Assembly: GCF_001513965.1 (NCBI RefSeq)
Contig: NZ_KQ948022.1
Coordinates: 194,850 to 258,849 of the forward strand
Direction of reading: 5' to 3'
Source: Streptomyces cellostaticus
GTDB lineage: Bacteria; Actinomycetota; Actinomycetes; Streptomycetales; Streptomycetaceae
Length of the DNA stretch: 64,000 nucleotides
Part shown: positions 1 to 64,000 of the stretch, piece after piece
How positions within the stretch are numbered: the first letter of the stretch is position 1
Layout: the number at the start of each line of letters is the position of its first letter
Notes under the pieces: model-generated
Seen by the model: the letters and a program-made list of their open reading frames with translations, nothing else
Told to the model about the DNA's origin: nothing
The model's database searches: none
Made by a program: the position numbers and the translations under genes

Positions 1-27
1 TCTTTGTGGTGATGGCCGGTGCCTGGG

Positions 28-112
28 TGCTTCGTGCTGGGCGGCCCGGAGGAGTTGGGCTCGGGTGGGGGGGGGTGTCCTGGCGGGATGGGCTCGGTCA
101 GGGCTGGCGCAG
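28..112 (-). pseudogene. Decayed copy of the GlpD C-terminal segment
   Basis: Read on the minus strand, this stretch encodes peptides such as ALTEP, PGHP, TRAQLL and RAAQHEA. They parallel ALAEP, PGHP, TRAELL and WAARHEG in the intact GlpD just upstream (minus-strand coding around 290-370). The matching DNA is also visibly similar (for example, the two stretches around 30-60 and 295-325). The copy has a small insertion in a run of G and no full reading frame around it. I infer a remnant of a duplicated or paralogous glpD 3' end; the window edge hides whether it extends further. It is not expected to make a functional product. Confidence 0.5.
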
Positions 113-161
113 GGCCGACGGCAGGCCGGGGATGTCCGCCGCCGGGCCATATCGGTCCCGG

Positions 162-1751
162 CTACGACCTTGGCTGTCTGGCCGCCGCCTCTGCCAGGAC
201 CTCCCCGGCGACTGGCAACGCCTCGGTGCGGTCTTTGGGGACGAGGCCGATGCGGGTGCGTCGGTCGAGGAGGTCTGAGGTGTCGAGGGCGCCTTCGTGC
301 CGGGCGGCCCAGAGGAGTTCGGCCCGGGTGACCGGGTGTCCCGGCAGGACCGGCTCGGCCAGGGCGGGATCCCGCTCGGCCAGGGCGTGGACGGCCGGGG
401 CCTCGGTGCCGTAGCGGCGGACCAGACGGCGGGGTGCGGGCAGGGCGCGCAGCCGTTCGGGTGAGGCGGCACCGACCAGCGGCAGGGCGGCGGTGGGGGA
501 GGGGTGTGTGGGCAGGCCACGGGCCTCGACGGCGGCGTCGACGGCGTCCTGCGCCATCCGCCGGTAGGTGGTGAGCTTGCCGCCGACGATCGTGGTCACG
601 CCGTCGGCCGAGGTCAGCACCGCGTGCCGGCGCGAGATGTCGGAGGTGCGGGCCGGTGTGTCACCTGTGCCGTCGTGCCCGCTGGTGTCCAGCAGGGGGC
701 GCAGCCCGGCGAAGGCGCCGACGACCTCGTCCCGGCGTACCGGCGTGTCCAGTGCGGAGCCGAGCACGTCCAGCAGGAAGCCGATGTCGGTCTCGGGTAC
801 CTCCGGCACCTCGGGGACCGGGCCGTCGACCGGCTCGTCGGTGAGACCGACGTAGACCCGGCCGTCGCCCTGGGGCAGGACCAGGACGAAGCGGTTGGTC
901 TCGCCGGGGATCGGGATGTGCAGACCGGCCGGCAGCGTGCCGAGCCGTTCCGAGCGCAGCACCAGGTGGGTGCCGCGGGAAGGACGGATGCGGATGCCGC
1001 CGACGAGGTCGCCCGCCCACACCCCGGTGGCGTTGATCACGGCGCGGGCGCGGATCTCGCCCTCCTCGCCGGTGAGTTCGTCGCGGATCCGCGCGCCCGT
1101 CCCGGTCAGCTCCAGCACCCTGACCCGGGTCAGCACCCGGGCGCCGTGCGCGGCCGCGGTCCGCGCGAGGGCGGTCACCAGCCGGGCGTCGTCGGTCACC
1201 CGGCCGTCCCAGGACAGCAGCCCGCCGCGCAGCCCGTCCGTACGTACCGAGGGCGCCAGGTGCCGGGCCTCCGTCGCCGACAGCCGGCGCGGGGCGGGCA
1301 GGATCTGCCGCGGCGTCCGGGCGGCGAGCCGCAGCATGTCGCCGGCCCGGAACCCGGCCCAGGCCAGCGAGGCCTGAGCCCGTGACACCAGCGGGGTCAG
1401 CGGCAGCACGAACGGCTGCGCGGCCACCAGGTGCGGGGCGGTACGGGTCATCAGCACCCCGCGTTCGACCGCGCTCTCGTGCGCCACGTCGAACTGCGCG
1501 GAAGCCAGGTAGCGCAGCCCGCCGTGGATGAGCTTGGAACTCCAGCGGGAGGTGCCGAAGGCCAGGTCATGGGCGTCGACCGCGACGACGTCAAGACCGC
1601 GGGCGGCCGCGTCCAGGGCGGCTCCGGCTCCGGTGGCACCGAGCCCGACGACCAGCACGTCGGCCACCGTGCCGTCCGTCGCCTCGGTCAGTTCCCGGGT
1701 ACGCCGGCCCGCGCTGAGCGACGAGTCTCGTACGGCCTTGGTGTGGCTCAT
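162..1751 (-). CDS. glpD: FAD-dependent glycerol-3-phosphate dehydrogenase
   Basis: The 529-residue product oxidises sn-glycerol 3-phosphate to dihydroxyacetone phosphate, passing electrons to the membrane quinone pool. An N-terminal FAD-binding fold (VVGLGATGAG, about residues 34-43) is followed by family hallmarks: SSKLIHGGLRYL, NATGVWAGD and a VGGKLTTYR-type segment near residue 390, then the GlpD C-terminal domain. I chose the ATG at 1751 because it overlaps the upstream TetR stop in an ATGA arrangement; a longer reading frame exists but would run through the regulator. The gene is therefore translationally coupled to the TetR gene. Its neighbours across the divergent promoter are an alkyl-DHAP-synthase-like enzyme and a lipid kinase, so the dehydrogenase may supply or drain the DHAP/G3P pool for lipid backbone synthesis rather than simply glycerol catabolism. 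The glycerol kinase gene lies about 54 kb away in this window. Confidence 0.93.
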   Translation of the reverse strand: MSHTKAVRDSSLSAGRRTRELTEATDGTVADVLVVGLGATGAGAALDAAARGLDVVAVDAHDLAFGTSRWSSKLIHGGLRYLASAQFDVAHESAVERGVLMTRTAPHLVAAQPFVLPLTPLVSRAQASLAWAGFRAGDMLRLAARTPRQILPAPRRLSATEARHLAPSVRTDGLRGGLLSWDGRVTDDARLVTALARTAAAHGARVLTRVRVLELTGTGARIRDELTGEEGEIRARAVINATGVWAGDLVGGIRIRPSRGTHLVLRSERLGTLPAGLHIPIPGETNRFVLVLPQGDGRVYVGLTDEPVDGPVPEVPEVPETDIGFLLDVLGSALDTPVRRDEVVGAFAGLRPLLDTSGHDGTGDTPARTSDISRRHAVLTSADGVTTIVGGKLTTYRRMAQDAVDAAVEARGLPTHPSPTAALPLVGAASPERLRALPAPRRLVRRYGTEAPAVHALAERDPALAEPVLPGHPVTRAELLWAARHEGALDTSDLLDRRTRIGLVPKDRTEALPVAGEVLAEAAARQPRS

Positions 1752-2356
1752 GGCGTCAGGGTCCTCTCCAGAAGGGCGCGCAACTCGCCGAGGAAGGCCG
1801 GGGAGTCGAGGTCGGGGTCGTCCTCGTCGGTCATCGTGCGCAGGGACAGGGTGAAGGACTGCACGAGCAGCAGCAGGGCGCGGGCCTGCCGCTCGGTGTG
1901 GGCGGTGCGCACCGATCCGTCCGCGTGGCCCTCGCGCAGCGCTCCGGCCAGCAGGGCCAGCAGCGCCTCCTGGCTCGCCCCGCGCCGGTCGAGCACGTAG
2001 GGGAGCAGCAGTTCGGGATCGACGTCGACGATCTTGCGGAAGAGGGGGTGCGCACGGAACGCCTCCACGCCCGCCACCAGCCCCTCCACGATGCGGGCCC
2101 GCGTGTCCGTGCCGGGCGTGGGCTCCGGTATCGCGCGGGTGGCCACGTCGATCCACTCACGGGTCATCAGATCGCCCACCAGCGTGCGCAGGTCGGGCCA
2201 GCGCCGGTACAGCGTCATCCGGGACACGCCGGCGCGGCGGGCCACGTCGGCGAGGGTGGTGCGGCGGACCCCGACGGCCAGTACGCAGTCGCGCACCGCG
2301 TCGAGCACGTGATCACTGCCCGAGCTGTCGGGACCGTTGTGACGAATAGGCGTCAT
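1748..2356 (-). CDS. TetR-family transcriptional regulator
   Basis: This 202-residue protein has an N-terminal TetR helix-turn-helix (residues about 20-65: LADVARRAGVSRMTLYRRW) and a variable ligand-binding C-terminal half. The ATG at 2356 sits only seven bases after a good -10 hexamer, and a GT-ACA-TGT-AC inverted repeat overlaps that hexamer, so the gene is probably autoregulated and transcribed without a leader. Its stop codon overlaps the glpD start, which places glpD under the same promoter. The divergent gene at 2440 starts 83 bp away, so one operator could control both directions. The ligand is unknown; a lipid or acyl-CoA effector is a guess from the neighbouring genes. Confidence 0.9.
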   Translation of the reverse strand: MTPIRHNGPDSSGSDHVLDAVRDCVLAVGVRRTTLADVARRAGVSRMTLYRRWPDLRTLVGDLMTREWIDVATRAIPEPTPGTDTRARIVEGLVAGVEAFRAHPLFRKIVDVDPELLLPYVLDRRGASQEALLALLAGALREGHADGSVRTAHTERQARALLLLVQSFTLSLRTMTDEDDPDLDSPAFLGELRALLERTLTP

Positions 2357-2358
2357 GT

Positions 2359-2371
2359 GTCACAGTGTAAC
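2359..2371 (-). promoter_or_regulatory. TetR-type operator overlapping a leaderless promoter
   Basis: GTCACAGTGTAAC is an imperfect palindrome (GT.ACA.TGT.AC) located two bases upstream of the TetR-family start codon. On the minus strand it contains TACACT (2364-2369), a -10-like hexamer followed by seven bases and then the ATG. Binding here would block transcription of the regulator and glpD and could reach the divergent gene. Inferred from sequence symmetry and position only. Confidence 0.55.
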
Positions 2372-2439
2372 GCCCCGGGGGCCGGGCGGAGACGCCGCCG
2401 CGCGAACCGAGCACACCGACCTGTGAGGACGACCCTTCG

Positions 2440-4032
2440 ATGGACATGCTGTGGAACGGCTGGGGTGACCCGGCCAAGGCGGCACCGCTGCCCGACTCGG
2501 TGACCGGACTGCTGCGCGACCTGCTCGGCGTCAAGCCGCGCAGCACGCCGGCCCTGGCCCTGGAGGACATCCGCCTGCCCGGGGCCACGGCGGGTCCCGT
2601 GGCCCTGAAGGCGCTCGCCCTGGCCGCCGGCGGCGAGGAGCACGTCCGCACGGACGCGGAGAGCCGCATCCGGCACACCCGCGGCAAGTCCACACCCGAC
2701 CTGCTGCGCCTGCGCGCCGGCGACCTCTCCGACGTCCCGCAGGCCGTGGTCCTGCCCGCCTCCCACGACGAGGTACTCGCCGTGCTGCGGGCCTGCGCCG
2801 CACACGGCCTGGCCGTCGTGCCGTTCGGCGGCGGCACCTCCGTCGTGGGCGGACTCGCCCCCGAACGGCGCGCCTTCGTCGCCCTGGACCTGCGCCGGAT
2901 GAACGGCCTGCTCGACCTGGACCCGGTCTCCCGCACCGCCGTCCTCCAGCCCGGCCTGCGCGCCCCCGAGGCCGAAGCCCTGCTCGCCGCACAGGGCTTC
3001 ACCCTCGGCCACTTCCCGCAGTCCTTCGAATGGGCCACCATCGGCGGCTTCGCCGCCGCCCGCTCCAGCGGCCAGGCCTCCGCCGGCTACGGCCGCTTCG
3101 ACGAGATGGTGCTCGGCCTCACCCTCGCCACCCCCGAGGGAACCATCGAGGCGGGCCGCGCCCCCCGCTCCGCCGCCGGACCGGACCTGCGCCAGCTGAT
3201 CCTCGGCTCCGAGGGCGCCTTCGGCGTCATCACCTCCGTCACCGTACGGATCCGCCCGCTGCCCGAGGTGCGCGTCTACGAGGGCTGGCGGTTCGCCTCC
3301 TTCGAGGCGGGAGCCGCGGCGCTGCGCCGGCTCGCCCAGGACGGGCCGCGGCCGACCGTGCTGCGCCTGTCCGACGAGACCGAGACGCTCATCGGCCTCG
3401 CTCAACCCGACGCGATCGGCGCCGGGTTGGCGCAGAGCGACGCCGGATGCCAGGCGATCACCGGCTACGAGGGCACGGCCGAGGACATCGCCCGGCGCCG
3501 CGAGCAGGCGGCGGCCGTCCTGCGGGCCGCCGGCGGAACGCTGCTCGGAGCCGAACCGGGCGAACGCTGGGCCCACGGCCGCTACTCCGCGCCCTATCTG
3601 CGCGACGCCCTCCTCGACGCGGGAGCCCTGGCCGAAACGCTGGAGACCGCCGCCTTCTGGTCGCGCATCCCCGACCTGTACACGGCCGTGCGCACCGCAC
3701 TGACCGACACCCTCACCCAGGCCGGCACCCCGCCCCTGGTGATGTGCCACATCTCCCACGTGTACGAGAACGGCGCCTCGCTGTACTTCACCGTCGTCAG
3801 CGCCCAGGGCGAGGACGCCGTCGCACACTGGACCCGCGCCAAGCACGCCGCCAACGACGCCGTACTCGCCGCCGGGGGCACCATCACCCACCACCACGGA
3901 GTGGGCACCGACCACCGCGACTGGTATGTCAGGGAGGCCGGACCGCTGGGTATCGAGGCCCTGCGTGCCGTCAAGCGCCGCCTGGACCCCGAGGGACTCC
4001 TCAACCCCGGCGTCCTGCTGCCCACCGACTGA
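2440..4032 (+). CDS. FAD-binding oxidase, alkyldihydroxyacetonephosphate synthase-like
   Basis: This 530-residue flavoprotein of the vanillyl-alcohol-oxidase/PCMH superfamily has a FAD-binding half (VPFGGGTSVVGG about residues 127-138; ATIGGFAAARSSGQ about 198-211; GSEGAFGVITSVTVRIRP about 257-275). Its cap domain carries AGPS-type signatures: the MCHISHVYENGASLYFT segment and the C-terminal THHHGVGTDHRDW motif, where the triple His and the following region form the active site in AGPS. Alkyl-DHAP synthase exchanges the acyl chain of acyl-DHAP for a fatty alcohol, giving an ether lipid. GlpD (makes DHAP) is divergent, and a lipid kinase follows 47 bp downstream, which fits lipid-backbone chemistry. 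The start has a GTGAGGA ribosome site ten bases upstream. A D-lactate/glycolate-oxidase-like role is the alternative if the substrate is not DHAP. Confidence 0.82.
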   Translation: MDMLWNGWGDPAKAAPLPDSVTGLLRDLLGVKPRSTPALALEDIRLPGATAGPVALKALALAAGGEEHVRTDAESRIRHTRGKSTPDLLRLRAGDLSDVPQAVVLPASHDEVLAVLRACAAHGLAVVPFGGGTSVVGGLAPERRAFVALDLRRMNGLLDLDPVSRTAVLQPGLRAPEAEALLAAQGFTLGHFPQSFEWATIGGFAAARSSGQASAGYGRFDEMVLGLTLATPEGTIEAGRAPRSAAGPDLRQLILGSEGAFGVITSVTVRIRPLPEVRVYEGWRFASFEAGAAALRRLAQDGPRPTVLRLSDETETLIGLAQPDAIGAGLAQSDAGCQAITGYEGTAEDIARRREQAAAVLRAAGGTLLGAEPGERWAHGRYSAPYLRDALLDAGALAETLETAAFWSRIPDLYTAVRTALTDTLTQAGTPPLVMCHISHVYENGASLYFTVVSAQGEDAVAHWTRAKHAANDAVLAAGGTITHHHGVGTDHRDWYVREAGPLGIEALRAVKRRLDPEGLLNPGVLLPTD

Positions 4033-4079
4033 TCCGCCCCGCCAGCCCGTCTCTCCCGTCACCGCCCGGAGGCACACCG

Positions 4080-4985
4080 ATGCGACAGTTCACCGCCGTC
4101 GTCAACCCGACCGCGGGCGACGCGACCGGGGCGGCGTCGCTGCTCCACCTGGCCCGTCTGCTCCGCGAAGCCGGGGCCGAGCTGGAGACGGAGTACAGCC
4201 ACAGCCTCGCCCACGCCCAGGACATCGCCCGGCAGGCCGGGGAACGCGGCCGGGTGGTCCTGGCGGTCGGCGGCGACGGCATGGCCGGCGGCATCGGCGG
4301 CGCGCTCAGCGGCACCGGCACCGTCCTCGGCCTGGTACCCGCCGGACGCGGCAACGACTTCGCCCGCGCCCTGAACCTGCCGACCGACCCGGCCGGCCTC
4401 GCCGACATCCTGCTGAACGCCGAGCCCGGACGCGTCGACACCATCGAGGTGGAGTCGGCCGTCCACCGGCGCACCGTGGTCCTGGGCAGCGTCTACGCCG
4501 GAGTCGACGCGCTGGCCAACCGGCACGCGAACCACGCCCGTCTGCTGCGCGGCGCCGCCTCCTACTACGCGGGCGGCCTGCGCGCCGTCACCACGTGGCG
4601 GGCGGCGGACTACCGCGTCACCGTCGACGGCACGGAACACGCCCACCGCGGCTACACCGTCGTAGCCGCCAACTCCCCCTACTACGGCTCCGGCCGGCTC
4701 ATCGCCCCCGGCGCACGGGTCGACGACGGACTGCTCGACGTCGTCATGATCCGCGACGCGCCGCGCCGGCTGTTCTTCACCCTCATGAACGAGCTGAAGA
4801 CCGGCGCCCACATCCACCGCCCCGAAGTGCAGGTCCTGCGCGGCAAGGAACTGCGCATCGAGGCCTCCCGACCCGTCCCCTACGGCGCCGACGGCGAGGT
4901 GGAGGCGACCTTGCCGGTGACGGTCCGGGTACGGCCCGGCGACCTGCCCGTGCTGTACCGCCCGGCCGGCGCCGAGGGGCACTGA
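4080..4985 (+). CDS. Diacylglycerol kinase-family lipid kinase
   Basis: The 301-residue protein has the DAGK catalytic domain (residues 3-130): VNPTAGDATG near the N-terminus, VGGDGMAGGI at about residues 61-70, and PAGRGNDFARAL for the nucleotide/lipid cleft. The C-terminal half carries NSPYYGSG, GARVDDGLLDVV and YGADGE, typical of YegS/DgkB-like enzymes. The canonical GGDGT motif reads GGDGM here, a conservative but notable change. Such enzymes phosphorylate diacylglycerol or related lipids with ATP at the membrane. The gene follows the ether-lipid-like enzyme by 47 bp in the same direction, probably in one transcript, and is closed by a hairpin at 4994-5013. The ATG at 4080 follows a GGAGG ribosome site; upstream in-frame sequence belongs to the previous gene's shadow. 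Confidence 0.88.
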   Translation: MRQFTAVVNPTAGDATGAASLLHLARLLREAGAELETEYSHSLAHAQDIARQAGERGRVVLAVGGDGMAGGIGGALSGTGTVLGLVPAGRGNDFARALNLPTDPAGLADILLNAEPGRVDTIEVESAVHRRTVVLGSVYAGVDALANRHANHARLLRGAASYYAGGLRAVTTWRAADYRVTVDGTEHAHRGYTVVAANSPYYGSGRLIAPGARVDDGLLDVVMIRDAPRRLFFTLMNELKTGAHIHRPEVQVLRGKELRIEASRPVPYGADGEVEATLPVTVRVRPGDLPVLYRPAGAEGH

Positions 4986-4993
4986 GGCGCCGT

Positions 4994-5013
4994 ACCGGGC
5001 CGCATGGCCCGGT
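4994..5013 (+). terminator. Hairpin after lipid kinase gene
   Basis: ACCGGGCC and GGCCCGGT form a perfect eight-base stem around a GCAT tetraloop, nine bases after the stop codon. No U-run follows, as is usual in Streptomyces. It probably ends the two-gene lipid transcript. Confidence 0.6.
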
Positions 5014-5161
5014 GCTTCACCGGTCGTACGGGCGGTTCCTGCGACGGCTGCGGGGGAGCGCGACGGCTGATGCGCACGGGGGATCTCCCCTGTCGTGCGC
5101 TGGGGTTGCCCCTACCCGCGAACCGGCGGCCAGCAGGAGTGATCCGGCCGCGGCGCGTGCC

Positions 5162-5167
5162 TAGCGT
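5162..5167 (+). promoter_or_regulatory. Candidate -10 box of a leaderless transcript
   Basis: TAGCGT lies eight bases before the ATG at 5176, and no Shine-Dalgarno sequence lies between them, so transcription would start at or next to the ATG. No convincing -35 box was seen. The same arrangement precedes several other genes in the window. Confidence 0.4.
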
Positions 5168-5175
5168 TGTTGCGC

Positions 5176-6402
5176 ATGGCGACCTTCCTCACCCCCTCCA
5201 CGCTGGGCAGACGGGCATGCGTGGCGGCCCTGTTGGCGGCGTTCGTCGTGCCGTCCGCTGCGGCGGCCGCCGCCGAGCCGCCGCCCGATGCCCGACAGCA
5301 CGCCCCCTGCGGAGCCCACAGCGAGCTGCGCCGGTCGCTGCGCACGCTCACCGACCGCGATGGTCTCGCCGGCGCGGCGGTTCTGGTCACCGAGGCCGGC
5401 GGCGGACCGTGCGGGCGCTGGACCGAAACGGCGGGTACGGCGGACCTGCGCAGCGGCCGCCCGATGAACACGACCGACCGGCTGCGCGCAGGCAGTGTCA
5501 CGAAGATGTTCACCGCGACGGTCGTGCTCCAGCTCGCCGCCGAACACCGCCTTTCGCTCGACGCCCCCGTCGACCGCTACCTTCCCGGAGTGGTCCGCAA
5601 GAACGGCTACGACGGCCGCCGGATCACCGTACGGCAACTACTGCAGCACACCAGCGGGTTGCCGGACTACCTCGACGCTCCCGAGTGGGAGCACCCGGAG
5701 CGCCTGCGGTACCGCCACTTCACACCGCGCGAGCTCGTCGCCCGCGCACTGGACCTGCCGCGCCCGCGTGGCGGCTGGCACTACGCCACCACCAACTACC
5801 TCCTCGCCGGCCTGATCGTCCGCGAAGTCACCGGGCACTCTCCTGAGGGGGAGATCACCCGTAGGCTGATCCGGCCCCTCGGGCTGCGCGACACGTACTG
5901 GCCCGGAGACCACACCCGCATCCGGGGACCGCACTCCCGCAGCTACTTCGCCGCGGGCGACGGGCACCGCGTCGACGGCACCGCCTGGAACACGACCTTC
6001 GGCGGGGTCGGCGGCGCCCTGGTCTCCACACCCGGAGACCTGACACGGTTCACCACCGCTCTCCTCGGCGGCCGGCTGCTGCCCCCGGCCCAACTCGCCG
6101 AGATGCGGCGGACGGTGGCGGCCGACCCCGACCGGCTCTGGCCCGGCGCCCGTTACGGACTGGGCCTGATCGCCTCCCCGCTGCGCTGCGGCGGCATGTG
6201 GTGGGGCCATGCCGGGACCGTGCCGGGAGGCCACCGGGCGCTGACCGCCACCGGCCCCGGCGGGCGGAGCGTCGCCCTCGCCCTCAACCAGGTACCGGCC
6301 ACGCTCCAGGCCGAACAGGACTTCCTGGACGTCGTCGAGACCGCGTTCTGCGAAGGCCGGTCTTCCGCAGAAACAGCAACCGCAGAAGGGACGAACCCAT
6401 GA
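5176..6402 (+). CDS. Secreted SXXK serine hydrolase (DD-peptidase/beta-lactamase class C fold)
   Basis: This 408-residue exported protein has an N-terminal signal peptide (RRACVAALLAAFVV then an alanine-rich cleavage region). The penicillin-binding fold carries the nucleophile motif S107-V-T-K110, a second motif YATTNY where R61-type DD-peptidases usually have YSN, and the third motif H345-A-G. A WWGHAGTVPGGH context is typical of Streptomyces R61-like carboxypeptidases. Substrates could be D-Ala-D-Ala peptides, or the protein may be an esterase of the same fold. The change of the expected Asn to Thr in the second motif makes the exact reaction uncertain. The gene overlaps the next one by ATGA, so the two secreted hydrolases are translationally coupled. 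A TTG nine bases upstream is an alternative start. Confidence 0.85.
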   Translation: MATFLTPSTLGRRACVAALLAAFVVPSAAAAAAEPPPDARQHAPCGAHSELRRSLRTLTDRDGLAGAAVLVTEAGGGPCGRWTETAGTADLRSGRPMNTTDRLRAGSVTKMFTATVVLQLAAEHRLSLDAPVDRYLPGVVRKNGYDGRRITVRQLLQHTSGLPDYLDAPEWEHPERLRYRHFTPRELVARALDLPRPRGGWHYATTNYLLAGLIVREVTGHSPEGEITRRLIRPLGLRDTYWPGDHTRIRGPHSRSYFAAGDGHRVDGTAWNTTFGGVGGALVSTPGDLTRFTTALLGGRLLPPAQLAEMRRTVAADPDRLWPGARYGLGLIASPLRCGGMWWGHAGTVPGGHRALTATGPGGRSVALALNQVPATLQAEQDFLDVVETAFCEGRSSAETATAEGTNP

Positions 6403-8012
6403 ACCGCTTGGCAACCTCCTTACAGCCGGGCAGGGCACCAAGGGCAAAGAGGGCCGCCCTGGGCCTGGCCGCCACCGCCCTCGCCCTGACCGCGCTGCCC
6501 GCCACCGCCGTTTCGGCCCAGGCAGCGGCCTCCGACCCTCTCGCCCGCTACCACCACCAGCACCTCACCTGGAAGAGCTGCCTGCTCGGCCCCGATGACG
6601 CAACCGGAAAGGAACTGGAACAGGCGGGCGCCCGGTGCGCCGACGTGACCGTACCGCTGGACTACGCCGCTCCGGGCGGCCCTACGATCACGGTTGCCGT
6701 CTCCCGGATCCGCGCGACCGACACCGCCCACCGCGTCGGCCCGCTCCTGCTGAACGGCGGCGGCCCCGGCGGCCAGACGATCGGTGACCCGCCGTGGGTG
6801 CACAAGGCCATGAAGGATGTCGGCCGACGGTACGACGTGGTGGGCATGGACCCCCGTTTCGTCGGCCGCAGCACACCGCTGGACTGCCACTGGCCGACCG
6901 GGTCCGCGTTTCGCGGAGCGGGCGGCGACCGCGCCGGCTTCGACCGCATCGCGACCTTCTCCGAAGACCTGGCCCGGCGCTGCCGGACGCATGCGGGCGA
7001 TGTGCTGCCCTACGCCACCACGCGAAACACCGCGCGCGACATGGACGTCATCCGCGCCGCGCTCGGCGAGCGGCGGATCTCCTACCTGGGCTATTCGTAC
7101 GGCAGTTACCTCGGCCAGGTGTACGCCACGATGTTCTCCGGCCGCACCGACCGGGTCGTGCTGGACGGGGTGATCGACCCGCACCGCTACGGTCCCCGGC
7201 TGCTGCGCGGGGTCGGGGCGGCCAACCGGCACGCCCTGGAAGGCTGGGCTTCATGGGCCGCCGCCCGCGACACGACGTACGGTCTGGGCCGCACCCGTGG
7301 GGCGGTGCTGGCGACCGTGGACCGTGTCCAGGCCGCGGCCGCCCGCACACCGCTGCGGCTCGGTGCCTACCGGGTGGACGAGCACATGGCGCCCATCGTC
7401 CTCTTCAACGGCCTCTCGCAGGACAACGACAGCGCCTACGGGGACTTCGCACAGGGGATACAGGACATGCGGCGCGCGGCGGACGGGCAGCGGGTCACCC
7501 CGTCCCCGTGGCTTGCCGGCGTGCTGGAGTTCGAGCTCACCGGGGCCGAGTCGCAGTACGGCAGTGTGCAGACGTCGATCCTGTGCGGCGACGCCGCCGC
7601 TCCCCACGACCCGGAGGTCTACTGGCGCGACGTCCAACGCGCCCGTACGCAGGACCCGTTGTTCGGCCCCGTCACGAACAACCTCAACCCCTGTGCCTTC
7701 TGGGACCGGCCCCGTGAGCGCCCGACCACCGTCCGCGGCGACCTGCCCGCGCTGCTCGTCAATGCCACGGGAGACCCGCGCACCTCCTACGAGGGTGCCA
7801 CCGCCGTACACCGCAAGTGGCACTCCTCCCGCCTGGTGACCCTGCGCGGTGCCGACCAGCACGCGGTGTACGGCGTGTACGGCAGCCGCTGCGCCGACGA
7901 CACGGTCAACGCCTACCTCGCCACCGGCCGCCTCCCGGCCACGGACATCACCTGCAGGGCGCGCGGACCGCAGGACACCTTCAGCGCCCCAGGAGCAGTC
8001 CCGTCCCCGTGA
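6399..8012 (+). CDS. Secreted S33-family alpha/beta-hydrolase, tripeptidyl aminopeptidase-like
   Basis: This 537-residue precursor has a Sec signal peptide (KRAALGLAATALALTALPAT, residues about 14-33). The alpha/beta-hydrolase fold shows an oxyanion segment NGGGPGG, MDPRFVGRS, the nucleophile elbow GYS233YG, and a C-terminal TAP-like domain with D459 (ATGDPRTS) and H488 (DQHAVYG) completing the triad. The family comprises Streptomyces SlpD/SlpE/Tap-type exopeptidases that release N-terminal di- or tripeptides outside the cell. MDPRGVGRS is the usual motif; Phe replaces Gly here. The start overlaps the previous stop by four bases and has a GAAGGGA ribosome site. Its 3' end overlaps the convergent gene by 32 bp. 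A paralogue lies at 9380-10960. Confidence 0.9.
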   Translation: MNRLATSLQPGRAPRAKRAALGLAATALALTALPATAVSAQAAASDPLARYHHQHLTWKSCLLGPDDATGKELEQAGARCADVTVPLDYAAPGGPTITVAVSRIRATDTAHRVGPLLLNGGGPGGQTIGDPPWVHKAMKDVGRRYDVVGMDPRFVGRSTPLDCHWPTGSAFRGAGGDRAGFDRIATFSEDLARRCRTHAGDVLPYATTRNTARDMDVIRAALGERRISYLGYSYGSYLGQVYATMFSGRTDRVVLDGVIDPHRYGPRLLRGVGAANRHALEGWASWAAARDTTYGLGRTRGAVLATVDRVQAAAARTPLRLGAYRVDEHMAPIVLFNGLSQDNDSAYGDFAQGIQDMRRAADGQRVTPSPWLAGVLEFELTGAESQYGSVQTSILCGDAAAPHDPEVYWRDVQRARTQDPLFGPVTNNLNPCAFWDRPRERPTTVRGDLPALLVNATGDPRTSYEGATAVHRKWHSSRLVTLRGADQHAVYGVYGSRCADDTVNAYLATGRLPATDITCRARGPQDTFSAPGAVPSP

Positions 8013-9225
8013 CGTCCACGTGAATGCCCGCCTTGTCCACCGTCACACCCTGTAGGCGCAGAGTGCCCGCAGACGGCTTCGGGATCTGGAAGGAAAAGGA
8101 GAACCGGTCGGCGATCTGCGGGCGGGTGAGCTTGGTCAGGGCCGTGAGAAGGGACAGGTCCAGGCCCATCCGCTCGAGGAGCCTCGGGTGGGCGAGCGCC
8201 GCGTCCACGAGGTTCACGCGGGTCAGGTCGTGCAGGAAGCGGGGCGCGCCGGTGAGGCGGTGGAGCTCGTCCTCGTCGTTCAGCGCGGCGCGCACCGCGC
8301 TGTCGGGCACGCCCAGGCGGTGCACGATCTCCGGGACGGCCAGGAAGGCCTTGATCTTCTCCGTCTCCCGGGTGAGCCGACGTGCTGAGGCGCGGGTCAG
8401 ATGGAGGCCTTCTGTGGGCCTGGTGCCGGGCCGGTACGTCGCGAGGTCACCGATGGCGAGCTGTATGCCGTCCACGGAGGTGGCGATGCCGCGCTCCCCG
8501 TCGCGGCGTATCCGGGCGTCGGCCTGCAGACGCAGGTCGTGCCCCGCGAGGCGAAGGGCGCCGTGGGCCTGGATGCGGCCGGGCCCGTGGGCGGTGAAGG
8601 CCACCTGGGAGGCGCCGAGTTCGCGGTTCATGTCGGCGAAGGACAGCAGGACCTGCCCGTGCACCTGCCGGACGAGTGCGCCGCTCACGGCGGTGAGTCC
8701 GTCGCCGTCGATGCGTATCTCGTCTGCCGTGGCGGTGACCTGGGTGAGAGTGACCCGGTGGGCCGGGATGTCCGGGACGGTGACGCGCACCGAGTCCAGG
8801 CGCCGTGCAGCCACCTGGGTGAGAAAGGGAAAGCCGCCGATCCGTACCTCGGGGGCCGCCGTGAGGTGCAGTTCGTCCTTGAGTCGTTCGGAGGCCTTGT
8901 GCTCGGCGTAGAGGAGTGCCCAGCGGTCGGCGAGGGCGACGAGGCAGGTGAGGGTGAGCACCCAGGCGAGGCCTCTGACCACGGTGGGCAGGCCGGTGGC
9001 GCGGTTGCGACGGCGGCTGCCGCGCCTGTGGTTGGGCGGCGACCAGGGCTTGTCGGCGTCGTCGTCCTGCAGGCTCGGCGTGCTGTCCTCGGTGAGGAAG
9101 TCGTCCAGCGGATGGTCTGCCAGCGATGCCAGTTCGTCGTACGGATTACGGCCGCGTGGAACCCTTTCGGTGGGAGGTCCGTCCGACTGAGCAGGATGAT
9201 GCGTCTGTATGTGGGGGGTACGCAT
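7981..9225 (-). CDS. DUF2993 (LmeA-like) membrane-anchored lipid-binding protein
   Basis: The 414-residue product has a long, acidic and basic cytoplasmic N-terminus (residues 1-80), one transmembrane segment (about 83-101, GLAWVLTLTCLVALAD), then an extracytoplasmic DUF2993 domain (AEVRIGGFPFL-like segment, repeated beta-strands). DUF2993 proteins include LmeA of mycobacteria, a phospholipid-binding protein of the cell envelope; the Streptomyces members are uncharacterised. No catalytic motif is visible. The ATG at 9225 lacks a strong ribosome site, but no better start precedes the transmembrane segment. The gene is read towards, and overlaps by 32 bp, the end of the upstream-facing peptidase gene. 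Confidence 0.82.
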   Translation of the reverse strand: MRTPHIQTHHPAQSDGPPTERVPRGRNPYDELASLADHPLDDFLTEDSTPSLQDDDADKPWSPPNHRRGSRRRNRATGLPTVVRGLAWVLTLTCLVALADRWALLYAEHKASERLKDELHLTAAPEVRIGGFPFLTQVAARRLDSVRVTVPDIPAHRVTLTQVTATADEIRIDGDGLTAVSGALVRQVHGQVLLSFADMNRELGASQVAFTAHGPGRIQAHGALRLAGHDLRLQADARIRRDGERGIATSVDGIQLAIGDLATYRPGTRPTEGLHLTRASARRLTRETEKIKAFLAVPEIVHRLGVPDSAVRAALNDEDELHRLTGAPRFLHDLTRVNLVDAALAHPRLLERMGLDLSLLTALTKLTRPQIADRFSFSFQIPKPSAGTLRLQGVTVDKAGIHVDVTGTGLLLGR

Positions 9226-9379
9226 CGGGAGATTTGATCACATAACCCCACCCGCCCTGCAAGCCCTACCCGAAGTAAGGCGCGAAATCAGTCACTTCGT
9301 CATCCGCCGTTCCGGCCGCGCCCGAGGATCGCACCTCGAGCGCGGCGAAACGCGAGCTCATCGCTGCCTGGCGGTGTGA

Positions 9380-10960
9380 TCAGAAGCGGGGCGCACCCGG
9401 TGCCTGCTGCGGCGCCGGAACGATGCGCTGGTTCACGCCCTCGTTCTGGCGAGCGGGCGCCTTGCAGGTGACGTCCTGTGCCGGAAGTTTTCCGGTGCTC
9501 AGGTAGGCGTTGACGGTGCGGTTGGCGCACCAGCGCGGGTCGTCGGAGTAGACGCCGTGACCCTCGCCGCCCTTGACGTACACCATGCGCGAGCCCTTCA
9601 GGGCGTGGTGCATGCCGAGGCCGCTGGTCAGGGGTGTCTGGGAGTCCCACTGGTTCTGGACGGTGAGCAGGCCGACGTTGTTGTCCACCGTCGTGACGGG
9701 CTCGGCCGTCCTGCTCCAGAACGCGCAGGGCGTGATGTTGGAGCCGAAGTCGCCGTACAGCGGGTACTTGGCCTTGTTCCGGATCGCGTCACGTCGGTAC
9801 TGGTCGGGGTCGCGCGGCCAGGCCGCGGTGTCGCCGCAGACCACGGTCCAGAAGGCGGCTGAGCTGTTGTCGTCCGGCGGCTGCGCGGCGGGAGCCGCGA
9901 AGCGGCGCGGTCCCTGTTCGTCGTCCGGCGCGGCGATGCGGGGCGAGGCCGGTGTGCCGTCGGCGGCCTTCTTCAGCTCGACGACGTTCTCGGCCGCGTT
10001 CCTGGGGCTGAAGAACTCGGCGCGCAGGGCGGCCCGGATGTCGTCCCCGGTGAGCTTCTCGCCACCGGACTCGATCGGATCGCGGTCGGCCCGGGCGATC
10101 AGGTCCCAGAACGTCTTCTTCACCTTGGCCGGGGTGTCGCCGAGCTGGTAGGTGCGGTGGTGCTGGGCGGTCCACTTCGTCCAGCGGGTGAACGCGGGCT
10201 CGGTGCCCTCGGCCCACACCTGGAGCATGCCCCGCCAGACCCGGGCCGGGTCGACGGCGCTGTCCAGCACGAAGCGATCGGTCCGCTCGGGGAACATCTG
10301 CGCGTAGACGGCGCCCAGATACGTGCCGTACGAGTAGCCCAGGTAGGAGATCTTCTTCTCGCCCAGTACGGCGCGGATGACGTCCATGTCGCGGGCGGTG
10401 TTGCGGGTGGTGATGTGCGCAAGCGTGTCGCCGTTCTTGGCACGGCATTTCCCGGCGACGGTTCGGGCCCACTTGACGTCACGGTCGAACGTCTTCGGCC
10501 TGTAGGCGTGTTCGATGTTCTGCTCCGCGGTCGTCAGACCGCAGGTGACCGGGCTGCTGCGCCCCACGCCGCGCGGATCGAACCCGATGAGGTCGTACTG
10601 CTCGCGGACCTTCTTGGGCATCGTGTCCTTCATCATGACCGGCATGTCCAGGCCCTCGCCGCCGGGACCACCGGGGTTGAAGAGGATCGCGCCGTGCCGC
10701 TTGCCGGGGACACTGGTCTTCATTCGGGAGACGGCCAGCTTGAGCGTCTTGGCGGTGGGCCGGCTGTAGTCGACCGGGACCTTGATCGTCGCGCACTGGA
10801 ATGCGGCGGGCATCGACCTGTCGCAACGGTGCCACGAGGGCTTCTGGTTCTCGAATCTCTTCAGGGGTTCCGCCGCGGATGCCTGCGTCGGGGCGAGGGC
10901 GGGGACCAGCGTTGCCGTGATCCCCACCGCGAGCAAGGGCGCCATGCGTCCTATCCGCAC
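9380..10960 (-). CDS. Secreted S33-family tripeptidyl aminopeptidase-like protease
   Basis: This 526-residue secreted alpha/beta-hydrolase has a signal peptide (MAPLLAVGITATLVPALAPT) followed by FNPGGPGGEG, FDPRGVGRSS, the nucleophile elbow GYS210YG, D439 (NQWDSQTPL) and H468 (GEGHGVYS). The C-terminal TAP-like domain has the conserved W-C-N-R-T-V-NAYL block. It is a close structural relative of the gene at 6399 but keeps the canonical DPRGVGRS. It probably trims N-terminal tripeptides from extracellular proteins. The start is taken as GTG at 10960, because AAAGGA lies about eleven bases upstream; the ATG at 10945 is an alternative. It appears to be transcribed alone. Confidence 0.9.
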   Translation of the reverse strand: MRIGRMAPLLAVGITATLVPALAPTQASAAEPLKRFENQKPSWHRCDRSMPAAFQCATIKVPVDYSRPTAKTLKLAVSRMKTSVPGKRHGAILFNPGGPGGEGLDMPVMMKDTMPKKVREQYDLIGFDPRGVGRSSPVTCGLTTAEQNIEHAYRPKTFDRDVKWARTVAGKCRAKNGDTLAHITTRNTARDMDVIRAVLGEKKISYLGYSYGTYLGAVYAQMFPERTDRFVLDSAVDPARVWRGMLQVWAEGTEPAFTRWTKWTAQHHRTYQLGDTPAKVKKTFWDLIARADRDPIESGGEKLTGDDIRAALRAEFFSPRNAAENVVELKKAADGTPASPRIAAPDDEQGPRRFAAPAAQPPDDNSSAAFWTVVCGDTAAWPRDPDQYRRDAIRNKAKYPLYGDFGSNITPCAFWSRTAEPVTTVDNNVGLLTVQNQWDSQTPLTSGLGMHHALKGSRMVYVKGGEGHGVYSDDPRWCANRTVNAYLSTGKLPAQDVTCKAPARQNEGVNQRIVPAPQQAPGAPRF

Positions 10961-11199
10961 GATGGGCCGTTCCTTTCGATCAACTTCCAGGACGGAACGA
11001 CCTTTTCGTGCCTGCGGACGTGGGCGAATCCATCTACAGGGCGGTCTTGCTACGACTCCCGGCGGACACAGAAAGAGACGTGCGGAGGAGAACCCGACCG
11101 GGCTGATTGCCGTCCGCACTTACTGGAGGGGCCGACGTGACTGTCACCTGGCGCAGCGCCGACTGGTTCAGCAGCCGCGGACCGGGCGGCAGTCGGGTC

Positions 11200-12267
11200 T
11201 CAGATGCGCCGCTCTTCAACAGCGCCCTCGTGCCCGCCCTGAGGGGCGGGTGGCGGGGCCGTGGTGGCTCGTGGGATCAAGTGCGTGGGCAGGACGACGT
11301 GGCGCGTGTGGTCGGCGTCGGAGTCCTGGATGAGCTGCAGGGCCAGTTCGCCGGCCAGGCGGCCCATGTCCGAGGGTGACTGGGCGACCGTGGACAGGTC
11401 CGTCCACTCGGCCATCTGGTGGTCGTCGAAACCGATGACGGAAATCCGCTCGGGCACCTGGATCTGTGCCTTGCGCAGGAAGTAGATGATGGAGATGGCC
11501 AGCTCGTCCGTCTCGGCGAAGATCGCGGTGGGCGGCTCCCGCAGGCTGAGCAGTTTTCCGACCCCCTGCGTGATGTCACGCTTGTCGTCGGACGACATGG
11601 TGACCACCAGGTCGTCGTCGAGAGGGATGCCCGCCTCGGTGAGCGCCTGTTGGTAGCCGAGCAGACGTTCGCGCGAGCTGAAGCAGAAGCCGGTGGCGCC
11701 CAGGGTCGGCGCGAAGGCGATCCGGCGGTGCCCGAGGTTGAGCAGGTGGCGGGTGGCCTTGCGGGCTCCGTCCGCGTCGTCGACGTACACGCTGGGGCGG
11801 CCGTCCGCGTGCTGGCTGACGTAGATGACCGGCATCCCGAGGTCGTCCAGCCGTACGGTCTCCTCGTCGGTGAGGTCGAACCCGAACACCGCCAGCGCGT
11901 CGGCGTTCCGCCGGGCCGGGAGGCGCTCGAAGAACGCGGTGCGCTCGCTCATGTCGGGTATCACGTAGACGGTCAGTTCCATGCCGGCCGCGCGCAGCAG
12001 CGGACCCAGGCTGGACAGCGCCGACCCCATGAACCACGAGTTGAGCGTGGGCACGAGCGCCGCCACGACCCCGGTCTTGCCGGTGACCAGGCTCGCGGCT
12101 TGTCGCGAGACCGCGAAGTTCAGCTCGCGAGCGGCCTCTTCGACCCGGGCGCGGACGTCCGGCGAGACGGTCGGCAGGCCGCGCAGGGTGCGGGACACGG
12201 TGGACGGGGAGACCCCTGCCCGTTCGGCGACGTCGGCCATCGTGGGGAGCCGTTGAGCTGATGACAT
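11200..12267 (-). CDS. LacI-family transcriptional repressor of the alpha-glucoside operon
   Basis: This 355-residue regulator has an N-terminal LacI HTH (MADVAERAGVSPSTVSRTLRGLPTVSPDVRARV, residues about 10-42) and a periplasmic-binding-protein-like effector domain (FGFDLTDEETVRLDDLGMPVIYV; GFDDHQMAEWTDLSTVAQSP) that would bind a sugar. The gene is divergent from a sugar ABC transporter/GH13 operon. Two copies of TGACAGC(G/A)CTGTCA lie in the shared 316-bp region, one 42 bp upstream of this gene and one just upstream of the transporter gene. This supports repression of both directions with induction by an alpha-glucoside such as maltose or trehalose. The order repressor/E-F-G/glucosidase matches MalR- and AglR-type systems of Streptomyces; which sugar applies cannot be told here. 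Confidence 0.92.
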   Translation of the reverse strand: MSSAQRLPTMADVAERAGVSPSTVSRTLRGLPTVSPDVRARVEEAARELNFAVSRQAASLVTGKTGVVAALVPTLNSWFMGSALSSLGPLLRAAGMELTVYVIPDMSERTAFFERLPARRNADALAVFGFDLTDEETVRLDDLGMPVIYVSQHADGRPSVYVDDADGARKATRHLLNLGHRRIAFAPTLGATGFCFSSRERLLGYQQALTEAGIPLDDDLVVTMSSDDKRDITQGVGKLLSLREPPTAIFAETDELAISIIYFLRKAQIQVPERISVIGFDDHQMAEWTDLSTVAQSPSDMGRLAGELALQLIQDSDADHTRHVVLPTHLIPRATTAPPPAPQGGHEGAVEERRI

Positions 12268-12308
12268 GAGCGGAAGTTAGCACAGCTCCGCTTTCCTGCC
12301 TGCCCTCT

Positions 12309-12326
12309 CGTGACAGCGCTGTCACG
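12309..12326. promoter_or_regulatory. LacI operator O1 (perfect palindrome)
   Basis: CGTGACAGCGCTGTCACG is a perfect 18-bp palindrome with the CG centre typical of LacI-family sites. It lies 42 bp upstream of the repressor start. The same core recurs at 12533-12546, so it is probably the repressor's own site. Confidence 0.75.
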
Positions 12327-12416
12327 ATCTTCGAGAGCGGGCATTTTCATCCAATTTGCCCACAAATAAAGTGTGCACTCCATCTAAACTCGTCCGTACT
12401 ACCGGCAAGTTACGCA

Positions 12417-12445
12417 TTGACTTCCCGTAGGTGCACTCCTAGCGT
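12417..12445 (+). promoter_or_regulatory. Vegetative-type promoter of the sugar transporter operon
   Basis: TTGACT (12417-12422) and TAGCGT (12440-12445) are separated by 17 bp and match the principal sigma factor consensus well. Transcription would begin near 12452, giving a leader of about 130 bases that contains the second operator. Confidence 0.65.
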
Positions 12446-12530
12446 GCAAGCGTTGTCTCGACGGGGTCACACCCGCTTCCGGGTACTCGCCATTTGGCCC
12501 TTTGAACTGCGCTTTTCATGCACGCAATGC

Positions 12531-12547
12531 CGTGACAGCACTGTCAG
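12531..12547. promoter_or_regulatory. LacI operator O2
   Basis: TGACAGCACTGTCA (12533-12546) repeats the O1 core with a single asymmetric base in the centre. It lies 37 bp upstream of the binding-protein start and downstream of the predicted promoter, in the position of a road-block operator. Confidence 0.7.
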
Positions 12548-12583
12548 CCGCGCTTCGGTTCCGCACGACCCAGGAGAAAGACA

Positions 12584-13882
12584 GTGAAGACCAGGACCAC
12601 CAGAGCCCTTCAGTGTTCGGCGACACTCGTCGCCGCCGGACTCCTCGTCACCGCCTGCGGCTCGTCCGGAGGCAGTGGCTCGGGGGAACCGGCCGCAAGC
12701 ACGTCGTTCCAGGGCCGTGGCCCCATCACGTACGTGGCCGGCAAGGACACGTCCGGCGTCGTCCCGAAGGTCATCGACCGGTGGAACACGCTGCACCCGA
12801 AGGAGAAGGTCACCTTCATCCAGCTGCCGACGGATGCGGACTCGCAGCGCCAGCAGATGATCCAGAACGCGGAGACGAAGTCCGACGCCTACACGGTGCT
12901 CTCCCTCGACGTCGTGTGGACGTCGGAGTTCGCCGCCCACCAGTGGATCGACCGCCTGCCCGAGAAGCAGTTCCCGCTGCAGAACATGCTGAAGCCCGTG
13001 GTGGAGACGGCGAAGTACCGCGGCAACCTGTACGCGGCCCCGGCCAGTTCGGACGGCGGAGTGCTGTACTACCGCACCGACCTGTTGAAGAAGGCCGGCG
13101 TGACCAAGCCTCCGGCCACCTGGTCGGAGATGACGGCCGACTGCGCCAAGGTGAAGAAGCTGCCCGAGGCCGAGGGCATGTCCTGCTACGCCGGTCAGTT
13201 CCAGAAGTACGAGGGCCTGACGGTGAACTTCGCCGAGGCCGTGAACTCCGCGGGCGGTGTCGTCACCGACGCGAACGGCAAGCCGGACGTCGACACCCCC
13301 GAGGCGCAGAAGGGCCTGGACTTCCTCGCCGGTTCCTTCAAGGACGGGGCGATCCCCAAGGAGGCCATCACCTACCAGGAGGAGGACGGCCGTCAGGCGT
13401 TCCAGTCCGGGAAGCTGATATTCCTGCGCAACTGGCCGTACGTGTACGCCCTGGCCGAGAAGTCCAAGGTGGCGGGCAGGTTCGCGGCCGCTCCTCTGCC
13501 CGGCCTGAGCGGACCCGGCTCCTCCAGCCTGGGGGGTCACAACCTGGCCCTGTCGTCCTTCGCCAGGAACAAGGCCACGGCCCTGGACTTCATGAAGTTC
13601 TTCAGCAGCGAGGACAGCGCGAGCACGTTCCTCAAGGACGCCTCCCTCGCCCCGCCGTACGCGGACCTGTACGACGACGCGTCGCTGGTCAAGCAGTACC
13701 CGTACCTGCCCGTCCTCAAGCAGTCCATCCTGCGGGCGGTGCCGCGTCCGCGGGTCGTGCAGTACGGCGACGTGACATCGGCGATCCAGCAGGAGGCCTA
13801 CGCCGCTCTGACCGGCAGCAAGAGCAGCGCGCAGGCGCTGAAGGACCTGCAGAGCGAGCTGCAGAAGTCCACGGCGCAGTGA
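12584..13882 (+). CDS. ABC transporter sugar-binding lipoprotein
   Basis: This 432-residue extracellular solute-binding protein (family 1) has a lipoprotein signal with lipobox LLVTAC (Cys at about residue 25), followed by a Gly/Ser linker. The body has the usual MalE-type features: KVIDRWNTLHPKEKVTFIQLP, a hinge region YYRTDLLKKAGVTKPPATW and a C-terminal WP/LPG segment. It would capture an alpha-linked oligosaccharide outside the membrane and deliver it to the two permeases that follow. No ATPase gene lies in the operon; Streptomyces commonly share the MsiK ATPase among such importers, so an external ATPase is expected. The start is GTG at 12584 with an AGGAG site eight bases upstream. Confidence 0.92.
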   Translation: MKTRTTRALQCSATLVAAGLLVTACGSSGGSGSGEPAASTSFQGRGPITYVAGKDTSGVVPKVIDRWNTLHPKEKVTFIQLPTDADSQRQQMIQNAETKSDAYTVLSLDVVWTSEFAAHQWIDRLPEKQFPLQNMLKPVVETAKYRGNLYAAPASSDGGVLYYRTDLLKKAGVTKPPATWSEMTADCAKVKKLPEAEGMSCYAGQFQKYEGLTVNFAEAVNSAGGVVTDANGKPDVDTPEAQKGLDFLAGSFKDGAIPKEAITYQEEDGRQAFQSGKLIFLRNWPYVYALAEKSKVAGRFAAAPLPGLSGPGSSSLGGHNLALSSFARNKATALDFMKFFSSEDSASTFLKDASLAPPYADLYDDASLVKQYPYLPVLKQSILRAVPRPRVVQYGDVTSAIQQEAYAALTGSKSSAQALKDLQSELQKSTAQ

Positions 13883-13893
13883 GGAGCCGGCTC

Positions 13894-14961
13894 ATGGCCG
13901 ACATCAAGACTCCGCCCGGAACGGCGGTGGACGAACCCGGCAGGGCAGCCGACCGCCGTCCAGGGCAGCCCTTCCCCGAGGCGGGCCTCAGGCGAACGCG
14001 GACCAGGGCGACAGCGGGCTCGGGGCGGATGGCGACACTGCTGGTGTCCCCGACGCTCCTGGTCCTCTCGGTCGTCGTGCTCTATCCGACGATCATGGCG
14101 CTGAAGGAGTCGCTGTACGGGACCAAGGGGCTGGACCCGAAGACCGGCTTCATCCGCACCACCGAGCCCTTCGTGGGGCTGAGGAACTACACCGGCATCT
14201 TCGGCGCAGCCGGGGACCGGTTCTGGAACGCCTTCTGGAACACCACCTTCTTCACCGTCGTCACGGTGGGGCTGGAGACGCTGATCGGTGTGGCGATGGC
14301 CCTGATCATGCACAAGGCGTTCCGGGGCCGGGCCCTGGTACGAGCCGGCATCCTCGTGCCCTGGGCCGTCCCCACGGCCATCTCCGCCCTGCTGTGGCGC
14401 TGGATCTTCAACAGCAACGGCATTGCCAACGCCGTCATCGGTCACCAGATCCTGTGGACCACCGAAGGCTTCCACGCCAAGGTCGCGGTGATCATCGCCG
14501 AGGTGTGGAAGACCGCCCCCTTCATCGGACTGCTGGTCCTGGCCGGCCTCCAGGTGATCCCCAAGGAGGTCTACGAGGCGGCCCGGATCGACGGGGCGAG
14601 CGCCCTGGGCCAGTTCTGGCACATCACCCTGCCCCTGGTGAAACCCGCACTGCTGGTGGCGGTGCTGTTCCGGTGCCTGGATGCGCTGCGCATGTTCGAC
14701 CTGCCGTACATCCTCGTCGGCGCACAGAAGAACTCGGTGGAAACCCTGTCCATGCTCGCGCAGAACGAGGCGTCCAACGTCCGCTTCGGACCGGCCTCCG
14801 CCTACGCGGTGCTCCTCTTCCTGTACGTCCTCCTCATCGCGCTCGCCTTCGTCCGCGTGCTCGGCGCCGACCTCGTCGGCGACGGCGGCGCCACAGGCAG
14901 AAGTGCGGGCAGGAGACGCCGACGTATCACGGCGCTGCGCCGTGCGGAGGTGACGGCATGA
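13894..14961 (+). CDS. Sugar ABC transporter permease (MalF type)
   Basis: The 355-residue membrane protein has a long, charged N-terminal cytoplasmic tail (about 45 residues) and then six predicted transmembrane segments starting at MATLLVSPTLLVLSVVVLYP. The EAA loop (YEAARIDGASALGQFWHITLPLV, about residues 227-249), which docks to the ATPase, is well conserved. It pairs with the next gene to form the channel. It starts eleven bases after the binding-protein stop with GAGGAG as ribosome site, and overlaps the next gene by ATGA. Confidence 0.93.
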   Translation: MADIKTPPGTAVDEPGRAADRRPGQPFPEAGLRRTRTRATAGSGRMATLLVSPTLLVLSVVVLYPTIMALKESLYGTKGLDPKTGFIRTTEPFVGLRNYTGIFGAAGDRFWNAFWNTTFFTVVTVGLETLIGVAMALIMHKAFRGRALVRAGILVPWAVPTAISALLWRWIFNSNGIANAVIGHQILWTTEGFHAKVAVIIAEVWKTAPFIGLLVLAGLQVIPKEVYEAARIDGASALGQFWHITLPLVKPALLVAVLFRCLDALRMFDLPYILVGAQKNSVETLSMLAQNEASNVRFGPASAYAVLLFLYVLLIALAFVRVLGADLVGDGGATGRSAGRRRRRITALRRAEVTA

Positions 14962-15791
14962 CCATCACGGCGAAATGGCGGGGGCGGCTGCTGTACGTGG
15001 GCGTCGCCGCGGTGGTGGCCTACTGCCTGGCCCCGTTCTACTGGATGCTGGTCTCCAGCCTGCGGCGCACCTCGGACATCTTCGACACCTCGCTGCTTCC
15101 CTCCACGGTGTCGTTCGAGAACTACCGGGCGGTGTTCAGCCCGTCCCAGGGCTTCACGCGTGCGCTGCTCAACAGCCTGATCGTCGCCGGCATCACCACC
15201 GCACTGGCGCTGCTGCTGGCCACGTTCACCGCCTACGCGATGGCCCGGCTCGAGTTCCGGTTCAAGCGGCTGATCCTCACGTTGATCATCGCCACCTCGA
15301 TGTTCCCGGTGGTGTCGATCGTGGTCCCGCTGCTGAAGCTGTTCACGGACATCGGCTGGATCAACACCTACCAGTCCATGATCGTGCCGAGCATGTCGTT
15401 CGCCCTGCCGCTGGCGGTGTGGAACCTGACCACGTTCTTCCGGCAGATGCCCGACGAGCTGGAGCACGCCGCCATGATCGACGGCTGCACCCGCGGCCAG
15501 GCCTTCCGCAAGATCATCATCCCCCTGGCGGCACCCGGCATCTTCACCACGGCGATCATCACCTTCATCGCCGCCTGGAACGAGTTCCTCATCGCCCTGT
15601 CGATGACGAACAAGCCCGCCATGCAGACGGCACCGGTCGCCATCTCCAAGTTCTCCGGCGCCACCCAGTTCGAGACCCCGTTCGGCAGCCAGATGGCAGC
15701 AGGAGTCCTGGTCACCATCCCTCTGGTGGTCATGGTGCTGCTCTTCCAGCGCCGGATCGTCGCCGGACTCACCGCCGGCGCAGCCAAGTAG
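14958..15791 (+). CDS. Sugar ABC transporter permease (MalG type)
   Basis: This 277-residue inner-membrane protein has six transmembrane segments and the EAA loop (ELEHAAMIDGCTRGQAFRKIIIPLAAPG, about residues 169-196) typical of the MalG group. The C-terminus QRRIVAGLTAGAAK is the usual end of this family (RR.V.GLT.GAVK). Its ATG overlaps the previous stop, so the two permeases are made in step. It forms a heterodimeric channel with the protein encoded at 13894. Confidence 0.94.
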   Translation: MTITAKWRGRLLYVGVAAVVAYCLAPFYWMLVSSLRRTSDIFDTSLLPSTVSFENYRAVFSPSQGFTRALLNSLIVAGITTALALLLATFTAYAMARLEFRFKRLILTLIIATSMFPVVSIVVPLLKLFTDIGWINTYQSMIVPSMSFALPLAVWNLTTFFRQMPDELEHAAMIDGCTRGQAFRKIIIPLAAPGIFTTAIITFIAAWNEFLIALSMTNKPAMQTAPVAISKFSGATQFETPFGSQMAAGVLVTIPLVVMVLLFQRRIVAGLTAGAAK

Positions 15792-15833
15792 ACACCACAC
15801 CGTCCCAGACTCTCGAAGGGCCCATTTCACGCC

Positions 15834-17507
15834 ATGCCCCGCACCGCACCGTGGTGGCGCAGCGCCGTCATCTACCAGGTCTACATCCGCAGTTTCGCCG
15901 ACGCGAACGGTGACGGCGTCGGCGACATCGCCGGCATCCGTTCCCGGCTGCCGTACCTCGCATCGCTCGGTGTCGACGCCATCTGGATCAACCCGTGGTA
16001 CAAGTCGCCGATGGCGGACCACGGTTACGACGTGGCGGACTACCGCGCGATCGACCCGCTGTTCGGCACCGTGGCCGAGGCCGAGCAACTCATCGAGGAG
16101 GCGCACCGGCACGGGATCCGGGTCATCCCCGACGTCGTGCCCAACCACACCTCCGACCAGCACCCCTGGTTCGCGGCCGCCCTGGCGGCCGGACCCGGCA
16201 GCCCGGAACGTGAGCGGTACGTCTTCCGGCCCGGCCGCGGACCCGACGGCGCCGAAGCGCCCAACGACTGGGTCTCCTGCTTCGGCGGCCCGGCCTGGAC
16301 CCGGCTGCCCGACGGCGAGTGGTATCTGCACCTGTTCGCACCGCAGCAACCCGACCTCAACTGGGAACACCCCGACGTGCAGGAGGAGTTCGAGTCGGTC
16401 CTGCGTTTCTGGTTCGGCCGGGGCGTGGACGGGTTCCGTATCGACGTCGCCCACGGGCTCGTCAAACACCCCGAACTGCCCGACCTGCCGCCTCGCCAGG
16501 ACCCGGCGGTGCTCGGTCCCCTCGTCTCCCGGGATTCCGTGGACAAGCAGCCCCGGCAGCACGTCGATCACCCCCACTGGGACCGTGACGAGGTCCACGA
16601 CATCTACCGCGCCTGGCGCAGGGTGGCCGACGAGTTCCCCGGCGACCGGTCGTTCGTCGCCGAGGCCTGGGCCGACACGCCCGAACGGCTCGCCGCGTAC
16701 GTCCGTGCGGACGGCCTGCACACGGCATTCAACTTCGACTTCCTGATGTCCAGCTGGGACGCGAAGGACCTGCGCGCGGTCATCGACGACTCCCTCGCCA
16801 TGCTCGGCGCCGTGGGCGCGCCCGCCACCTGGGTGCTGTCCAACCACGACGTCATGCGCCACCCGAGCCGCTACGGCCGCCGGAGGGTGAAGCGGTGGAC
16901 CGCCAACGAGCCGTACCGTCCAGAGGGCCCTGCCGACCTGGAACTGGGCACCCGGCGAGCCCGCGCGGCCGCCCTGCTCATGCTCGCCCTGCCCGGCGGA
17001 GCCTACATCTACCAGGGTGAGGAGCTGGGCCTGCCGGAGGTCGAGGACCTGCCCGAGGACGTGCTCCAGGACCCCGTCTGGGAGCGGTCCGGACACACCG
17101 ACCGGGGCCGCGACGGCTGCCGCGTGCCCATCCCGTGGTCCGGAAAGGCCGCACCGTACGGATTCAGCCCCGAGGATGCCGCGGCAGCGCCCTGGCTGCC
17201 GCAGCCCTCCGAGTGGGGCGAGCTGAGTGTGGAGGCCCAGACCGGGGACAGGACATCGATGCTGGAGCTGTACCGCAGCGCCCTGCGCCTGCGCCGTGAG
17301 CACCCCGCGCTCGGCGACGGCCCCCTCACCTGGCTGGACACCACCGGGGCAGTCCTCGCCTTCGTCCGCGACCCCGGCTTCGTCTGCGTGGTCAACCTCT
17401 CGGCCGAGGCGTACCGGTTGCCTGCCCACACCTCGGTCCTGCTGTCGAGCGGCCCCGTCGAGAACGGCCTGCTCGCGCCCGACCACGCGGCCTGGCTCAC
17501 GGTGTAG
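15834..17507 (+). CDS. GH13 alpha-glucosidase (oligo-1,6-glucosidase/AglA type)
   Basis: This 557-residue cytoplasmic enzyme lacks a signal peptide. It has a (beta/alpha)8 GH13 barrel: VYIRSFADANGDGVGDIAGI near the N-terminus, DVVPNHTSDQHPWF (region I), GFRID204VAHG (nucleophile Asp204), FVAE277AW (acid/base Glu277) and SNHD339 (transition-state Asp339). These retaining enzymes release glucose from alpha-glucosides such as maltose, isomaltose, trehalose analogues or sucrose. It is 42 bp downstream of the permease gene and presumably in the same transcript, so it hydrolyses the imported sugar. Linkage preference cannot be read from sequence alone. Confidence 0.93.
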   Translation: MPRTAPWWRSAVIYQVYIRSFADANGDGVGDIAGIRSRLPYLASLGVDAIWINPWYKSPMADHGYDVADYRAIDPLFGTVAEAEQLIEEAHRHGIRVIPDVVPNHTSDQHPWFAAALAAGPGSPERERYVFRPGRGPDGAEAPNDWVSCFGGPAWTRLPDGEWYLHLFAPQQPDLNWEHPDVQEEFESVLRFWFGRGVDGFRIDVAHGLVKHPELPDLPPRQDPAVLGPLVSRDSVDKQPRQHVDHPHWDRDEVHDIYRAWRRVADEFPGDRSFVAEAWADTPERLAAYVRADGLHTAFNFDFLMSSWDAKDLRAVIDDSLAMLGAVGAPATWVLSNHDVMRHPSRYGRRRVKRWTANEPYRPEGPADLELGTRRARAAALLMLALPGGAYIYQGEELGLPEVEDLPEDVLQDPVWERSGHTDRGRDGCRVPIPWSGKAAPYGFSPEDAAAAPWLPQPSEWGELSVEAQTGDRTSMLELYRSALRLRREHPALGDGPLTWLDTTGAVLAFVRDPGFVCVVNLSAEAYRLPAHTSVLLSSGPVENGLLAPDHAAWLTV

Positions 17508-17574
17508 GCGCACCCTGATGCCGTGGTCGTCCTCGGCGCGGCCGACAGGGAGAGTCGTGGCGCGGTGCCGGTAC

Positions 17575-17589
17575 CCGGCGCAGCGCCGG
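17575..17589. terminator. Small GC-rich hairpin between convergent genes
   Basis: CCGGCG-CAG-CGCCGG lies between the ends of the glucosidase gene and the convergent ROK kinase gene. The stem is short (six bases), so it is a possible rather than a firm bidirectional terminator. Confidence 0.3.
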
Positions 17590-17593
17590 AGAG

Positions 17594-18526
17594 TCAGACG
17601 CGGGTGACCGTGGTGAGTTCCGCCCGGGCTCGGGACGCCGCGCCGACGGCCACGGCGTCGCTGCCCAGGTGGGCGGGCAGCACCCGGATCGGCTGTCCGC
17701 TCACCGGGGGGTCGGCGGTCAGCGTGCGCCGGACCGACGGCTCCAGGAGCGCCCACGCCCGGCTGACGCCCCCGCCGATCACGAAGGTGGTGATGTCCAG
17801 CAGGCCCGCGGTGACGAGGATCGCGCGGGCCACGGCGGCGCCGGCCGTCTCGTACACGGCGCACGCGTCCGGGTCGCCGAGCGCCGCCGCCTCGGCGACC
17901 CGCCGGGCGGTGGCCCTGCGCCCGGTCCGCTCGGCGTAGCGGGCGGCGATCGACCGGCCGGACGCCAGGGTTTCCAGGTGGCCGCGGCCCCCGCAGGTGC
18001 ACCGCAGGTCACCGAAGCCGGGCACATGGCCGATCTCGCCGGCCGCGCCGTGCGGACCGTCGTACAGCCCGCCGTCCAGCCACAGCGCGCCGCCGACTCC
18101 GGTGCCGAGGGTCATCCCGAACGCGTGCCGCTCGCCGGCGACCGCGCCCCGCGCGACCTCACCGCGCAGGAACGCGTTGACGTCGTTGTCCAGGTACGCC
18201 GGTACGCCCAGCGCCTCCTCGACCGTGGCCGTCACCGGGAAACCCGCCCAGTCACGGAAGGAGTCGCTGGCCACCAGGATCCACCCGGCCCTCGCGTCCA
18301 CCACACCCGCCGCACCGACCCCGACGCCGAGCAGCCGCCCCGGTGTGCGGTCGAGGAGCAGGCGCAGGGTGTCGAGCGCGGCTGCCACCATCGCCGCTCC
18401 GCCGCCGTCCGCCGGGGTGGGCACGGCGAGCCGGTCGATCACGCCGAGGTCCGCTGTGCACAGCACCACCTCGGTGGCCGTCCCTCCGATGTCGACACCG
18501 GCGAGCACTTCGGGAGTCGCCGTCAC
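17594..18526 (-). CDS. ROK-family sugar kinase
   Basis: The 310-residue protein has an N-terminal phosphate-binding motif (GVDIGGTATEVVL, residues about 10-22), the LDNDVNAFLRGE active-site segment, GTGVGGAL, GEIGHVPG (substrate His) and a zinc-site segment CTCGGRGHLE. In most ROK kinases the zinc motif ends GC.E; here the third Cys is replaced by His, so zinc could still be held by Cys2-His. It would phosphorylate a hexose or amino sugar with ATP in the cytoplasm. Its GTG start overlaps the stop of the ABC ATPase gene (GTGA), so it is the last gene of the importer operon. That placement suggests the imported compound contains or releases a sugar. It has no DNA-binding domain. Confidence 0.88.
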   Translation of the reverse strand: MTATPEVLAGVDIGGTATEVVLCTADLGVIDRLAVPTPADGGGAAMVAAALDTLRLLLDRTPGRLLGVGVGAAGVVDARAGWILVASDSFRDWAGFPVTATVEEALGVPAYLDNDVNAFLRGEVARGAVAGERHAFGMTLGTGVGGALWLDGGLYDGPHGAAGEIGHVPGFGDLRCTCGGRGHLETLASGRSIAARYAERTGRRATARRVAEAAALGDPDACAVYETAGAAVARAILVTAGLLDITTFVIGGGVSRAWALLEPSVRRTLTADPPVSGQPIRVLPAHLGSDAVAVGAASRARAELTTVTRV

Positions 18527-20196
18527 GTGGTGGCCTCCGCTGCGAGGGCGGACCGGCGTCGGCGTTGCAGCACGGGGTCCGGCACGGGCACCGCGGCGAT
18601 GAGCCGGCGTGTGTACTCCGTCTCCGGGCGCAGCAGCGTGGTCATGGTCGGCCCCTCCTCCTCGACGGCCCCGGCCCGCAGGACGACGACCCGCTGCGCG
18701 AACTCCTGCACCACGGCCAGGTCATGGGAGACGAACAGGCACGCGAAGCCCAGCTCGCCCTGCAACTCGGCGATCACCTCGAGCACCGTCCGCTGCACAC
18801 TCACGTCCAGCGCGCTGGTCGGCTCGTCCGCCACCAGCAGCCGCGGCTGAAGGACCAGAGCCCGAGCGAGGCTCACCCGCTGCCGCTGCCCGCCGGACAG
18901 CTCGCGCGGCCCGCGTTTCGCCAACCCATCGGAGAGTCTTACGAGTTCGAGCGCCTCGGCGACCCGTGCCCGCCGCTGAGGAGCGGACATGCCCCGTTGG
19001 TGCACCCGCAGCGGCTCGGCCACGCACTCCGCGACGCTCATCCGTGCGTCCAGCGAGGCCACCGGATCCTGTAGCACCACGCCCACACCGGACAGCAGCG
19101 AGCGCCGCGGCCGCCCGCGTGTCCGGGCGAGGTCGCTGCCGAAGAGCGTCACCGAGCCGGAGTCCGGGCGGACGAGTCCCAGTGCGACCCGGGCCGCCGT
19201 CGACTTGCCGGAGGCGGACTCGCCGACGAGGCCGACCGTCTCGCCGGCGCGGACGGTGAGGGACACGTCCGTGAGCGCCTTGACGGTACGGTGCCCGCGG
19301 CCGAAGCGCACCGAGACGTCCCGGAGCTCCACGACCGGCGCCGAGCCGGCCGGCTCTTTCGCGGAACCGGCACGCTCCGGCTTTTCGGCGTATTTGGCCC
19401 GCTCCGGCTCGGCGACCGTCAGCCGCGGCACGGCGGCCAGCAGGTGCCTGGTGTACTCGTGCCCCGGCCGCAGCAGAACCTCCTCCACCGGCCCGGTCTC
19501 CACGACCTCGCCCTCCAGCATCACCGCGACCCGGTCGGCGAAGTCCGCGACCACCCCCATGTTGTGCGTGACCAGCAGCACGCCCGTGCCCGAGTCGGCG
19601 GCCGACGCCCGAAGCAGGTCCAGGATCTCGGCCTGCACGGTGACGTCCAGGGCGGTCGTCGGCTCGTCGGCGATCAGCAGGCCGGGCGAGTTGGCGATCG
19701 CCATGGCGATGACCACCCGCTGCCGCTGTCCGCCCGACAGCTGGAACGGAAACGCCGACGCCCGACGCTCCGGCTCCGCAACGCCGACCCTGCGCAGCAG
19801 TTCGACCGCCGCACGGGCGGCCTCGGCGCGGGACACCCGCCGGTGGTTCCGGACGACCTCCGCGATCTGCGCGCCGACCCGGCTCAGCGGATCCAGCGCG
19901 GTGGCCGGCTCCTGGAACACCATGGAGACCGTACGGCCACGCAGCCTGGCCAGCGCGGACTCGTCGGCGCCGACGACCTCGGTGCCGTCCACCGAGATCC
20001 GGCCCGACACACGGGCGTTCTGCGCAAGCAGCCCCGTCGCGGCGAGCGCCACGGTCGACTTCCCGGAGCCCGACTCGCCGACCAGCGCCAGTGTCTCGCC
20101 CGGCCGGACGCGCAGGGACACGTCCCGTACGGCGGGCACGTCGCCCGTGTCGGTCGAGAAGGTCACCGCGAGGTTCTCGATACTCAGGACGGTCAT
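18523..20196 (-). CDS. Fused dipeptide/oligopeptide-type ABC ATPase (DppD-DppF)
   Basis: The 557-residue protein contains two complete ATPase domains in one chain. The first has Walker A GESGSGKS (residues 40-47), LSGGQRQRV and IADEPTTALD. The second, after a basic/acidic linker, has GESASGKS, LSGGQRQRV and VADEPTSALD. Opp/Dpp importers normally use two separate ATPases, and fused forms are common in actinobacteria. It powers uptake by the two permeases encoded upstream in the operon. Its ATG at 20196 overlaps the preceding permease stop, and its own stop overlaps the ROK kinase start. Confidence 0.94.
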   Translation of the reverse strand: MTVLSIENLAVTFSTDTGDVPAVRDVSLRVRPGETLALVGESGSGKSTVALAATGLLAQNARVSGRISVDGTEVVGADESALARLRGRTVSMVFQEPATALDPLSRVGAQIAEVVRNHRRVSRAEAARAAVELLRRVGVAEPERRASAFPFQLSGGQRQRVVIAMAIANSPGLLIADEPTTALDVTVQAEILDLLRASAADSGTGVLLVTHNMGVVADFADRVAVMLEGEVVETGPVEEVLLRPGHEYTRHLLAAVPRLTVAEPERAKYAEKPERAGSAKEPAGSAPVVELRDVSVRFGRGHRTVKALTDVSLTVRAGETVGLVGESASGKSTAARVALGLVRPDSGSVTLFGSDLARTRGRPRRSLLSGVGVVLQDPVASLDARMSVAECVAEPLRVHQRGMSAPQRRARVAEALELVRLSDGLAKRGPRELSGGQRQRVSLARALVLQPRLLVADEPTSALDVSVQRTVLEVIAELQGELGFACLFVSHDLAVVQEFAQRVVVLRAGAVEEEGPTMTTLLRPETEYTRRLIAAVPVPDPVLQRRRRSALAAEATT

Positions 20197-21074
20197 CCGC
20201 GCCCCCTCACGTCGAAGGCGTCGCGCAGCCCGTCGCCGATCGCGTTGAACGCACAGACCACGAGGATGATCGCGAGGCCCGGCGGAACGATCAGCCACCA
20301 GCGTCCGGAGTACGCGGCCGTCAGACCGGCCGACAGCATGCCGCCCCAGTCGGTCGACGGTGGCTGGACGCCCAGGCCGAGATAGGACACGTAGGCCACG
20401 AGCAGGATCGCGTCGGCGACCTGGAACGTCGCCGCGACCACGATCGTGGACACCGAGTTGGGCAGGATGTGCCGCCCGATCGCCCGGCCGTGGGTGCCGC
20501 CGATGGCGCGCAGCGTCAGGACGTAGTCCCTGCTCTTCAGCGTGAGCGTCTCCGCCCGCACCAGCCGGGACGGCACCAGCCACGACACCAGCCCGAGCAC
20601 GACGATCAGGCCGAGCGTGTCCGGGGTGGTGATGGCGGAGACCACGAGCAGGATGAACAGCGCCGGGATGGCGATGCCCGCGTCGACGATCCGCATCATC
20701 ACCGCGTCCAGCCAGCCGCCGGCGTAGCCCGCGACCGCGCCCCACACCGTGCCGACGACGGTGGCGAGGACCCCGGAGGCGAGCCCGACGAGCAGCGAGA
20801 CCTTCCCGCCGTACATGAGCCGCCCGAACTCGTCGTGCCCGACGGCGTCCGTGCCCAGCAGCCGCGCGCCGCCCGGCGCGAGGTTGACCTGGGTCAGGTC
20901 GGTGTGCGTCTGGTCCGTCGGGTGGATCAGTGGGCCGACGAAGCAGAAGAGCAGGAAGAGCACCACCACCGCGAGTCCGGCGACGGCCGGCCTGTTGTGG
21001 GCGAACCGGCGCAGCGGCAGGCGGTAGCCCGCCACCGGCTCGAGGGCCGAAGAGGCCCGGAGTACGGCAGTCAT
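20193..21074 (-). CDS. Opp/Dpp-type ABC permease (DppC-like)
   Basis: This 293-residue integral membrane protein begins with a short cytoplasmic tail, one transmembrane segment (AVAGLAVVVLFLLFCFVGPLI), an extracytoplasmic loop with GTDAVGHDEFGRLMYGGKVSL (the DppC hallmark) and five more segments. The EAA-like loop (RAIGGTHGRAIGRHILPN) contacts the ATPase. It is coupled by ATGA overlaps on both sides, within a five-gene transcript. Confidence 0.93.
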   Translation of the reverse strand: MTAVLRASSALEPVAGYRLPLRRFAHNRPAVAGLAVVVLFLLFCFVGPLIHPTDQTHTDLTQVNLAPGGARLLGTDAVGHDEFGRLMYGGKVSLLVGLASGVLATVVGTVWGAVAGYAGGWLDAVMMRIVDAGIAIPALFILLVVSAITTPDTLGLIVVLGLVSWLVPSRLVRAETLTLKSRDYVLTLRAIGGTHGRAIGRHILPNSVSTIVVAATFQVADAILLVAYVSYLGLGVQPPSTDWGGMLSAGLTAAYSGRWWLIVPPGLAIILVVCAFNAIGDGLRDAFDVRGRG

Positions 21075-22030
21075 GTCCGTTCCGCCTTCACTCGGGGGTC
21101 TACGATCCGCTGCACGACGTCGGCCAGCAGCGTGCCGATCACTGTGGCGACGGAGATGACGAGGACGCAGCCGAGCAGCACCGGATAGTCGGAGGACTGC
21201 GCGGCGCTCCAGAACAGCAGTCCCATGCCCGGATAGTTGAAGAGCTGTTCGACGACGAGGGCGCCGCCGAAGAGCACGGGCACGTAGTAACCGAGCATGG
21301 CGATCACGGGCGTCAGGGAGTTGCGGAAGACGTGCTTCCACAGGATTGCCGCCGGCCGGGAGCCGCCGGCGCGGGCGGTGCGTACGTAGTCCTCGGCGAG
21401 GTTCTCGAGCGTCGCGGCCCGCATGTACCGGCTGAACACGGCGACCATGGACGCGGCCCCGGTGAGCACCGGCAGGACGAGTGCCACCGGGTCCGCGAAC
21501 ACCTGGGACAGCGTGTCGCCCTGGGGCGCCTGCGAGGGGAACCAGCGCAGGGTCTGGGTGAACACCAGGATCAGCAGCAGCCCCAGGAAGTACACCGGCG
21601 TCGAGTACGCGACGAAGCCGAGCGCCGTGACGACGTGGTCGGCCGGCTTGTTGCGCCGCACCGCCTGCCACATCCCGAGCGGGATCGCCGGCGCCAGACC
21701 GGCCAGCGCGGACAGCACGGTCAGCACCAGGGTCTTCGGCAGACGCTGTTCGATGAGCCGGGAGACGGCGTCGTTGAGGGTGTACGAGGTACCGAGGTCG
21801 CCGTGCAGGAGGGTGCGCAGGTAGTAGACGTACTGGACGGGGAGCGGCCGGTCCAGGCCCTGTTCGTGGTTGAACGCGGCGATCTGCTGGGCCGTGGCCT
21901 GCGGGCCGAGGATCCCGCGTGCGGGCCCTCCGGGCAGGGCGTGCAGCAGGCAGAAGACCACGACCGTGACGATGAGGATCACGGCCAGAGCCTGCAGGAG
22001 CCGCCGGGCGAGGTACAGCGTGGTCTCCAT
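21071..22030 (-). CDS. Opp/Dpp-type ABC permease (DppB-like)
   Basis: The 319-residue membrane protein starts with the family hallmark RRLLQALAVILIVTVVVFCLLHALPGGPAR. It then has the LGLDRPL-like loop (LDRPLPVQYVYYL), GDLGTSY and six transmembrane segments, with an EAA-type loop (TARAGGSRPAAILWKHVFRNS). It pairs with the DppC-like protein. The ATG at 22030 lies two bases beyond the binding-protein stop, showing tight coupling. Confidence 0.93.
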   Translation of the reverse strand: METTLYLARRLLQALAVILIVTVVVFCLLHALPGGPARGILGPQATAQQIAAFNHEQGLDRPLPVQYVYYLRTLLHGDLGTSYTLNDAVSRLIEQRLPKTLVLTVLSALAGLAPAIPLGMWQAVRRNKPADHVVTALGFVAYSTPVYFLGLLLILVFTQTLRWFPSQAPQGDTLSQVFADPVALVLPVLTGAASMVAVFSRYMRAATLENLAEDYVRTARAGGSRPAAILWKHVFRNSLTPVIAMLGYYVPVLFGGALVVEQLFNYPGMGLLFWSAAQSSDYPVLLGCVLVISVATVIGTLLADVVQRIVDPRVKAERT

Positions 22031-22032
22031 GC

Positions 22033-23823
22033 TCAGCTGCTCCACTTCCACTGCGCCGGATGGAAGTTGGCGAGGGAGTCCTGGGAGAAGCCCCCGAGGC
22101 CCTTGCGGATGACGGAGATCTGGTAGACGGGCTCCGGCAGCCAGATCACCGGCAGGTCCCGGGCGAGGGCCGCGCTGTAGTCCTGGACCGCTCTGTTCGA
22201 ACTCGACGTCGTGGACCGGGAGATGAGCCTGTCGACCTCGGGGCTGGAGTACGTGCCGAAGTTCGAGCCGCCCTTGGACTGAAACAGCGAGTCGCCGGTC
22301 GGGAACGCGGGGAAGTACCAGCTGCCCGCGGTCCCGAAGAAGGACAGCTGCCACGTGCAGATCGACTGCCCGGCGGTGCACTGCGGGGTCTGGGAGAGCA
22401 CCGAGTTCACCGGCGCGGTCCTGATGGAGAACTTGATCCCGGTCTTCGCGAGCGAGGACTGGATGGCGCTCATCATGTTGTCGGTCACCGTCGATCCGGA
22501 CTGCGACATCACCCGCATCGCGAACTCGGTGCCCCGGGCGACCCCCGCACCGCACTGCGTGGCGCCGGTACCGGGGTCCGTACAGGTCATGACCCCGCCC
22601 TGCTCGGTCCAGCCGTGGCCGGTGAGCAGTGCACGGGCGGCCGAGGTCGAGAACGGGTACGGGTTCTTCTTCTGCGCCGGTGAGACGAACACGGACGCCT
22701 GGCCCTGGGGGATCGGACCGTAGCCGGGCACCGCCGTGCCATTGAAGATCACCTTCGCCAGGCTGGTCTGGTCGATCGACCGCTGCACGGCCTGGCGGGC
22801 GTAGAGCTGCCTGAACACGGCGCCCATGGCCGGGTTGTTGAAGTTGTACGGCATGTACGTGATCGCCCAGCCGGACCACGGCTGCACCGAGTAACCCTGG
22901 GCGGTGAACCGATCCTTCTGATCGAGGTCCGTCGCCTCGATGTAGCCGTAGTCGACGGTTCCCGAGCGCAGCGCGTTCTTCTCGGCGTCCGCCGTGGTGA
23001 ACGGGAGCAGGTTCACCGTCGGGATGCCGGGCTTCTCACCGCCGTCGTACGTCCTGTTGGCGGTCAGGACCACCTTGCCGGCGGTGGAGAAGGACCGGAC
23101 CGCGTACGGGCCGCTGATGGTCCTCCACAGGGCGTCCTTCTCGTAACCGGCGATGTTCTTCGCCGCGTTGTTGAGGTACGTCCACACCTGCCTGGCGCCC
23201 GCGGCGGTGCGGTCGCCGTCGGACACCCGCGCCGAGGCGCCCGTCCTGTCCCAGGCATGCTGCGGCAGCGGGGTGATGCTGCTCAGCTCGTTGGCCAGCA
23301 TCCACTGAGAGTTGTAGGTCCCGTCGAAGGTGAGGGTGAAGTGGCGGGCGTCCTGCGTCTTGAACGACGTCCAGTTGTCGGGCGCCTTGCCGGGGTTGTA
23401 GCCCGCCCACTCGGCCTTGTTCGCCTTGATGAGGTTGAACCAGAACTCGACGTCCCGTGACGTGACGGGTTTGCCGTCGCTCCAGTGCCGGTCGCCCAGT
23501 GTGATCCGCACGCTCTTGCCGTCGGCGGCGAAGTCGGCGGCGGTGGCGACGGAACCGGCCTTGTTCCAGGCGATCCGGCCGGTGGAGCCGTCGTAGGCGA
23601 CGAGCGGTTCCCACAACGTGTTCGCGATGGAGATGTTGTTGGTGTTCAGATGCGCGGCGGTGCCGATCGGGAGGATCCAGTTCGGGGTGAAGTTCGCGGG
23701 CAGCGCGTAGTCGATCGAGTCACGGGATGCGGACGACGTTCCGCTCGTCCCGGAACAGCCCGCGAGCAGCAGCGTGCCCGCGGACAGTGCGGAGGCGAGG
23801 AGCCTCGTGCGAGCAGGGGACAT
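22033..23823 (-). CDS. Extracellular solute-binding lipoprotein, family 5 (peptide/oligosaccharide)
   Basis: The 596-residue precursor has a lipoprotein signal (SALSAGTLLLAGC, Cys at about residue 23) followed by the SBP family 5 fold: NTLWEPLVAYDGSTGRIAW, LGDRHWSDGKPVTSRDVEFWFNLI, and late segments with DRLISRSTTSSS. Family 5 proteins bind peptides, nickel or, in some cases, oligosaccharides. It is the first gene of an operon (binding protein, two permeases, fused ATPase, ROK kinase). A GAGGTGAAC ribosome site precedes the ATG at 23823. A ROK repressor is divergent 185 bp away. The ROK kinase in the operon makes a sugar-containing ligand plausible. Confidence 0.92.
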   Translation of the reverse strand: MSPARTRLLASALSAGTLLLAGCSGTSGTSSASRDSIDYALPANFTPNWILPIGTAAHLNTNNISIANTLWEPLVAYDGSTGRIAWNKAGSVATAADFAADGKSVRITLGDRHWSDGKPVTSRDVEFWFNLIKANKAEWAGYNPGKAPDNWTSFKTQDARHFTLTFDGTYNSQWMLANELSSITPLPQHAWDRTGASARVSDGDRTAAGARQVWTYLNNAAKNIAGYEKDALWRTISGPYAVRSFSTAGKVVLTANRTYDGGEKPGIPTVNLLPFTTADAEKNALRSGTVDYGYIEATDLDQKDRFTAQGYSVQPWSGWAITYMPYNFNNPAMGAVFRQLYARQAVQRSIDQTSLAKVIFNGTAVPGYGPIPQGQASVFVSPAQKKNPYPFSTSAARALLTGHGWTEQGGVMTCTDPGTGATQCGAGVARGTEFAMRVMSQSGSTVTDNMMSAIQSSLAKTGIKFSIRTAPVNSVLSQTPQCTAGQSICTWQLSFFGTAGSWYFPAFPTGDSLFQSKGGSNFGTYSSPEVDRLISRSTTSSSNRAVQDYSAALARDLPVIWLPEPVYQISVIRKGLGGFSQDSLANFHPAQWKWSS

Positions 23824-23903
23824 GGTTCACCTCGGGGGAGTGGGAGGGGCCGGAGGTGGGCGGGAAGCCAGTCAACGACCGTCATGCCCGAAGAAACAGA
23901 CGC

Positions 23904-23931
23904 ACTGCTGTAAAAAGCCTGTTACTGCTGT
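23904..23931. promoter_or_regulatory. Direct repeat ACTGCTGT, candidate ROK-repressor site
   Basis: ACTGCTGT occurs at 23904-23911 and again at 23924-23931, exactly 20 bp (about two helical turns) apart, in the 185-bp space between the divergent binding-protein and ROK-regulator genes. The surrounding bases are unusually A/T-rich for the window. Tandem sites on one DNA face suggest binding of a dimer pair. Inference from spacing and position only. Confidence 0.4.
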
Positions 23932-24008
23932 TCTGGGAAAAGTGAAGCGGGGCGGTCGCGGGCATACGCTCGATGCCTCGACCGTCGATGCCGGAAGTGG
24001 TTTCGCCC

Positions 24009-25205
24009 ATGACCGAAAAAAGTCCGCCGCGCAGGAAACACACCTCGGGAGTCTCGTCGTTGGCCGAGCGAGTGCTCGAACTCCTCGCCTCCGGGCAGGC
24101 GTCGACGCGTACGGAGCTCGCGGGACTGCTCGCAGCCGCCCCGTCGACGATCTCGTTCACGGTGAGCCAGCTGCTGGCCCTCGGACTGGTCGCCGAAGAG
24201 GGCACGGTGACCTCGACCGGTGGGCGGCCGCGCAAGGCCCTGCGTCTCGGCGGCAGCGACGGCTTCGCGGTGGCGGCCGAACTCGGCGGCAGACACGCCC
24301 ACATCGGGGTGGTGCTGGCCGGCGGCGGGCTCACCGACGTGTCCACCGTGCCGTTCGCGACGGACGAAGGCCCCGAGGCCGCACTGCCCGGACTCGCCGC
24401 GACTCTGGAGACGCTCGCCGAGCAGCACGGCCGGCACGTGCTGAAAGGCGTCGGCCTCTCGCTCCCCGGGCCGGTCGACCTCGCCTCCGGTGTCGTCACG
24501 CTCCCGTCCCGGATGCCCGGCTGGAACCGCTTCCCCGTCCGCGCCTGGCTCGAGGACCGCTTCGGCGTCCCCGCCGCCATCGAGAACGACGCCAACTGCA
24601 TGGCCGTCGGCGAGCACATCGTGCAGCCGGCCGAGCGCCGGCAGTCGATCATGGTGAAAGCCGGTACGGCGATCGGGGCGGGCGTCATCGCCGACGGGCG
24701 GCTCTACCGTGGAGGCTCGGGCGTCGCCGGTGAGATCACTCACGTCCGGGTCGAGGCCGCCCACGACATACCCTGCTCCTGCGGCAACACCGGCTGTCTG
24801 GAGACCGTGGCCTCGGGCGCGGCGCTCGTCCGGATCTTGCGCGAGCGGGGTCTGGGGGTGACGTCCACCGAGGACGTCGTACGGCTTGCCTCGGACGCCG
24901 ACCCCGAAACCACGCGTGCGGTCCGGCAGGCCGGGCGCTACCTCGGCATGGTGCTGGCCGCCAACGTCAACTTCTTCAACCCGGACGCGGTGTATCTCGG
25001 CGGGATCCTGTCCACGCTCGAGCCCTTCGTCGCCGCCGTACGGAGCCAGTTGTACGAGGGCTGCCATCCGCTGGTGACCGAGCACCTGGCGATCGAGAGG
25101 GCGAGTCTCGGCGCCGACGCGGGGCTGGTCGGCGCGGGCCAGTTCGCGCTGCAACGGGCGCTCGCCGAGGCATTGCGCGCGGTCACCGGCAACCACCACC
25201 CCTGA
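24009..25205 (+). CDS. ROK-family transcriptional regulator (NagC/XylR type)
   Basis: This 398-residue protein has an N-terminal winged helix (residues about 20-80: AERVLELLASGQASTRTELAGLLAAAPSTISFTVSQLL) and a C-terminal ROK sugar-binding domain with GLSLPGPVDL, ENDANCMAVGE, GTAIGAGV, GEITHVRV and a canonical zinc motif CSCGNTGCLE. Unlike the kinase at 17594 it has a DNA-binding domain. It probably represses the divergent importer operon and itself, with a sugar as effector. The ATG at 24009 is preferred because GGAAGTGG lies eight bases upstream; in-frame ATGs at 23973 and 23988 have no such site. The M81 peptidase gene follows 67 bp downstream, likely co-transcribed. Confidence 0.9.
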   Translation: MTEKSPPRRKHTSGVSSLAERVLELLASGQASTRTELAGLLAAAPSTISFTVSQLLALGLVAEEGTVTSTGGRPRKALRLGGSDGFAVAAELGGRHAHIGVVLAGGGLTDVSTVPFATDEGPEAALPGLAATLETLAEQHGRHVLKGVGLSLPGPVDLASGVVTLPSRMPGWNRFPVRAWLEDRFGVPAAIENDANCMAVGEHIVQPAERRQSIMVKAGTAIGAGVIADGRLYRGGSGVAGEITHVRVEAAHDIPCSCGNTGCLETVASGAALVRILRERGLGVTSTEDVVRLASDADPETTRAVRQAGRYLGMVLAANVNFFNPDAVYLGGILSTLEPFVAAVRSQLYEGCHPLVTEHLAIERASLGADAGLVGAGQFALQRALAEALRAVTGNHHP

Positions 25206-25272
25206 CACCGGGCACGGGCAGCCGCCTTCGGAGGGCCCCGGCCACCACCCCCAGTCAACTCACGGAGAAGCC

Positions 25273-26781
25273 ATGTCAGCACCCCGTCCCGTGATCGCCG
25301 TCGCCGGTCTCGGCATCGAGTCGTCCACCTTCTCCCCGGCCCGCACCGAGGCCGCCGCCTTCCACCCGGAGCGCGGCGCCGAAGTCCTCACCCGCTACCC
25401 GTTCCTGGCGCCCGGAAAGCCGCTGCGCGCCGCCGCCGACTGGCGCGGGGTCCTGGTCGGCAAGGCCCTGCCCGGCGGCACGGTGACGGCATCCGCGTAC
25501 GCCGACCTGTCCGGCGAACTCATCGCGAGACTAGGTGAGTTGGGGCCGATCGACGGCCTCTGGTACGACATCCACGGCGCGATGACCGTCGAAGGCCTGG
25601 ACGACGCGGAGGCGGAACTGCTGGCCCGCATCCGCGAGACCGTCGGCCCGGACGTGATCGTCTCGGCCTCCATGGACCTGCACGGCAACGTCTCCCGCGC
25701 CCTGGTCCACCTCACTGACCTGATCACCTGCTACCGCACGGCCCCGCACGAGGACGCCATGGAGACCAAGGAGCGCGCCGCCCGCAACCTCGTCGGCCAG
25801 TTGGCGGGCGGCGGACCCCGCCCTGTGAAGGCGTGGATCCCGGTGCCGGTACTGCTGGCAGGCGAGCAGACCTCGACCCGGATCGAGCCCGCCAAGAGCG
25901 TGTATGCGGCCGTCGAGGAGGTGGCGGCCGCCGAGGGGGTGACGGACGCGGCGATCTGGGTCGGCTACGCGTGGGCGGACGAACCGCGCAACCGGGCTGC
26001 CGTGGTGGTCACCGGTCCCGACGAGGCCGCCGTCACCGCCGGCGCCGAGCGTCTGGCCCACGGCTTCTGGGACGCGCGGCACGCATTCGCCTTCGTCGCC
26101 CCCACCGGCGCCCTGGACGACTGCCTCGACGAGGCACTCGCCTCCCTGGCGCGGCCCTACTTCGTCAGCGACACCGGCGACAACCCGACGGCCGGTGGCG
26201 CGGGCGACGTGACGTGGGGGCTTCGCCAGGTGTTGGCCCGCCCGGAGTTCCAGGACCCGTCCGGCCCGACCGTGCTGTACGCCTCGCTGCCGGGTCCGGC
26301 CGCGGTCGACAGGGCTGTGCGGGCGGGCGTCGGCGCCACGGTCACCGTCACCGCGGGCGCGGAGGTCGACGACCGGCACGCCGGGCCGCTCACCATGACC
26401 GGCGTGGTGCACGCGGTACGGCACGGTGACCGGGACGCACAGACGGAGGTCGTGCTGCGGGTCGGCAGCATCTACGTGATCCTGACCCGGCTCCGCAAGC
26501 CGTACCACCACGAACACGACTTCACCGACCTCGAGTTGAACCCGCGTACGGCCGATATCGTCATCGTCAAGATCGGCTACCTGGAACCGGAGCTCTTCGC
26601 CATGGCCGCCGGCTGGAAGATGGCACTCACGCCGGGCGGCGTCGACCAGGACCTGCTGCGACTCCGCCACCACCGCATCCGTCGGCCGATGTTCCCCTTC
26701 GACCCGAAGATGCCCGCCCCGGACCTCACGGCCCGGATCGTCGCCTCCTCGAACGGGCCGCTCACCGGGCCCGAGGAGTGA
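25273..26781 (+). CDS. M81-family metallopeptidase (MlrC-like)
   Basis: The 502-residue cytoplasmic protein matches the MlrC/DUF1485 family: WYDIHGAM, SMDLHGNVS and TAPHED supply metal-binding His/Asp residues in the N-terminal half, DTGDNPTAGG lies near residue 300, and the MlrC C-terminal domain follows with ILTRLRKPYHHEHDF. Characterised MlrC hydrolyses the linear tetrapeptide formed during microcystin breakdown; most relatives in soil bacteria have unknown natural substrates. It is downstream of the ROK repressor, facing away from the importer operon. I infer that it processes the peptide part of an imported compound. A GGAGAAG ribosome site precedes the ATG. Confidence 0.88.
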   Translation: MSAPRPVIAVAGLGIESSTFSPARTEAAAFHPERGAEVLTRYPFLAPGKPLRAAADWRGVLVGKALPGGTVTASAYADLSGELIARLGELGPIDGLWYDIHGAMTVEGLDDAEAELLARIRETVGPDVIVSASMDLHGNVSRALVHLTDLITCYRTAPHEDAMETKERAARNLVGQLAGGGPRPVKAWIPVPVLLAGEQTSTRIEPAKSVYAAVEEVAAAEGVTDAAIWVGYAWADEPRNRAAVVVTGPDEAAVTAGAERLAHGFWDARHAFAFVAPTGALDDCLDEALASLARPYFVSDTGDNPTAGGAGDVTWGLRQVLARPEFQDPSGPTVLYASLPGPAAVDRAVRAGVGATVTVTAGAEVDDRHAGPLTMTGVVHAVRHGDRDAQTEVVLRVGSIYVILTRLRKPYHHEHDFTDLELNPRTADIVIVKIGYLEPELFAMAAGWKMALTPGGVDQDLLRLRHHRIRRPMFPFDPKMPAPDLTARIVASSNGPLTGPEE

Positions 26782-26825
26782 GACGGTGTCGGTCGCATGA
26801 ACCAGAACCGCTGCTGCACGGCCTG

Positions 26826-27353
26826 TCAGTAGGCGGAGTTGACGTTGTCGATGGAGCCGTAGCGGTGGGCGGCGTAGTTGGCCGCTGCGGTGATGTTGGC
26901 CACGGGGTCGGTGACGCTGTGGGCGGTGCCGGCGACGTGGTACGCGTTGAAGGTGGGGTCGATGACCTGGAGGAGGCCCTTGGAGGGAGTGCCGTTCTGG
27001 GCGTTGACGTCCCAGTTGTTCTGGGCGTTGGGGTTGCCGCCGGACTCGCGCATGATGTTGCGGCGGACGCCTTCGTAGCTGCCGGGGATGCCCTTGGCCT
27101 TCATGATGTCGAGGGACTGCTTGATCCACCCGTCGAGGGTGTTGGCGTAGCCGGCGCCGGCCTTGGGGGTGGTGTGGCTGTCGTTGGTGGAGGCGGTGGC
27201 CACGGCGGAGGTGCTCACGTGGGTCGCTTCGGCGGCCTGTGCGGAGGCGGGCATCAGGGTGAGGGCGGCGGCTGCGGCGCCGGTGGTGGCGATGCCGGTG
27301 AGGGTGAGGGTGCGCAGGCGGGCGATGCGGTGGGTGCGGGTGCTCATGGCCAT
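26826..27353 (-). CDS. Secreted lytic transglycosylase-like (SLT) protein
   Basis: The 175-residue precursor has a signal peptide (RLRTLTLTGIATTGAAAAALTL, ending at ASAQA). The small mature domain has the lysozyme-like SLT features: the catalytic-Glu motif RRNIMRESGGNPNAQN, the SKGLLQVIDPTFNAYHV segment and the C-terminal YGSIDNVNSAY end typical of Streptomyces proteins of this family. It would cleave peptidoglycan glycan strands in the cell wall. The ATG at 27353 follows an AGGAG site thirteen bases upstream; a second ATG six bases later is possible. It is convergent with the M81 gene, 44 bp away. Confidence 0.88.
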   Translation of the reverse strand: MAMSTRTHRIARLRTLTLTGIATTGAAAAALTLMPASAQAAEATHVSTSAVATASTNDSHTTPKAGAGYANTLDGWIKQSLDIMKAKGIPGSYEGVRRNIMRESGGNPNAQNNWDVNAQNGTPSKGLLQVIDPTFNAYHVAGTAHSVTDPVANITAAANYAAHRYGSIDNVNSAY

Positions 27354-27703
27354 GGGGAAGAGGTTCTCCTGTGGGGGGTGTCGGGGGGTGCCGGCCGGGC
27401 CGGTGTGGGGCGGCGCGGTGGCGTTGGGGCGGGGCCCCGTGCTGCGGGGCGGAGCGGGCGTGTGCGGCGATGTCCGTCCGGTCCGTCTCGTGGCTCCCGG
27501 CAACGACAGCCATGGTGAGCGGCGGGCGGGGTGGAGCGCAATGATGTGACGTACTACCCGGTTACGGAGTAATGCCCGAAATATTCCTATCTGTGCGCTT
27601 TTCGCGCTGTTCGGGGGCGGTGTCGTTCTACGATCCGGGATAGGACGTGACCTGCGTCCTGTGGGTGGCGTCACGCCGTCGGGGCCCACATCCTCGAAGA
27701 TCT
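27354..27703. other. 350-bp non-coding region upstream of the SLT gene
   Basis: This region lies between the SLT gene start and the end of the flavoprotein gene. Its middle (about 27540-27640) is comparatively A/T-rich, with ATTACTCCGTAACC-type sequence on the minus strand, and is the likely promoter zone. In Streptomyces some wall-hydrolase genes carry a c-di-AMP (ydaO) riboswitch here; I looked for its conserved blocks and did not find a convincing match. No gene is supported. Confidence 0.4.
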
Positions 27704-29392
27704 CTAGCCGCAGTCGAAGAGATGGGGCAGGCCGGACCGGTATCTGATCTCGTCGAGCCGGTGGAGCAACGCCAGCTCCGGTGGACGGTAGAGCCGCCGG
27801 ATCCGGCAGCGGGGTGCTGTCGAGCCGTCCGCGTCCAGCAGGGCGTTGACTGCTTGCCGCGCCGACTCGTTGGCGCCCTCCATCGTCGCGAGATCGATGT
27901 CGGTGGCAACGTAGTCTCCGGCCAGGAACAGGTTCGGCACCGCAGTGCGGCTCGACGGCCGGTCGTACCAGGTGCCCACGGGGTGGATGAGCAGCTGCTC
28001 ACGGTTGGACGGTGAAGGCCCACCGAGGCCGGTCACCGCCGGGTCCATGAACCACGAGTGCAGGTCCGTGTCGGTGAGCACGCGCTGCCCGGCACCGTTC
28101 AGTCCCGCCTTGAGCTGTGCCCAGACCTCCTGGCGAACCTCGTCCGGCGTGCACTTGACCCCGGGCTTTCCGTAGAGAATTCCCGGCTTGTCCCATGCCG
28201 AGACGTCCACGGAGAGACAGTCGGCCACCTCTCCGTCCCCGTAGGTGGAGTGGAAGTCACGCCCCTTCCAGAACTGCGCCTGGCTGACCGAGGTGAGTGC
28301 CCACGGCGAGTCCACGTGGATCACGTGCCCATGCACCAGGGGCATGCGGGTACGCAGGTAGAACTGCACGCCGACCATCCAGGCCGTCCTGAGCCGGTCG
28401 CAGCGCTCCAGCTGGGGGTCGGCGGCGCGAAGATCCACGCCCCAGGCGGCCCGGGCGTCCTGGACGGGCATGGCGCTGATGTAGTGGTCGGCGACCGCGG
28501 TACGGGACGCCGGGCCTCTCGTGGACCTCACCTGGACGCCGGTGATCCTGCCACCGTCGTAGACGAACTCCTCGACTTCGGTGGCGAACTCGAACTCGAC
28601 ACCGAGGCCGCGGAGATGATCCTCCCAGGGGGTGATCCATGCCTCGCTGGTCGGCGCGTTGAGCACCCGGTCGATCTCACCGTCGTTGCCGCGACCGAGC
28701 AGGTTGTAGATGAACGCCTGGATGAGGCGGCCGACGGTGCGCGTGCTCGCCACCTCGGCCCGGACGGCGACAAGGTCCCGGGTGATCCCGACGCCGAGCA
28801 GCTGCTGATACTCCCGGGACATGGCGTCGGCTCGGATGAATTCCCACCACGGCACCCTCTCCCACTGCTCGATCCGTCGGAGCTCGCAGCTGGTGATGTG
28901 GACGAGCAGACGGCCGAGGAAGTGGACGATCTCGGAGGGCGGCAGGTTCAGCGCGGTGTCCAGAAGTCCGGCCACACTTTCCACCAGGGCGCTGGGAAGG
29001 AGTGACTCCGGAACCGGTAACGACAACAGCGTACGGACCGGAAACCGTAGGTTCGGACGGCCGCAGTCACGGGCTACGAGGCACTCGGTGGCGTTCACCA
29101 GATTTCCGTGGACGCTGCCCGACTTGTTCGGATACGGGATGCGGCGCAGCGTGTCCGGAAGGTTGCGATAGAACCCCGGGAAGAAGCGGAAGCCGTGCTC
29201 GCCGGGCAACGGGAGACGCCCACCGGTGCCGGTGCCCGGCACGTCCATGCTCCGGGCCTTGCCGCCCGGCGTGTCGTTGCGCTCGTACACCGTGACGCGG
29301 TAACCGCGTTCGGCGAGTTCGTGTGCCGCGGTCAGCCCCGCGACGCCGCCGCCCAGCACGGCCACGGACCCGAGACCAGGGCTCATGGACAC
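27704..29392 (-). CDS. FAD-dependent oxidoreductase, phytoene desaturase/HpnE-like
   Basis: The 562-residue flavoprotein has an N-terminal Rossmann motif AVLGGGVAGLTAAHELAERGYRV and ERNDTPGGKA (residues about 8-45), followed by GEHGFRFFPGFYRNL. The C-terminus has LFLAGDYVATDIDLATMEGANESAR, which closes the FAD site. This layout matches carotenoid-desaturase and hydroxysqualene-dehydroxylase-like amine oxidases. The substrate is unknown, and no carotenoid or hopanoid genes are adjacent. I prefer GTG at 29392 as start, because AAGGAG is seven bases upstream. Upstream ATGs at 29413 and 29431 would add residues before the FAD fold without a ribosome site. It appears monocistronic. Confidence 0.83.
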   Translation of the reverse strand: MSMSPGLGSVAVLGGGVAGLTAAHELAERGYRVTVYERNDTPGGKARSMDVPGTGTGGRLPLPGEHGFRFFPGFYRNLPDTLRRIPYPNKSGSVHGNLVNATECLVARDCGRPNLRFPVRTLLSLPVPESLLPSALVESVAGLLDTALNLPPSEIVHFLGRLLVHITSCELRRIEQWERVPWWEFIRADAMSREYQQLLGVGITRDLVAVRAEVASTRTVGRLIQAFIYNLLGRGNDGEIDRVLNAPTSEAWITPWEDHLRGLGVEFEFATEVEEFVYDGGRITGVQVRSTRGPASRTAVADHYISAMPVQDARAAWGVDLRAADPQLERCDRLRTAWMVGVQFYLRTRMPLVHGHVIHVDSPWALTSVSQAQFWKGRDFHSTYGDGEVADCLSVDVSAWDKPGILYGKPGVKCTPDEVRQEVWAQLKAGLNGAGQRVLTDTDLHSWFMDPAVTGLGGPSPSNREQLLIHPVGTWYDRPSSRTAVPNLFLAGDYVATDIDLATMEGANESARQAVNALLDADGSTAPRCRIRRLYRPPELALLHRLDEIRYRSGLPHLFDCG

Positions 29393-29599
29393 AGCGATGC
29401 TCCTTCCCGTCATGGTTGTGGTCGTGCTCATGGGCGCGTCCGCCGGGACGCCGGACGCGCATGCATCACTGAACGCCTTGTCGGTCTTTGGCCGGTAGAC
29501 GGGTCCGGGCCCGGCGGCGAGCCGGAGGCGGTCAGTGAGGGTCCCTGACGTACAGCTCGACCGGGTTGAGAGGGCTGGGGCCGGGCGAAGATGTCACCA

Positions 29600-29857
29600 T
29601 GCGAGCCAGTGAGCCGCGGCCGCCCGCTCGAGGACGTCGCCCATGCCGGACGGCGCCCGCCGGCGGCAGGCGCTGTCAGCCCGCCGGCGACGGTACGCGC
29701 GCTCAGCCGCGGCGCACGCTTCGTCCAACTGCCGCCGGTCGCACCGCGGCGCTTGCGCGAAGACCTCACCTGTCGCGGGGTTGACGACGTCGAAGGCCGC
29801 GCCGGAGCCGGTATCCGCCCGACCGTCGATGGTCATCGCATGACTGTCCACGTACAT
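29600..29857 (-). pseudogene. N-terminal remnant of an aldehyde dehydrogenase gene
   Basis: A good ribosome site (GGGAGGAC) precedes an ATG at 29857, and the first 70 codons read as an aldehyde dehydrogenase N-terminus: FDVVNPATGEVFAQAP, then a LDEACAAAERAYR helix and MGDVLERAAA. The reading frame then ends in unrelated sequence, and all of the catalytic domain (Cys and Glu motifs) is missing. This is a truncated gene, lying in a stretch of decayed genes. No function is expected. Confidence 0.65.
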
Positions 29858-29887
29858 GTCCTCCCGCAGCCGACCGACGTCGCACAC

Positions 29888-30086
29888 CAGGCGCGCGGGT
29901 CCACATCACCAGCCGCACGGTCTTGCCGAAAAGAGCGCGCTCCAGCCAATCCCCTCGCACGGCACGGGCTGGGCGGTCGCCGAGGGCGACGTACGGTTCC
30001 TTGTCGTCCTCGCCGTCCCAGCCGCGTCCGATGCAGACGGAGCCGTGGCGGCGGCCCTCGGGTGACCCCGGCTGGGGCACAGCGGT
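29888..30086. other. Unassigned sequence between gene remnants
   Basis: A minus-strand frame through this stretch encodes a plausible protein-like segment (GRGWDGEDDKEPYVALGD, then ALFGKTVRLVMW), suggesting a further gene fragment, but I do not recognise the family and it lacks credible ends. Confidence 0.3.
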
Positions 30087-30780
30087 TCAGGTCGGCTGTA
30101 CGAGGCCCGTGTCGTAGGCGAAGATCACGGCCTGGACGCGGTCGCGGGCGTCGATCTTGGTGAGGATGCGGTTGATGTGGGACTTGACGGTCGATTCGGC
30201 GAGGTGGAGGCGTTCGGCGATCTCACCGTCGGTCCAGCCGCCGGCGACGTCGGTGAGGACCTGGCGTTCCCGGTCGGTGAGGTCGGTGAGGTCGGTGAGG
30301 TCGGTGAGGTCGGTGAGGTCGGCGAGGCGGCGCTGCTGCTCGGGGGAGTGGCCGGGCAGGCGGTCGCTGAAGGCGTCGATGAGTTTGCGGGTGAGGCCGG
30401 GGGAGATGACCGCGTCTCCGGCTGCCACCGCGCGGACACCGGCGACGAGTTCCTCGGGCAGGGCGTCCTTGAGCAGGAAGCCGCTGGCGCCGGCACGCAG
30501 GGCGTCGTAGGCGTATTCGTCGAGGTCGAAGGTGGTCAGGACGAGGATGCGGGAGCGGCCGCCGGACTCGATGATGCGGCGGGTGGCCTCGATGCCGTCC
30601 ATGCCGGGCATGCGGACGTCCATCAGGACGACGTCGAGGCGCAGTCCGGCGGTCATACGGACCGCTTCGCTGCCGCCCGCGGCCTCGCCGACGACCATCA
30701 TGTCGGGGTGCTGTTCCATGAGCATGCTGAAGCCCATTGCGCTGCAGGGCCTGGTCGTCGACGATCAGGACGGTGGTCAT
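30087..30780 (-). pseudogene. Frameshifted NarL/LuxR-type response regulator
   Basis: The intact reading from ATG 30780 begins MTTVLIVDDQALQR, the acidic start of a receiver domain. One extra base near 30737-30738 then shifts the frame. The rest continues as GFSMLMEQHPDMMVVGEA, the phospho-acceptor context VVLMDVRMPGMDGIEA, a KDALPEEL helix and a C-terminal LuxR HTH (LHLAESTVKSHINRILTKID). Without correction, translation from the internal ATG at 30737 would lack the acidic pocket and first strand. The linker between domains carries an expanded LTD repeat. The ATG overlaps the stop of the kinase remnant (ATGA), so the two once formed an operon. Confidence 0.8.
30272..30325. repeat. 9-bp tandem repeat, six units, in response-regulator linker
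   Basis: GGTCGGTGA is repeated five times perfectly (30272-30316), and a sixth unit differs by one base. On the coding strand it gives repeated Leu-Thr-Asp just before the LuxR HTH, where relatives normally have one LTDRE. Units of nine bases keep the frame. Slipped-strand expansion is the likely origin. Confidence 0.9.
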
Positions 30781-31457
30781 GCGGGGTTCTTCTCCGGGGG
30801 GTTGGCGGGTCGGGTGGGGAGGGGGGCGCGGACGGTCCAGCCGCCCTGGGCGTTGGGGCCGGCGGTGAGGTTGCCCTGGTAGAGAGCGGCGCGTTCGCGC
30901 ATGCCCGGCAGGCCCCGGCCGCCGCCGGTTGAGGGACGGCGTGATGTCGGGTTGCGGGACTGGCCCGGTGTCCTCGACGGCGACGCGCACGGCATCGGGG
31001 TCGGCTGTGAGGGACACGCGGATCGATGTGTCGGAGGCGGCGTACTTGACGGCGTTGGCCAAGGCCTCCTGGACGATGCGGTGGACGGAGAGCTGGAGAC
31101 CTGGGGGCAGACCGGTGAGGTCGCCCTGGGTCTCGAAGGTGACGCCGGGACCGGCGCTGCGGATCCGCTCCGGGAGAGGGCCGAGGTCGGCGAGGCCGGG
31201 CTGCGGGGCGAGCGGCGCGTCGTGTGCTCGGTCGGCGTCCTTGCCGTTGTCGCCGTCGTCGCCGATGACGGCGAGGAGGCCGCGCGCAGTTCGGCCAGGG
31301 CGTCGCGGCCGCTGTCGCTGATGATGCGGAGCGTTTGGGCGCCGCGTTCGGGTTTGCTCTCGGTGAGTCCGGCGGCGCCGTCGGCGAGGCCGACGATGAC
31401 GGCGAGGGTGTGGCCGAGGACGGGCTTCACGGCCTGCGGTGTCACGAGCTCGCCCAC
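30777..31457 (-). pseudogene. Frameshifted, N-truncated sensor histidine kinase
   Basis: Pieces of one NarX/DesK-like kinase lie in two frames. The first holds GHTLAVIVGLADGAAGL and GRDALAELR (end of the dimerisation domain). After a two-base insertion in a CGCGCG run near 31281-31287 the frame moves to GLLAVIGDDG, LQLSVHRIVQEALANAVKYA (N box) and VRVAVEDTG. A one-base insertion near 30927 returns it to GGGRGLPGMRERAALYQG (G box). The sensor and membrane part and the region that should hold the phospho-acceptor His are absent. All changes are net insertions. The gene overlaps the regulator remnant by ATGA. Sequencing error is possible for single shifts but does not explain the missing N-terminus. 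Confidence 0.78.
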
Positions 31458-32107
31458 CCGCCGCGATCAGCGAGGGATGCTGACGAGCACGTGGCCGCGT
31501 GCACCGGCGCCGCCCCGGAAGCCGCCGACCACCGGCCGGACGGCTGTCCTGCCGTCGGGACCATGGAGACGACAGGGGCGAGCTGCAACTCGCCGACGCT
31601 GTCGAGTTGAGGGCCGGTGCCATGACCCATCGGACCGCCCGGCGGAGGAGGCGCACCACGCAGCGGTCCGGCCCGTCGGCGTAGGCGACCAACCCGTGGT
31701 ACGGACGCCGCGCGAGCGCCTCCGGCGTCCGCACGCTGGGCAGACCGAGGCGAGGGTCGGCCTCGGCCGTGTACCGCAGGATGACGTCCGTGATGGGCAG
31801 TCGGCCGGCCTCCCGTGTCTCCTCGTTCACCGCCGCGTGGGCGCGAGGGCGATTCATGCGGCGGCAGGGGTAGCGGGTCGAGCAGCGCAGAGCGGCCTGC
31901 GGGCCAGGGGAGGCCCATGAGGCTGTGGAACAGACGGCGCAGGAGCGTAAGCGACCCTCCCGGTGCCGAACTGGTCTGACACGAGAACCCCCGTGTGGCG
32001 GCCGGATCCAGCCATTCCTTCCCGGGAACCCGTGCCAAGTCGCTCGGATGATCTCTACGGTTGTTCTCGTCCGCAGGTGAGAAGCGACCGGAACGTGGGG
32101 GAGAACG
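31458..32107. other. 650-bp region without a recognisable gene
   Basis: Upstream of the kinase remnant, a minus-strand frame (about 31570-31860) encodes a plausible peptide with ITDVILRYTAEADPRLGLP and GLVAYADGPDRCVVRLLRR, but it has no recognised family and no proper end, so it may be another gene fragment. The right-hand 150 bp contain the promoter zone of the STAND-ATPase gene; GGGGGAG (32096-32102) is its ribosome site. Confidence 0.35.
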
Positions 32108-34480
32108 GTGGAAGCCGAGATGATGGCTCTGGCGGCCATGTGCGCCAGCAGCCTCACGGGACTGGCCCTGCAGGAGCTGTGGACATGGGGCAAGAAGCGG
32201 TTTGCCGTGTTCCTTGGCCGAGGCGCTCCCGCCGGGCAAGCGGCTGCGGAAGAGGAGCTGGAACGCCTGCGGCGTCAGCTGCTCGACGCCCGCCGCACCG
32301 GTGACGAGGACGCGGAGGCGACCGTGGAAGAGGCGTGGACGCAACTCTTCCAGAGCCGCCTTGCCGAGCGGCCCGAAATCGCCGAACGGATGCGGGTGAT
32401 CGTAGGAGAGGTGGTCGAGCGGAGCCCCGCGCCTGTCGCGTTCGCCAACATCCTCCACTACGTCAACAACTCCGTCGTGCTCCAGGCGATGAACGACTAC
32501 TGGGCACAGTGCACTGCGGCGAGCAAAATGACGACGATGTTCCTGTGCGGTATGCCGGGAGTGGGCAAGCGCACCACGGCTCGCCACTGGCGGCAGTCCC
32601 AGCAGGACACCCTGCCCAAGGGTCTCCTCCACGCCGACCTGGCCCCGGACGAGCGGGGACGCCCCGCCGACCTGGCAGCAATCCTGGAGCGCTGGCTGGA
32701 CCAGCTGGGCGCCCCCCGAGAAGACCGCCCCGCAGACCTCGAGCAGAAGGCGGCGGAAGTCCGACGACAGCTGCGCGGCCGGCCCATGGTCGTCCTGCTC
32801 GAAAACGTCACCAGACTCGCCCAAGTCCGCCCTCTGCACCCGGATTCACCCCAATGCGTCCTCCTGATGACCGGCCAGCAGGTGCCGGCAGGACTTGGGA
32901 CGCTGCTGGATTTCGAAGCTGTCGAGGTCGAGCCCCTGAAGGACGAACATGCCCTCGAACTGCTCGTGAAGGTCAGCCGCAGTACCGAGCACCGCGAGCG
33001 GCTTCAGCCCCTCGTCCGTCAGTTGGGCGGCCTGCCGCTGGCCGTGCGCCTGATCGCCGGGCAGCTGAAGTCACCGGTACCGGGAGCCCTGGAGGACATC
33101 ACCGCCCTCCTCGCCGACCGAGCCTCGCGACAGGAGCTGCTGACCGTGGACGACGCACACGACCTGCCCAGGGCACTTGACATCAGTTACGGATATCTCG
33201 TCCCGCAAGCGGCCCAGCTCTACCGGTGCCTCGGCATCCTGCCCCGCGTGGACTTCCAGATGGACACCGTGTACGCGCTCACCCCGGACGGGGAGCCTGC
33301 TGCGGCGCGGCGCGCTCTCCAGGCGCTGATCTCGGCGCGGCTGGTGGAGCGTGGGGGCGTGGACACCTACCGCCTGCACCCACTTGTCCACGACCATGCC
33401 GCGACCGTCGCGGAACAGCAGGAGACCGAGACCGAGCGCAACGCCGTACGCGACCGCATCGTTCGCTATTACCTTCGTACGGCCGAGTCCGGCGAGGCGA
33501 CGCTGTCCTCTCGCTGGCGGCACGACCCGATGAACGTGTATGCACGCGGCGCGCGCCCGACGGCCGAACGGGAGACGTACACGGAACGGGAACTCGGCCG
33601 GCGGCGCGCGGGACTCCTCACCGCTGTGCACCTCGCCCACGACAGCGGGCTGCACATGGAGGCATGGCGGCTGTGCCAGGGTCTGTGGACCTTTTACCTG
33701 CGCACCGCGAGTCACGCGGAGTGGATCGAAACCCACGAGGTCGGTCTCGCCTCGGCCCAGGCGTGCGGGGACCGGCTGGCGGTGGTGCGCATGCACTACC
33801 AACTGGGCTTTGCGCACCTGGACCGCTGGAGCGTCGAGGAGGACGACCCGCGCCGGGCGCGCAGCCATCTCGAGGCGGCGCTCGACCTCGTTCGTCCCGG
33901 AACGCCTGACCGGAGCGACGGGGAGTGGCGTACGGAGTCCAGCGCGTTGGAGGGTCTGGGCCTCCTGGAACACAAGCTCAAGCGCCCGCAGCACGCCCTC
34001 GCATGCTACGACCAGGCCGAGGCCGCGCTCGACGGGGTCGACCATCCTCGCGGCCTCGCCCTGCTCGCGTACCACCGGGCTGCCGCGTACACGGCGTTGC
34101 GCCGTCACGACGATGCCGAGCGGGCCTTGGAGGAAGCGCGTGAGGGCTTCAAGAGGCTCGGCGAGGGCAAGGACATCGCCCTCAACATCGGCAAATCCTG
34201 GGTGCGGTATGCGCAGGACCGGCAAGCCTGTGGCCGGACCGACCATGCCGTTGGGGCCTTGGATTCGGCGATCGCCGAATTGGCGAAGGCCGACTCCGCG
34301 TACGCCCTCGCGGTCGCTCACCTCCTCCGGGGCGACATGCACCGGGACCTGGGCGACGAGGGCCGGGCGGTCGCCGATTGGGAGTGTGCGCGGGAGTTGT
34401 TCACGGCCGTCCGCAGCAACCGGGCGGACGAGGCGCGAGAACGGCTGGCCGGCTCAGCCGACGGGGACGAACTCCACTAG
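32108..34480 (+). CDS. STAND-class (NB-ARC-like) ATPase with TPR repeats
   Basis: The 790-residue protein has three parts. The N-terminus (1-140) is a hydrophobic helix (MALAAMCASSLTGLALQELW) followed by a charged helical region (EEELERLRRQLLDARRTGDED), with no HTH. The central NTPase has P-loop GMPGVGKRTT (about 148-157), Walker B-like VVLLEN, sensor segment LLMTGQ (a T..R is usual) and GGLPLA (about 307-312). After a winged-helix-like region, TPR-type helices fill about 540-785. STAND proteins act as switches that oligomerise on ligand binding; bacterial ones serve in regulation or phage defence. No effector domain is recognised, so its output is unknown. GTG start with a strong GGGGGAG site. 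The 3' end overlaps a convergent gene by 27 bp. Confidence 0.85.
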   Translation: MEAEMMALAAMCASSLTGLALQELWTWGKKRFAVFLGRGAPAGQAAAEEELERLRRQLLDARRTGDEDAEATVEEAWTQLFQSRLAERPEIAERMRVIVGEVVERSPAPVAFANILHYVNNSVVLQAMNDYWAQCTAASKMTTMFLCGMPGVGKRTTARHWRQSQQDTLPKGLLHADLAPDERGRPADLAAILERWLDQLGAPREDRPADLEQKAAEVRRQLRGRPMVVLLENVTRLAQVRPLHPDSPQCVLLMTGQQVPAGLGTLLDFEAVEVEPLKDEHALELLVKVSRSTEHRERLQPLVRQLGGLPLAVRLIAGQLKSPVPGALEDITALLADRASRQELLTVDDAHDLPRALDISYGYLVPQAAQLYRCLGILPRVDFQMDTVYALTPDGEPAAARRALQALISARLVERGGVDTYRLHPLVHDHAATVAEQQETETERNAVRDRIVRYYLRTAESGEATLSSRWRHDPMNVYARGARPTAERETYTERELGRRRAGLLTAVHLAHDSGLHMEAWRLCQGLWTFYLRTASHAEWIETHEVGLASAQACGDRLAVVRMHYQLGFAHLDRWSVEEDDPRRARSHLEAALDLVRPGTPDRSDGEWRTESSALEGLGLLEHKLKRPQHALACYDQAEAALDGVDHPRGLALLAYHRAAAYTALRRHDDAERALEEAREGFKRLGEGKDIALNIGKSWVRYAQDRQACGRTDHAVGALDSAIAELAKADSAYALAVAHLLRGDMHRDLGDEGRAVADWECARELFTAVRSNRADEARERLAGSADGDELH

Positions 34481-36196
34481 GGCCGGCGCGAGCCGGTGGC
34501 CTGCGCGGACTGTGATCCGGATCGAGTCCCGTGGGCGGTCTCGCACGGGGCACATCCGTGCCCAGGCGTGAATGGCCGACGCGGCGAGGGCGAACGACGC
34601 CCAAGCAGGACGGTCGACCCAGCGCGCGCGAAGTCGCGTGTCGTCGTCGAACAGCACGGTGCAGCCCTGGTCGGCCTCTTCGACTGCGATCAGACCGCAC
34701 CCCGGGAAGCGAGCGGTGAAGTGGGACCACTTCACCGCGTCCGGCTCCGGATACCTCTCGCGCGGAAGCAGGAGCACATCGGCTGACCGGGGCCAACGGA
34801 GGTCGGGGTCGTCCGGGTCCGCGGCGAGATGGGCATCGCTGAGATGGCTCCTCCACGAGCGCTGGAGAGCACCGGGAAAGCGTTCCAGGGAGACGCTCGG
34901 TCCCAGGCTGCTGTCGCTCACCGTCGCGGAGACCAGCTTGGCATGCAGATGGGGAAGCCGACGACCGTGCGTGGACGGGGCGGACGGAATGGGTACCGCT
35001 CGGGTTGTCGCGGGATGCGATGGCTCCGGCAGCTGCAGCCAGGAGTAGAGAAGCCGGCGAATGAGGGCAGCGGACTTGCCGGGTTCCGATGTCACGCTCC
35101 GTCTCAGCCCGGCCAGCTTCGGGTCGTTGTGCTGGGTTTCGGCGGCGTGCGCAAGCTGGGCGGGGAGCGGTTGCGTTCGAGAAAGCCGGGGGACGAGTTC
35201 ACCCAGTCGCTGCATGGGGGATCCGGGAGCAACGACGGAATCCCGGAAAGCGCCGAGAATGCAGGGAATTCCGAGTGCGACTCCGTACATGGTCAATGAT
35301 CCATGGTCGCCTATCAGGAAATCAGCCGCGCACAGTGCGGATTTCCATACTTCCGTTTCGGGAGGTGGGAGGATGAGTCCTGCATCGATGAGCGGAGCCA
35401 GCCAGGTGCGCACTTGCCAAGCGCCATGTCCGTACCAGGCGTTGGGGTGTACGGCCGCCAATACGCGGAACTCGTCGGCGGGTAGCTCCGCGAGTGCTCG
35501 TCGCAACACGTCGGCCTGTGGTGAACCCAGGACGGAGCCTTTGCCCCAGGTCGAGGAGACGACCACCAGGCGCTGGCCGGGTAGCAGTCCGAGAGCCTGC
35601 TGATACGTCGAGCGGAAGGCGAGACCTGCGTTCAACTGGTCGAGACACGGGTCGCCTGCGACGTGGGCAACAGGCAGAGCCTGAGGGCAGCCGTCGGCAA
35701 GCCGATCGAGCTGTTCCGCATGGGACAACACGAGTGCCGAGGGAATCAGTCGCCCATCATGCACAAGCCATTCGTCCGTCAGGCCAAAGGCTCCCGGCTC
35801 CCGGCTCCCGGCTCCCGGCTCCCGGCGCAATTTTTTATTGTAGCCAGCTCCGTGGGGTGTACATATCAGCGGGAACCCTATCTTGTGGAGGTCTCCGCCC
35901 CGACTTGTGGCAACGGCAATATCGAAAGGGTGAGACACTGCCTCGTTCCACGGAAGGTGGAGCATGCCCCGCGAGGTAAGGAAGTCCCTCGTCCCTTCGT
36001 CGAGCGCAGACGAATCAGTGCATGAAAAGAACACCTGTACCCGCTCGTCACTCTCGAAGACAGACAGCAGATCCAACAACCGCGTGGCAGAGGTGACGTT
36101 GTGCACGACTCCCAGAACGCTGCGCTCAGCGAGTACCGTGCTCCAACGCCGCCCGTCACCGCGCAACGCAACTGGCAGCCGCCCTGCCTCGCCCAC
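34454..36196 (-). CDS. CDP-glycerol glycerophosphotransferase-like protein with a 7-bp repeat tract
   Basis: The 580-residue protein has a GT-B-like fold: LGVVHNVTSATRLLDLL, CTPHGAGYNKKL (about residues 110-121), VVVSSTWGKGSV and DHGSLTMYGVALGIPCI (the C-terminal donor-site helix). It resembles teichoic-acid-type CDP-glycerol transferases, but Streptomyces relatives are uncharacterised, and the acceptor is unknown. The C-terminal 200 residues are a separate, unrecognised domain. Immediately after NKKL the coding sequence contains five perfect GGCTCCC units (35789-35823; residues about 125-137), which encode a REPGAGSREPGA insert. A change of one unit would break the frame. GTG at 36196 follows GTGAGGTG. 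It converges with the STAND ATPase gene, overlapping it by 27 bp. Confidence 0.75.
   Translation of the reverse strand: MGEAGRLPVALRGDGRRWSTVLAERSVLGVVHNVTSATRLLDLLSVFESDERVQVFFSCTDSSALDEGTRDFLTSRGMLHLPWNEAVSHPFDIAVATSRGGDLHKIGFPLICTPHGAGYNKKLRREPGAGSREPGAFGLTDEWLVHDGRLIPSALVLSHAEQLDRLADGCPQALPVAHVAGDPCLDQLNAGLAFRSTYQQALGLLPGQRLVVVSSTWGKGSVLGSPQADVLRRALAELPADEFRVLAAVHPNAWYGHGAWQVRTWLAPLIDAGLILPPPETEVWKSALCAADFLIGDHGSLTMYGVALGIPCILGAFRDSVVAPGSPMQRLGELVPRLSRTQPLPAQLAHAAETQHNDPKLAGLRRSVTSEPGKSAALIRRLLYSWLQLPEPSHPATTRAVPIPSAPSTHGRRLPHLHAKLVSATVSDSSLGPSVSLERFPGALQRSWRSHLSDAHLAADPDDPDLRWPRSADVLLLPRERYPEPDAVKWSHFTARFPGCGLIAVEEADQGCTVLFDDDTRLRARWVDRPAWASFALAASAIHAWARMCPVRDRPRDSIRITVRAGHRLAPALVEFVPVG
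35789..35823. repeat. Five perfect 7-bp tandem repeats inside a coding region
   Basis: GGCTCCC is repeated five times without error, next to an A6/T6 run (35832-35837 region) in the same gene. Seven is not a multiple of three, so gain or loss of a unit by slippage would shift the reading frame of the transferase-like gene. This is the classical structure of a contingency (phase-variable) locus. Confidence 0.93.
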
Positions 36197-36395
36197 GCGC
36201 GCACCTCACATGATCGTCCAGCCCGTCGGGTTACACGATAGCCATGAGGAGTTCGTGGCACCGTTGCTCGGCAGTGTGCAGTCGACGGTTTTACGCGGAG
36301 GAAGGACCCGGCCGACCGGGACCCCGACGAGCACCTCGCACACGGCAGCACGCAGTCCGCTGAATGCCCCGAGCCCCCGAAGCAACGAAGCACCA

Positions 36396-37193
36396 CTAGG
36401 CCCCCGCCGAGCGGCGACCCAGGACGGGCTCGGCCAGCAGCCTTGCCGTCCAGCAGAGGGTTTGGCCGTGCTGGGCGAAGAGTTCGTCGCGTGAGTCGAA
36501 GTGGCCGAGGTCCGCCAGGACGTGGGCCGAGAGGTCGCACCCGGCGCCGGTGGCCGGGCAGACCGTCACGCCGTCCCAGTCGATCGCTGTCCTGGACAAC
36601 GCCTCGAAGAGCGTCTCCGTGCCTGCGTTGGTGAAGCCACCACCGTGCCCCTCGCTCAACTCGTCCAGATCACCGAAGAGTTCCGAGACGGTCAACCAGG
36701 GCGCGGTGGGGTGGTCGGTCCGCGAGAGACCCTCGAGGCGGAATTCCGGCCAGGCGAGCACAACCTGGTGCGGGACGATCCGACGCAGGCGAGGGAAACG
36801 CGGGTACCAGAACGCCCCGTCCACCAGCAGGCCACGCACCCGAGTGGCCACCCCGGATGCCCGCGCGACGGACTCCAGGACGGCCAGCCGCTGGCTGCAC
36901 GAGCCGCGGCCGCGGCGAAGCACCTCCGATACGGGCCGCTCGTCCTGCACCGAGTACACCGGCTGCACAGCTGCGGAGATGTATCGGTGGGCCTGACGCA
37001 GGGCCGCTGTCCGGTGGGCGGGACCTGAGGTGTCTGCCGAGCCCGCCGTCATGTCGATCCGTTGGAGCAGCGACGCAACATTCGGATGCTGCCAGTCGAG
37101 GATCTGCGTCTGGGCCGTGCTCCCTGCCGCCGTCGCCCGGCCGGCCGTGCCCGTGCGGACACGGCCTTGCGGTGCGAGAAGCGAGCTCGTCAT
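36396..37193 (-). CDS. Transglutaminase-like superfamily protein
   Basis: The 265-residue protein has a transglutaminase-like core. The probable nucleophile is the Cys in RRGRGSCSQRLAVLESVARASGVATRVRG, followed by VPHQVVLAW (His) and an acidic residue further on. This resembles the papain-like fold used by peptidases, amidases and crosslinking enzymes. No signal peptide is evident (the N-terminus is Ser/Thr/Ala-rich), so it is probably cytoplasmic. The start ATG at 37193 follows GAGAGGA. It is divergent from valS, sharing a 140-bp region with two palindromes. Its substrate is unknown; an association with aminoacyl or peptide chemistry is only suggested by the neighbour. Confidence 0.7.
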   Translation of the reverse strand: MTSSLLAPQGRVRTGTAGRATAAGSTAQTQILDWQHPNVASLLQRIDMTAGSADTSGPAHRTAALRQAHRYISAAVQPVYSVQDERPVSEVLRRGRGSCSQRLAVLESVARASGVATRVRGLLVDGAFWYPRFPRLRRIVPHQVVLAWPEFRLEGLSRTDHPTAPWLTVSELFGDLDELSEGHGGGFTNAGTETLFEALSRTAIDWDGVTVCPATGAGCDLSAHVLADLGHFDSRDELFAQHGQTLCWTARLLAEPVLGRRSAGA

Positions 37194-37227
37194 GACCGTG
37201 GTCCTCTCGTCCAGCGCTCTCCGGTGG

Positions 37228-37241
37228 CACGACGTATCGTG
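37228..37241. promoter_or_regulatory. Inverted repeat CACGA-CGTA-TCGTG
   Basis: A 14-bp inverted repeat in the region between the divergent transglutaminase-like and valS genes, nine bases from a second palindrome. Possible regulator site; no regulator is adjacent. Confidence 0.35.
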
Positions 37242-37250
37242 ACAGAGGAT

Positions 37251-37264
37251 TTGAACGCGTTCAA
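37251..37264. promoter_or_regulatory. Perfect palindrome TTGAACGCGTTCAA
   Basis: A perfect 14-bp palindrome of the TetR/MarR operator type, 58 bp from the transglutaminase-like start and 70 bp from the valS start. It could control either gene or both. No candidate regulator gene is next to it. Confidence 0.5.
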
Positions 37265-37319
37265 CCGTGGGCCGCTCGGCCGCGAAGCAAAAAGGCGCGC
37301 TCCGGAATCGGCCCGTCCC

Positions 37320-37325
37320 TAGCAT
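37320..37325 (+). promoter_or_regulatory. Candidate -10 box of a leaderless valS transcript
   Basis: TAGCAT ends eight bases before the valS ATG at 37334, and there is no Shine-Dalgarno sequence, consistent with a transcript beginning at or near the ATG. Confidence 0.4.
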
Positions 37326-37333
37326 GTCGTGGC

Positions 37334-39892
37334 ATGACACATACGCCTCGTCGTCCCGACGTGCCCGAGAAGCCCTCCCTCGACGGGCTGGAAGAGAAGT
37401 GGTCGCGGCGCTGGGATGAGACCGGCGTATACGCCTTCGACCGGAGCCGGCCACGCCGGGAGGTCTTCTCCATCGACACTCCGCCGCCCACGGTCAGCGG
37501 CTCGCTGCACGTCGGCCACGTCTTCTCGTACACCCATACCGACGCCGTCGCCCGCTACCAACGGATGCGCGGCAAGGCCGTCTTCTATCCCATGGGGTGG
37601 GACGACAACGGCTTGCCCACCGAGCGGCGGGTGCAGAACTACTTCGGGGTGCGCTGCGACCCCTCGCTGCCCTACGACCCGGACTTCGCCCCACCCGAGT
37701 CCCCCGGGGCGCAGCAGATCGCGGTCTCCCGGCGCAATTTCATCGAGCTGTGCGAGCGGCTCACGACGGAGGACGAGCAGGCCTTCGAAGAGCTGTGGCG
37801 CAGGCTCGGTCTCTCGGTGGACTGGTCGATGACCTACCGGACCATCGACGACGCGGCGCGTGCCACCGCCCAGCGGGCTTTCCTGCGCAACCTGGCCCGC
37901 GGCGAGGCGTACCTCGCCGAGGCCCCCACCCTGTGGGACGTCACCTTCCGCACTGCTGTCGCCCAAGCCGAGCTGGAGGACCGGGAACGTCCTGGCGCCC
38001 ACCACCATCTGGTGTTCCGCGCCCCGGACGGGCAGCAACTGGAGATCGCCACGACCCGCCCCGAGCTGCTCCCGGCCTGTGTCGCGCTGGTCGCCCACCC
38101 GGATGACGAGCGCTACCAGGTCCATTTCGGGCAGGCTGCCGCCAGCCCGCTCTTCGGCGTCCAGGTGCCGGTGGTGGCGCACCGGCTGGCCGACCCGGAA
38201 AAGGGCACGGGCTTGGCCATGGTGTGCACCTTCGGCGACACCACCGATGTGGTGTGGTGGCGTGAGCTGCGGCTGGCCACCCGGCCGGTGATCGGCTGGG
38301 ACGGGCGGTTCCTGCCCGAGCCTCCGCCCGGCCTGGACGGCGATGCGGCCCGCGCGGCGTACGCGCTGCTGGCAGGAGCCACCCCCCACACCGCTCGGGA
38401 GCGAGTCGTCTCGCTGCTGCGGGAACGCGGTGAGCTGCTGGGCGAGCCCAGGCCCCTCGTGCACGCCGTGAAGTTCTACGAGAAGGGCGACAAGCCCTTG
38501 GAAATCGTCACCACCCGGCAGTGGTACCTCCGCAACGGCGGCCGGGACGAACAACTGTGCGGTCGGCTGCTGGAGCGCGGCGCGGACCTGGTGTGGCATC
38601 CCCCGCACATGAAGACCAGGTACGACAGCTGGGTGGGCGGCCTCAACGGCGACTGGCTGGTGAGCCGGCAGCGGTACTTCGGTGTGCCGGTTCCGGTCTG
38701 GTACGCGCTGGACGACACGGGCAACCCGCGCTGGGACCAGCCGCTGGTGCCCACCGAGAACCGGCTGCCGGTCGACCCCGGCACCGACACCCCCGACGGC
38801 TACAGCCCTGAGCAGCGCGGGGCGCCGGGCGGGTTCATCGGTGACACCGACGTGCTGGACACCTGGGCCACCTCCTCACTGACCCCGCAGATCGCCGGCC
38901 GCTGGGGACGGGACGACGACCTTTTCCAACGGGTGTTCCCCATGGATCTGCGGCCTCAGGCCCACGAGATCATCCGTACCTGGCTGTTCTCCACCGTGGT
39001 CCGCGCGGACAGCGAGCACGGCGTGCTGCCATGGCGCCATGCGGCGATCTCCGGCTGGATCCTGGACCCGGACCGCAAGAAGATGTCCAAGTCCAAGGGC
39101 AATGTGGTCACCCCGACCGACCTGCTCGTGCAGCACGGCTCCGACGCGGTCCGTTACTGGGCGGCCGGCGCCCGACCGGGCACCGACACCGCCTTCGACA
39201 CCGGGCAGATGCGGATCGGCCGCCGACTGGCCATCAAACTGCTCAACGCCAGCAAGTTCGTGCTGGGTATCGGCGATCCCGACTCGGCCGGGAGAAAGGC
39301 CGACGAGCCGCTCGACCAGGCGATGCTGGCCCAGCTTGCCGAGACCGTCCAGGACGCCACCGAGGCCTTGGAGGACTTCGACTACGCGCGGGCGCTGGAG
39401 CGGACCGAGGCGTTCTTCTGGCGCTTCTGTGACGACTACCTGGAGCTGGTCAAGGTCCGGGCCTACGGCGAGCACGCGGCGGACGGCGCCGACTCGGCCC
39501 GGGTGGCTCTGCGCACCGCGCTCTCGGTGCTGGTGCGGCTGTTCGCGCCGTTCCTGCCCTTCGCCACCGAAGAGGTGTGGTCCTGGTGGCAGGACGGCTC
39601 GGTGCACCGGGAGCCCTGGCCCGACGCGGCCGAGCTGCGCGAGCAGGCCGGGGCGGCGGATCCGTCGGTGCTCGAGGTGGCCTCGGAGGTGATCGCCGCC
39701 GTGCGCAAGGCCAAGTCCGAAGCGCAGGTGTCCATGCGCACCGAGGTGGCTTCGGCCAGGATCAGCGCCTCCCCGGCCGTCTGGGAGCGGGTGGCCCTGG
39801 CGGCGGGTGATCTGCGCGCGGCCGGCCGAATCGCCGAGGTGGAGTCCGCTGTCCGCGAGGGCGCCGGACTGGCGGTAACGGTCAGGCTCTGA
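37334..39892 (+). CDS. valS: Valyl-tRNA synthetase
   Basis: The 852-residue class Ia enzyme charges tRNA-Val with valine in the cytoplasm. The HIGH-type motif is GSLH59VGH62VFSYTHTD, YPMGWDDNGLPTERRVQNYFGVRCDP follows, the editing domain has TTRPELLPACVALVAHP, and KMSKS is at 583-587 (DPDRKKMSKSKGN). The C-terminus stops soon after the anticodon-binding domain, without the long coiled-coil arm of E. coli-type ValRS. The sequence style (VQNYFGVRCDPSLPYD) is that of the shorter type widespread in actinobacteria. Streptomyces genomes may hold one or two such genes, so whether this is the only copy cannot be judged here. Its short, apparently leaderless promoter and nearby palindrome are unusual for a housekeeping gene. 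Confidence 0.95.
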   Translation: MTHTPRRPDVPEKPSLDGLEEKWSRRWDETGVYAFDRSRPRREVFSIDTPPPTVSGSLHVGHVFSYTHTDAVARYQRMRGKAVFYPMGWDDNGLPTERRVQNYFGVRCDPSLPYDPDFAPPESPGAQQIAVSRRNFIELCERLTTEDEQAFEELWRRLGLSVDWSMTYRTIDDAARATAQRAFLRNLARGEAYLAEAPTLWDVTFRTAVAQAELEDRERPGAHHHLVFRAPDGQQLEIATTRPELLPACVALVAHPDDERYQVHFGQAAASPLFGVQVPVVAHRLADPEKGTGLAMVCTFGDTTDVVWWRELRLATRPVIGWDGRFLPEPPPGLDGDAARAAYALLAGATPHTARERVVSLLRERGELLGEPRPLVHAVKFYEKGDKPLEIVTTRQWYLRNGGRDEQLCGRLLERGADLVWHPPHMKTRYDSWVGGLNGDWLVSRQRYFGVPVPVWYALDDTGNPRWDQPLVPTENRLPVDPGTDTPDGYSPEQRGAPGGFIGDTDVLDTWATSSLTPQIAGRWGRDDDLFQRVFPMDLRPQAHEIIRTWLFSTVVRADSEHGVLPWRHAAISGWILDPDRKKMSKSKGNVVTPTDLLVQHGSDAVRYWAAGARPGTDTAFDTGQMRIGRRLAIKLLNASKFVLGIGDPDSAGRKADEPLDQAMLAQLAETVQDATEALEDFDYARALERTEAFFWRFCDDYLELVKVRAYGEHAADGADSARVALRTALSVLVRLFAPFLPFATEEVWSWWQDGSVHREPWPDAAELREQAGAADPSVLEVASEVIAAVRKAKSEAQVSMRTEVASARISASPAVWERVALAAGDLRAAGRIAEVESAVREGAGLAVTVRL

Positions 39893-40035
39893 CTGTGCCG
39901 CGATCCAGGGCGAAGAGCCGCCGTCCGCGTTCCTGATGCCTGAGCGCGCACCGATCTCAGTCTGGCCGAGTTGTTCGGCGGCGACGTCCCGGTCCGCCGA
40001 ACGGACGAAGCAAGCCTGTTCTTGAGCGGAGAGGG

Positions 40036-40088
40036 CCATCCCTGCCTGTCGCGAGGCTGACGTGCCTTCGGCAGGCAGGCAGGGATGG
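40036..40088 (+). terminator. Long inverted repeat downstream of valS
   Basis: CCATCCCTGCCTG (40036-40048) and CAGGCAGGGATGG (40076-40088) form a perfect 13-bp stem with a 27-base loop, about 145 bp after the valS stop and 48 bp before pld. There is no U-run, but it is the strongest structure in this gap and probably a terminator. Confidence 0.6.
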
Positions 40089-40123
40089 GTGGGAGGGGTT
40101 CACAGGCGGGATGTACTGCCTGG

Positions 40124-40129
40124 TAACTT
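40124..40129 (+). promoter_or_regulatory. Candidate -10 box of pld
   Basis: TAACTT lies six bases before the ATG at 40136, with TTCACA about 19 bp further upstream. No ribosome site is present, so a leaderless transcript is likely. Confidence 0.4.
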
Positions 40130-40135
40130 CTGCGG

Positions 40136-41749
40136 ATGATCTTTCCGCACCGCTTAAACCGCCCGGCGCCCGCCGCACTGATATCCGCCTTCGCCCTGGC
40201 CGTGCTGCCCGCCGCACCCGCCACCGCCGCCGATTCGGCGACCCCGCATCTCGACGCCGTGGAAAGCACCTTGCGCGAGGTCTCGCCCGGCCTCGAAGGG
40301 CGCGTGTGGGAGCGGACGAGCGGCAACCGGCTCGACGCCGCGCCCGACGACCCCACCGGCTGGCTGCTCCAGACGCCCGGCTGCTGGGGCGACGCCGGCT
40401 GCAAGGACCGCGCCGGCACCAAGCGACTGCTGGCCAAGATGACCGAGAACATCTCCCGGGCGACCCGGACCGTCGACATCTCCAGTCTGGCCCCCTTCCC
40501 GGACGGCGCCTTCCAGGACGCCATCGTCGCGGGCCTGAAATCCTCCGTGGCCTTGGGCCACCAGCTCAAGGTCCGAGTCCTCGTCGGGGCCGCGCCCGTC
40601 TACCACATGACCGTGCTGCCCTCGAAGTACCGGGACGACCTGCGCAGCAAGCTCGGCCCGGCGGCCGATGCCGTCACGCTCGACGTCGCCTCGATGACGA
40701 CGTCGAAGACCGCCTTCTCGTGGAACCACTCCAAGCTCCTGGTCGTCGACGGGGAGACCGCGGTCACCGGCGGTATCAACGACTGGAAGGGCGACTACCT
40801 CGACACCGCCCACCCGGTCACCGACGTCGACCTCGCACTGACCGGCCCCGCCGCCGGCACAGCCGGCCGGTACCTGGACCAGCTGTGGACCTGGACCTGC
40901 CGCAACAGGAGCAACATCGCCCGCGTCTGGTACGCCACCTCCGGCGGAGCGGACTGCATGGCCACCATGGAGCGGGACACCAACCCCCGTGCCGTCCCGG
41001 CCACCGGCGATGTGCCGGTGATCGCCGTCGGCGGGCTCGGCGTGGGCATCGAGGACGCCGATCCCGCCTCCGCCTGGCACCCGACCCTGCCGGACACGTC
41101 CGGCACCCGGTGCGTGATCGGGCTGCACGACAACACCAATGGGGACCGCGACTACGACACGGTCAACCCCGAGGAGAGCGCCCTGCGTTCACTGATCTCC
41201 AGCGCCACCAGCCACATCGAGATCTCGCAGCAGGACCTCAACGCGACCTGCCCGCCGCTGCCCCGCTACGACACCCGCGTCTACGACGCCCTCGCAGCGA
41301 AGCTCGCCGCCGGCGTCAAGGTGCGCATCGTCGTCAGCGACCCCGCCAACCGCGGTGCCGTCGGCAGCGGAGGCTACTCGCAGATCAAGTCCCTCTCCGA
41401 GATCAGCGACGTACTGCGCAGCCGGCTCGCCCGGATCACCGGCGACGAGGGCAGCGCCACGGCGGCGCTCTGCTCCAACCTGCAGCTCGCTGCCTTCCGC
41501 AGCTCCCCGGGCTCGAGGTGGGCCGACGGACACCCCTACGCCCAGCACCACAAGCTGGTCTCGGTCGACGGCTCCGCGTTCTACATCGGATCGAAGAACC
41601 TCTACCCGGCGTGGTTGCAGGACTTCGGGTACATCGTGGAGAGCCCCGGCGCAGCCCGGCAGCTCGACGCCCAGCTGCTGAGCCCCCAGTGGACCCATTC
41701 CAAGGAGTCCGCCACGATCGACTACGAGCGGGGCCTGTGCCAGATGTGA
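40136..41749 (+). CDS. pld: Secreted phospholipase D
   Basis: The 537-residue precursor has a Sec signal ([18 protein letters not shown]) and a mature enzyme beginning [12 protein letters not shown], as in known Streptomyces PLDs. Two HKD motifs form the active site: H198-S-K200-L-L-V-V-D205 with GGIND, and H471-H-K473-L-V-S-V-D478 with IGSKN. The enzyme hydrolyses phosphatidylcholine and other phospholipids to phosphatidic acid through a phosphohistidine intermediate and can exchange head groups with alcohols. Flanking text such as [17 protein letters not shown] and [11 protein letters not shown] agrees with the S. antibioticus-type enzyme. The length is normal. It appears monocistronic, ending near a small hairpin at 41755-41788 shared with the convergent protease gene. 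Confidence 0.96.
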
Positions 41750-41754
41750 AATCC

Positions 41755-41788
41755 CGCTGTCCGCAGGTGAGTCCATGGACAGACAGCG
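41755..41788. terminator. Inverted repeat between convergent pld and protease genes
   Basis: CGCTGTC (41755-41761) pairs with GACAGCG (41782-41788) around a 20-base loop, between two genes that end only 45 bp apart. Possible bidirectional terminator. Confidence 0.4.
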
Positions 41789-41794
41789 CCCCCG

Positions 41795-43876
41795 TCAGCC
41801 GGGCGGGACCAGCATGTATTGCCTGCCGAGCTTCGAGGCCGACGAGTCCCCGTACATCGTGAGTTCTCCGTCGGACCAGCGGACGACGAGGTCGTCCGGC
41901 CAGGAGTTGCCGCCGTAACTGCCCGCCGAGACGACTCTGGCGTGGTCGCGCCACAGGGCGTTCGGGGCAAGCACCTGGTTCTCGGCGCCGAGGCCGCTGA
42001 TACCGAGGTCCTTGTAGACGGTCAGCTCGCCGTCGGTCCAGCGGACGATCAGGTCGTTGTTGTCGGCGCCGCCGAAATCGCCGGTGGTGAGGGAGCGGGC
42101 GTGCTTCCAGACGGAGCCGGGGTTCGCGAGCTTCTGCTCCTCGTGGACCCCGGACGCGTTCACGTCCCAGTAGAGGGTGGCCTCGCCGTCGTCCCAGGTG
42201 ACGACGAGGTCGTCAGGCCACTTGTTGCCGCCGAACGCACCTGTCGCGAGCGCGGTGGCGTGCTTCCACAGGGCGTTGGGCTGCTGGAGGGTGATCTCCG
42301 GAACGTTCTGGATCGATCCCGAGTCGTAGTCGACGTCCTTGTAGAGGGAGACTTCACCGTCCACCCACAGGACCATCAGGTCGTACTGGGCACCGCCCGT
42401 GAAGTCGCCCGCGGTGATCGCCTTGGCGTTCTTCCAGGTGCTGTTGGGCCCGATGAGCCTGCGGTCCTTCTCGAACCCGAAGGTGCCGTCGCCCTCGTAC
42501 AGGGACAACTCGCCGTCGTCCCACAGGACGATCATGTCCTGGGTCCCGGTCCGGCGGACATCCGTGCCACGCCGGGCCACCGCGCGCGCGGGGCCGAAGG
42601 CGGCGGGGTCGTAGAAGGTGCCGGAGGTGATGGCTTTGGCATGCTTCCACGTGGCGCCGCCGCCGAGGGCGGACGCCTTGTCCGGCTCGTAGTCGTTGAC
42701 CGCCTGCACGTACAGGCGTTTGATGTCGGCGTCGAACTGCGAGGAGTACGAGGTGTCGGCGGTCGGGCCGCCGGTCTTGTAGCCGCCGATGACACCGAAC
42801 ACGTCACCGCGTCTGCCGTCCCATTCGGCGAGGAACGGGGAGCCGGAGGTGCCGGGCGTGTAGCCGTCGCAGTCGATCTGCAGGAAACGGTCGTTGAACT
42901 TCCGCGTGGTGGCCTTGCAGTCCCGGGGCCGCTTGGCGCCGCCGGGATAGCCGATCAGATGGGCGTCCTTCTGCGCGAAGTCGCCGGGGCCGACGAACTT
43001 GAGCCTGTTGCCGCCGCCGACGGCGGTCGCGAGCACCTGGTTCTTCTCGTTGCGCTGCACGCGCACGAAGGCGAAGTCGAGGTCGTTGCCCCTGGCCGCG
43101 CCGAGCTGGAGGTAGCGGCCGTCGAGGTAGACGCGGTTCTTCTCGGCGCGGAAGATGCCGTACGGCTTGGGGTTCGAGGTGTCGTTGTACTTCGGGACGA
43201 AACCGAAGTTCTCGAAGCGGTCGGTGTCCGAGAGGCAGTGTGCCGCGGAGATGACGAGGTTCATCGACGGCGAGTCCACGACGGATGCCGTGCAGAAGCG
43301 GTCTTCTTTGCCGCCGGCCCGCGTGACGACGAAGACGCCGATGGTGTCGAAGCCGCCGGCCACCTCATGGCTGGGCGCCCGCAGCGCGGATCCCTTGCCA
43401 TGCACGTCACCCAGCGGCGTGCCGTCCGGGTCGTCCAGGGGGCGCGCGTTGCGCAGCCGCTGGGGTGTCCAGTACGCGTCGAGCGCCTGGGCCTCCTTGA
43501 GCTCCTCGGCATCAAGGGGCGCCGGGGGGCGGGGAGTCGGGTCGATGCCCAGCGACCGGTAGTACTCCTCGTCGGGCATGCGGGAGGAGGCGGAGGGCTC
43601 CGGGCTTGCCTCGGACGTCGCGACCGGCGGCTTCGGCGGTGTGGTGGACGGGCCGGGCGTCGCACTCGACGTCGGGCTCGGAGTCGTTGCGGAAGGGCCG
43701 GCCGTGGCGGCCGAAGTCGGGCTCGGACGGGGCGAGTCGACTGGTCCGGGGGTGCTTCCCGGAGTCGCCGTCGCCGCGGGCGTGGGCGTGGGTGATGCCG
43801 GTGCGGCCACTGCGGGAGCGGCCAGAAGTCCGGAGCACAGTCCGAGCGCGGCAGCGCTCAGCAGAATGCGTCTCAT
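41795..43876 (-). CDS. Secreted trypsin-like serine protease with C-terminal WDGE-type repeats
   Basis: The 693-residue secreted protein has a signal peptide (RRILLSAAALGLCSGLLAAPAVA), a Pro/Thr/Ser linker (about 25-100) and an S1-type domain with VISAAH213C, an acidic residue in GNDLDFAFV and the nucleophile in GTS344GSP. The last 270 residues contain five repeats of about 45-50 residues, each with (T/S)WK.A...T.G.F and DL.V.W.DGE..LY, resembling FG-GAP/tachylectin-like propeller blades. Catalytic and repeat parts suggest a protease targeted to a polymer or surface. GTSGSP replaces the usual GDSGGP, as in V8/glutamyl-endopeptidase-like enzymes. It is monocistronic and convergent with pld. 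Confidence 0.88.
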   Translation of the reverse strand: MRRILLSAAALGLCSGLLAAPAVAAPASPTPTPAATATPGSTPGPVDSPRPSPTSAATAGPSATTPSPTSSATPGPSTTPPKPPVATSEASPEPSASSRMPDEEYYRSLGIDPTPRPPAPLDAEELKEAQALDAYWTPQRLRNARPLDDPDGTPLGDVHGKGSALRAPSHEVAGGFDTIGVFVVTRAGGKEDRFCTASVVDSPSMNLVISAAHCLSDTDRFENFGFVPKYNDTSNPKPYGIFRAEKNRVYLDGRYLQLGAARGNDLDFAFVRVQRNEKNQVLATAVGGGNRLKFVGPGDFAQKDAHLIGYPGGAKRPRDCKATTRKFNDRFLQIDCDGYTPGTSGSPFLAEWDGRRGDVFGVIGGYKTGGPTADTSYSSQFDADIKRLYVQAVNDYEPDKASALGGGATWKHAKAITSGTFYDPAAFGPARAVARRGTDVRRTGTQDMIVLWDDGELSLYEGDGTFGFEKDRRLIGPNSTWKNAKAITAGDFTGGAQYDLMVLWVDGEVSLYKDVDYDSGSIQNVPEITLQQPNALWKHATALATGAFGGNKWPDDLVVTWDDGEATLYWDVNASGVHEEQKLANPGSVWKHARSLTTGDFGGADNNDLIVRWTDGELTVYKDLGISGLGAENQVLAPNALWRDHARVVSAGSYGGNSWPDDLVVRWSDGELTMYGDSSASKLGRQYMLVPPG

Positions 43877-43975
43877 GGGTGCCTTGCGTCGTTACTTGTT
43901 CATACCCGAACCAAAGATGGGCAATGGTCAGGTAAAGTGCGGGTGTCACTAGATCACTTACTGGGAGCTTTTGCA

Positions 43976-44479
43976 ATGTTTCGTGCCACCCGCCCGGCGT
44001 TCGCGGGTTGTGCAGCCGTGGCCGTTCTGACCCTCGGGGTGTGGGCACCGTCCGCGGCGGCCTCACCCACGCCACCTGCGGAGTACGCGCCCTCGGCCAC
44101 ACTCTCCGTTGCCGCCGGTGCTCCCGGGCAGGAGGTTGAGGCACTGTGGCTCGACGAATGGCGGGACGAGGGCGAGAAGGCGGTGAAGGTCACCTCGCCC
44201 GCGTTCGAGGCACCCGCCACGCTGACCTTCACCGGACGCCAGTACGAGGGCAAGGTGCACCTGCGCCGGGATGCACAACCCGGCCAGGCACAGGCACGGG
44301 TGATCACCCACCGGGGCCAGGCGGTCAAGAAGACGGTGTTCTGGATCGAATCGGCGAAGCCGACGGACGAGGGGTCAAATCCCCTGGTGTGGCTGGGCGT
44401 CGGCGCGCTCGCCGCAGTCGGTGCAGGAACTGCGGGCGCATGGGCCATGCGGCGGCGCAGAAGGCTCTCGACGCGGTGA
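43976..44479 (+). CDS. Small exported protein with C-terminal membrane anchor
   Basis: The 167-residue product has a signal peptide (FAGCAAVAVLTLGVWAPSAAA), a roughly 90-residue extracytoplasmic beta-rich domain (TLSVAAGAPGQEVEALWLDEW; VKVTSPAFEAPATLTF) and a C-terminal transmembrane helix (VWLGVGALAAVGAGTAGAWAM) followed by RRRRR, the layout of a protein held in the membrane with its domain outside. No family with known function is recognised. The ATG at 43976 has GGGAG ten bases upstream. It is divergent from the protease gene, about 100 bp apart. Confidence 0.72.
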   Translation: MFRATRPAFAGCAAVAVLTLGVWAPSAAASPTPPAEYAPSATLSVAAGAPGQEVEALWLDEWRDEGEKAVKVTSPAFEAPATLTFTGRQYEGKVHLRRDAQPGQAQARVITHRGQAVKKTVFWIESAKPTDEGSNPLVWLGVGALAAVGAGTAGAWAMRRRRRLSTR

Positions 44480-44857
44480 CGCGTGGCGGCACGCTGTGGG
44501 AACGAGGGGATCGGCGTGAGGACGCGTCGCACCGGTGGCGCTGGATTTCGAGCGCTGAAGTCGCCGCCCGGGCACAGTCGTTGTGTCCTGGCCGCTGCGG
44601 CAGAGGCTCACCGGCCGGGTCACGGCCCCGAGAGTGGTCACCGGCTGCGCGGCGACAGCACCGGCCCGGCCCTCGTGCCATCGGGTCCGACAGGCCCGAC
44701 CGTGAGTGGTTGCCGGAGATACGTTGGCGCCGAACACCCGGTTCTCGTGCGGTAGTTGGACCGATGAGTCGCGTCATGTAGCCGTGAGAGTGGTTTAGTG
44801 TGCTTGTCCGTGTGAACGCACTGGTTCTGCGCCGCTTGTACGCCAGTGTGATGAGCG
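44480..44857. other. 378-bp intergenic region before the L-amino-acid oxidase gene
   Basis: No credible gene is seen on either strand. The right part contains TAGTGT (44796-44801), a possible -10 box, and a run of G/T-rich sequence that would form a leader of about 50 bases. No clear -35 box or operator was found. Confidence 0.4.
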
Positions 44858-46918
44858 ATGAATACACACGACATGGGCACTCCAGAAGTGAACACTCCGA
44901 GCACGAAGACCACGGACGCATCGTGCGAGGAGCAACTCGCCTCGGATGCTTCACTCGCCTCGCCCCCCTCGCCTCGGTCGCACGGCGTGCAGCCCTCACG
45001 GCGGGCCGTGGTCACAGCGACCGGTGCCTCGGCGCTCGCTGCCGGACTCACCGCCGCCTCCGTCGCGCCCGCGACCGCGCTGAGCCCCGCCACCGCACCC
45101 TCGACCGCGCCGGCCACGGTGCCGCCCGGCGTCGACCCCACGGCGTACACCACGGTCGCCCGCGCCATCGTCGTCTACGACGAGCACGACAAACCCCTCG
45201 TACCGGGCTACCTGAAGGCCGTCGAGCAGGGTCTGCCCGCCAGCCGTGCGAAGGCAACGAAGCGCGTCCTGATCGTCGGGGCCGGACCGGCCGGCCTGCT
45301 CGCCGCCAACCTGCTCCACCGGGCAGGCCACGATGTCGTCGTGATCGAGGCCAACGGCAACCGCGTCGGCGGCCGTATCAAGACGTTCCGCAAGGGCGGC
45401 CACGAGAACGGGGAGCAGCCCTTCGCCGACCCCGGGCAGTACGCCGAAGCCGGGGCCATGCGGCTGCCCGAGAGCCACCCCCTCCTCATGGCGCTGATCA
45501 AGAAGCTCGGCCTCGCGCTCCAGGAGTTCTACCTGGTGGATGTGGAGGTCGACGACCCGACGAAGAAGGCCAACCGCGCCTGGATCCACGTCAATGGCAT
45601 CCACATGCGCCGGGCCGACTACGAAACGAACCCTGAAAGGATCAACGACACCTTCGGTGTCACGGGCGAGAACCGCACGAAGACCGCATCCGCAATCCTC
45701 GCGCAAGCCCTCGAACCCGCGCACCGGCTCATCCGGGGCAAGGAAGGGACAGCCCTCGTCAACGGATGGGTCGAGGTCCTCGAGAGGTACGGCCACTGGT
45801 CCATGTACCGGTACCTCACCGAAGTCGCCGGACTCGACACCAGGACCATCGACCTGATCGGCACGATCCAGAACCTGACCTCACGGCTGCACCTCTCCTT
45901 CACGCACAGCTTCCTGTCCGCAGCGCTGATCGACCCCAAGACCAAGTTCTGGGAGATCAAGGGCGGCACCGCGCGCCTCGCCGACGCGCTGTACACACCG
46001 GTGAAGGCGAAGGTGAAGCTCGACAGGCGCGCCGTACGCATCGAACACCACGCCGGCAAGGTCAGGGTGCACACCGTTTCCGAGGCCTGCCAGACCGGCA
46101 AGGGCGGTGTCACGGAGGTGTTCGAGGGCGACGAGGCGATCATCACCGTCCCCTTCTCCGGTCTGCGCCACGTGACCTTCGACCCTCCGCTCACCTACGG
46201 CAAACGCCGGGCCATCACGGAACTGCACTACGACGCCGCGACCAAGGTGCTGCTGGAGTTCTCCCGGCGCTGGTGGGAGTTCACCGAGGAGCAGTGGAAG
46301 GAGGCGCTGAACTCCATCGAGGACAAGCTCTACGACAAGTACAAGTCGGGCGGGGTCCACCATGGCAAGTACCTCGGCGCGCACAAGTCCGTGAAGGACC
46401 TGGGGGTGACGATCCCCGACGAACTCAAGACGTGCTTCTCCGTCTTCCGGCCCGTCACGAGCGGCGAACCGGATGCCGCTCATATCCGTGGCGGCGGCAA
46501 CGTGAGCGACAACGCCAACCGCTTCATGTACTTCGAGCACGCACACCCTCTGCAGGGCAGCGACGGAGGCATCATGCTCGCCTCCTACAGCTGGTCCGAC
46601 GACGCCCTCAAGTGGGATGCCTTCGCCGACGACGAGCGGTATCTGCGCGCGCTGGCCGGAGTACAGGCTGTCTTCGGCCGCCGGTGCGAGGTCTTCTTCA
46701 CCAACAAGTGCAAGACCCAGTCGTGGATGCGCGACCACTACGCCTACGGTGAGGCTTCGGTTCTCTTCCCCGGCCAGCACGCAGAACTGTTCCCTGACGT
46801 CCCCACATCCGAGGGGCCGCTGCACTTTGCGGGGGACCACACGTCCATCAAGCCCGCCTGGATCGAAGGCGCACTCGAGTCCGCTGTCCGGACGGCACTG
46901 AAGGTCCATACGGGCTGA
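44858..46918 (+). CDS. Tat-exported L-amino-acid oxidase (L-glutamate oxidase-like)
   Basis: The 686-residue flavoprotein precursor has a twin-arginine signal ([25 protein letters not shown], about residues 47-71). The FAD fold [17 protein letters not shown] starts near residue 136, followed by [39 protein letters not shown], the [22 protein letters not shown] segment, [20 protein letters not shown] and the C-terminal [23 protein letters not shown]. This order and wording follow Streptomyces L-glutamate oxidase and related secreted L-amino-acid oxidases, which deaminate an amino acid to the keto acid, releasing ammonia and hydrogen peroxide. The substrate amino acid cannot be assigned from sequence. 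Some relatives are processed into subunits after export. Monocistronic; a strong hairpin follows. Confidence 0.9.
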
Positions 46919-46937
46919 CAGGGGGACGGTGAGACAC

Positions 46938-46976
46938 CCCGGTCCGGCGCCCCGCTCACCGGGACACCGGACCGGG
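46938..46976 (+). terminator. Hairpin downstream of the amino-acid oxidase gene
   Basis: CCCGGTCCGG (46938-46947) and CCGGACCGGG (46967-46976) form a perfect ten-base stem with a 19-base loop, 20 bp after the stop codon. Confidence 0.65.
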
Positions 46977-46995
46977 CTCCCCGTCCACTCAGCCG

Positions 46996-47244
46996 CTACG
47001 CTCCCGCCTCCGTCACCGGCAACGCAAGCCTGGCCGGCCGCAGCCTGGAGGCCTTCGCGGTGAGCGTCACGCGCCCCGGCCTCTTCGCCGGACGGAGGAT
47101 CGCGAGCGCCTCGCCGTGCCAGGTGTGGCGGCGCGGCTGCTGGAAACGGTCCACGTTGTGCGGGTTGCCGTCGGCGACGCCGGCGAGTTCTCCGGCGCCC
47201 TCGATCTCGAAGGTCACCCGGACCGTCGGAATGCCGAACAGACC
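46996..47244 (-). pseudogene. C-terminal remnant of a GH2-type glycosidase, in frame after the GH127 stop
   Basis: The frame reads VTFEIEGAGELAGVADGNP, then HNVDRFQQPRRHTWHGEALAILRP and GRVTLTAKASRLRPARLALPV, which is the typical end of GH2 beta-galactosidase-like enzymes (their C-terminal Ig-like domain). No N-terminal part is present nearby. The frame is continuous with the GH127 gene across its TGA stop at 47245-47247: the first codon of this segment directly follows that stop. A fusion broken by a stop, or a chance leftover after deletion of a neighbouring GH2 gene, are both possible; the second seems more likely. Confidence 0.6.
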
Positions 47245-49782
47245 TCAGGATTCCTTCGGGCGGGCCAAGGCCGTGACCTCGGTCGCGCTCAGCGTTCTGC
47301 CGTAGACCCGGAAGTCGTCTACGGCCGCCTTCAGATACGGGTCGGAGTACTGGGACCTGCCGATGTACGCGGCCCTGATGTGGTTGCCGAAGTAGCGGGG
47401 CTCCACGGTGACCGCCGTGTTCCGGCCCGCCTCCTGGCCGTCGACGTGTGGCACGGCGGTGCCGGCTCCGTAGGTCACGGCCACATGGACCCAGTGGTCC
47501 GTCGGCAGCGGGTCGGCGTTGATGCGCTGCTCCGCGCCCCCGCCTGACGCGGTGATCGCGTACCGCAGGGTTCCGGCGTCGCTCAGGGGGGTCAGGAACA
47601 TGTTGGCGCTGACCCCGGTGCCGAAGTCGAAGATCCGGCTCCAGGCGGCCGGCTGTCCGGCCAGTTTCACCCAGGTCGCCACCGAGTAGGCGGACGCACC
47701 CGCCAACAGGTCCTCTGCGAGGGCGACATGACCGTCCTCCCCGTCCAGGGCCACGGCGCCGCCCATGTGTCCCTGGGTCCAGGAGGCGCCGCCCGCGAGA
47801 GTGGCCGTGCTGCCGTTGCCGCTGGCGTCCGCAGCCGTCGTGCCGGAGGTCTCGTCGAAGGGGTACCAGGCGGCGAACTGCGGGGGAGGGGACGGGGGCT
47901 GACCGGTCAGCCAGTAGACGTTGTAGTACTGGTGGTGGACGCGGGCGATGGGCAGCAGTGTGATCGCCTTGCCGTCGGCGGTCGCGGTGAACCGCAGCGG
48001 AGCGGCCGACGTCTGCCGGAGGGTGGAGGTGTCCAGGCGGGGCATCCAGGTGCTCGCCGTGTCGCCGTACGCCCCGGCCAGCACGACCGGTCCGTGCAGT
48101 ACGGCCTTCACGTCCGGGTCGTCGGGGGTGGCCTCCATGGTCGTACGCATCGGCAGGGAGACCTCGACGCGGTCGCCACGGCGCCAGGTGCGGTCCAGGG
48201 TCAGCCAGGCGCCGGCCGCCGGACGGTTCGACAGGGTACGGCCGTTGAGCTTGACACGGGCTCCGGCGGCCCAGCCGGGGATGCGGACGAGCAGTTGGTG
48301 GGCGGCGCCGCCGGCGGTGACGGTGAGCACCGTCGAGGAGGCGTCGGGCAGGGTGGTGGTCTGCCGCCAGGTGATGTTCTTCTCCTGCCAGTTCACCTCG
48401 GACGGGATGAACAGGTTGACCAGCAGCCGCTGTTCGTCGTGCGTGTAGATCGTGTCGGCGAACTTCGCGTGCGTCTCCATGCCGGTTCCGTGGTCGCAGG
48501 AGAAGTTGTCGTAGTCGGTGGAGTAGGCGTTCGGGTCCGTGCCCATGAAGGACGGCTGCTGTTTGAAGGAGCCGGGGCCGAGGCCGGTGTAGTAGATGTC
48601 GAAGCCGTGCGCGGAGTCCGGGTCCTGCTCGCCGAGCATCTGGTTGAACAGGGTGCGCTCGTAGTAGTCGAGCAGGTCGGTGCGGTCCGGGTCCTCGAAG
48701 TGCAGCAGCCGGGTCAGCTTGAGCATGTTGTAGCTGTTGCAGTTCTCGCAGGTGCCGTTGGACAACTGGCCCGCGACGACGTCCGGTTCGTGGAAGGCCT
48801 CGCCGTTGCTGTTGCCGCCGATGACGTAGGAGTGGTGGTCGGTGACGAGCTGCCAGAAGTTCCGGGCGATCGTGCGGTAGCGGTCGGGCAGGCTCTCCTG
48901 CCACAGCCGTATCGCCCCGACCATCTTCGGGATCTGGGTGTTGGCGTGCAGTCCCGCGAGCCGGTCCTCGCCCGCTGCCAGGGGGTCGAAGACGCGGGCG
49001 TGGGTGAAGCGCTGGGCGACGTCCAGCCAGACGGCTTCGCCGGTGATCGCGTGCAGGTCGGCGAGGACGTCGTTCATGCCGCCGAACTCGGTCTCCAGGA
49101 CCCGTTGCATCTGCTCGTAACTCAGCTTGCCCGTACGGAGGTTCACCCACTCGCCCAGGTGCAGCACCACGTCGAGGGCCTGCTCGTTCCCGGCCAGCCG
49201 GTACTGGTCGACCAGCCCCGCCATGATCTTGTGCAGGGTGTAGTACGGCGCCCAGACGCCCGTCCCGGCCTCCAGCCGGTGGAAGAAGCTCTCCGGGAAG
49301 GCCGATAGATACCCCTTGCCGTATCCGGCCGACGGGGACGCGGCCTGGCAGGCGGCCAGGGCCGCGACAAGCCGGCGGCCCTTGTCGTGCAGCGCGGTGT
49401 CACCGGTGGCAGCGAACGTGAGGGCGAGGCCGGACAGGAGGTGTCCGGTGGAGTGGCCGCGCAGTTCGACGGTCGGGCCCTCCCAGCCGCCGCACGGCTG
49501 GGCGGTACTGGGCAGGCCGGCGTTGAGGCGGAAGGTGTGCAGTAACCGGTTGATGTCGACGAAGCGCAGATAGGCGGTGTTGCGGCTCTGGTTGTCCTGG
49601 AACGGGCCGGCCAGCAAGGACACCGCGGTGAGCGGGAACGGCCTTGCCCGGGTGGCCTGTTGACGAGGTGAACCGGCGGGGCGTGGCGTGGCCTGGGCTG
49701 CCGGGCCGTCCGTCACGGTCAGGGCCGCTGCGGCCGCGCCGGCCGCGGTGAGGAAGTGCCGTCTGCCGAGGGGTGGGGTCAC
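47245..49782 (-). CDS. Tat-exported GH127-type beta-L-arabinofuranosidase with LamG domain
   Basis: The 845-residue precursor has a twin-arginine signal (GRRHFLTAAGAAAAALT). The (alpha/alpha)6 catalytic domain (about 45-600, formerly DUF1680) contains AYLRFVDINRLLHTFRLNAGL, ELRGHSTGHLLSGLAL, NGTCENCNSYNMLKL and NFSCDHGTGMETHAKFADTIY, the Glu/Cys segments that hold zinc and the catalytic Cys in GH127 enzymes. A LamG/concanavalin-like domain follows (about 635-840), ending RVYGRTLSATEVTALA, possibly carbohydrate-binding. The enzyme would release L-arabinofuranose from plant glycans outside the cell. GTG at 49782 follows GGAGGAC. The promoter region holds two operator-like palindromes, one resembling a CebR box. 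A GH2 fragment follows the stop. Confidence 0.87.
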   Translation of the reverse strand: MTPPLGRRHFLTAAGAAAAALTVTDGPAAQATPRPAGSPRQQATRARPFPLTAVSLLAGPFQDNQSRNTAYLRFVDINRLLHTFRLNAGLPSTAQPCGGWEGPTVELRGHSTGHLLSGLALTFAATGDTALHDKGRRLVAALAACQAASPSAGYGKGYLSAFPESFFHRLEAGTGVWAPYYTLHKIMAGLVDQYRLAGNEQALDVVLHLGEWVNLRTGKLSYEQMQRVLETEFGGMNDVLADLHAITGEAVWLDVAQRFTHARVFDPLAAGEDRLAGLHANTQIPKMVGAIRLWQESLPDRYRTIARNFWQLVTDHHSYVIGGNSNGEAFHEPDVVAGQLSNGTCENCNSYNMLKLTRLLHFEDPDRTDLLDYYERTLFNQMLGEQDPDSAHGFDIYYTGLGPGSFKQQPSFMGTDPNAYSTDYDNFSCDHGTGMETHAKFADTIYTHDEQRLLVNLFIPSEVNWQEKNITWRQTTTLPDASSTVLTVTAGGAAHQLLVRIPGWAAGARVKLNGRTLSNRPAAGAWLTLDRTWRRGDRVEVSLPMRTTMEATPDDPDVKAVLHGPVVLAGAYGDTASTWMPRLDTSTLRQTSAAPLRFTATADGKAITLLPIARVHHQYYNVYWLTGQPPSPPPQFAAWYPFDETSGTTAADASGNGSTATLAGGASWTQGHMGGAVALDGEDGHVALAEDLLAGASAYSVATWVKLAGQPAAWSRIFDFGTGVSANMFLTPLSDAGTLRYAITASGGGAEQRINADPLPTDHWVHVAVTYGAGTAVPHVDGQEAGRNTAVTVEPRYFGNHIRAAYIGRSQYSDPYLKAAVDDFRVYGRTLSATEVTALARPKES

Positions 49783-49844
49783 GAAGTCCTCCGCATGTCG
49801 AGGGTGTGGGGCGGAGAGTCCCGTTCCCGCCCCACTGGCTGTTG

Positions 49845-49858
49845 TTCGAGATATCGAA
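49845..49858. promoter_or_regulatory. Inverted repeat TTCGA-GATA-TCGAA
   Basis: A 14-bp inverted repeat about 63 bp upstream of the GH127 start and about 20-35 bp downstream of its predicted transcription start. Position and symmetry suggest a repressor site for the glycosidase gene. Confidence 0.5.
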
Positions 49859-49886
49859 GACTGTGCGACATGCTGTGCGGGGATCT

Positions 49887-49914
49887 ACGGTAGAGGACCG
49901 ACTCCTGATGTCAA
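49887..49914 (-). promoter_or_regulatory. Promoter of the GH127 gene
   Basis: On the minus strand TTGACA (49909-49914) and TACCGT (49887-49892) are spaced by 16 bp, close to the principal sigma factor consensus. Transcription would begin near 49880, leaving a leader of about 100 bases that contains the TTCGA inverted repeat. Confidence 0.6.
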
Positions 49915-49945
49915 TGACACGGGGGGAGAGTGCGCGACCTGGTCG

Positions 49946-49959
49946 CGGGAGCGCTCCCA
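49946..49959. promoter_or_regulatory. CebR-like operator (CGGGAGCGCTCCCA)
   Basis: The 14-bp sequence matches the cellulose-utilisation repressor box TGGGAGCGCTCCCA of Streptomyces at 13 of 14 positions. It lies about 32 bp upstream of the GH127 -35 box. It suggests that the hemicellulase is part of the cello-oligosaccharide response. Confidence 0.55.
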
Positions 49960-50109
49960 TGGCACCATGGCGCGGCTCCATCAGGGATGCGGAGCGGAGC
50001 CGTTGCATCGAACGGACGGCCGAGGCGGCGAGGGCGACGTCAACCCGTCGTACGGCGCGTTCACCGACCAGGAACTCGCCATCACCATCTGAGGTCAGGG
50101 TGAGGGGAC

Positions 50110-51303
50110 TCAGTCCTCTCCGTGCCTGCCGTGCTGTCTCTCCTTGCCCTGCCGGTGGCGCTCCTGGGCGGGCCTCTTCGTGTCGGCGCCCTCGCGGTGC
50201 TCCGCCGGTGGGGAAGGGGCGGTCGCCGACGGCACGTCGGACAGTGGAGTCCCGCCGACGGGAGTCGAGCCGGAGGGAGCGGGTGATGACGGGGTGCCGT
50301 CGGGGGAGTTCAGGTTCGCGCCGACAGCCGCAGCCACCGCGAACAGCAGCACGCCCGCCCCGCCCAGCACGGCCCGCGTGGCCCGGCTGCGGTGATTCCT
50401 CCCACGGGAGCGTGCGGACCGTGCGCCGCCGACGGCGCGGTGCGCAGGCGGCGGAGGCTCCACAGCCGACGGGGGCGCAGTGGCCTGTGGCCGCTCCTCG
50501 TACCGGGCCCCGGCCAGCCAGGCCGCCGCCTGCTCCGCGGTGGGGCGGTGCGCGGGGTCCTTGGCCAGCATGCCGAGGACGTAGTCGGCCAACGGGGCCG
50601 GTATCCCGGCGCGCAGGTGCGAGGGCGGTACGGGCACGGCGTCGACCTGCTGATGCACCACCGCCAGAGCGGTCGCGCCGCGGAACGGCGGTCGGCCGGT
50701 GAGCAGTTCGTACAGCACGCAGCCGAGCGCATAGACGTCGGAGGCCGGCTGCGCGGGGCGCCCGAGGGCCCGTTCGGGAGCCAGGTAGTCGGCGGTGCCG
50801 ACGACCCTCCCGGTGGCCGTCAGGTTACCGGCGACGTCGTCGGCGAAGCGGGCGATGCCGAAGTCCGTGATCTTCGCGGTGCGGTCGGTGGTCAGCATCA
50901 CGTTGGCCGGTTTGACGTCCCGGTGGACCACCCCCTGGGCGTGTGCGGCGGACAGCCCCGCCGCGATCTGCGCCGCGACGGCCGCCGCCTCCTGCGGGGG
51001 CAGGGTGCCGCGCAGGGAGCGCTCCTGGGCCAGGGGCCAGCCGTCGATGAGCTCCATGACCAGGTAGAGCCGGCCCTGGTGGGAGCCGAAGTCGTACACG
51101 CCCACCACATGAGGGTGGTTGAGGCGGCCCGCAGTCTGTGCCTCCAGCCGGAAGCGCTCGGTGTCCGCCGCCTCTTCCGTGCGCAGGAGCTTCACCGCCA
51201 CCGCACGATCCAGCGTGCGGTCCGTGGCTCGCCACACCTCACCCATGGCGCCGCGTCCCAGCGGCTCGTCCAAGTGGTAGCGATCCGCCAGCAGCAGTCC
51301 CAC
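50110..51303 (-). CDS. Membrane Ser/Thr protein kinase (PknB-like)
   Basis: The 397-residue protein has a kinase domain (about 9-265): glycine loop GRGAMGEV (16-23), Lys38 in VAVK, HRD129VKPANV (catalytic Asp), and DFG (147-149). A basic segment and one transmembrane helix (about 310-330, VLGGAGVLLFAVAAAVGA) lead to a short extracellular Pro/Ser/Thr-rich tail; there are no PASTA repeats. Such kinases phosphorylate proteins in the cytoplasm in response to surface signals. GTG at 51303 is preferred because GAAGGGACG precedes it; a TTG at 51369 gives a longer, less likely N-terminus. The partner phosphatase may be another gene; a SpoIIE-type phosphatase lies 2 kb away, with no evidence of direct linkage. 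Confidence 0.9.
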   Translation of the reverse strand: MGLLLADRYHLDEPLGRGAMGEVWRATDRTLDRAVAVKLLRTEEAADTERFRLEAQTAGRLNHPHVVGVYDFGSHQGRLYLVMELIDGWPLAQERSLRGTLPPQEAAAVAAQIAAGLSAAHAQGVVHRDVKPANVMLTTDRTAKITDFGIARFADDVAGNLTATGRVVGTADYLAPERALGRPAQPASDVYALGCVLYELLTGRPPFRGATALAVVHQQVDAVPVPPSHLRAGIPAPLADYVLGMLAKDPAHRPTAEQAAAWLAGARYEERPQATAPPSAVEPPPPAHRAVGGARSARSRGRNHRSRATRAVLGGAGVLLFAVAAAVGANLNSPDGTPSSPAPSGSTPVGGTPLSDVPSATAPSPPAEHREGADTKRPAQERHRQGKERQHGRHGED

Positions 51304-51459
51304 CTGCGTCCCTTCACGCTCGACGACAACCTGCGCCGTGACAGCCAATGACCGACCATGCGGACGCAATGGTGGCGCTACAAGATCATCTTATCGAAGT
51401 GACGGGTGCCCATGCGTCGGGCGGCCCGGCGTGCGGAGCCGTCCGTACCGGGCGCTCAC

Positions 51460-51600
51460 CCGGGGTGGGCACACGTGCCGGCAGCCGCCGCGTTCGCACT
51501 GCTCGCCTCGCTGAAGCCCGCCGGGCTCGTGCGCTCGCGCCGCGAGGGCCGCCGGCAGGTCTGCTCCGTCGACGGCCCCGACGTCGTGACCGTCGTCCGG
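51460..51600 (+). pseudogene. Remnant of an ArsR-type regulator gene
   Basis: One plus-strand frame reads AFALLASLKPAGLVRSRREGRRQVCSVDGP, matching the recognition helix/wing part of ArsR-family repressors (typically HL..L..AGLVRSRREGRR..Y..D). There is no N-terminal helix or start codon of that gene and the following sequence is not ArsR-like. The wing section is also present in the second copy of the 345-bp duplication. Confidence 0.5.
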
Positions 51601-52230
51601 GTGATGATCGGCCGGCTGACCGTCCTCTCGCAGCGCGCGGCGATCATGGCAGGGATGCCGGGCGCGCATCGGTGTCCGGCGTACCCATGGTCTGCGGGCA
51701 CACGGCCGCTCGCTGAAGCCCTGGCGGTCATCCGGCAGCTGACCGAAGGCGGCGTCGGCCGGCGGCCTTCCCGCATCGCACGCATTCGGCCTGGTCCTCG
51801 GCCGGCACGTGAAGCGCGGCCGGGGGCGACCGGGCGGGCTGGGGAACCGCCGTCTGAGCTGCGGCTTGTCTTGCCTGGGCCGGGCCGCGAGGGCCGACGG
51901 CAGGTCTGCTCCGTCGACGGCCCCGACGTCGTGGCCGTCGTCCGGGTGATGACCGGCCGGCTGACCGTCCTCTCGCAGCACGCGGCGATCATGGCAGGGA
52001 TGCCGGGCGCGCACCGGTGTCCGGCGTACCCATGCTCTGCGGGCACACGGCCGCTCGCTGAAGCCCTGGCGGTCATCCGGCAGCTGACCGAAGGCGGCGT
52101 CGGCCGGCGGCCTTCCCGCATCGCACGCATTCGGCCTGGTCCTCGGCCGGCACGTGAAGCGCGGCCGGGGGCGACCGGGCGGGCTGGGGAACCGCCGTCT
52201 GAGCTGCGGCTTGTCTTGCCTGGGCCGGGC
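51541..52230. repeat. Near-perfect tandem duplication of 345 bp
   Basis: Copy 1 is 51541-51885 and copy 2 is 51886-52230; I counted about half a dozen base differences. The unit starts inside the ArsR remnant and ends 20 bp before the IclR gene, and it contains no recognisable gene. The unit length is divisible by three, so a plus-strand frame crosses both copies without a stop, but the translation looks like a shadow of GC-rich DNA. Recent duplication by unequal exchange or replication slippage is likely. The duplicated block also covers the probable promoter zone of the downstream regulator. Confidence 0.92.
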
Positions 52231-52250
52231 GCGCGGGGCAGGCTGTTCGT

Positions 52251-53009
52251 ATGGGTGCCCCCGACAGCCCCACGCTCATCACGTCCGTACAGCGGGCCTT
52301 CCGCCTGCTGGAGGCGGTGAGCGCGCACGCGAACGGCGCGCCGGCGAAGCAGCTGGCACGGGAGACGGGCCTGCCTCTGGCCACCGCGTATCACCTGTTG
52401 CGGACGCTGGTCCACGACGGATACGTGCGGAAGCTGGCCGACGGCGGATTCGTCCTGGGCGACAAGTTGCAGACGCTGCACGCCGAAGGCCGCGCGCAGG
52501 TCCTGCTGAGCCGGGTCCGTCCGGCGCTCGCCGCGCTGCGGGACGAGCTCGCCGCAGCGACCTACCTCACCTTCTACGAGGAGGGCGAGATCAGGGTCGC
52601 CGAGATCGTCGACAGCCCCCGTACGCCCCGGGTCGACCTCTGGGTGGGAATGGAGGACGCGGGACACGCCACCGCGCTGGGCAAGTCCGTGCTGCGCGAA
52701 CTGGATGACGACTCCCGCCGGGACTACCTCTCCCGGCACCACCTGGCCGACCTCACGCCACGCACCATCACCAGTCTCCCGGAACTGCTCCGAAGACTGG
52801 ACTCGCCCCCCATGGCCCCGGCCGTCACGGACCTCGAGGAGTACGCCCTCGGCACGGTGTGCGTCGCGGTGCCCGTCTACCGCGGGGACACGCTCGGCTC
52901 GCTCGGTGTCTCGGTGCCGGCCGAGCGGCTCTCACGGCTCCAGGAGATCCGGGAGCGGCTGATCCCGATCGCGAACCGGGTGACCAGGAGCCTCTCGCTC
53001 ACTATCTGA
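52251..53009 (+). CDS. IclR-family transcriptional regulator
   Basis: The 252-residue protein has a winged HTH (about residues 8-70: SVQRAFRLLEAVSAHANGAPAKQLARETGLPLATAYHLLRTL) and a C-terminal effector domain (ATYLTFYEEGEIRVAEIV, HATALGKSVL, YALGTVCVAVPV). IclR proteins control catabolic or sporulation genes; the target is unknown. There is no ribosome site directly before the ATG. The upstream sequence is the second copy of the 345-bp duplication, so this promoter region has been rearranged. The phosphatase gene follows about 100 bp downstream in the same direction. Confidence 0.87.
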   Translation: MGAPDSPTLITSVQRAFRLLEAVSAHANGAPAKQLARETGLPLATAYHLLRTLVHDGYVRKLADGGFVLGDKLQTLHAEGRAQVLLSRVRPALAALRDELAAATYLTFYEEGEIRVAEIVDSPRTPRVDLWVGMEDAGHATALGKSVLRELDDDSRRDYLSRHHLADLTPRTITSLPELLRRLDSPPMAPAVTDLEEYALGTVCVAVPVYRGDTLGSLGVSVPAERLSRLQEIRERLIPIANRVTRSLSLTI

Positions 53010-53106
53010 AATCCCTCTCCTTGAGGCTGCCTCGCCGAGCCGCTTTCCTGGATGAAACGGACATGCCGGGAGCGGCGCTCTGTACAGGTGAGGACTGTGG
53101 ACGAAC

Positions 53107-54477
53107 ATGAGTCAGGCCCGAGACCATGGTGACGGCCACCGGCCCAAGCGGCCGTACAGGAACCGAGCGGCGGGCCGCGCCGCCGCGCAGCTGGCCGCTG
53201 GGATACCCGTGCTGCCGGTGCTGATCGTCGCCGTGATCGTGCTCGTCGACGTCGTCGGCGGCGCGGGGACGATGTGGCTGCCGCTGCTGGCGGCCGGGCC
53301 CGCGCTGGCCGCCACCACCAACGGGCCCCGCGGTGTCCTCTGTGTCGGTCTCCTCGCCACGGTGCTCGGCGCGGCGCTGGGGAGCAGGCATGCGGTTCCG
53401 GGCGGTGAGCTGGCGGCCGTACTGTCGGCCCTGATGGCCGTCACTTTGGCGAGTGGCCTGGCCAGCGCGCTGCGCGGCCGGCGTGAGCGGGTGCTCGCGG
53501 CCGTGCGCTCGGTGGCGGAGGCCGCCCAGCACGCCGTGCTCCAGCCCGTCCCGGAGACCGTCGGCCCGTTCCAGGTGGCGGTCCGCTACAGCGCCGCGGC
53601 GGCGGAGGCCCGTATCGGCGGGGATCTCTACGCCCTGGTGCCCACCCCGCACGGGATCAGGCTGATCGTCGGCGACGTGCGCGGCAAGGGGCTGCCGGCC
53701 GTCGGGACCGCCGCGCTCGTGCTCGGTGTCTTCCGCGAGGCCGCCTACGACGAGCCCGATCTCCTCTCCGTCGTGGAGCGGATCGAGCGGAGCCTGGCGC
53801 GCAACCTCGGGCCCGACGACTTCGTCACTGCCGTGGTCGTCGGATACGCGCGGCCGGGGGAGCTGGAAGTGGTCAACTGCGGACACGCGCCTCCGCTGCT
53901 CATCTCCGCCTCCGGAAGCGTCGTGGCCGTGGAGCCCACCCATCCCGCTCCGCCCCTCGGGCTGCGTGCCCTCTCGGCCGAGGAGCCCCGCCTCCAGTGC
54001 CTGCCCTTCGCGGCGGGAGAGCAGCTGCTGCTCTACACCGACGGGGTCATCGAGGCCCGCGATCACACGCGCGAGTTCTACCCGCTGGCCGAAGGCGTGG
54101 CGCGCCATGTGACCGACGAGCCGGCACGTACGCTCACCGGGCTCCATGACGAACTGCTGGCGCATGTGGGCGGCCGGCTGCACGACGACGCGGCCCTGCT
54201 TCTGCTCCGTCGGCAGACCGTGGACGAACCGGCCGCGTCCGAGTCGGCGGCACGCGCACCGGCCGTCCCGGAGCCACTGTCCGACGCCGGTCGCGAAGCC
54301 GCCTCCGTGTTGTCCCGGCCCCGGTCCGCGGTCGAGGGCCGGGGCGGTGGGCGACAGGACCGCCAGGAGACCGCAGCCGTGGGGAACCCGGGACGCCCCA
54401 GCTCGGCCCGCGCACCGGTGGAGGCCTCTCGACGGCAGGGCAAGGGCCTGTGCCGTCCCTTGCCCGAGCGGGCCTGA
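53107..54477 (+). CDS. Membrane SpoIIE-type PP2C phosphatase
   Basis: The 456-residue protein has an N-terminal membrane part (about 25-115: VLIVAVIVLVDVVG; LLAAGPALAA; VLCVGLLATVLGAAL; LMAVTLASGLASAL), then a SpoIIE/PP2C domain (about 155-375). Metal and catalytic motifs are RIGGDLYALV, VGDVRGKGLPA, DDFVTAVV, CGHAPPLLI, LLLYTDGVIEAR and DDAALLLL. The C-terminal 80 residues are low-complexity and not conserved. Such phosphatases dephosphorylate anti-anti-sigma factors in partner-switching systems. It converges with an RsbW-like kinase gene that starts 500 bp beyond, which suggests a functional pair although the genes face each other. Confidence 0.88.
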   Translation: MSQARDHGDGHRPKRPYRNRAAGRAAAQLAAGIPVLPVLIVAVIVLVDVVGGAGTMWLPLLAAGPALAATTNGPRGVLCVGLLATVLGAALGSRHAVPGGELAAVLSALMAVTLASGLASALRGRRERVLAAVRSVAEAAQHAVLQPVPETVGPFQVAVRYSAAAAEARIGGDLYALVPTPHGIRLIVGDVRGKGLPAVGTAALVLGVFREAAYDEPDLLSVVERIERSLARNLGPDDFVTAVVVGYARPGELEVVNCGHAPPLLISASGSVVAVEPTHPAPPLGLRALSAEEPRLQCLPFAAGEQLLLYTDGVIEARDHTREFYPLAEGVARHVTDEPARTLTGLHDELLAHVGGRLHDDAALLLLRRQTVDEPAASESAARAPAVPEPLSDAGREAASVLSRPRSAVEGRGGGRQDRQETAAVGNPGRPSSARAPVEASRRQGKGLCRPLPERA

Positions 54478-54553
54478 CCTCAGCCCGGCAGCGGGAGTCT
54501 CCCGCAGCGGACCACGCAGGTCCGGGTCCGGGGACGGGCGGGTGCGTGCCGCT

Positions 54554-54979
54554 TCACGCGGCGACCAGATCGGCCCACCGGGTGACCCCGCCACCATGGA
54601 CGTGGATGCCGTGCCGATCGGCCAGCGCATGGACGATCCCCTCGCCCCGCCCGTGCTCGTCCGGGTCGATCCCCGCGCGTGCGTGTCCGCCCGCGAGCGC
54701 GGGTCCCCCGTCGGTGACCTCGATGCGCAGGGTGCCGGGCCCGTCGCACCGGACCCACGACAGCCGCAGCACCGCCGGGGGCAGGGCATGGACGATCGCG
54801 TTGGTGAGCAACTCCGACACCACCAGCAGCGAGTCCTCGACGATCGTCGGGCACACGTTCCAGTCGGCCAGGACCAGCCGCGCACGCCGGCGTGCGGCCG
54901 AGACGGCGCCGGCGACGGGCGGCATGGGACAGATGTCCTCGCGTGCCTCCCGAAGCAGCGTGTTGAGCTGTACCGCCAT
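54554..54979 (-). CDS. RsbW-like ATP-binding serine kinase (anti-sigma type)
   Basis: The 141-residue protein is a single GHKL/HATPase domain: PIVEDSLLVVSELLTNAIVHA (N box, about residues 44-66), RIEVTDGGPA (G1 box) and GRGEGIVHALADRHG (G2 box). It lacks other domains, as in RsbW/SpoIIAB-type anti-sigma factors and the many Streptomyces relatives. It would bind or phosphorylate a STAS-domain partner, but no such gene is in the window. The start codon follows a modest ribosome site. It lies next to, and converges with, the SpoIIE-type phosphatase gene. Confidence 0.88.
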   Translation of the reverse strand: MAVQLNTLLREAREDICPMPPVAGAVSAARRRARLVLADWNVCPTIVEDSLLVVSELLTNAIVHALPPAVLRLSWVRCDGPGTLRIEVTDGGPALAGGHARAGIDPDEHGRGEGIVHALADRHGIHVHGGGVTRWADLVAA

Positions 54980-55084
54980 CTTGTCTCCTGACGTGAGCGC
55001 TGCCGGACAGGCGCCGGGCCTCAGCGCGTTGCCGGGCTTCGCAGCACGTTAGGAAGCCGGACCGGGCCGGTCAATGAACCCCGG

Positions 55085-55161
55085 TCGGCATTACCGAACG
55101 CGGATGCCCGTCGCCGCCCGGGCGCCGCCTGCACACAGGGCAAAACGCCCATGTCGGTAAT
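55085..55161. promoter_or_regulatory. Separated inverted repeat ATTACCGA / TCGGTAAT
   Basis: ATTACCGA (55090-55097), itself within TCGGCATTACCGA (55085-55097), is repeated inverted as TCGGTAAT (55154-55161), 56 bp apart, immediately upstream of the IclR-type glycerol regulator gene. The right arm overlaps its -10 region. This is a candidate autoregulatory operator. Confidence 0.45.
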
Positions 55162-55166
55162 AGGCT
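55161..55166 (+). promoter_or_regulatory. Candidate -10 box of the glycerol-operon regulator
   Basis: TAGGCT lies six bases before the ATG at 55173, with no ribosome site, so the transcript may be leaderless. Confidence 0.4.
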
Positions 55167-55172
55167 CGCTTC

Positions 55173-55940
55173 ATGGCCGGCCCAGTTCAGTCGATCGAAC
55201 GGGCGGCGGCGATCCTGCGCCTGCTCGCCGCTGGGCCCCGCCGACTCGGACTCGGCGAGGTGGCGGCCTCGCTCGGGCTGGCGAAAGGAACCGCCCACGG
55301 CATCCTGCGCACCCTCCAGCACGTGGATTTCGTCGAGCAGGACGCCGCGACCGGAAAGTACCAGCTCGGAGCCGCCCTCCTGCACCTCGGCACGAGCTAC
55401 CTCGACGTCAACGAGCTGCGGTCGCGCTCCATCAACTGGGCCGACGCCCTGGCCGCCCGGAGCGGGGAAGCGGTGCGCCTGGGCACCCCTCTGGAAGGCA
55501 AGGTCCTCGTCGTGCACCACGTCTTCCGGCCCGACGACACGCTCCAGACCCTGGACGTGGGCGCGCTGCTGCCCCTGCACGCCTCCTCGCTCGGCAAGGT
55601 GCTGCTGGCCTACGGGACCACACCTCTCGACGCGGCCCTGGAGTCGGGGCTGGACGCCTACACCCGGCACACCCTGGTCGCCCCGGAGCAGCTCACCCAG
55701 GCGCTCGCCGAGGTCAGGGAAGTCGGATGGGCTGCCGAGGTCCAGGAAATGAGCATGGGCGAGGCCGGGCTCTCCGCGCCGATCCGCGGACATGGCGGCC
55801 TCGTCGTCGGTGCCATCGGGCTGTCCGGCCCGGTCGAGAGGATCTGCGACAGCCAAGGCAGACCCAGGCCGAGCCTGATCACCCTGATCCGTGAGGCCGC
55901 GCGGGCGATCTCCAGAGACCTGGGGGCCGCGCGCTGGTAG
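55173..55940 (+). CDS. IclR-family regulator of the glycerol kinase gene (GylR-like)
   Basis: The 255-residue protein has a winged HTH (residues about 6-65: [41 protein letters not shown]) and the IclR effector domain ([45 protein letters not shown]). The wording matches GylR, the IclR-type repressor of the Streptomyces glycerol operon, where glycerol 3-phosphate is the inducer. Glycerol kinase follows 37 bp downstream in the same direction. Unlike the classical gylCABX operon, no glycerol facilitator and no glpD follow here. The inverted repeat upstream may be its operator. Confidence 0.88.
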
Positions 55941-55977
55941 GCCCCTCCCGCCCCCTCGACCCATCGGAAGGCGGACC

Positions 55978-57489
55978 ATGGTTGAACGGTATGTCATGTC
56001 CATCGATCAGGGCACCAACTCCACCCGATGCATCCTGTTCGACCACGGCGGACGGCTGGCGGCGGTCGCCCAGCGGGAGCACCAGCAGCACTTCCCCAAA
56101 CCCGGATGGGTCGAGCACGACGCCGTCGAGATCTGGCACAACCTGCGCCGCGTCATACCCGAGGCCCTGTCCGGCGCGAACCTCGCCGCCGAACAGGTCG
56201 CCGCCGCCGGTGTGGCCAACCAACGGGAGACCACGGTGCTCTGGGACCGGCACACGGGCACCCCCTTGGGCAGGGCGATCGTCTGGCAGGACACCCGCAC
56301 GGCGCCGCTCGTCGAGGACCTCAGGCGCCGGCCCGGAGAGGAGTTCTTCCTGGAGCGGTGCGGGCTGCCGCCCTCGACGTACTTCTCGGCGCTGCGGATC
56401 CGCTGGCTGTTCGACCACGTCAAGGGGCTGGAGCAGCGCGCGAAGGACGGCGAGGTGCTGTTCGGCACGATGGAGAGCTGGCTGATCTGGAACCTCACCG
56501 GGGGCGCCGACGGCGGCCTGCACATCACCGACCCCACCAACGCCAGCCGCACCATGCTGATGAACATCCGCACGCTCACCTGGGACGAGGAACTGCTGGC
56601 GTTCTTCGGCGTGCCCCGTTTGATGCTGCCCGAGATCAGATCCTCCGCCGAGACCTACGGCGAGGCCCGCACGCTGCTGCCTGGCCTGCGCCTCACGGCC
56701 GCCCTCGGCGATCAGCAGGCCGCCCTGTTCGGCCAGACCTGCTTCTCCCCGGGCGAGGCGAAGTGCACCTACGGGACGGGCAGCTTTCTGCTGCTCAACA
56801 CCGGCACCGATGTCGTACGGTCCCGGCACGGCCTCCTCACGACCGTCGCCTACAAGATCGGGGACCAGCAGCCTGTCTACGCCCTGGAGGGGTCGATCGC
56901 CGTCACCGGCTCACTGGTCCAGTGGTTCCGCGACCGCCTGGGGCTGATCAGCAGCGCCCCGGAGATCGAGACCCTCGCACGGACGGTCGAGGACAACGGC
57001 GGGTGCTACATCGTTCCCGCCTTCTCCGGTCTGTTCGCGCCCCGCTGGCGCAGCGACGCACGCGGTGTCATCGTCGGCCTCACCTCCTACATCACCCGAG
57101 GGCACCTGGCCCGGGCCGTCCTGGAGGCCACCGGCTGGCAGACGCGCGAGGTCGTCGACGCGATGAACGCCGACTCCTCGGTGGCGCTGAAGGAGCTGAA
57201 GGTGGACGGCGGCATGACGGCGGACAACCTGCTCATGCAGTTCGTGGCCGATGTGCTCGACGTGCCCGTGGTACGGCCCATGGTCGCCGAGACGGTCTCC
57301 CTCGGCGCCGCCTACGCCGCCGGACTGGCCGCCGGTTACTGGCCGGACCTGGAAGTCCTGCGCCGCAACTGGCACCCGGCCGCCCGGTGGCTGCCCGACA
57401 TGGACCCCGGCCGGCGGGATGCGGAGTACGACAACTGGCAGCGAGCCGTCGAACGGTCCCTGGGGTGGATCAGACCGCCCCGGTCCTGA
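55978..57489 (+). CDS. glpK: Glycerol kinase
   Basis: The 503-residue FGGY-family enzyme phosphorylates glycerol with ATP to sn-glycerol 3-phosphate in the cytoplasm. Signatures are [16 protein letters not shown] (phosphate 1), [37 protein letters not shown], and the C-terminal [20 protein letters not shown]. The start ATG at 55978 follows GGAAGGCGG. The gene is preceded by a GylR-like regulator and has no facilitator gene beside it, so uptake must rely on a transporter elsewhere or on simple diffusion. Its product could feed GlpD at the left end of the window, and it can salvage glycerol released by phospholipases. The last 20 bp overlap a convergent gene. Confidence 0.95.
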
Positions 57490-59581
57490 CCGGGCGGCTG
57501 TCCCCGCTCATCGCCGCCAGGTCTCCCGCGAGGTCACGGAGCCAGACCTGCACATCGACCAGGGCGGGCAGGAGAGGTGCGGGGACTGCGGAGAGGACGG
57601 CGTCAGGTACGGGAGCCGCCCGGACCCGCACACCGCCCGGCGGAAAGCCGGCCGCCCGGACCAAGGCGGTGGCCAGTTCCCCGGCCGACTCCCGCGCCCA
57701 GCGCTGCGCTTCCGGCGGCATGGGGTCCGGACTCTGCCGGGGCAGCCAGTGGGCGCCGACGAGCGCATGGGCGGCGCAGTTGAGGGCCGCGTGCCAGTCG
57801 GGACCACCGTCGGCGCCGTCCTTGCCGGCCTCGGTGCGGAACTGGGCGTAGGCGGCCTCCGCGATGCGCAGCCGGTGCCGGGTCAGCCCCAGCGCTTCCT
57901 CGGCCAGGCGCTGCCCCGCGTCCGGCTCGCCGGGAGCGACCGCGGCTGCCGCGGTGACCTTCACCAGCGGAGCCGCCGAGCGCAGCAGCTCGGCCATGCT
58001 GTGCCGCACCTCGCCGCGGGCGCCGGCCGGCCAGGCCAGCAGTCCGCACAGCAGTCCGATCGCGCACCCCGTGAGCACATCGAGCAGACGTGTTTCCGCG
58101 AGCCGCCAGGTGACCGGCGAGAGCTGGCTGAAGGCAGCGGCGACGACCAGCGTGAACAGACCCTGCGCCCAGGCGGGCCCGGCGATCGGCCCCAGCGTGA
58201 AGGCCAGCAGCATCGCCGGCACCAGCACCACCGCGGACACGACGGCGGCGCCGCCCGCCTCGAAGAGGAGCACCCCGGCCGCCAGCGCCCCCAGCAGCGT
58301 GCCGACGGCCGCCGACCGCACCACCGACCAGGTCGCCCCCGCGGTCGTACGCCCCAGCGTGAGCACGGCCAGCAGAACCCAGAAGCCGTGCGACAGATCC
58401 AGCACCCCGGCCACGAGACGGGCCGCCCCGAGCCCCACAGCCGTGCGCACGGCGTTCTGGAAGACGACCGACCGCTGCGTGACGTTGCCGCTGAGCCGCA
58501 CCAGCCACAGCCGTACCGTGCGTGGCTGCGCGTACCAGAACTGCTCGCGCGGCAGCCCGGGCAGGAAGCGCCGCCCGCCGAGCGCCACGGCGACCGCGGC
58601 CTGCACGGTCACCGCCGACGCAGCCGTGGCCAGGACGGCCGACCTGTGCACGAGGAGTTCCGGCGACGGTGCCGCCCGGCCGTCCGAGGGGCGCCCGCGG
58701 TGGGCAACGAAGTCGGCAGCCATCTCCTCCAGCGCCTCGGGCCCCGGCACGGCGCGCGCACCGCGCAGCGCATCCGCCGTCGTGGCACATGCGGCCGCGA
58801 TGCCCCGCAGCAGCGTCCCGGAGGCCGGGTCATGGCTCGCCGTGGGGGTCATACGGGCCAGCTGGTCCAGGAGGCGTCGCGTTGCGGCTCCCGCCTGGGC
58901 GAGGGCGCGGTGGGTCCGGCCGGCACCGGTCGGACGTGAACCGGGCGGCTGCCGGGACAGGCGCAGCCCCACTCCGGCCGCGCTCAGCAGCCGAGCCCGG
59001 TCCGGGGCGGTGCCGTGGCCGTGTGCGGCGACCGCCGCCGACGCGGCCGCGAGGTCCAGGGCGTCGGCGACCCGCTCGCGGTAGGGCGGGTCCGGTGGGG
59101 CCGGGAGGAGCAGCAGCTCACACAGGACCAGCAGCGCGGCGCCGAGCAGCAGGCCGACGAGGCGCTGCGGCAGCGTGTCCGGCGCGTACGGCGGAAAGCA
59201 GGCGAGGACGTAGAACAGCAGCAGTCCGGGGGCAGCGCCCGCCGGTGCCGGACCGCAGGCCGCGCCGAAGGAGAGGGCGAAGCCGACCACCACCATCCCC
59301 GCCACCGCCGAGCCGGTGGTCATGGCGAGGAGCGTGCCGAGGGCGGTCAGGGCCACGGCGAGCGGCAGCGCGAGAAGGATGGCCCCGGCACGCCGACGGC
59401 TCCCGCCGGGCAGGGGCGACAGGAGGCCGAGCGCGATCGGCGCGAACAGGGCGTAGACCGCGACGACGGGCTGGTCCAGCGCGTACACGGCGGGGTAGAA
59501 GACGGCGGACGACGCCACGGTCACGCGCACCGCCTGCCGTGCGGCCCGCGCACGGTCGGGGGAGAGGTGCCGTGCCGGCAT
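57470..59581 (-). CDS. FUSC/aromatic-acid-exporter-type membrane protein
   Basis: The 703-residue protein has the FUSC layout: an N-terminal bundle of about six transmembrane helices ([49 protein letters not shown]), a cytoplasmic region of about 200 residues and a second helix bundle ([16 protein letters not shown] hallmark, [18 protein letters not shown]). The C-terminal 170 residues are soluble. Members export aromatic acids or act in envelope stress; the substrate is unknown. ATG at 59581 is preferred for its AAGGAG site; an ATG at 59635 would add 18 residues. It converges with, and overlaps by 20 bp, the glycerol kinase gene. Confidence 0.82.
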
Positions 59582-59664
59582 GGGGCCGCTCCTTCCCCGG
59601 CGCCTCCCCGGGGTCGTCCCCGCCGTCAGGCCCATTGTCGGCCGGTCCGCGGACGCGAGCAGCG

Positions 59665-59695
59665 CGACGGCGGCCTGCCACTCAGGCCGCCGTCG
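59665..59695 (-). terminator. Strong hairpin downstream of the CAP-domain gene
   Basis: GACGGCGGCCTG (59666-59677) and CAGGCCGCCGTC (59683-59694) form a perfect 12-bp stem around CCACT, extended by one more pair. It lies 50 bp beyond the stop of the secreted CAP gene. Confidence 0.75.
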
Positions 59696-59744
59696 TCGCC
59701 CGGCGGGATCGTGAGGGATCCGCAGACGATCTCAGGAGGTCGTC

Positions 59745-60503
59745 CTACCGGGCGGTTGCGAAGTCCTGGGTCCAGTAGCTGCCCGGCTGTGCGAGACCGA
59801 CGCCGATCTCCTTGAACGAGCAGTTGAGGATGTTGGCCCGGTGCCCGGGGCTGGACATCCAGCCCGCCATGACCTGCTCGGGAGTGGTGTAGCCGTAGGC
59901 GACGTTCTCGCCGTAGGTGCTCCAGGCGTAGCCGGCACGCGTGATCCGGGCGCCGGGGTCGGACCCGTCGGAACCGGTGTGCGACATGTTCTGGTGGGCC
60001 GCCATGTCCTGGCTGTGCGCCTGCGCCACCTTGGTCAGGGTCGCGTCCAGGGTCACCGGGAAGCAACCGGCCTTGCTGCGCTCGGCGTTGACGAGTTGCA
60101 CGATGCGAGCGACGACCCCGGACGCCGTGGCGGTGGCCTTGGGGGTGCTCGGCGCAGCGGGGGCGGACGGGGTGGACGTGGGCTTCGTCGGCTTGGTGGT
60201 CTGGGGAGCGCTCGCAGAGGCGCTCGGAGTCTTCGACGGCACCGGAGCGGGCCGGCCGGTCTCGTGGTGCTTGTGGTGATGATTCCGGTGGTGGTGACCC
60301 CGGTGGTTCTTGGGGTGATGATGGCCGGCGGCCTGGTGCCGCCAGTCCGTGCCCGCGTACTTCTCGGCGCCCTCGGACTGATGGCCGCCGCCGTCCGGCC
60401 AGTCGGCACAGGCCATCGCGACGGACGGGATGCCCACGGCACCCATGGCGACTGCGGCTATGACCAGCCGCCGGTAGTGCTGCTTCTTACGATGCTGTGC
60501 CAT
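59745..60503 (-). CDS. Secreted CAP-domain (SCP-like) protein with His-rich linker
   Basis: The 252-residue precursor has a signal peptide (RLVIAAVAMGAVGIPSVAMA), a strongly His-rich stretch (about residues 57-80, groups of two and three His), a Pro/Thr/Ser linker and a C-terminal CAP domain (about 125-250). The CAP domain has the usual VQLVNAERSKAGC, AQAHSQDMAAHQNMSHTGSDG, AYGENVAYGYTTPEQVMAGWM, SPGHRANILNCSFKEIGVG blocks. Two His and a Glu (MSHT, YGENV, SPGHRANI) form the possible metal pocket. Function in actinobacteria is not established. The ATG at 60503 has GTGAGG as ribosome site; the upstream region has a promoter at 60599-60627. Confidence 0.88.
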   Translation of the reverse strand: MAQHRKKQHYRRLVIAAVAMGAVGIPSVAMACADWPDGGGHQSEGAEKYAGTDWRHQAAGHHHPKNHRGHHHRNHHHKHHETGRPAPVPSKTPSASASAPQTTKPTKPTSTPSAPAAPSTPKATATASGVVARIVQLVNAERSKAGCFPVTLDATLTKVAQAHSQDMAAHQNMSHTGSDGSDPGARITRAGYAWSTYGENVAYGYTTPEQVMAGWMSSPGHRANILNCSFKEIGVGLAQPGSYWTQDFATAR

Positions 60504-60598
60504 GCGTGACCTCACCCGGTAGTCGCCGAGCGCCCCATGTGCGGCTGACTCTGCGCGGACCCCGCTCCTGAGCTGCGGAGACGTTGTGCGGGTCGTCA

Positions 60599-60627
60599 TT
60601 GTTAGGACGGCTTCACAGAGAGGGCAA
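60599..60627 (-). promoter_or_regulatory. Promoter of the CAP-domain gene
   Basis: On the minus strand TTGCCC (60622-60627) and TAACAA (60599-60604) are spaced by 17 bp. The predicted start is near 60592, giving a leader of about 90 bases. Confidence 0.5.
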
Positions 60628-60925
60628 AGCCCCTTCGTACTACCTTGCTTCGTAGAGCTGGGCGGCCCTTGCCAAGGGCTGCCGAGCGTGCTGGTCCGGT
60701 GTCGGCCTCCTGACCGGCGAACCTGTCACCCCGTCAGAAGGCCTGTCCGTCTCGAAGAACGGGTGAAATCGCCGCGTGGCCGGAGCGCCGTCGGGTCGGA
60801 CGCGCCCGGCGCCTGCGTCAAGCCGGACAAATCCCATATGTCGATCGAGCGGCATCTACTATCCGGCATGCCTAGCTCTCGGAGATGACGTGACGGATGT
60901 CACGGAACCAAAGTCGACACCGGTG
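60628..60925. other. Roughly 300-bp region with no supported gene
   Basis: Between the CAP promoter and the end of the TetR gene no credible frame is seen. GC content is a little lower than in the genes, and no strong hairpin or palindrome was found. Confidence 0.4.
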
Positions 60926-61480
60926 TCACGGCGTGTGCAGCAGGGCGTGGGCGGCGTCGCGCGCCTGGCGGGCGGGTTCGGGTGTGGCGAAGAGTGCCGC
61001 GGTGACGATCGCTCCCTCGGCCAGGAGCGCGAGCCGTCCGGCGAGCTCGGCGGGTCGCCCGGCTGCCTCGACGAGGTCGGTCAGGTAGGCGTGGAAGGCC
61101 TGCTTGTGGTGCCGTGCTTGCTCGGCCACCTGGGGTGAGACCGCGCCGAGCTCGCCGAAGGAGTTGATGAAGGCGCACCCGCGGTAGCCCGGCTCGGAGA
61201 ACCACGCGTACAGCCAGTCGAACACCGCCGTGATCCGCTCCTCGGGCGTCGGCTGTGCGTCTACGTGGCCGGCGAGAGCCCGCAGCCACTGCGCATCCCG
61301 CTGTCGCAGGAACTCCAGCACGAGCGCGTCCTTGGAGGGGAACAGTGCGTACAGACGCTTGAGCGGCACGCCCGATGCGTTGCGCACCGCGTCCATCCCC
61401 ACCGTCTGGATGCCGCGGCTGTAGAACAGCTCTCCGGCCGCATCCAGCACCCGCTGCCGGGTCGGTTCCTGCTCCGCCAT
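60926..61480 (-). CDS. TetR-family repressor of the adjacent NTF2-like gene
   Basis: The 184-residue protein has an N-terminal TetR HTH (about residues 9-55: QRVLDAAGELFYSRGIQTVGMDAVRNASGVPLKRLYALFPSKDALV) and an AcrR/TetR-C-like effector half (RGCAFINSFGELGAVSPQVAEQAR). ATG at 61480 follows AAGGAACAGAG. It is divergent from an NTF2-like gene, and two 16-bp operators, GAGAACG-NN-CGTTCTC, lie between them, which strongly suggests autoregulation and control of the neighbour. The ligand is unknown, probably a small organic compound. Confidence 0.9.
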   Translation of the reverse strand: MAEQEPTRQRVLDAAGELFYSRGIQTVGMDAVRNASGVPLKRLYALFPSKDALVLEFLRQRDAQWLRALAGHVDAQPTPEERITAVFDWLYAWFSEPGYRGCAFINSFGELGAVSPQVAEQARHHKQAFHAYLTDLVEAAGRPAELAGRLALLAEGAIVTAALFATPEPARQARDAAHALLHTP

Positions 61481-61510
61481 CTCTGTTCCTTGCCTGGGGG
61501 CCCTTGCTTG

Positions 61511-61526
61511 GAGAACGTGCGTTCTC
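61511..61526. promoter_or_regulatory. TetR operator 1 (GAGAACGTGCGTTCTC)
   Basis: Inverted repeat of seven bases around TG, 31 bp upstream of the TetR start. The same arms recur 35 bp away at 61546. Confidence 0.75.
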
Positions 61527-61545
61527 TACTCTAGCAAGAGTCACC

Positions 61546-61561
61546 GAGAACGTTCGTTCTC
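61546..61561. promoter_or_regulatory. TetR operator 2 (GAGAACGTTCGTTCTC)
   Basis: Second copy of the operator, with TT at the centre, 64 bp upstream of the NTF2-like start. The two centres are 35 bp apart. The segment between them would hold both divergent promoters. Confidence 0.75.
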
Positions 61562-61624
61562 GCTTTGTTGCAAGGGGCTCGCCGGATCTGTGGCGCGCCC
61601 GGAGTCCGAAGGAGTTGAGCCGAC

Positions 61625-62098
61625 ATGACCGAGGCCACCCGCCCGCCGGTACCGCCGTTCACCCGAGAGAGCGCCATCGAGAAGGTCCGTCTGGCCGAGG
61701 ACGCGTGGAACACCCGTGATCCACGCAAGGTGTCGCTGGGCTACACGGTGGACTCACGCTGGCGCAACCGCTCGGAGTTCGCCACCGGCCGGGACGAGAT
61801 CGTCGCGCTGCTGACGCGCAAGTGGAACACCGAGCTCGACTACCGGCTCATCAAGGAGCTGTGGGCCCACGACGGCAACCGCATCGCTGTGCGCTTCGCC
61901 TACGAACACCGCGACGACGCCGGGAACTGGTACCGCTCCTACGGCAACGAGAACTGGGAGTTCGACGAGCACGGGCTGATGCACACCCGCCACGCCTCCA
62001 TCAACACGCTCCCGATCGCCGAGTCCGAGCGCGCGTACTTCTGGCCGCTGGGCCGCCGTCCCGACGACCACCCGGGCCTCAGCGACCTCGGCTTCTGA
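61625..62098 (+). CDS. NTF2-like/DUF1348 small protein
   Basis: The 157-residue cytoplasmic protein matches the DUF1348 branch of the NTF2-like fold: [76 protein letters not shown] and [29 protein letters not shown]. The family is conserved, but its reaction is not established; the fold usually forms a pocket for a small hydrophobic ligand. ATG at 61625 follows AAGGAG. It is regulated with the divergent TetR gene through the two operators. Confidence 0.9.
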
Positions 62099-62660
62099 GA
62101 CACCGTCTCTTCGCGCCGTTCGCCCTGGGACAGCGACGGCGTGTCGACGGCGGACAGGGTGTGGCGAGCTGCTCGCCGGTCAGGACCACGAACCCCGCGG
62201 CAGCGCGAACGCCGCGTCCCTTTCCGCGGCCATGCGGGTCGTTGTGCCGAGGCGGGCCGGAGAATCGTCAGCTCGGCGAGCCGGCGGGCCGCTCCCTCCT
62301 CGTCGGGAGGGGACGGCCCGCCGGACGCCGCGCAGCGCGCAGTCCGCAGCGCGCAGTCCACAGCGGTCAGGAAGCTGCGCGTCGCCGCATGGTGCAGGCC
62401 CGCTCGCTCCAGGGCTTCGCCGTCGGGGCACGCTTGCTTGAGGGCTCGGGGGTGGTCGCCCTCGTCCCGGTAGCAGCCGGCCGCGGACAGCAGATGGCAG
62501 CGTATGCCGACGCGTTGGCGCGCCGGATCCAGAACAGGAACTGCGCAGTCGTGCCAGAGGGGAGGCGGCGTTCGCCGCGACGGGCGCCCTTGATTCACCC
62601 TTGCCCCCGCCGCAGCGCCGCCCCCCCCGGCCGCGATCCGCTGGGCCTGCCCGGATGGAT
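62099..62660. other. 562-bp region with no supported gene, possible decayed sequence
   Basis: A minus-strand frame here has some protein-like stretches (RCHLLSAAGCYRDEGDHPRALKQ, then HHAATRSFLTAVDCALR), suggestive of a former repeat-rich regulator, but no family, start or consistent domain can be named. A 14-base tandem motif GCAGCGCGCAGTCC occurs twice near 62333-62360. I see no intact gene. Confidence 0.35.
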
Positions 62661-63965
62661 TCAGGCCGGTTCGCCCCGCCAGGCGCCGTCTCGTTGCGCC
62701 CAGCGCACGGCGGGTGCCACCGCGAGCCCGGCCGCCGCGAACACCACGCCCAGCACCGCCCAGCCCAGCCTGCCGTGGGCGATCGCGGTGACCGTGACCA
62801 GGGCCGGTCCCGCCATCATCCCGGCCGACATGCCCGCGCCGAACACGCCCTGGTAGACGCCGTGCGCGCGGGCGTCGGCGAGTTCGTAACCGAGGGTCCA
62901 GCCACCGGCCGCCGACAACACCTCCGCGAAGACCTGCACCACCGCCCCGGCGGTCAGCGACAGCACCGCCCACACGGGGGACAGGCCCGCGGACACGGCG
63001 TACCCCGCGCAGGCCGCCGCCAGGAGCAGCCCCGACCAGCCCATCGCCCGTACCGCGCTGGGTACGCGGGAGGCCCGGCGGGCGACCCGCACCTGAAGGA
63101 GCGCCACCAGCACACAGTTGACGATCATCAGCAGGGCCGCCGTCCAGCGCGGCGCCTCGGTCCGCTCCACGATCCACAGCGGCAGCCCGACCTCGGAGAG
63201 GGTGTACTGCACGACCAGCACCGCGTTGAGTACGGTCACCGTCAGGAACGGCAGGTCGCGCACCGCTCGCCAGCGGTCCGCGGCCGGGGCCTCGGCGTCC
63301 GGGGCCGCGCGCTCGCCGACATGCGGCGCCAGCGGCATCCGCGGTACCAGCAGCGCCGGACCCGCGAAGGACAGGGCGTTGAGCACGATCACCGTCATGT
63401 ACGCGCCGCGCGAGTCCAGTTGCAGCGCGACCGCACCCAGCGCGCCCCCCACGCCCATCCCGACGTTCGTCACCATCCGCAGGTACGCCCGCGCCTCCAC
63501 CCGCGTCGCCGCCGGCAGCACATCGGCATAAAGCGCGCCCTGCACCCCGCGGCTCGCCATCTGCAACCCGGTCGCGCAGATCACTGCGACGAGGAACCCG
63601 GCGTAGGAGTGCACCAGGGTGTACGCGGCCGTGGCGACCCCCGTGCCGCCCCACAGCAGGGCCCCGACCCGCCGGGCGCCCCACCGGTCCGCGGCCCGCC
63701 CGGCGGGTACCCCGGCGGCCACGCCGACCAGGCCCGCGGCCGTCAGCCCGAGCCCGACCGCGGTCGTGTCGAGGCCGACGATGCGGGTGAAGTACAGGAT
63801 GCCGAGCGGGAAGTAGAGCCCGTTGCCGAGGGAGTTGACGGCGGTCAGCACGGTGGCGAGGCGCAGCGCCGGGGCGGCCGGCAGCAGCCCGCCCGCGCGG
63901 GTGGCGCGGTCCGGCTCCGGACTGCCGTCCTGGTCAGGGGCGTGTGAGAGTGGTGTCGTGGTCAT
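62661..63965 (-). CDS. MFS transporter
   Basis: The 434-residue membrane protein has about twelve transmembrane helices in two halves with a cytoplasmic charged loop in the middle (ERAAPDAEAPAADRWRAVRDL). The MFS motif A region is GVPAGRAADRWGARRV (about residues 81-96), close to the G.(L)aDR(f)GRR.. consensus. It would exchange or export a small molecule using the proton gradient. No substrate is suggested by neighbours; the NTF2-like gene is 560 bp away. The ATG at 63965 lacks a strong ribosome site. The window ends 35 bp further, so the upstream context is unknown. Confidence 0.87.
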   Translation of the reverse strand: MTTTPLSHAPDQDGSPEPDRATRAGGLLPAAPALRLATVLTAVNSLGNGLYFPLGILYFTRIVGLDTTAVGLGLTAAGLVGVAAGVPAGRAADRWGARRVGALLWGGTGVATAAYTLVHSYAGFLVAVICATGLQMASRGVQGALYADVLPAATRVEARAYLRMVTNVGMGVGGALGAVALQLDSRGAYMTVIVLNALSFAGPALLVPRMPLAPHVGERAAPDAEAPAADRWRAVRDLPFLTVTVLNAVLVVQYTLSEVGLPLWIVERTEAPRWTAALLMIVNCVLVALLQVRVARRASRVPSAVRAMGWSGLLLAAACAGYAVSAGLSPVWAVLSLTAGAVVQVFAEVLSAAGGWTLGYELADARAHGVYQGVFGAGMSAGMMAGPALVTVTAIAHGRLGWAVLGVVFAAAGLAVAPAVRWAQRDGAWRGEPA

Positions 63966-64000
63966 GTCCGACAGCCAACCCGGTGTCCGCTCGCGTCCGA

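Follow-up and report, generated by a model that had tools for sequence, protein, structure and literature searches.

The spacer between two divergent genes of Streptomyces cellostaticus, one for a Ser/Thr protein kinase and one for an IclR-family regulator, contains a 345-bp segment in two head-to-tail copies. In all likelihood, the spacer is decaying and the segment underwent a neutral tandem duplication, giving two copies. It lies in a 64,000-nucleotide stretch of contig NZ_KQ948022.1 (C8 in our numbering), referred to here as the window, in which all positions are given unless a contig or locus is named. Immediately before its first base lies a run of 724 Ns (C8 194126-194849), so the window is part of a scaffold with gaps. 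The features discussed below are as follows.

50110-51369, minus strand: Ser/Thr protein kinase gene, divergent, on the far side of the spacer (open reading frame as listed, with a provisional start codon)
51479-51640, plus strand: remnant of an ArsR-family gene; an internal, in-frame deletion of 111 bp at about 51502-51510 has removed the HTH region
51539-51885, plus strand: copy 1, the 345-bp unit plus the 2-bp microhomology GC at 51884-51885
51884-52230, plus strand: copy 2, with 6 substitutions relative to copy 1, all within the first 152 bp
51884-51985, plus strand: second ArsR C-terminal piece, further truncated, at the start of copy 2
52216-52221, plus strand: -35 element of the IclR promoter, TTGCCT, within copy 2
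52239-52244, plus strand: -10 element of the IclR promoter, CAGGCT, outside the repeat and 6 nt before the ATG
52251-53009, plus strand: IclR-family regulator gene, 252 aa, with HTH_IclR and IclR_C domains

Geometry of the duplication

A repeat search, Tandem Repeats Finder (TRF) and alignment of the copies all give an offset of 345 bp. The copies are adjacent, in direct orientation and share a single junction; they are identical at 341 of 347 compared positions (98.3%), with no gaps. The two bases by which they overlap are the sole sequence common to the repeat ends. The left end falls within ArsR-derived sequence and the right end 20 bp upstream of the IclR ATG. The initial annotation had described a recent duplication of about 98% identity with these two endpoints and without an insertion element, and the alignment and the mapped ends agree with it; its 51460-52250 placement of the 345-bp duplication was too wide at either end. 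The data support a fairly young and probably real event, and the duplication is very probably both real and ordinary. Its TRF score, 1344, is the highest among 17 TRF rows in the window. Other short repeats in the window include a perfect 7-bp repeat, GGCTCCC, at 35789-35826 (5.4 copies), whose length is not divisible by 3 and which might vary from cell to cell if it lies within a gene, and a 9-bp repeat, GGTCGGTGA, at 30272-30327 (6.2 copies).

The sharp ends of the unit could suggest a mobile element or MITE inserted beside a copy of itself, a reading that is improbable in the extreme. No full copy of the unit was found elsewhere in the 9.8-Mb genome, where the unit matches only itself and, through its ArsR part, two paralogues. 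No inverted repeats of at least 16 nt pair the unit ends. Thus, the unit has neither the terminal inverted repeats nor the dispersed copies expected of an insertion sequence or MITE. In a plasmid collection, 3 records gave matches, all limited to parts of the IclR gene or to the ArsR piece.

Content of the unit

The deleted HTH, the absence of a Pfam match and the nearly unmatched remainder mark the unit as the end of a dead ArsR gene plus DNA lacking good relatives. At the DNA level, the ArsR part shows 82% and 77% identity to two paralogues in the same genome, on contigs C7 and C18, both of which match the Pfam family HTH_5. The remnant resembles these and other Streptomyces ArsR/SmtB genes in its C-terminal part and differs in lacking 111 bp of the HTH region and in having its last part doubled. 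The missing segment, a multiple of three in length, corresponds to the HTH, and the gap is identical against all 14 ArsR loci that align on either side of it, from 33 loci entered in the comparison. The open reading frames of the remnant match no Pfam family, and no intact winged HTH (HTH_5) was found in them. At E 1e-8, sequences similar to region 51420-51883 occur in 81 of the 294 other Streptomyces genomes searched. The 234 bp that follow the ArsR part yielded three weak partial matches among 391 other Streptomyces genomes (E 1e-5).

Two long open reading frames run through both copies:

51406-52320, plus strand: long open reading frame, 304 aa, open across both copies, with no sign of being a gene
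51456-52742, minus strand: long open reading frame, 428 aa, open across both copies, with no sign of being a gene

Together with a repeat length divisible by three, these frames might suggest that a 115-codon in-frame repeat belongs to a real protein. However, the plus-strand frame has no Pfam match, four of the six changes are non-synonymous in it, and the last 230 bp or so of the unit have very few matches. GC-rich DNA often contains long open frames, and a period divisible by three helps them to stay open across both copies. A coding function is therefore barely credible.

The spacer among relatives

The 80 closest relatives of the IclR protein, all from Streptomyces records except one titled only Actinobacteria bacterium, share DNA similarity with the window from about the IclR start (about 52160-52251) into the SpoIIE-type phosphatase gene that follows; in three of them the similarity is split into two pieces. 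At E 1e-5, blastn found no match on either strand between window positions 48251-52213 and the loci of these 80 relatives, a sample that may omit records very close to the source genome. The kinase gene has many homologues; among the matches listed, none extends past 51332, a position still within the gene. The unit is absent from every sampled relative, and no single-copy version of the locus was seen in them. As far as sampled, the arrangement at this locus is private to the source lineage.

The upstream DNA of the relatives also differs widely from species to species. Up to 4 kb was available for each, except for four loci (L090, L103, L109 and L141) with only 44, 2871, 1370 and 169 bp. By the DNA adjoining the gene, the 76 relatives whose upstream stretch is complete form 52 groups, 42 of them single; when matches anywhere in the 4 kb are counted, they form 36 groups, 20 of them single. 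With so many groups, the IclR upstream spacer is evidently a site of frequent change.

The IclR promoter

The gene next to the repeat is a clear IclR family member, scoring 59.3 bits for HTH_IclR and 86.6 bits for IclR_C against cut-offs of 22 and 24. When the 80 related genes are aligned at the start codon, a block from about -37 to -1 is conserved, and upstream of about -38 conservation is low. The pattern TTG(C/T)NN, a spacer and NANNNT with C as its first base fits 78 of the 80. The spacer is 17 bp in 77 of these and 18 bp in one, and the -10 element is separated from the start codon by 6 bases in 75 and by 7 in three. The remaining two, L144 and L145, have TAGGCT or TACGCT at the -10 place and no TTG hexamer ahead of it. 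The window promoter (52213-52250) reads TTGCCT, 17 bp, CAGGCT, 6 bases, ATG, and is thus of the vegetative type that the fitting relatives share. A sigma-70 scan found nothing, but it also missed this conserved promoter and is uninformative for the region.

The -10 element lies so near the start codon that the IclR message is probably leaderless, as messages in Streptomyces commonly are. According to PMC4895711, 21.0% of primary starts in Streptomyces coelicolor give leaderless mRNAs, and the leaderless Streptomyces promoters described there have TANNNT at -10 and NTGACC at -35. The IclR promoter resembles these in the 17-bp distance between its hexamers and in a -10 element that ends 6 nt before the AUG, whereas the -10 elements of the window and of the 78 fitting relatives start with C rather than T.

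The repeat ends at 52230, in the spacer of this promoter between the -35 and -10 elements. The initial annotation had proposed that the promoter zone is duplicated, which the endpoint contradicts, since only the -35 element and non-conserved upstream DNA are doubled. Copy 1 carries an orphan twin of the -35 element at 51871-51876, with CCGACG in place of a -10 element at 17 bp. Lacking a -10 element at the right distance, this twin does not amount to a second promoter; the real promoter is single and intact. One complete promoter is kept, with its -35 element in copy 2 and its -10 element just outside, so IclR expression is probably unchanged and the duplication probably has no effect on the gene.

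Alternatively, the second copy could add operator or promoter sequence, alter IclR regulation and have been selected. A right end within the promoter spacer and the doubling of upstream DNA that includes a -35 element fit this idea, as does a weak terminator-like stem that is also doubled (51849-51865 and 52194-52210). Against it, the orphan -35 element has no partner, and no conserved operator is seen, because the 80 relatives are poorly conserved upstream of about -38 and none of them has this DNA. A structured RNA was also considered and rejected, since an Rfam search with E values up to 1 gave no match, a result that likewise speaks against regulation. Selection for altered IclR regulation is accordingly very unlikely.

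Differences between the copies and the assembly

The six substitutions lie at 51552, 51589, 51608, 51635, 51669 and 51690 in copy 1 coordinates. None lies beyond the unit's first 152 bp; the remaining 195 bp are identical. The clustering has P 0.0067 for falling at that end and P 0.039 for occupying so short a span, both calculated post hoc. Simple duplication followed by random mutation is insufficient to explain it, and one has to invoke either chance or a subsequent gene conversion between the copies, both of which are also possible reasons for the stretch of 195 identical bp. Four of the six substitutions are transitions, and four are non-synonymous in the ArsR frame, which fits an absence of constraint. 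Comparison with aligned ArsR sequences suggests which copy changed. The base of copy 1 is present in 26 of 26 sequences at 51608 and in 21 of 31 at 51589, and since it prevails there, copy 2 looks derived at these two sites. The base of copy 1 is also the commonest at 51552 (16 of 33), and only 7 sequences align at 51635.

The assembly is a 9.84-Mb draft in 129 contigs, and the duplication could in principle be an artefact in which overlapping contig ends, or the sequences of two strain variants, stand side by side unmerged although the genome has only one copy. Gaps filled with Ns do occur, with runs of 724, 677 and 471 in 380 kb of C8. Moreover, copy 2 has its six differences at its left end, which is where a second contig would start, and the rarer bases that copy 2 carries at 51589 and 51608 are compatible with such a join. 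However, the junction itself contains no N, the nearest N run being about 40 kb off, and differences at 1.7% of positions, four of six of them transitions, would exceed what read error is expected to produce. The six differences and the lack of Ns at the junction both argue against unmerged contig ends. Other duplications in the genome (see below) differ by 4 to 9 bases between copies, which fits events of various ages. An artefact is thus unlikely, and we favor a real duplication.

Other tandem duplications in the genome

Two-copy arrays with a period of at least 150 and TRF matches of at least 95% were counted with the same TRF settings throughout. Five occur in 1.18 Mb of the source genome (380 kb of C8 and 400 kb each of contigs C1 and C2):

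C8:2044 (L172:2044-2404): period 178, 95-98% matches
C8:100443 (L177:443-929): period 234, 95-98% matches
C8:136320 (L178:16320-16797): period 244, 95-98% matches
C8:246388: period 345, the duplication beside the IclR gene
C1:252489 (L203:12489-12944): period 224, 95-98% matches

No such array was found in 1.88 Mb of other Streptomyces sequence, made up of 800 kb from four genomes, 400 kb from one and 683 kb around the 80 IclR genes, in which one IclR locus (L072, in G212), if not more, is counted twice. The nearest miss is an array in G151 (period 216, 94%) that overlaps other periods; one in G033 (period 173, 84%) is further off. If arrays arose at equal rates, the chance of all five falling in the source genome would be about 0.0085, or 0.022 without the 345-bp array, in a post hoc calculation in which C8 holds four of the five arrays and the samples are unmatched for chromosome place. 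The C1:252489 segment is present in one copy in the five relatives examined (the best 5 of 57 with a match, among 149), which is compatible with a real event and an artefact alike; as far as examined, its duplication is private to the source lineage. It is possible, if rather doubtful, that two-copy tandem duplications of about 180-350 bp build up more quickly in this strain than in related ones, an altered repair or replication function being one conceivable cause, and that the duplication in the window is one sample of this process.

Origin and significance

Short two-copy tandem duplications in bacteria can arise by illegitimate recombination or replication slippage. The case described here resembles known examples in its head-to-tail copies, scant end homology, unconstrained DNA and lack of a visible insertion sequence, and differs in having all its substitutions near one end of the unit. 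With two shared bases and no mobile-element features detected, one of these two routes is the likely cause. In the proposed series of events, the ArsR-family gene would first have lost 111 bp of its HTH region. The segment from its C-terminal part to a point in the IclR promoter spacer would then have been doubled in tandem through illegitimate recombination (end joining) or slippage during replication, with no more than 2 bp in common at the ends, leaving the IclR gene with one complete promoter. The work on Streptomyces ambofaciens reported in PMC5869714 describes an illegitimate repair of double-strand breaks that depends on Ku and ligase and whose scars show microhomologies and sometimes inserted sequence from nearby. 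Literature searches with limited queries returned no description of the 345-bp duplication.

Taken alone, the 345-bp duplication matters little: it is a case of decayed intergenic DNA growing through duplication without damage to the neighboring promoter. Its analysis yielded, as a by-product, a conserved and probably leaderless promoter for an IclR gene that is widespread in Streptomyces. It also provides a hint of a possible excess of small tandem duplications in the source genome.
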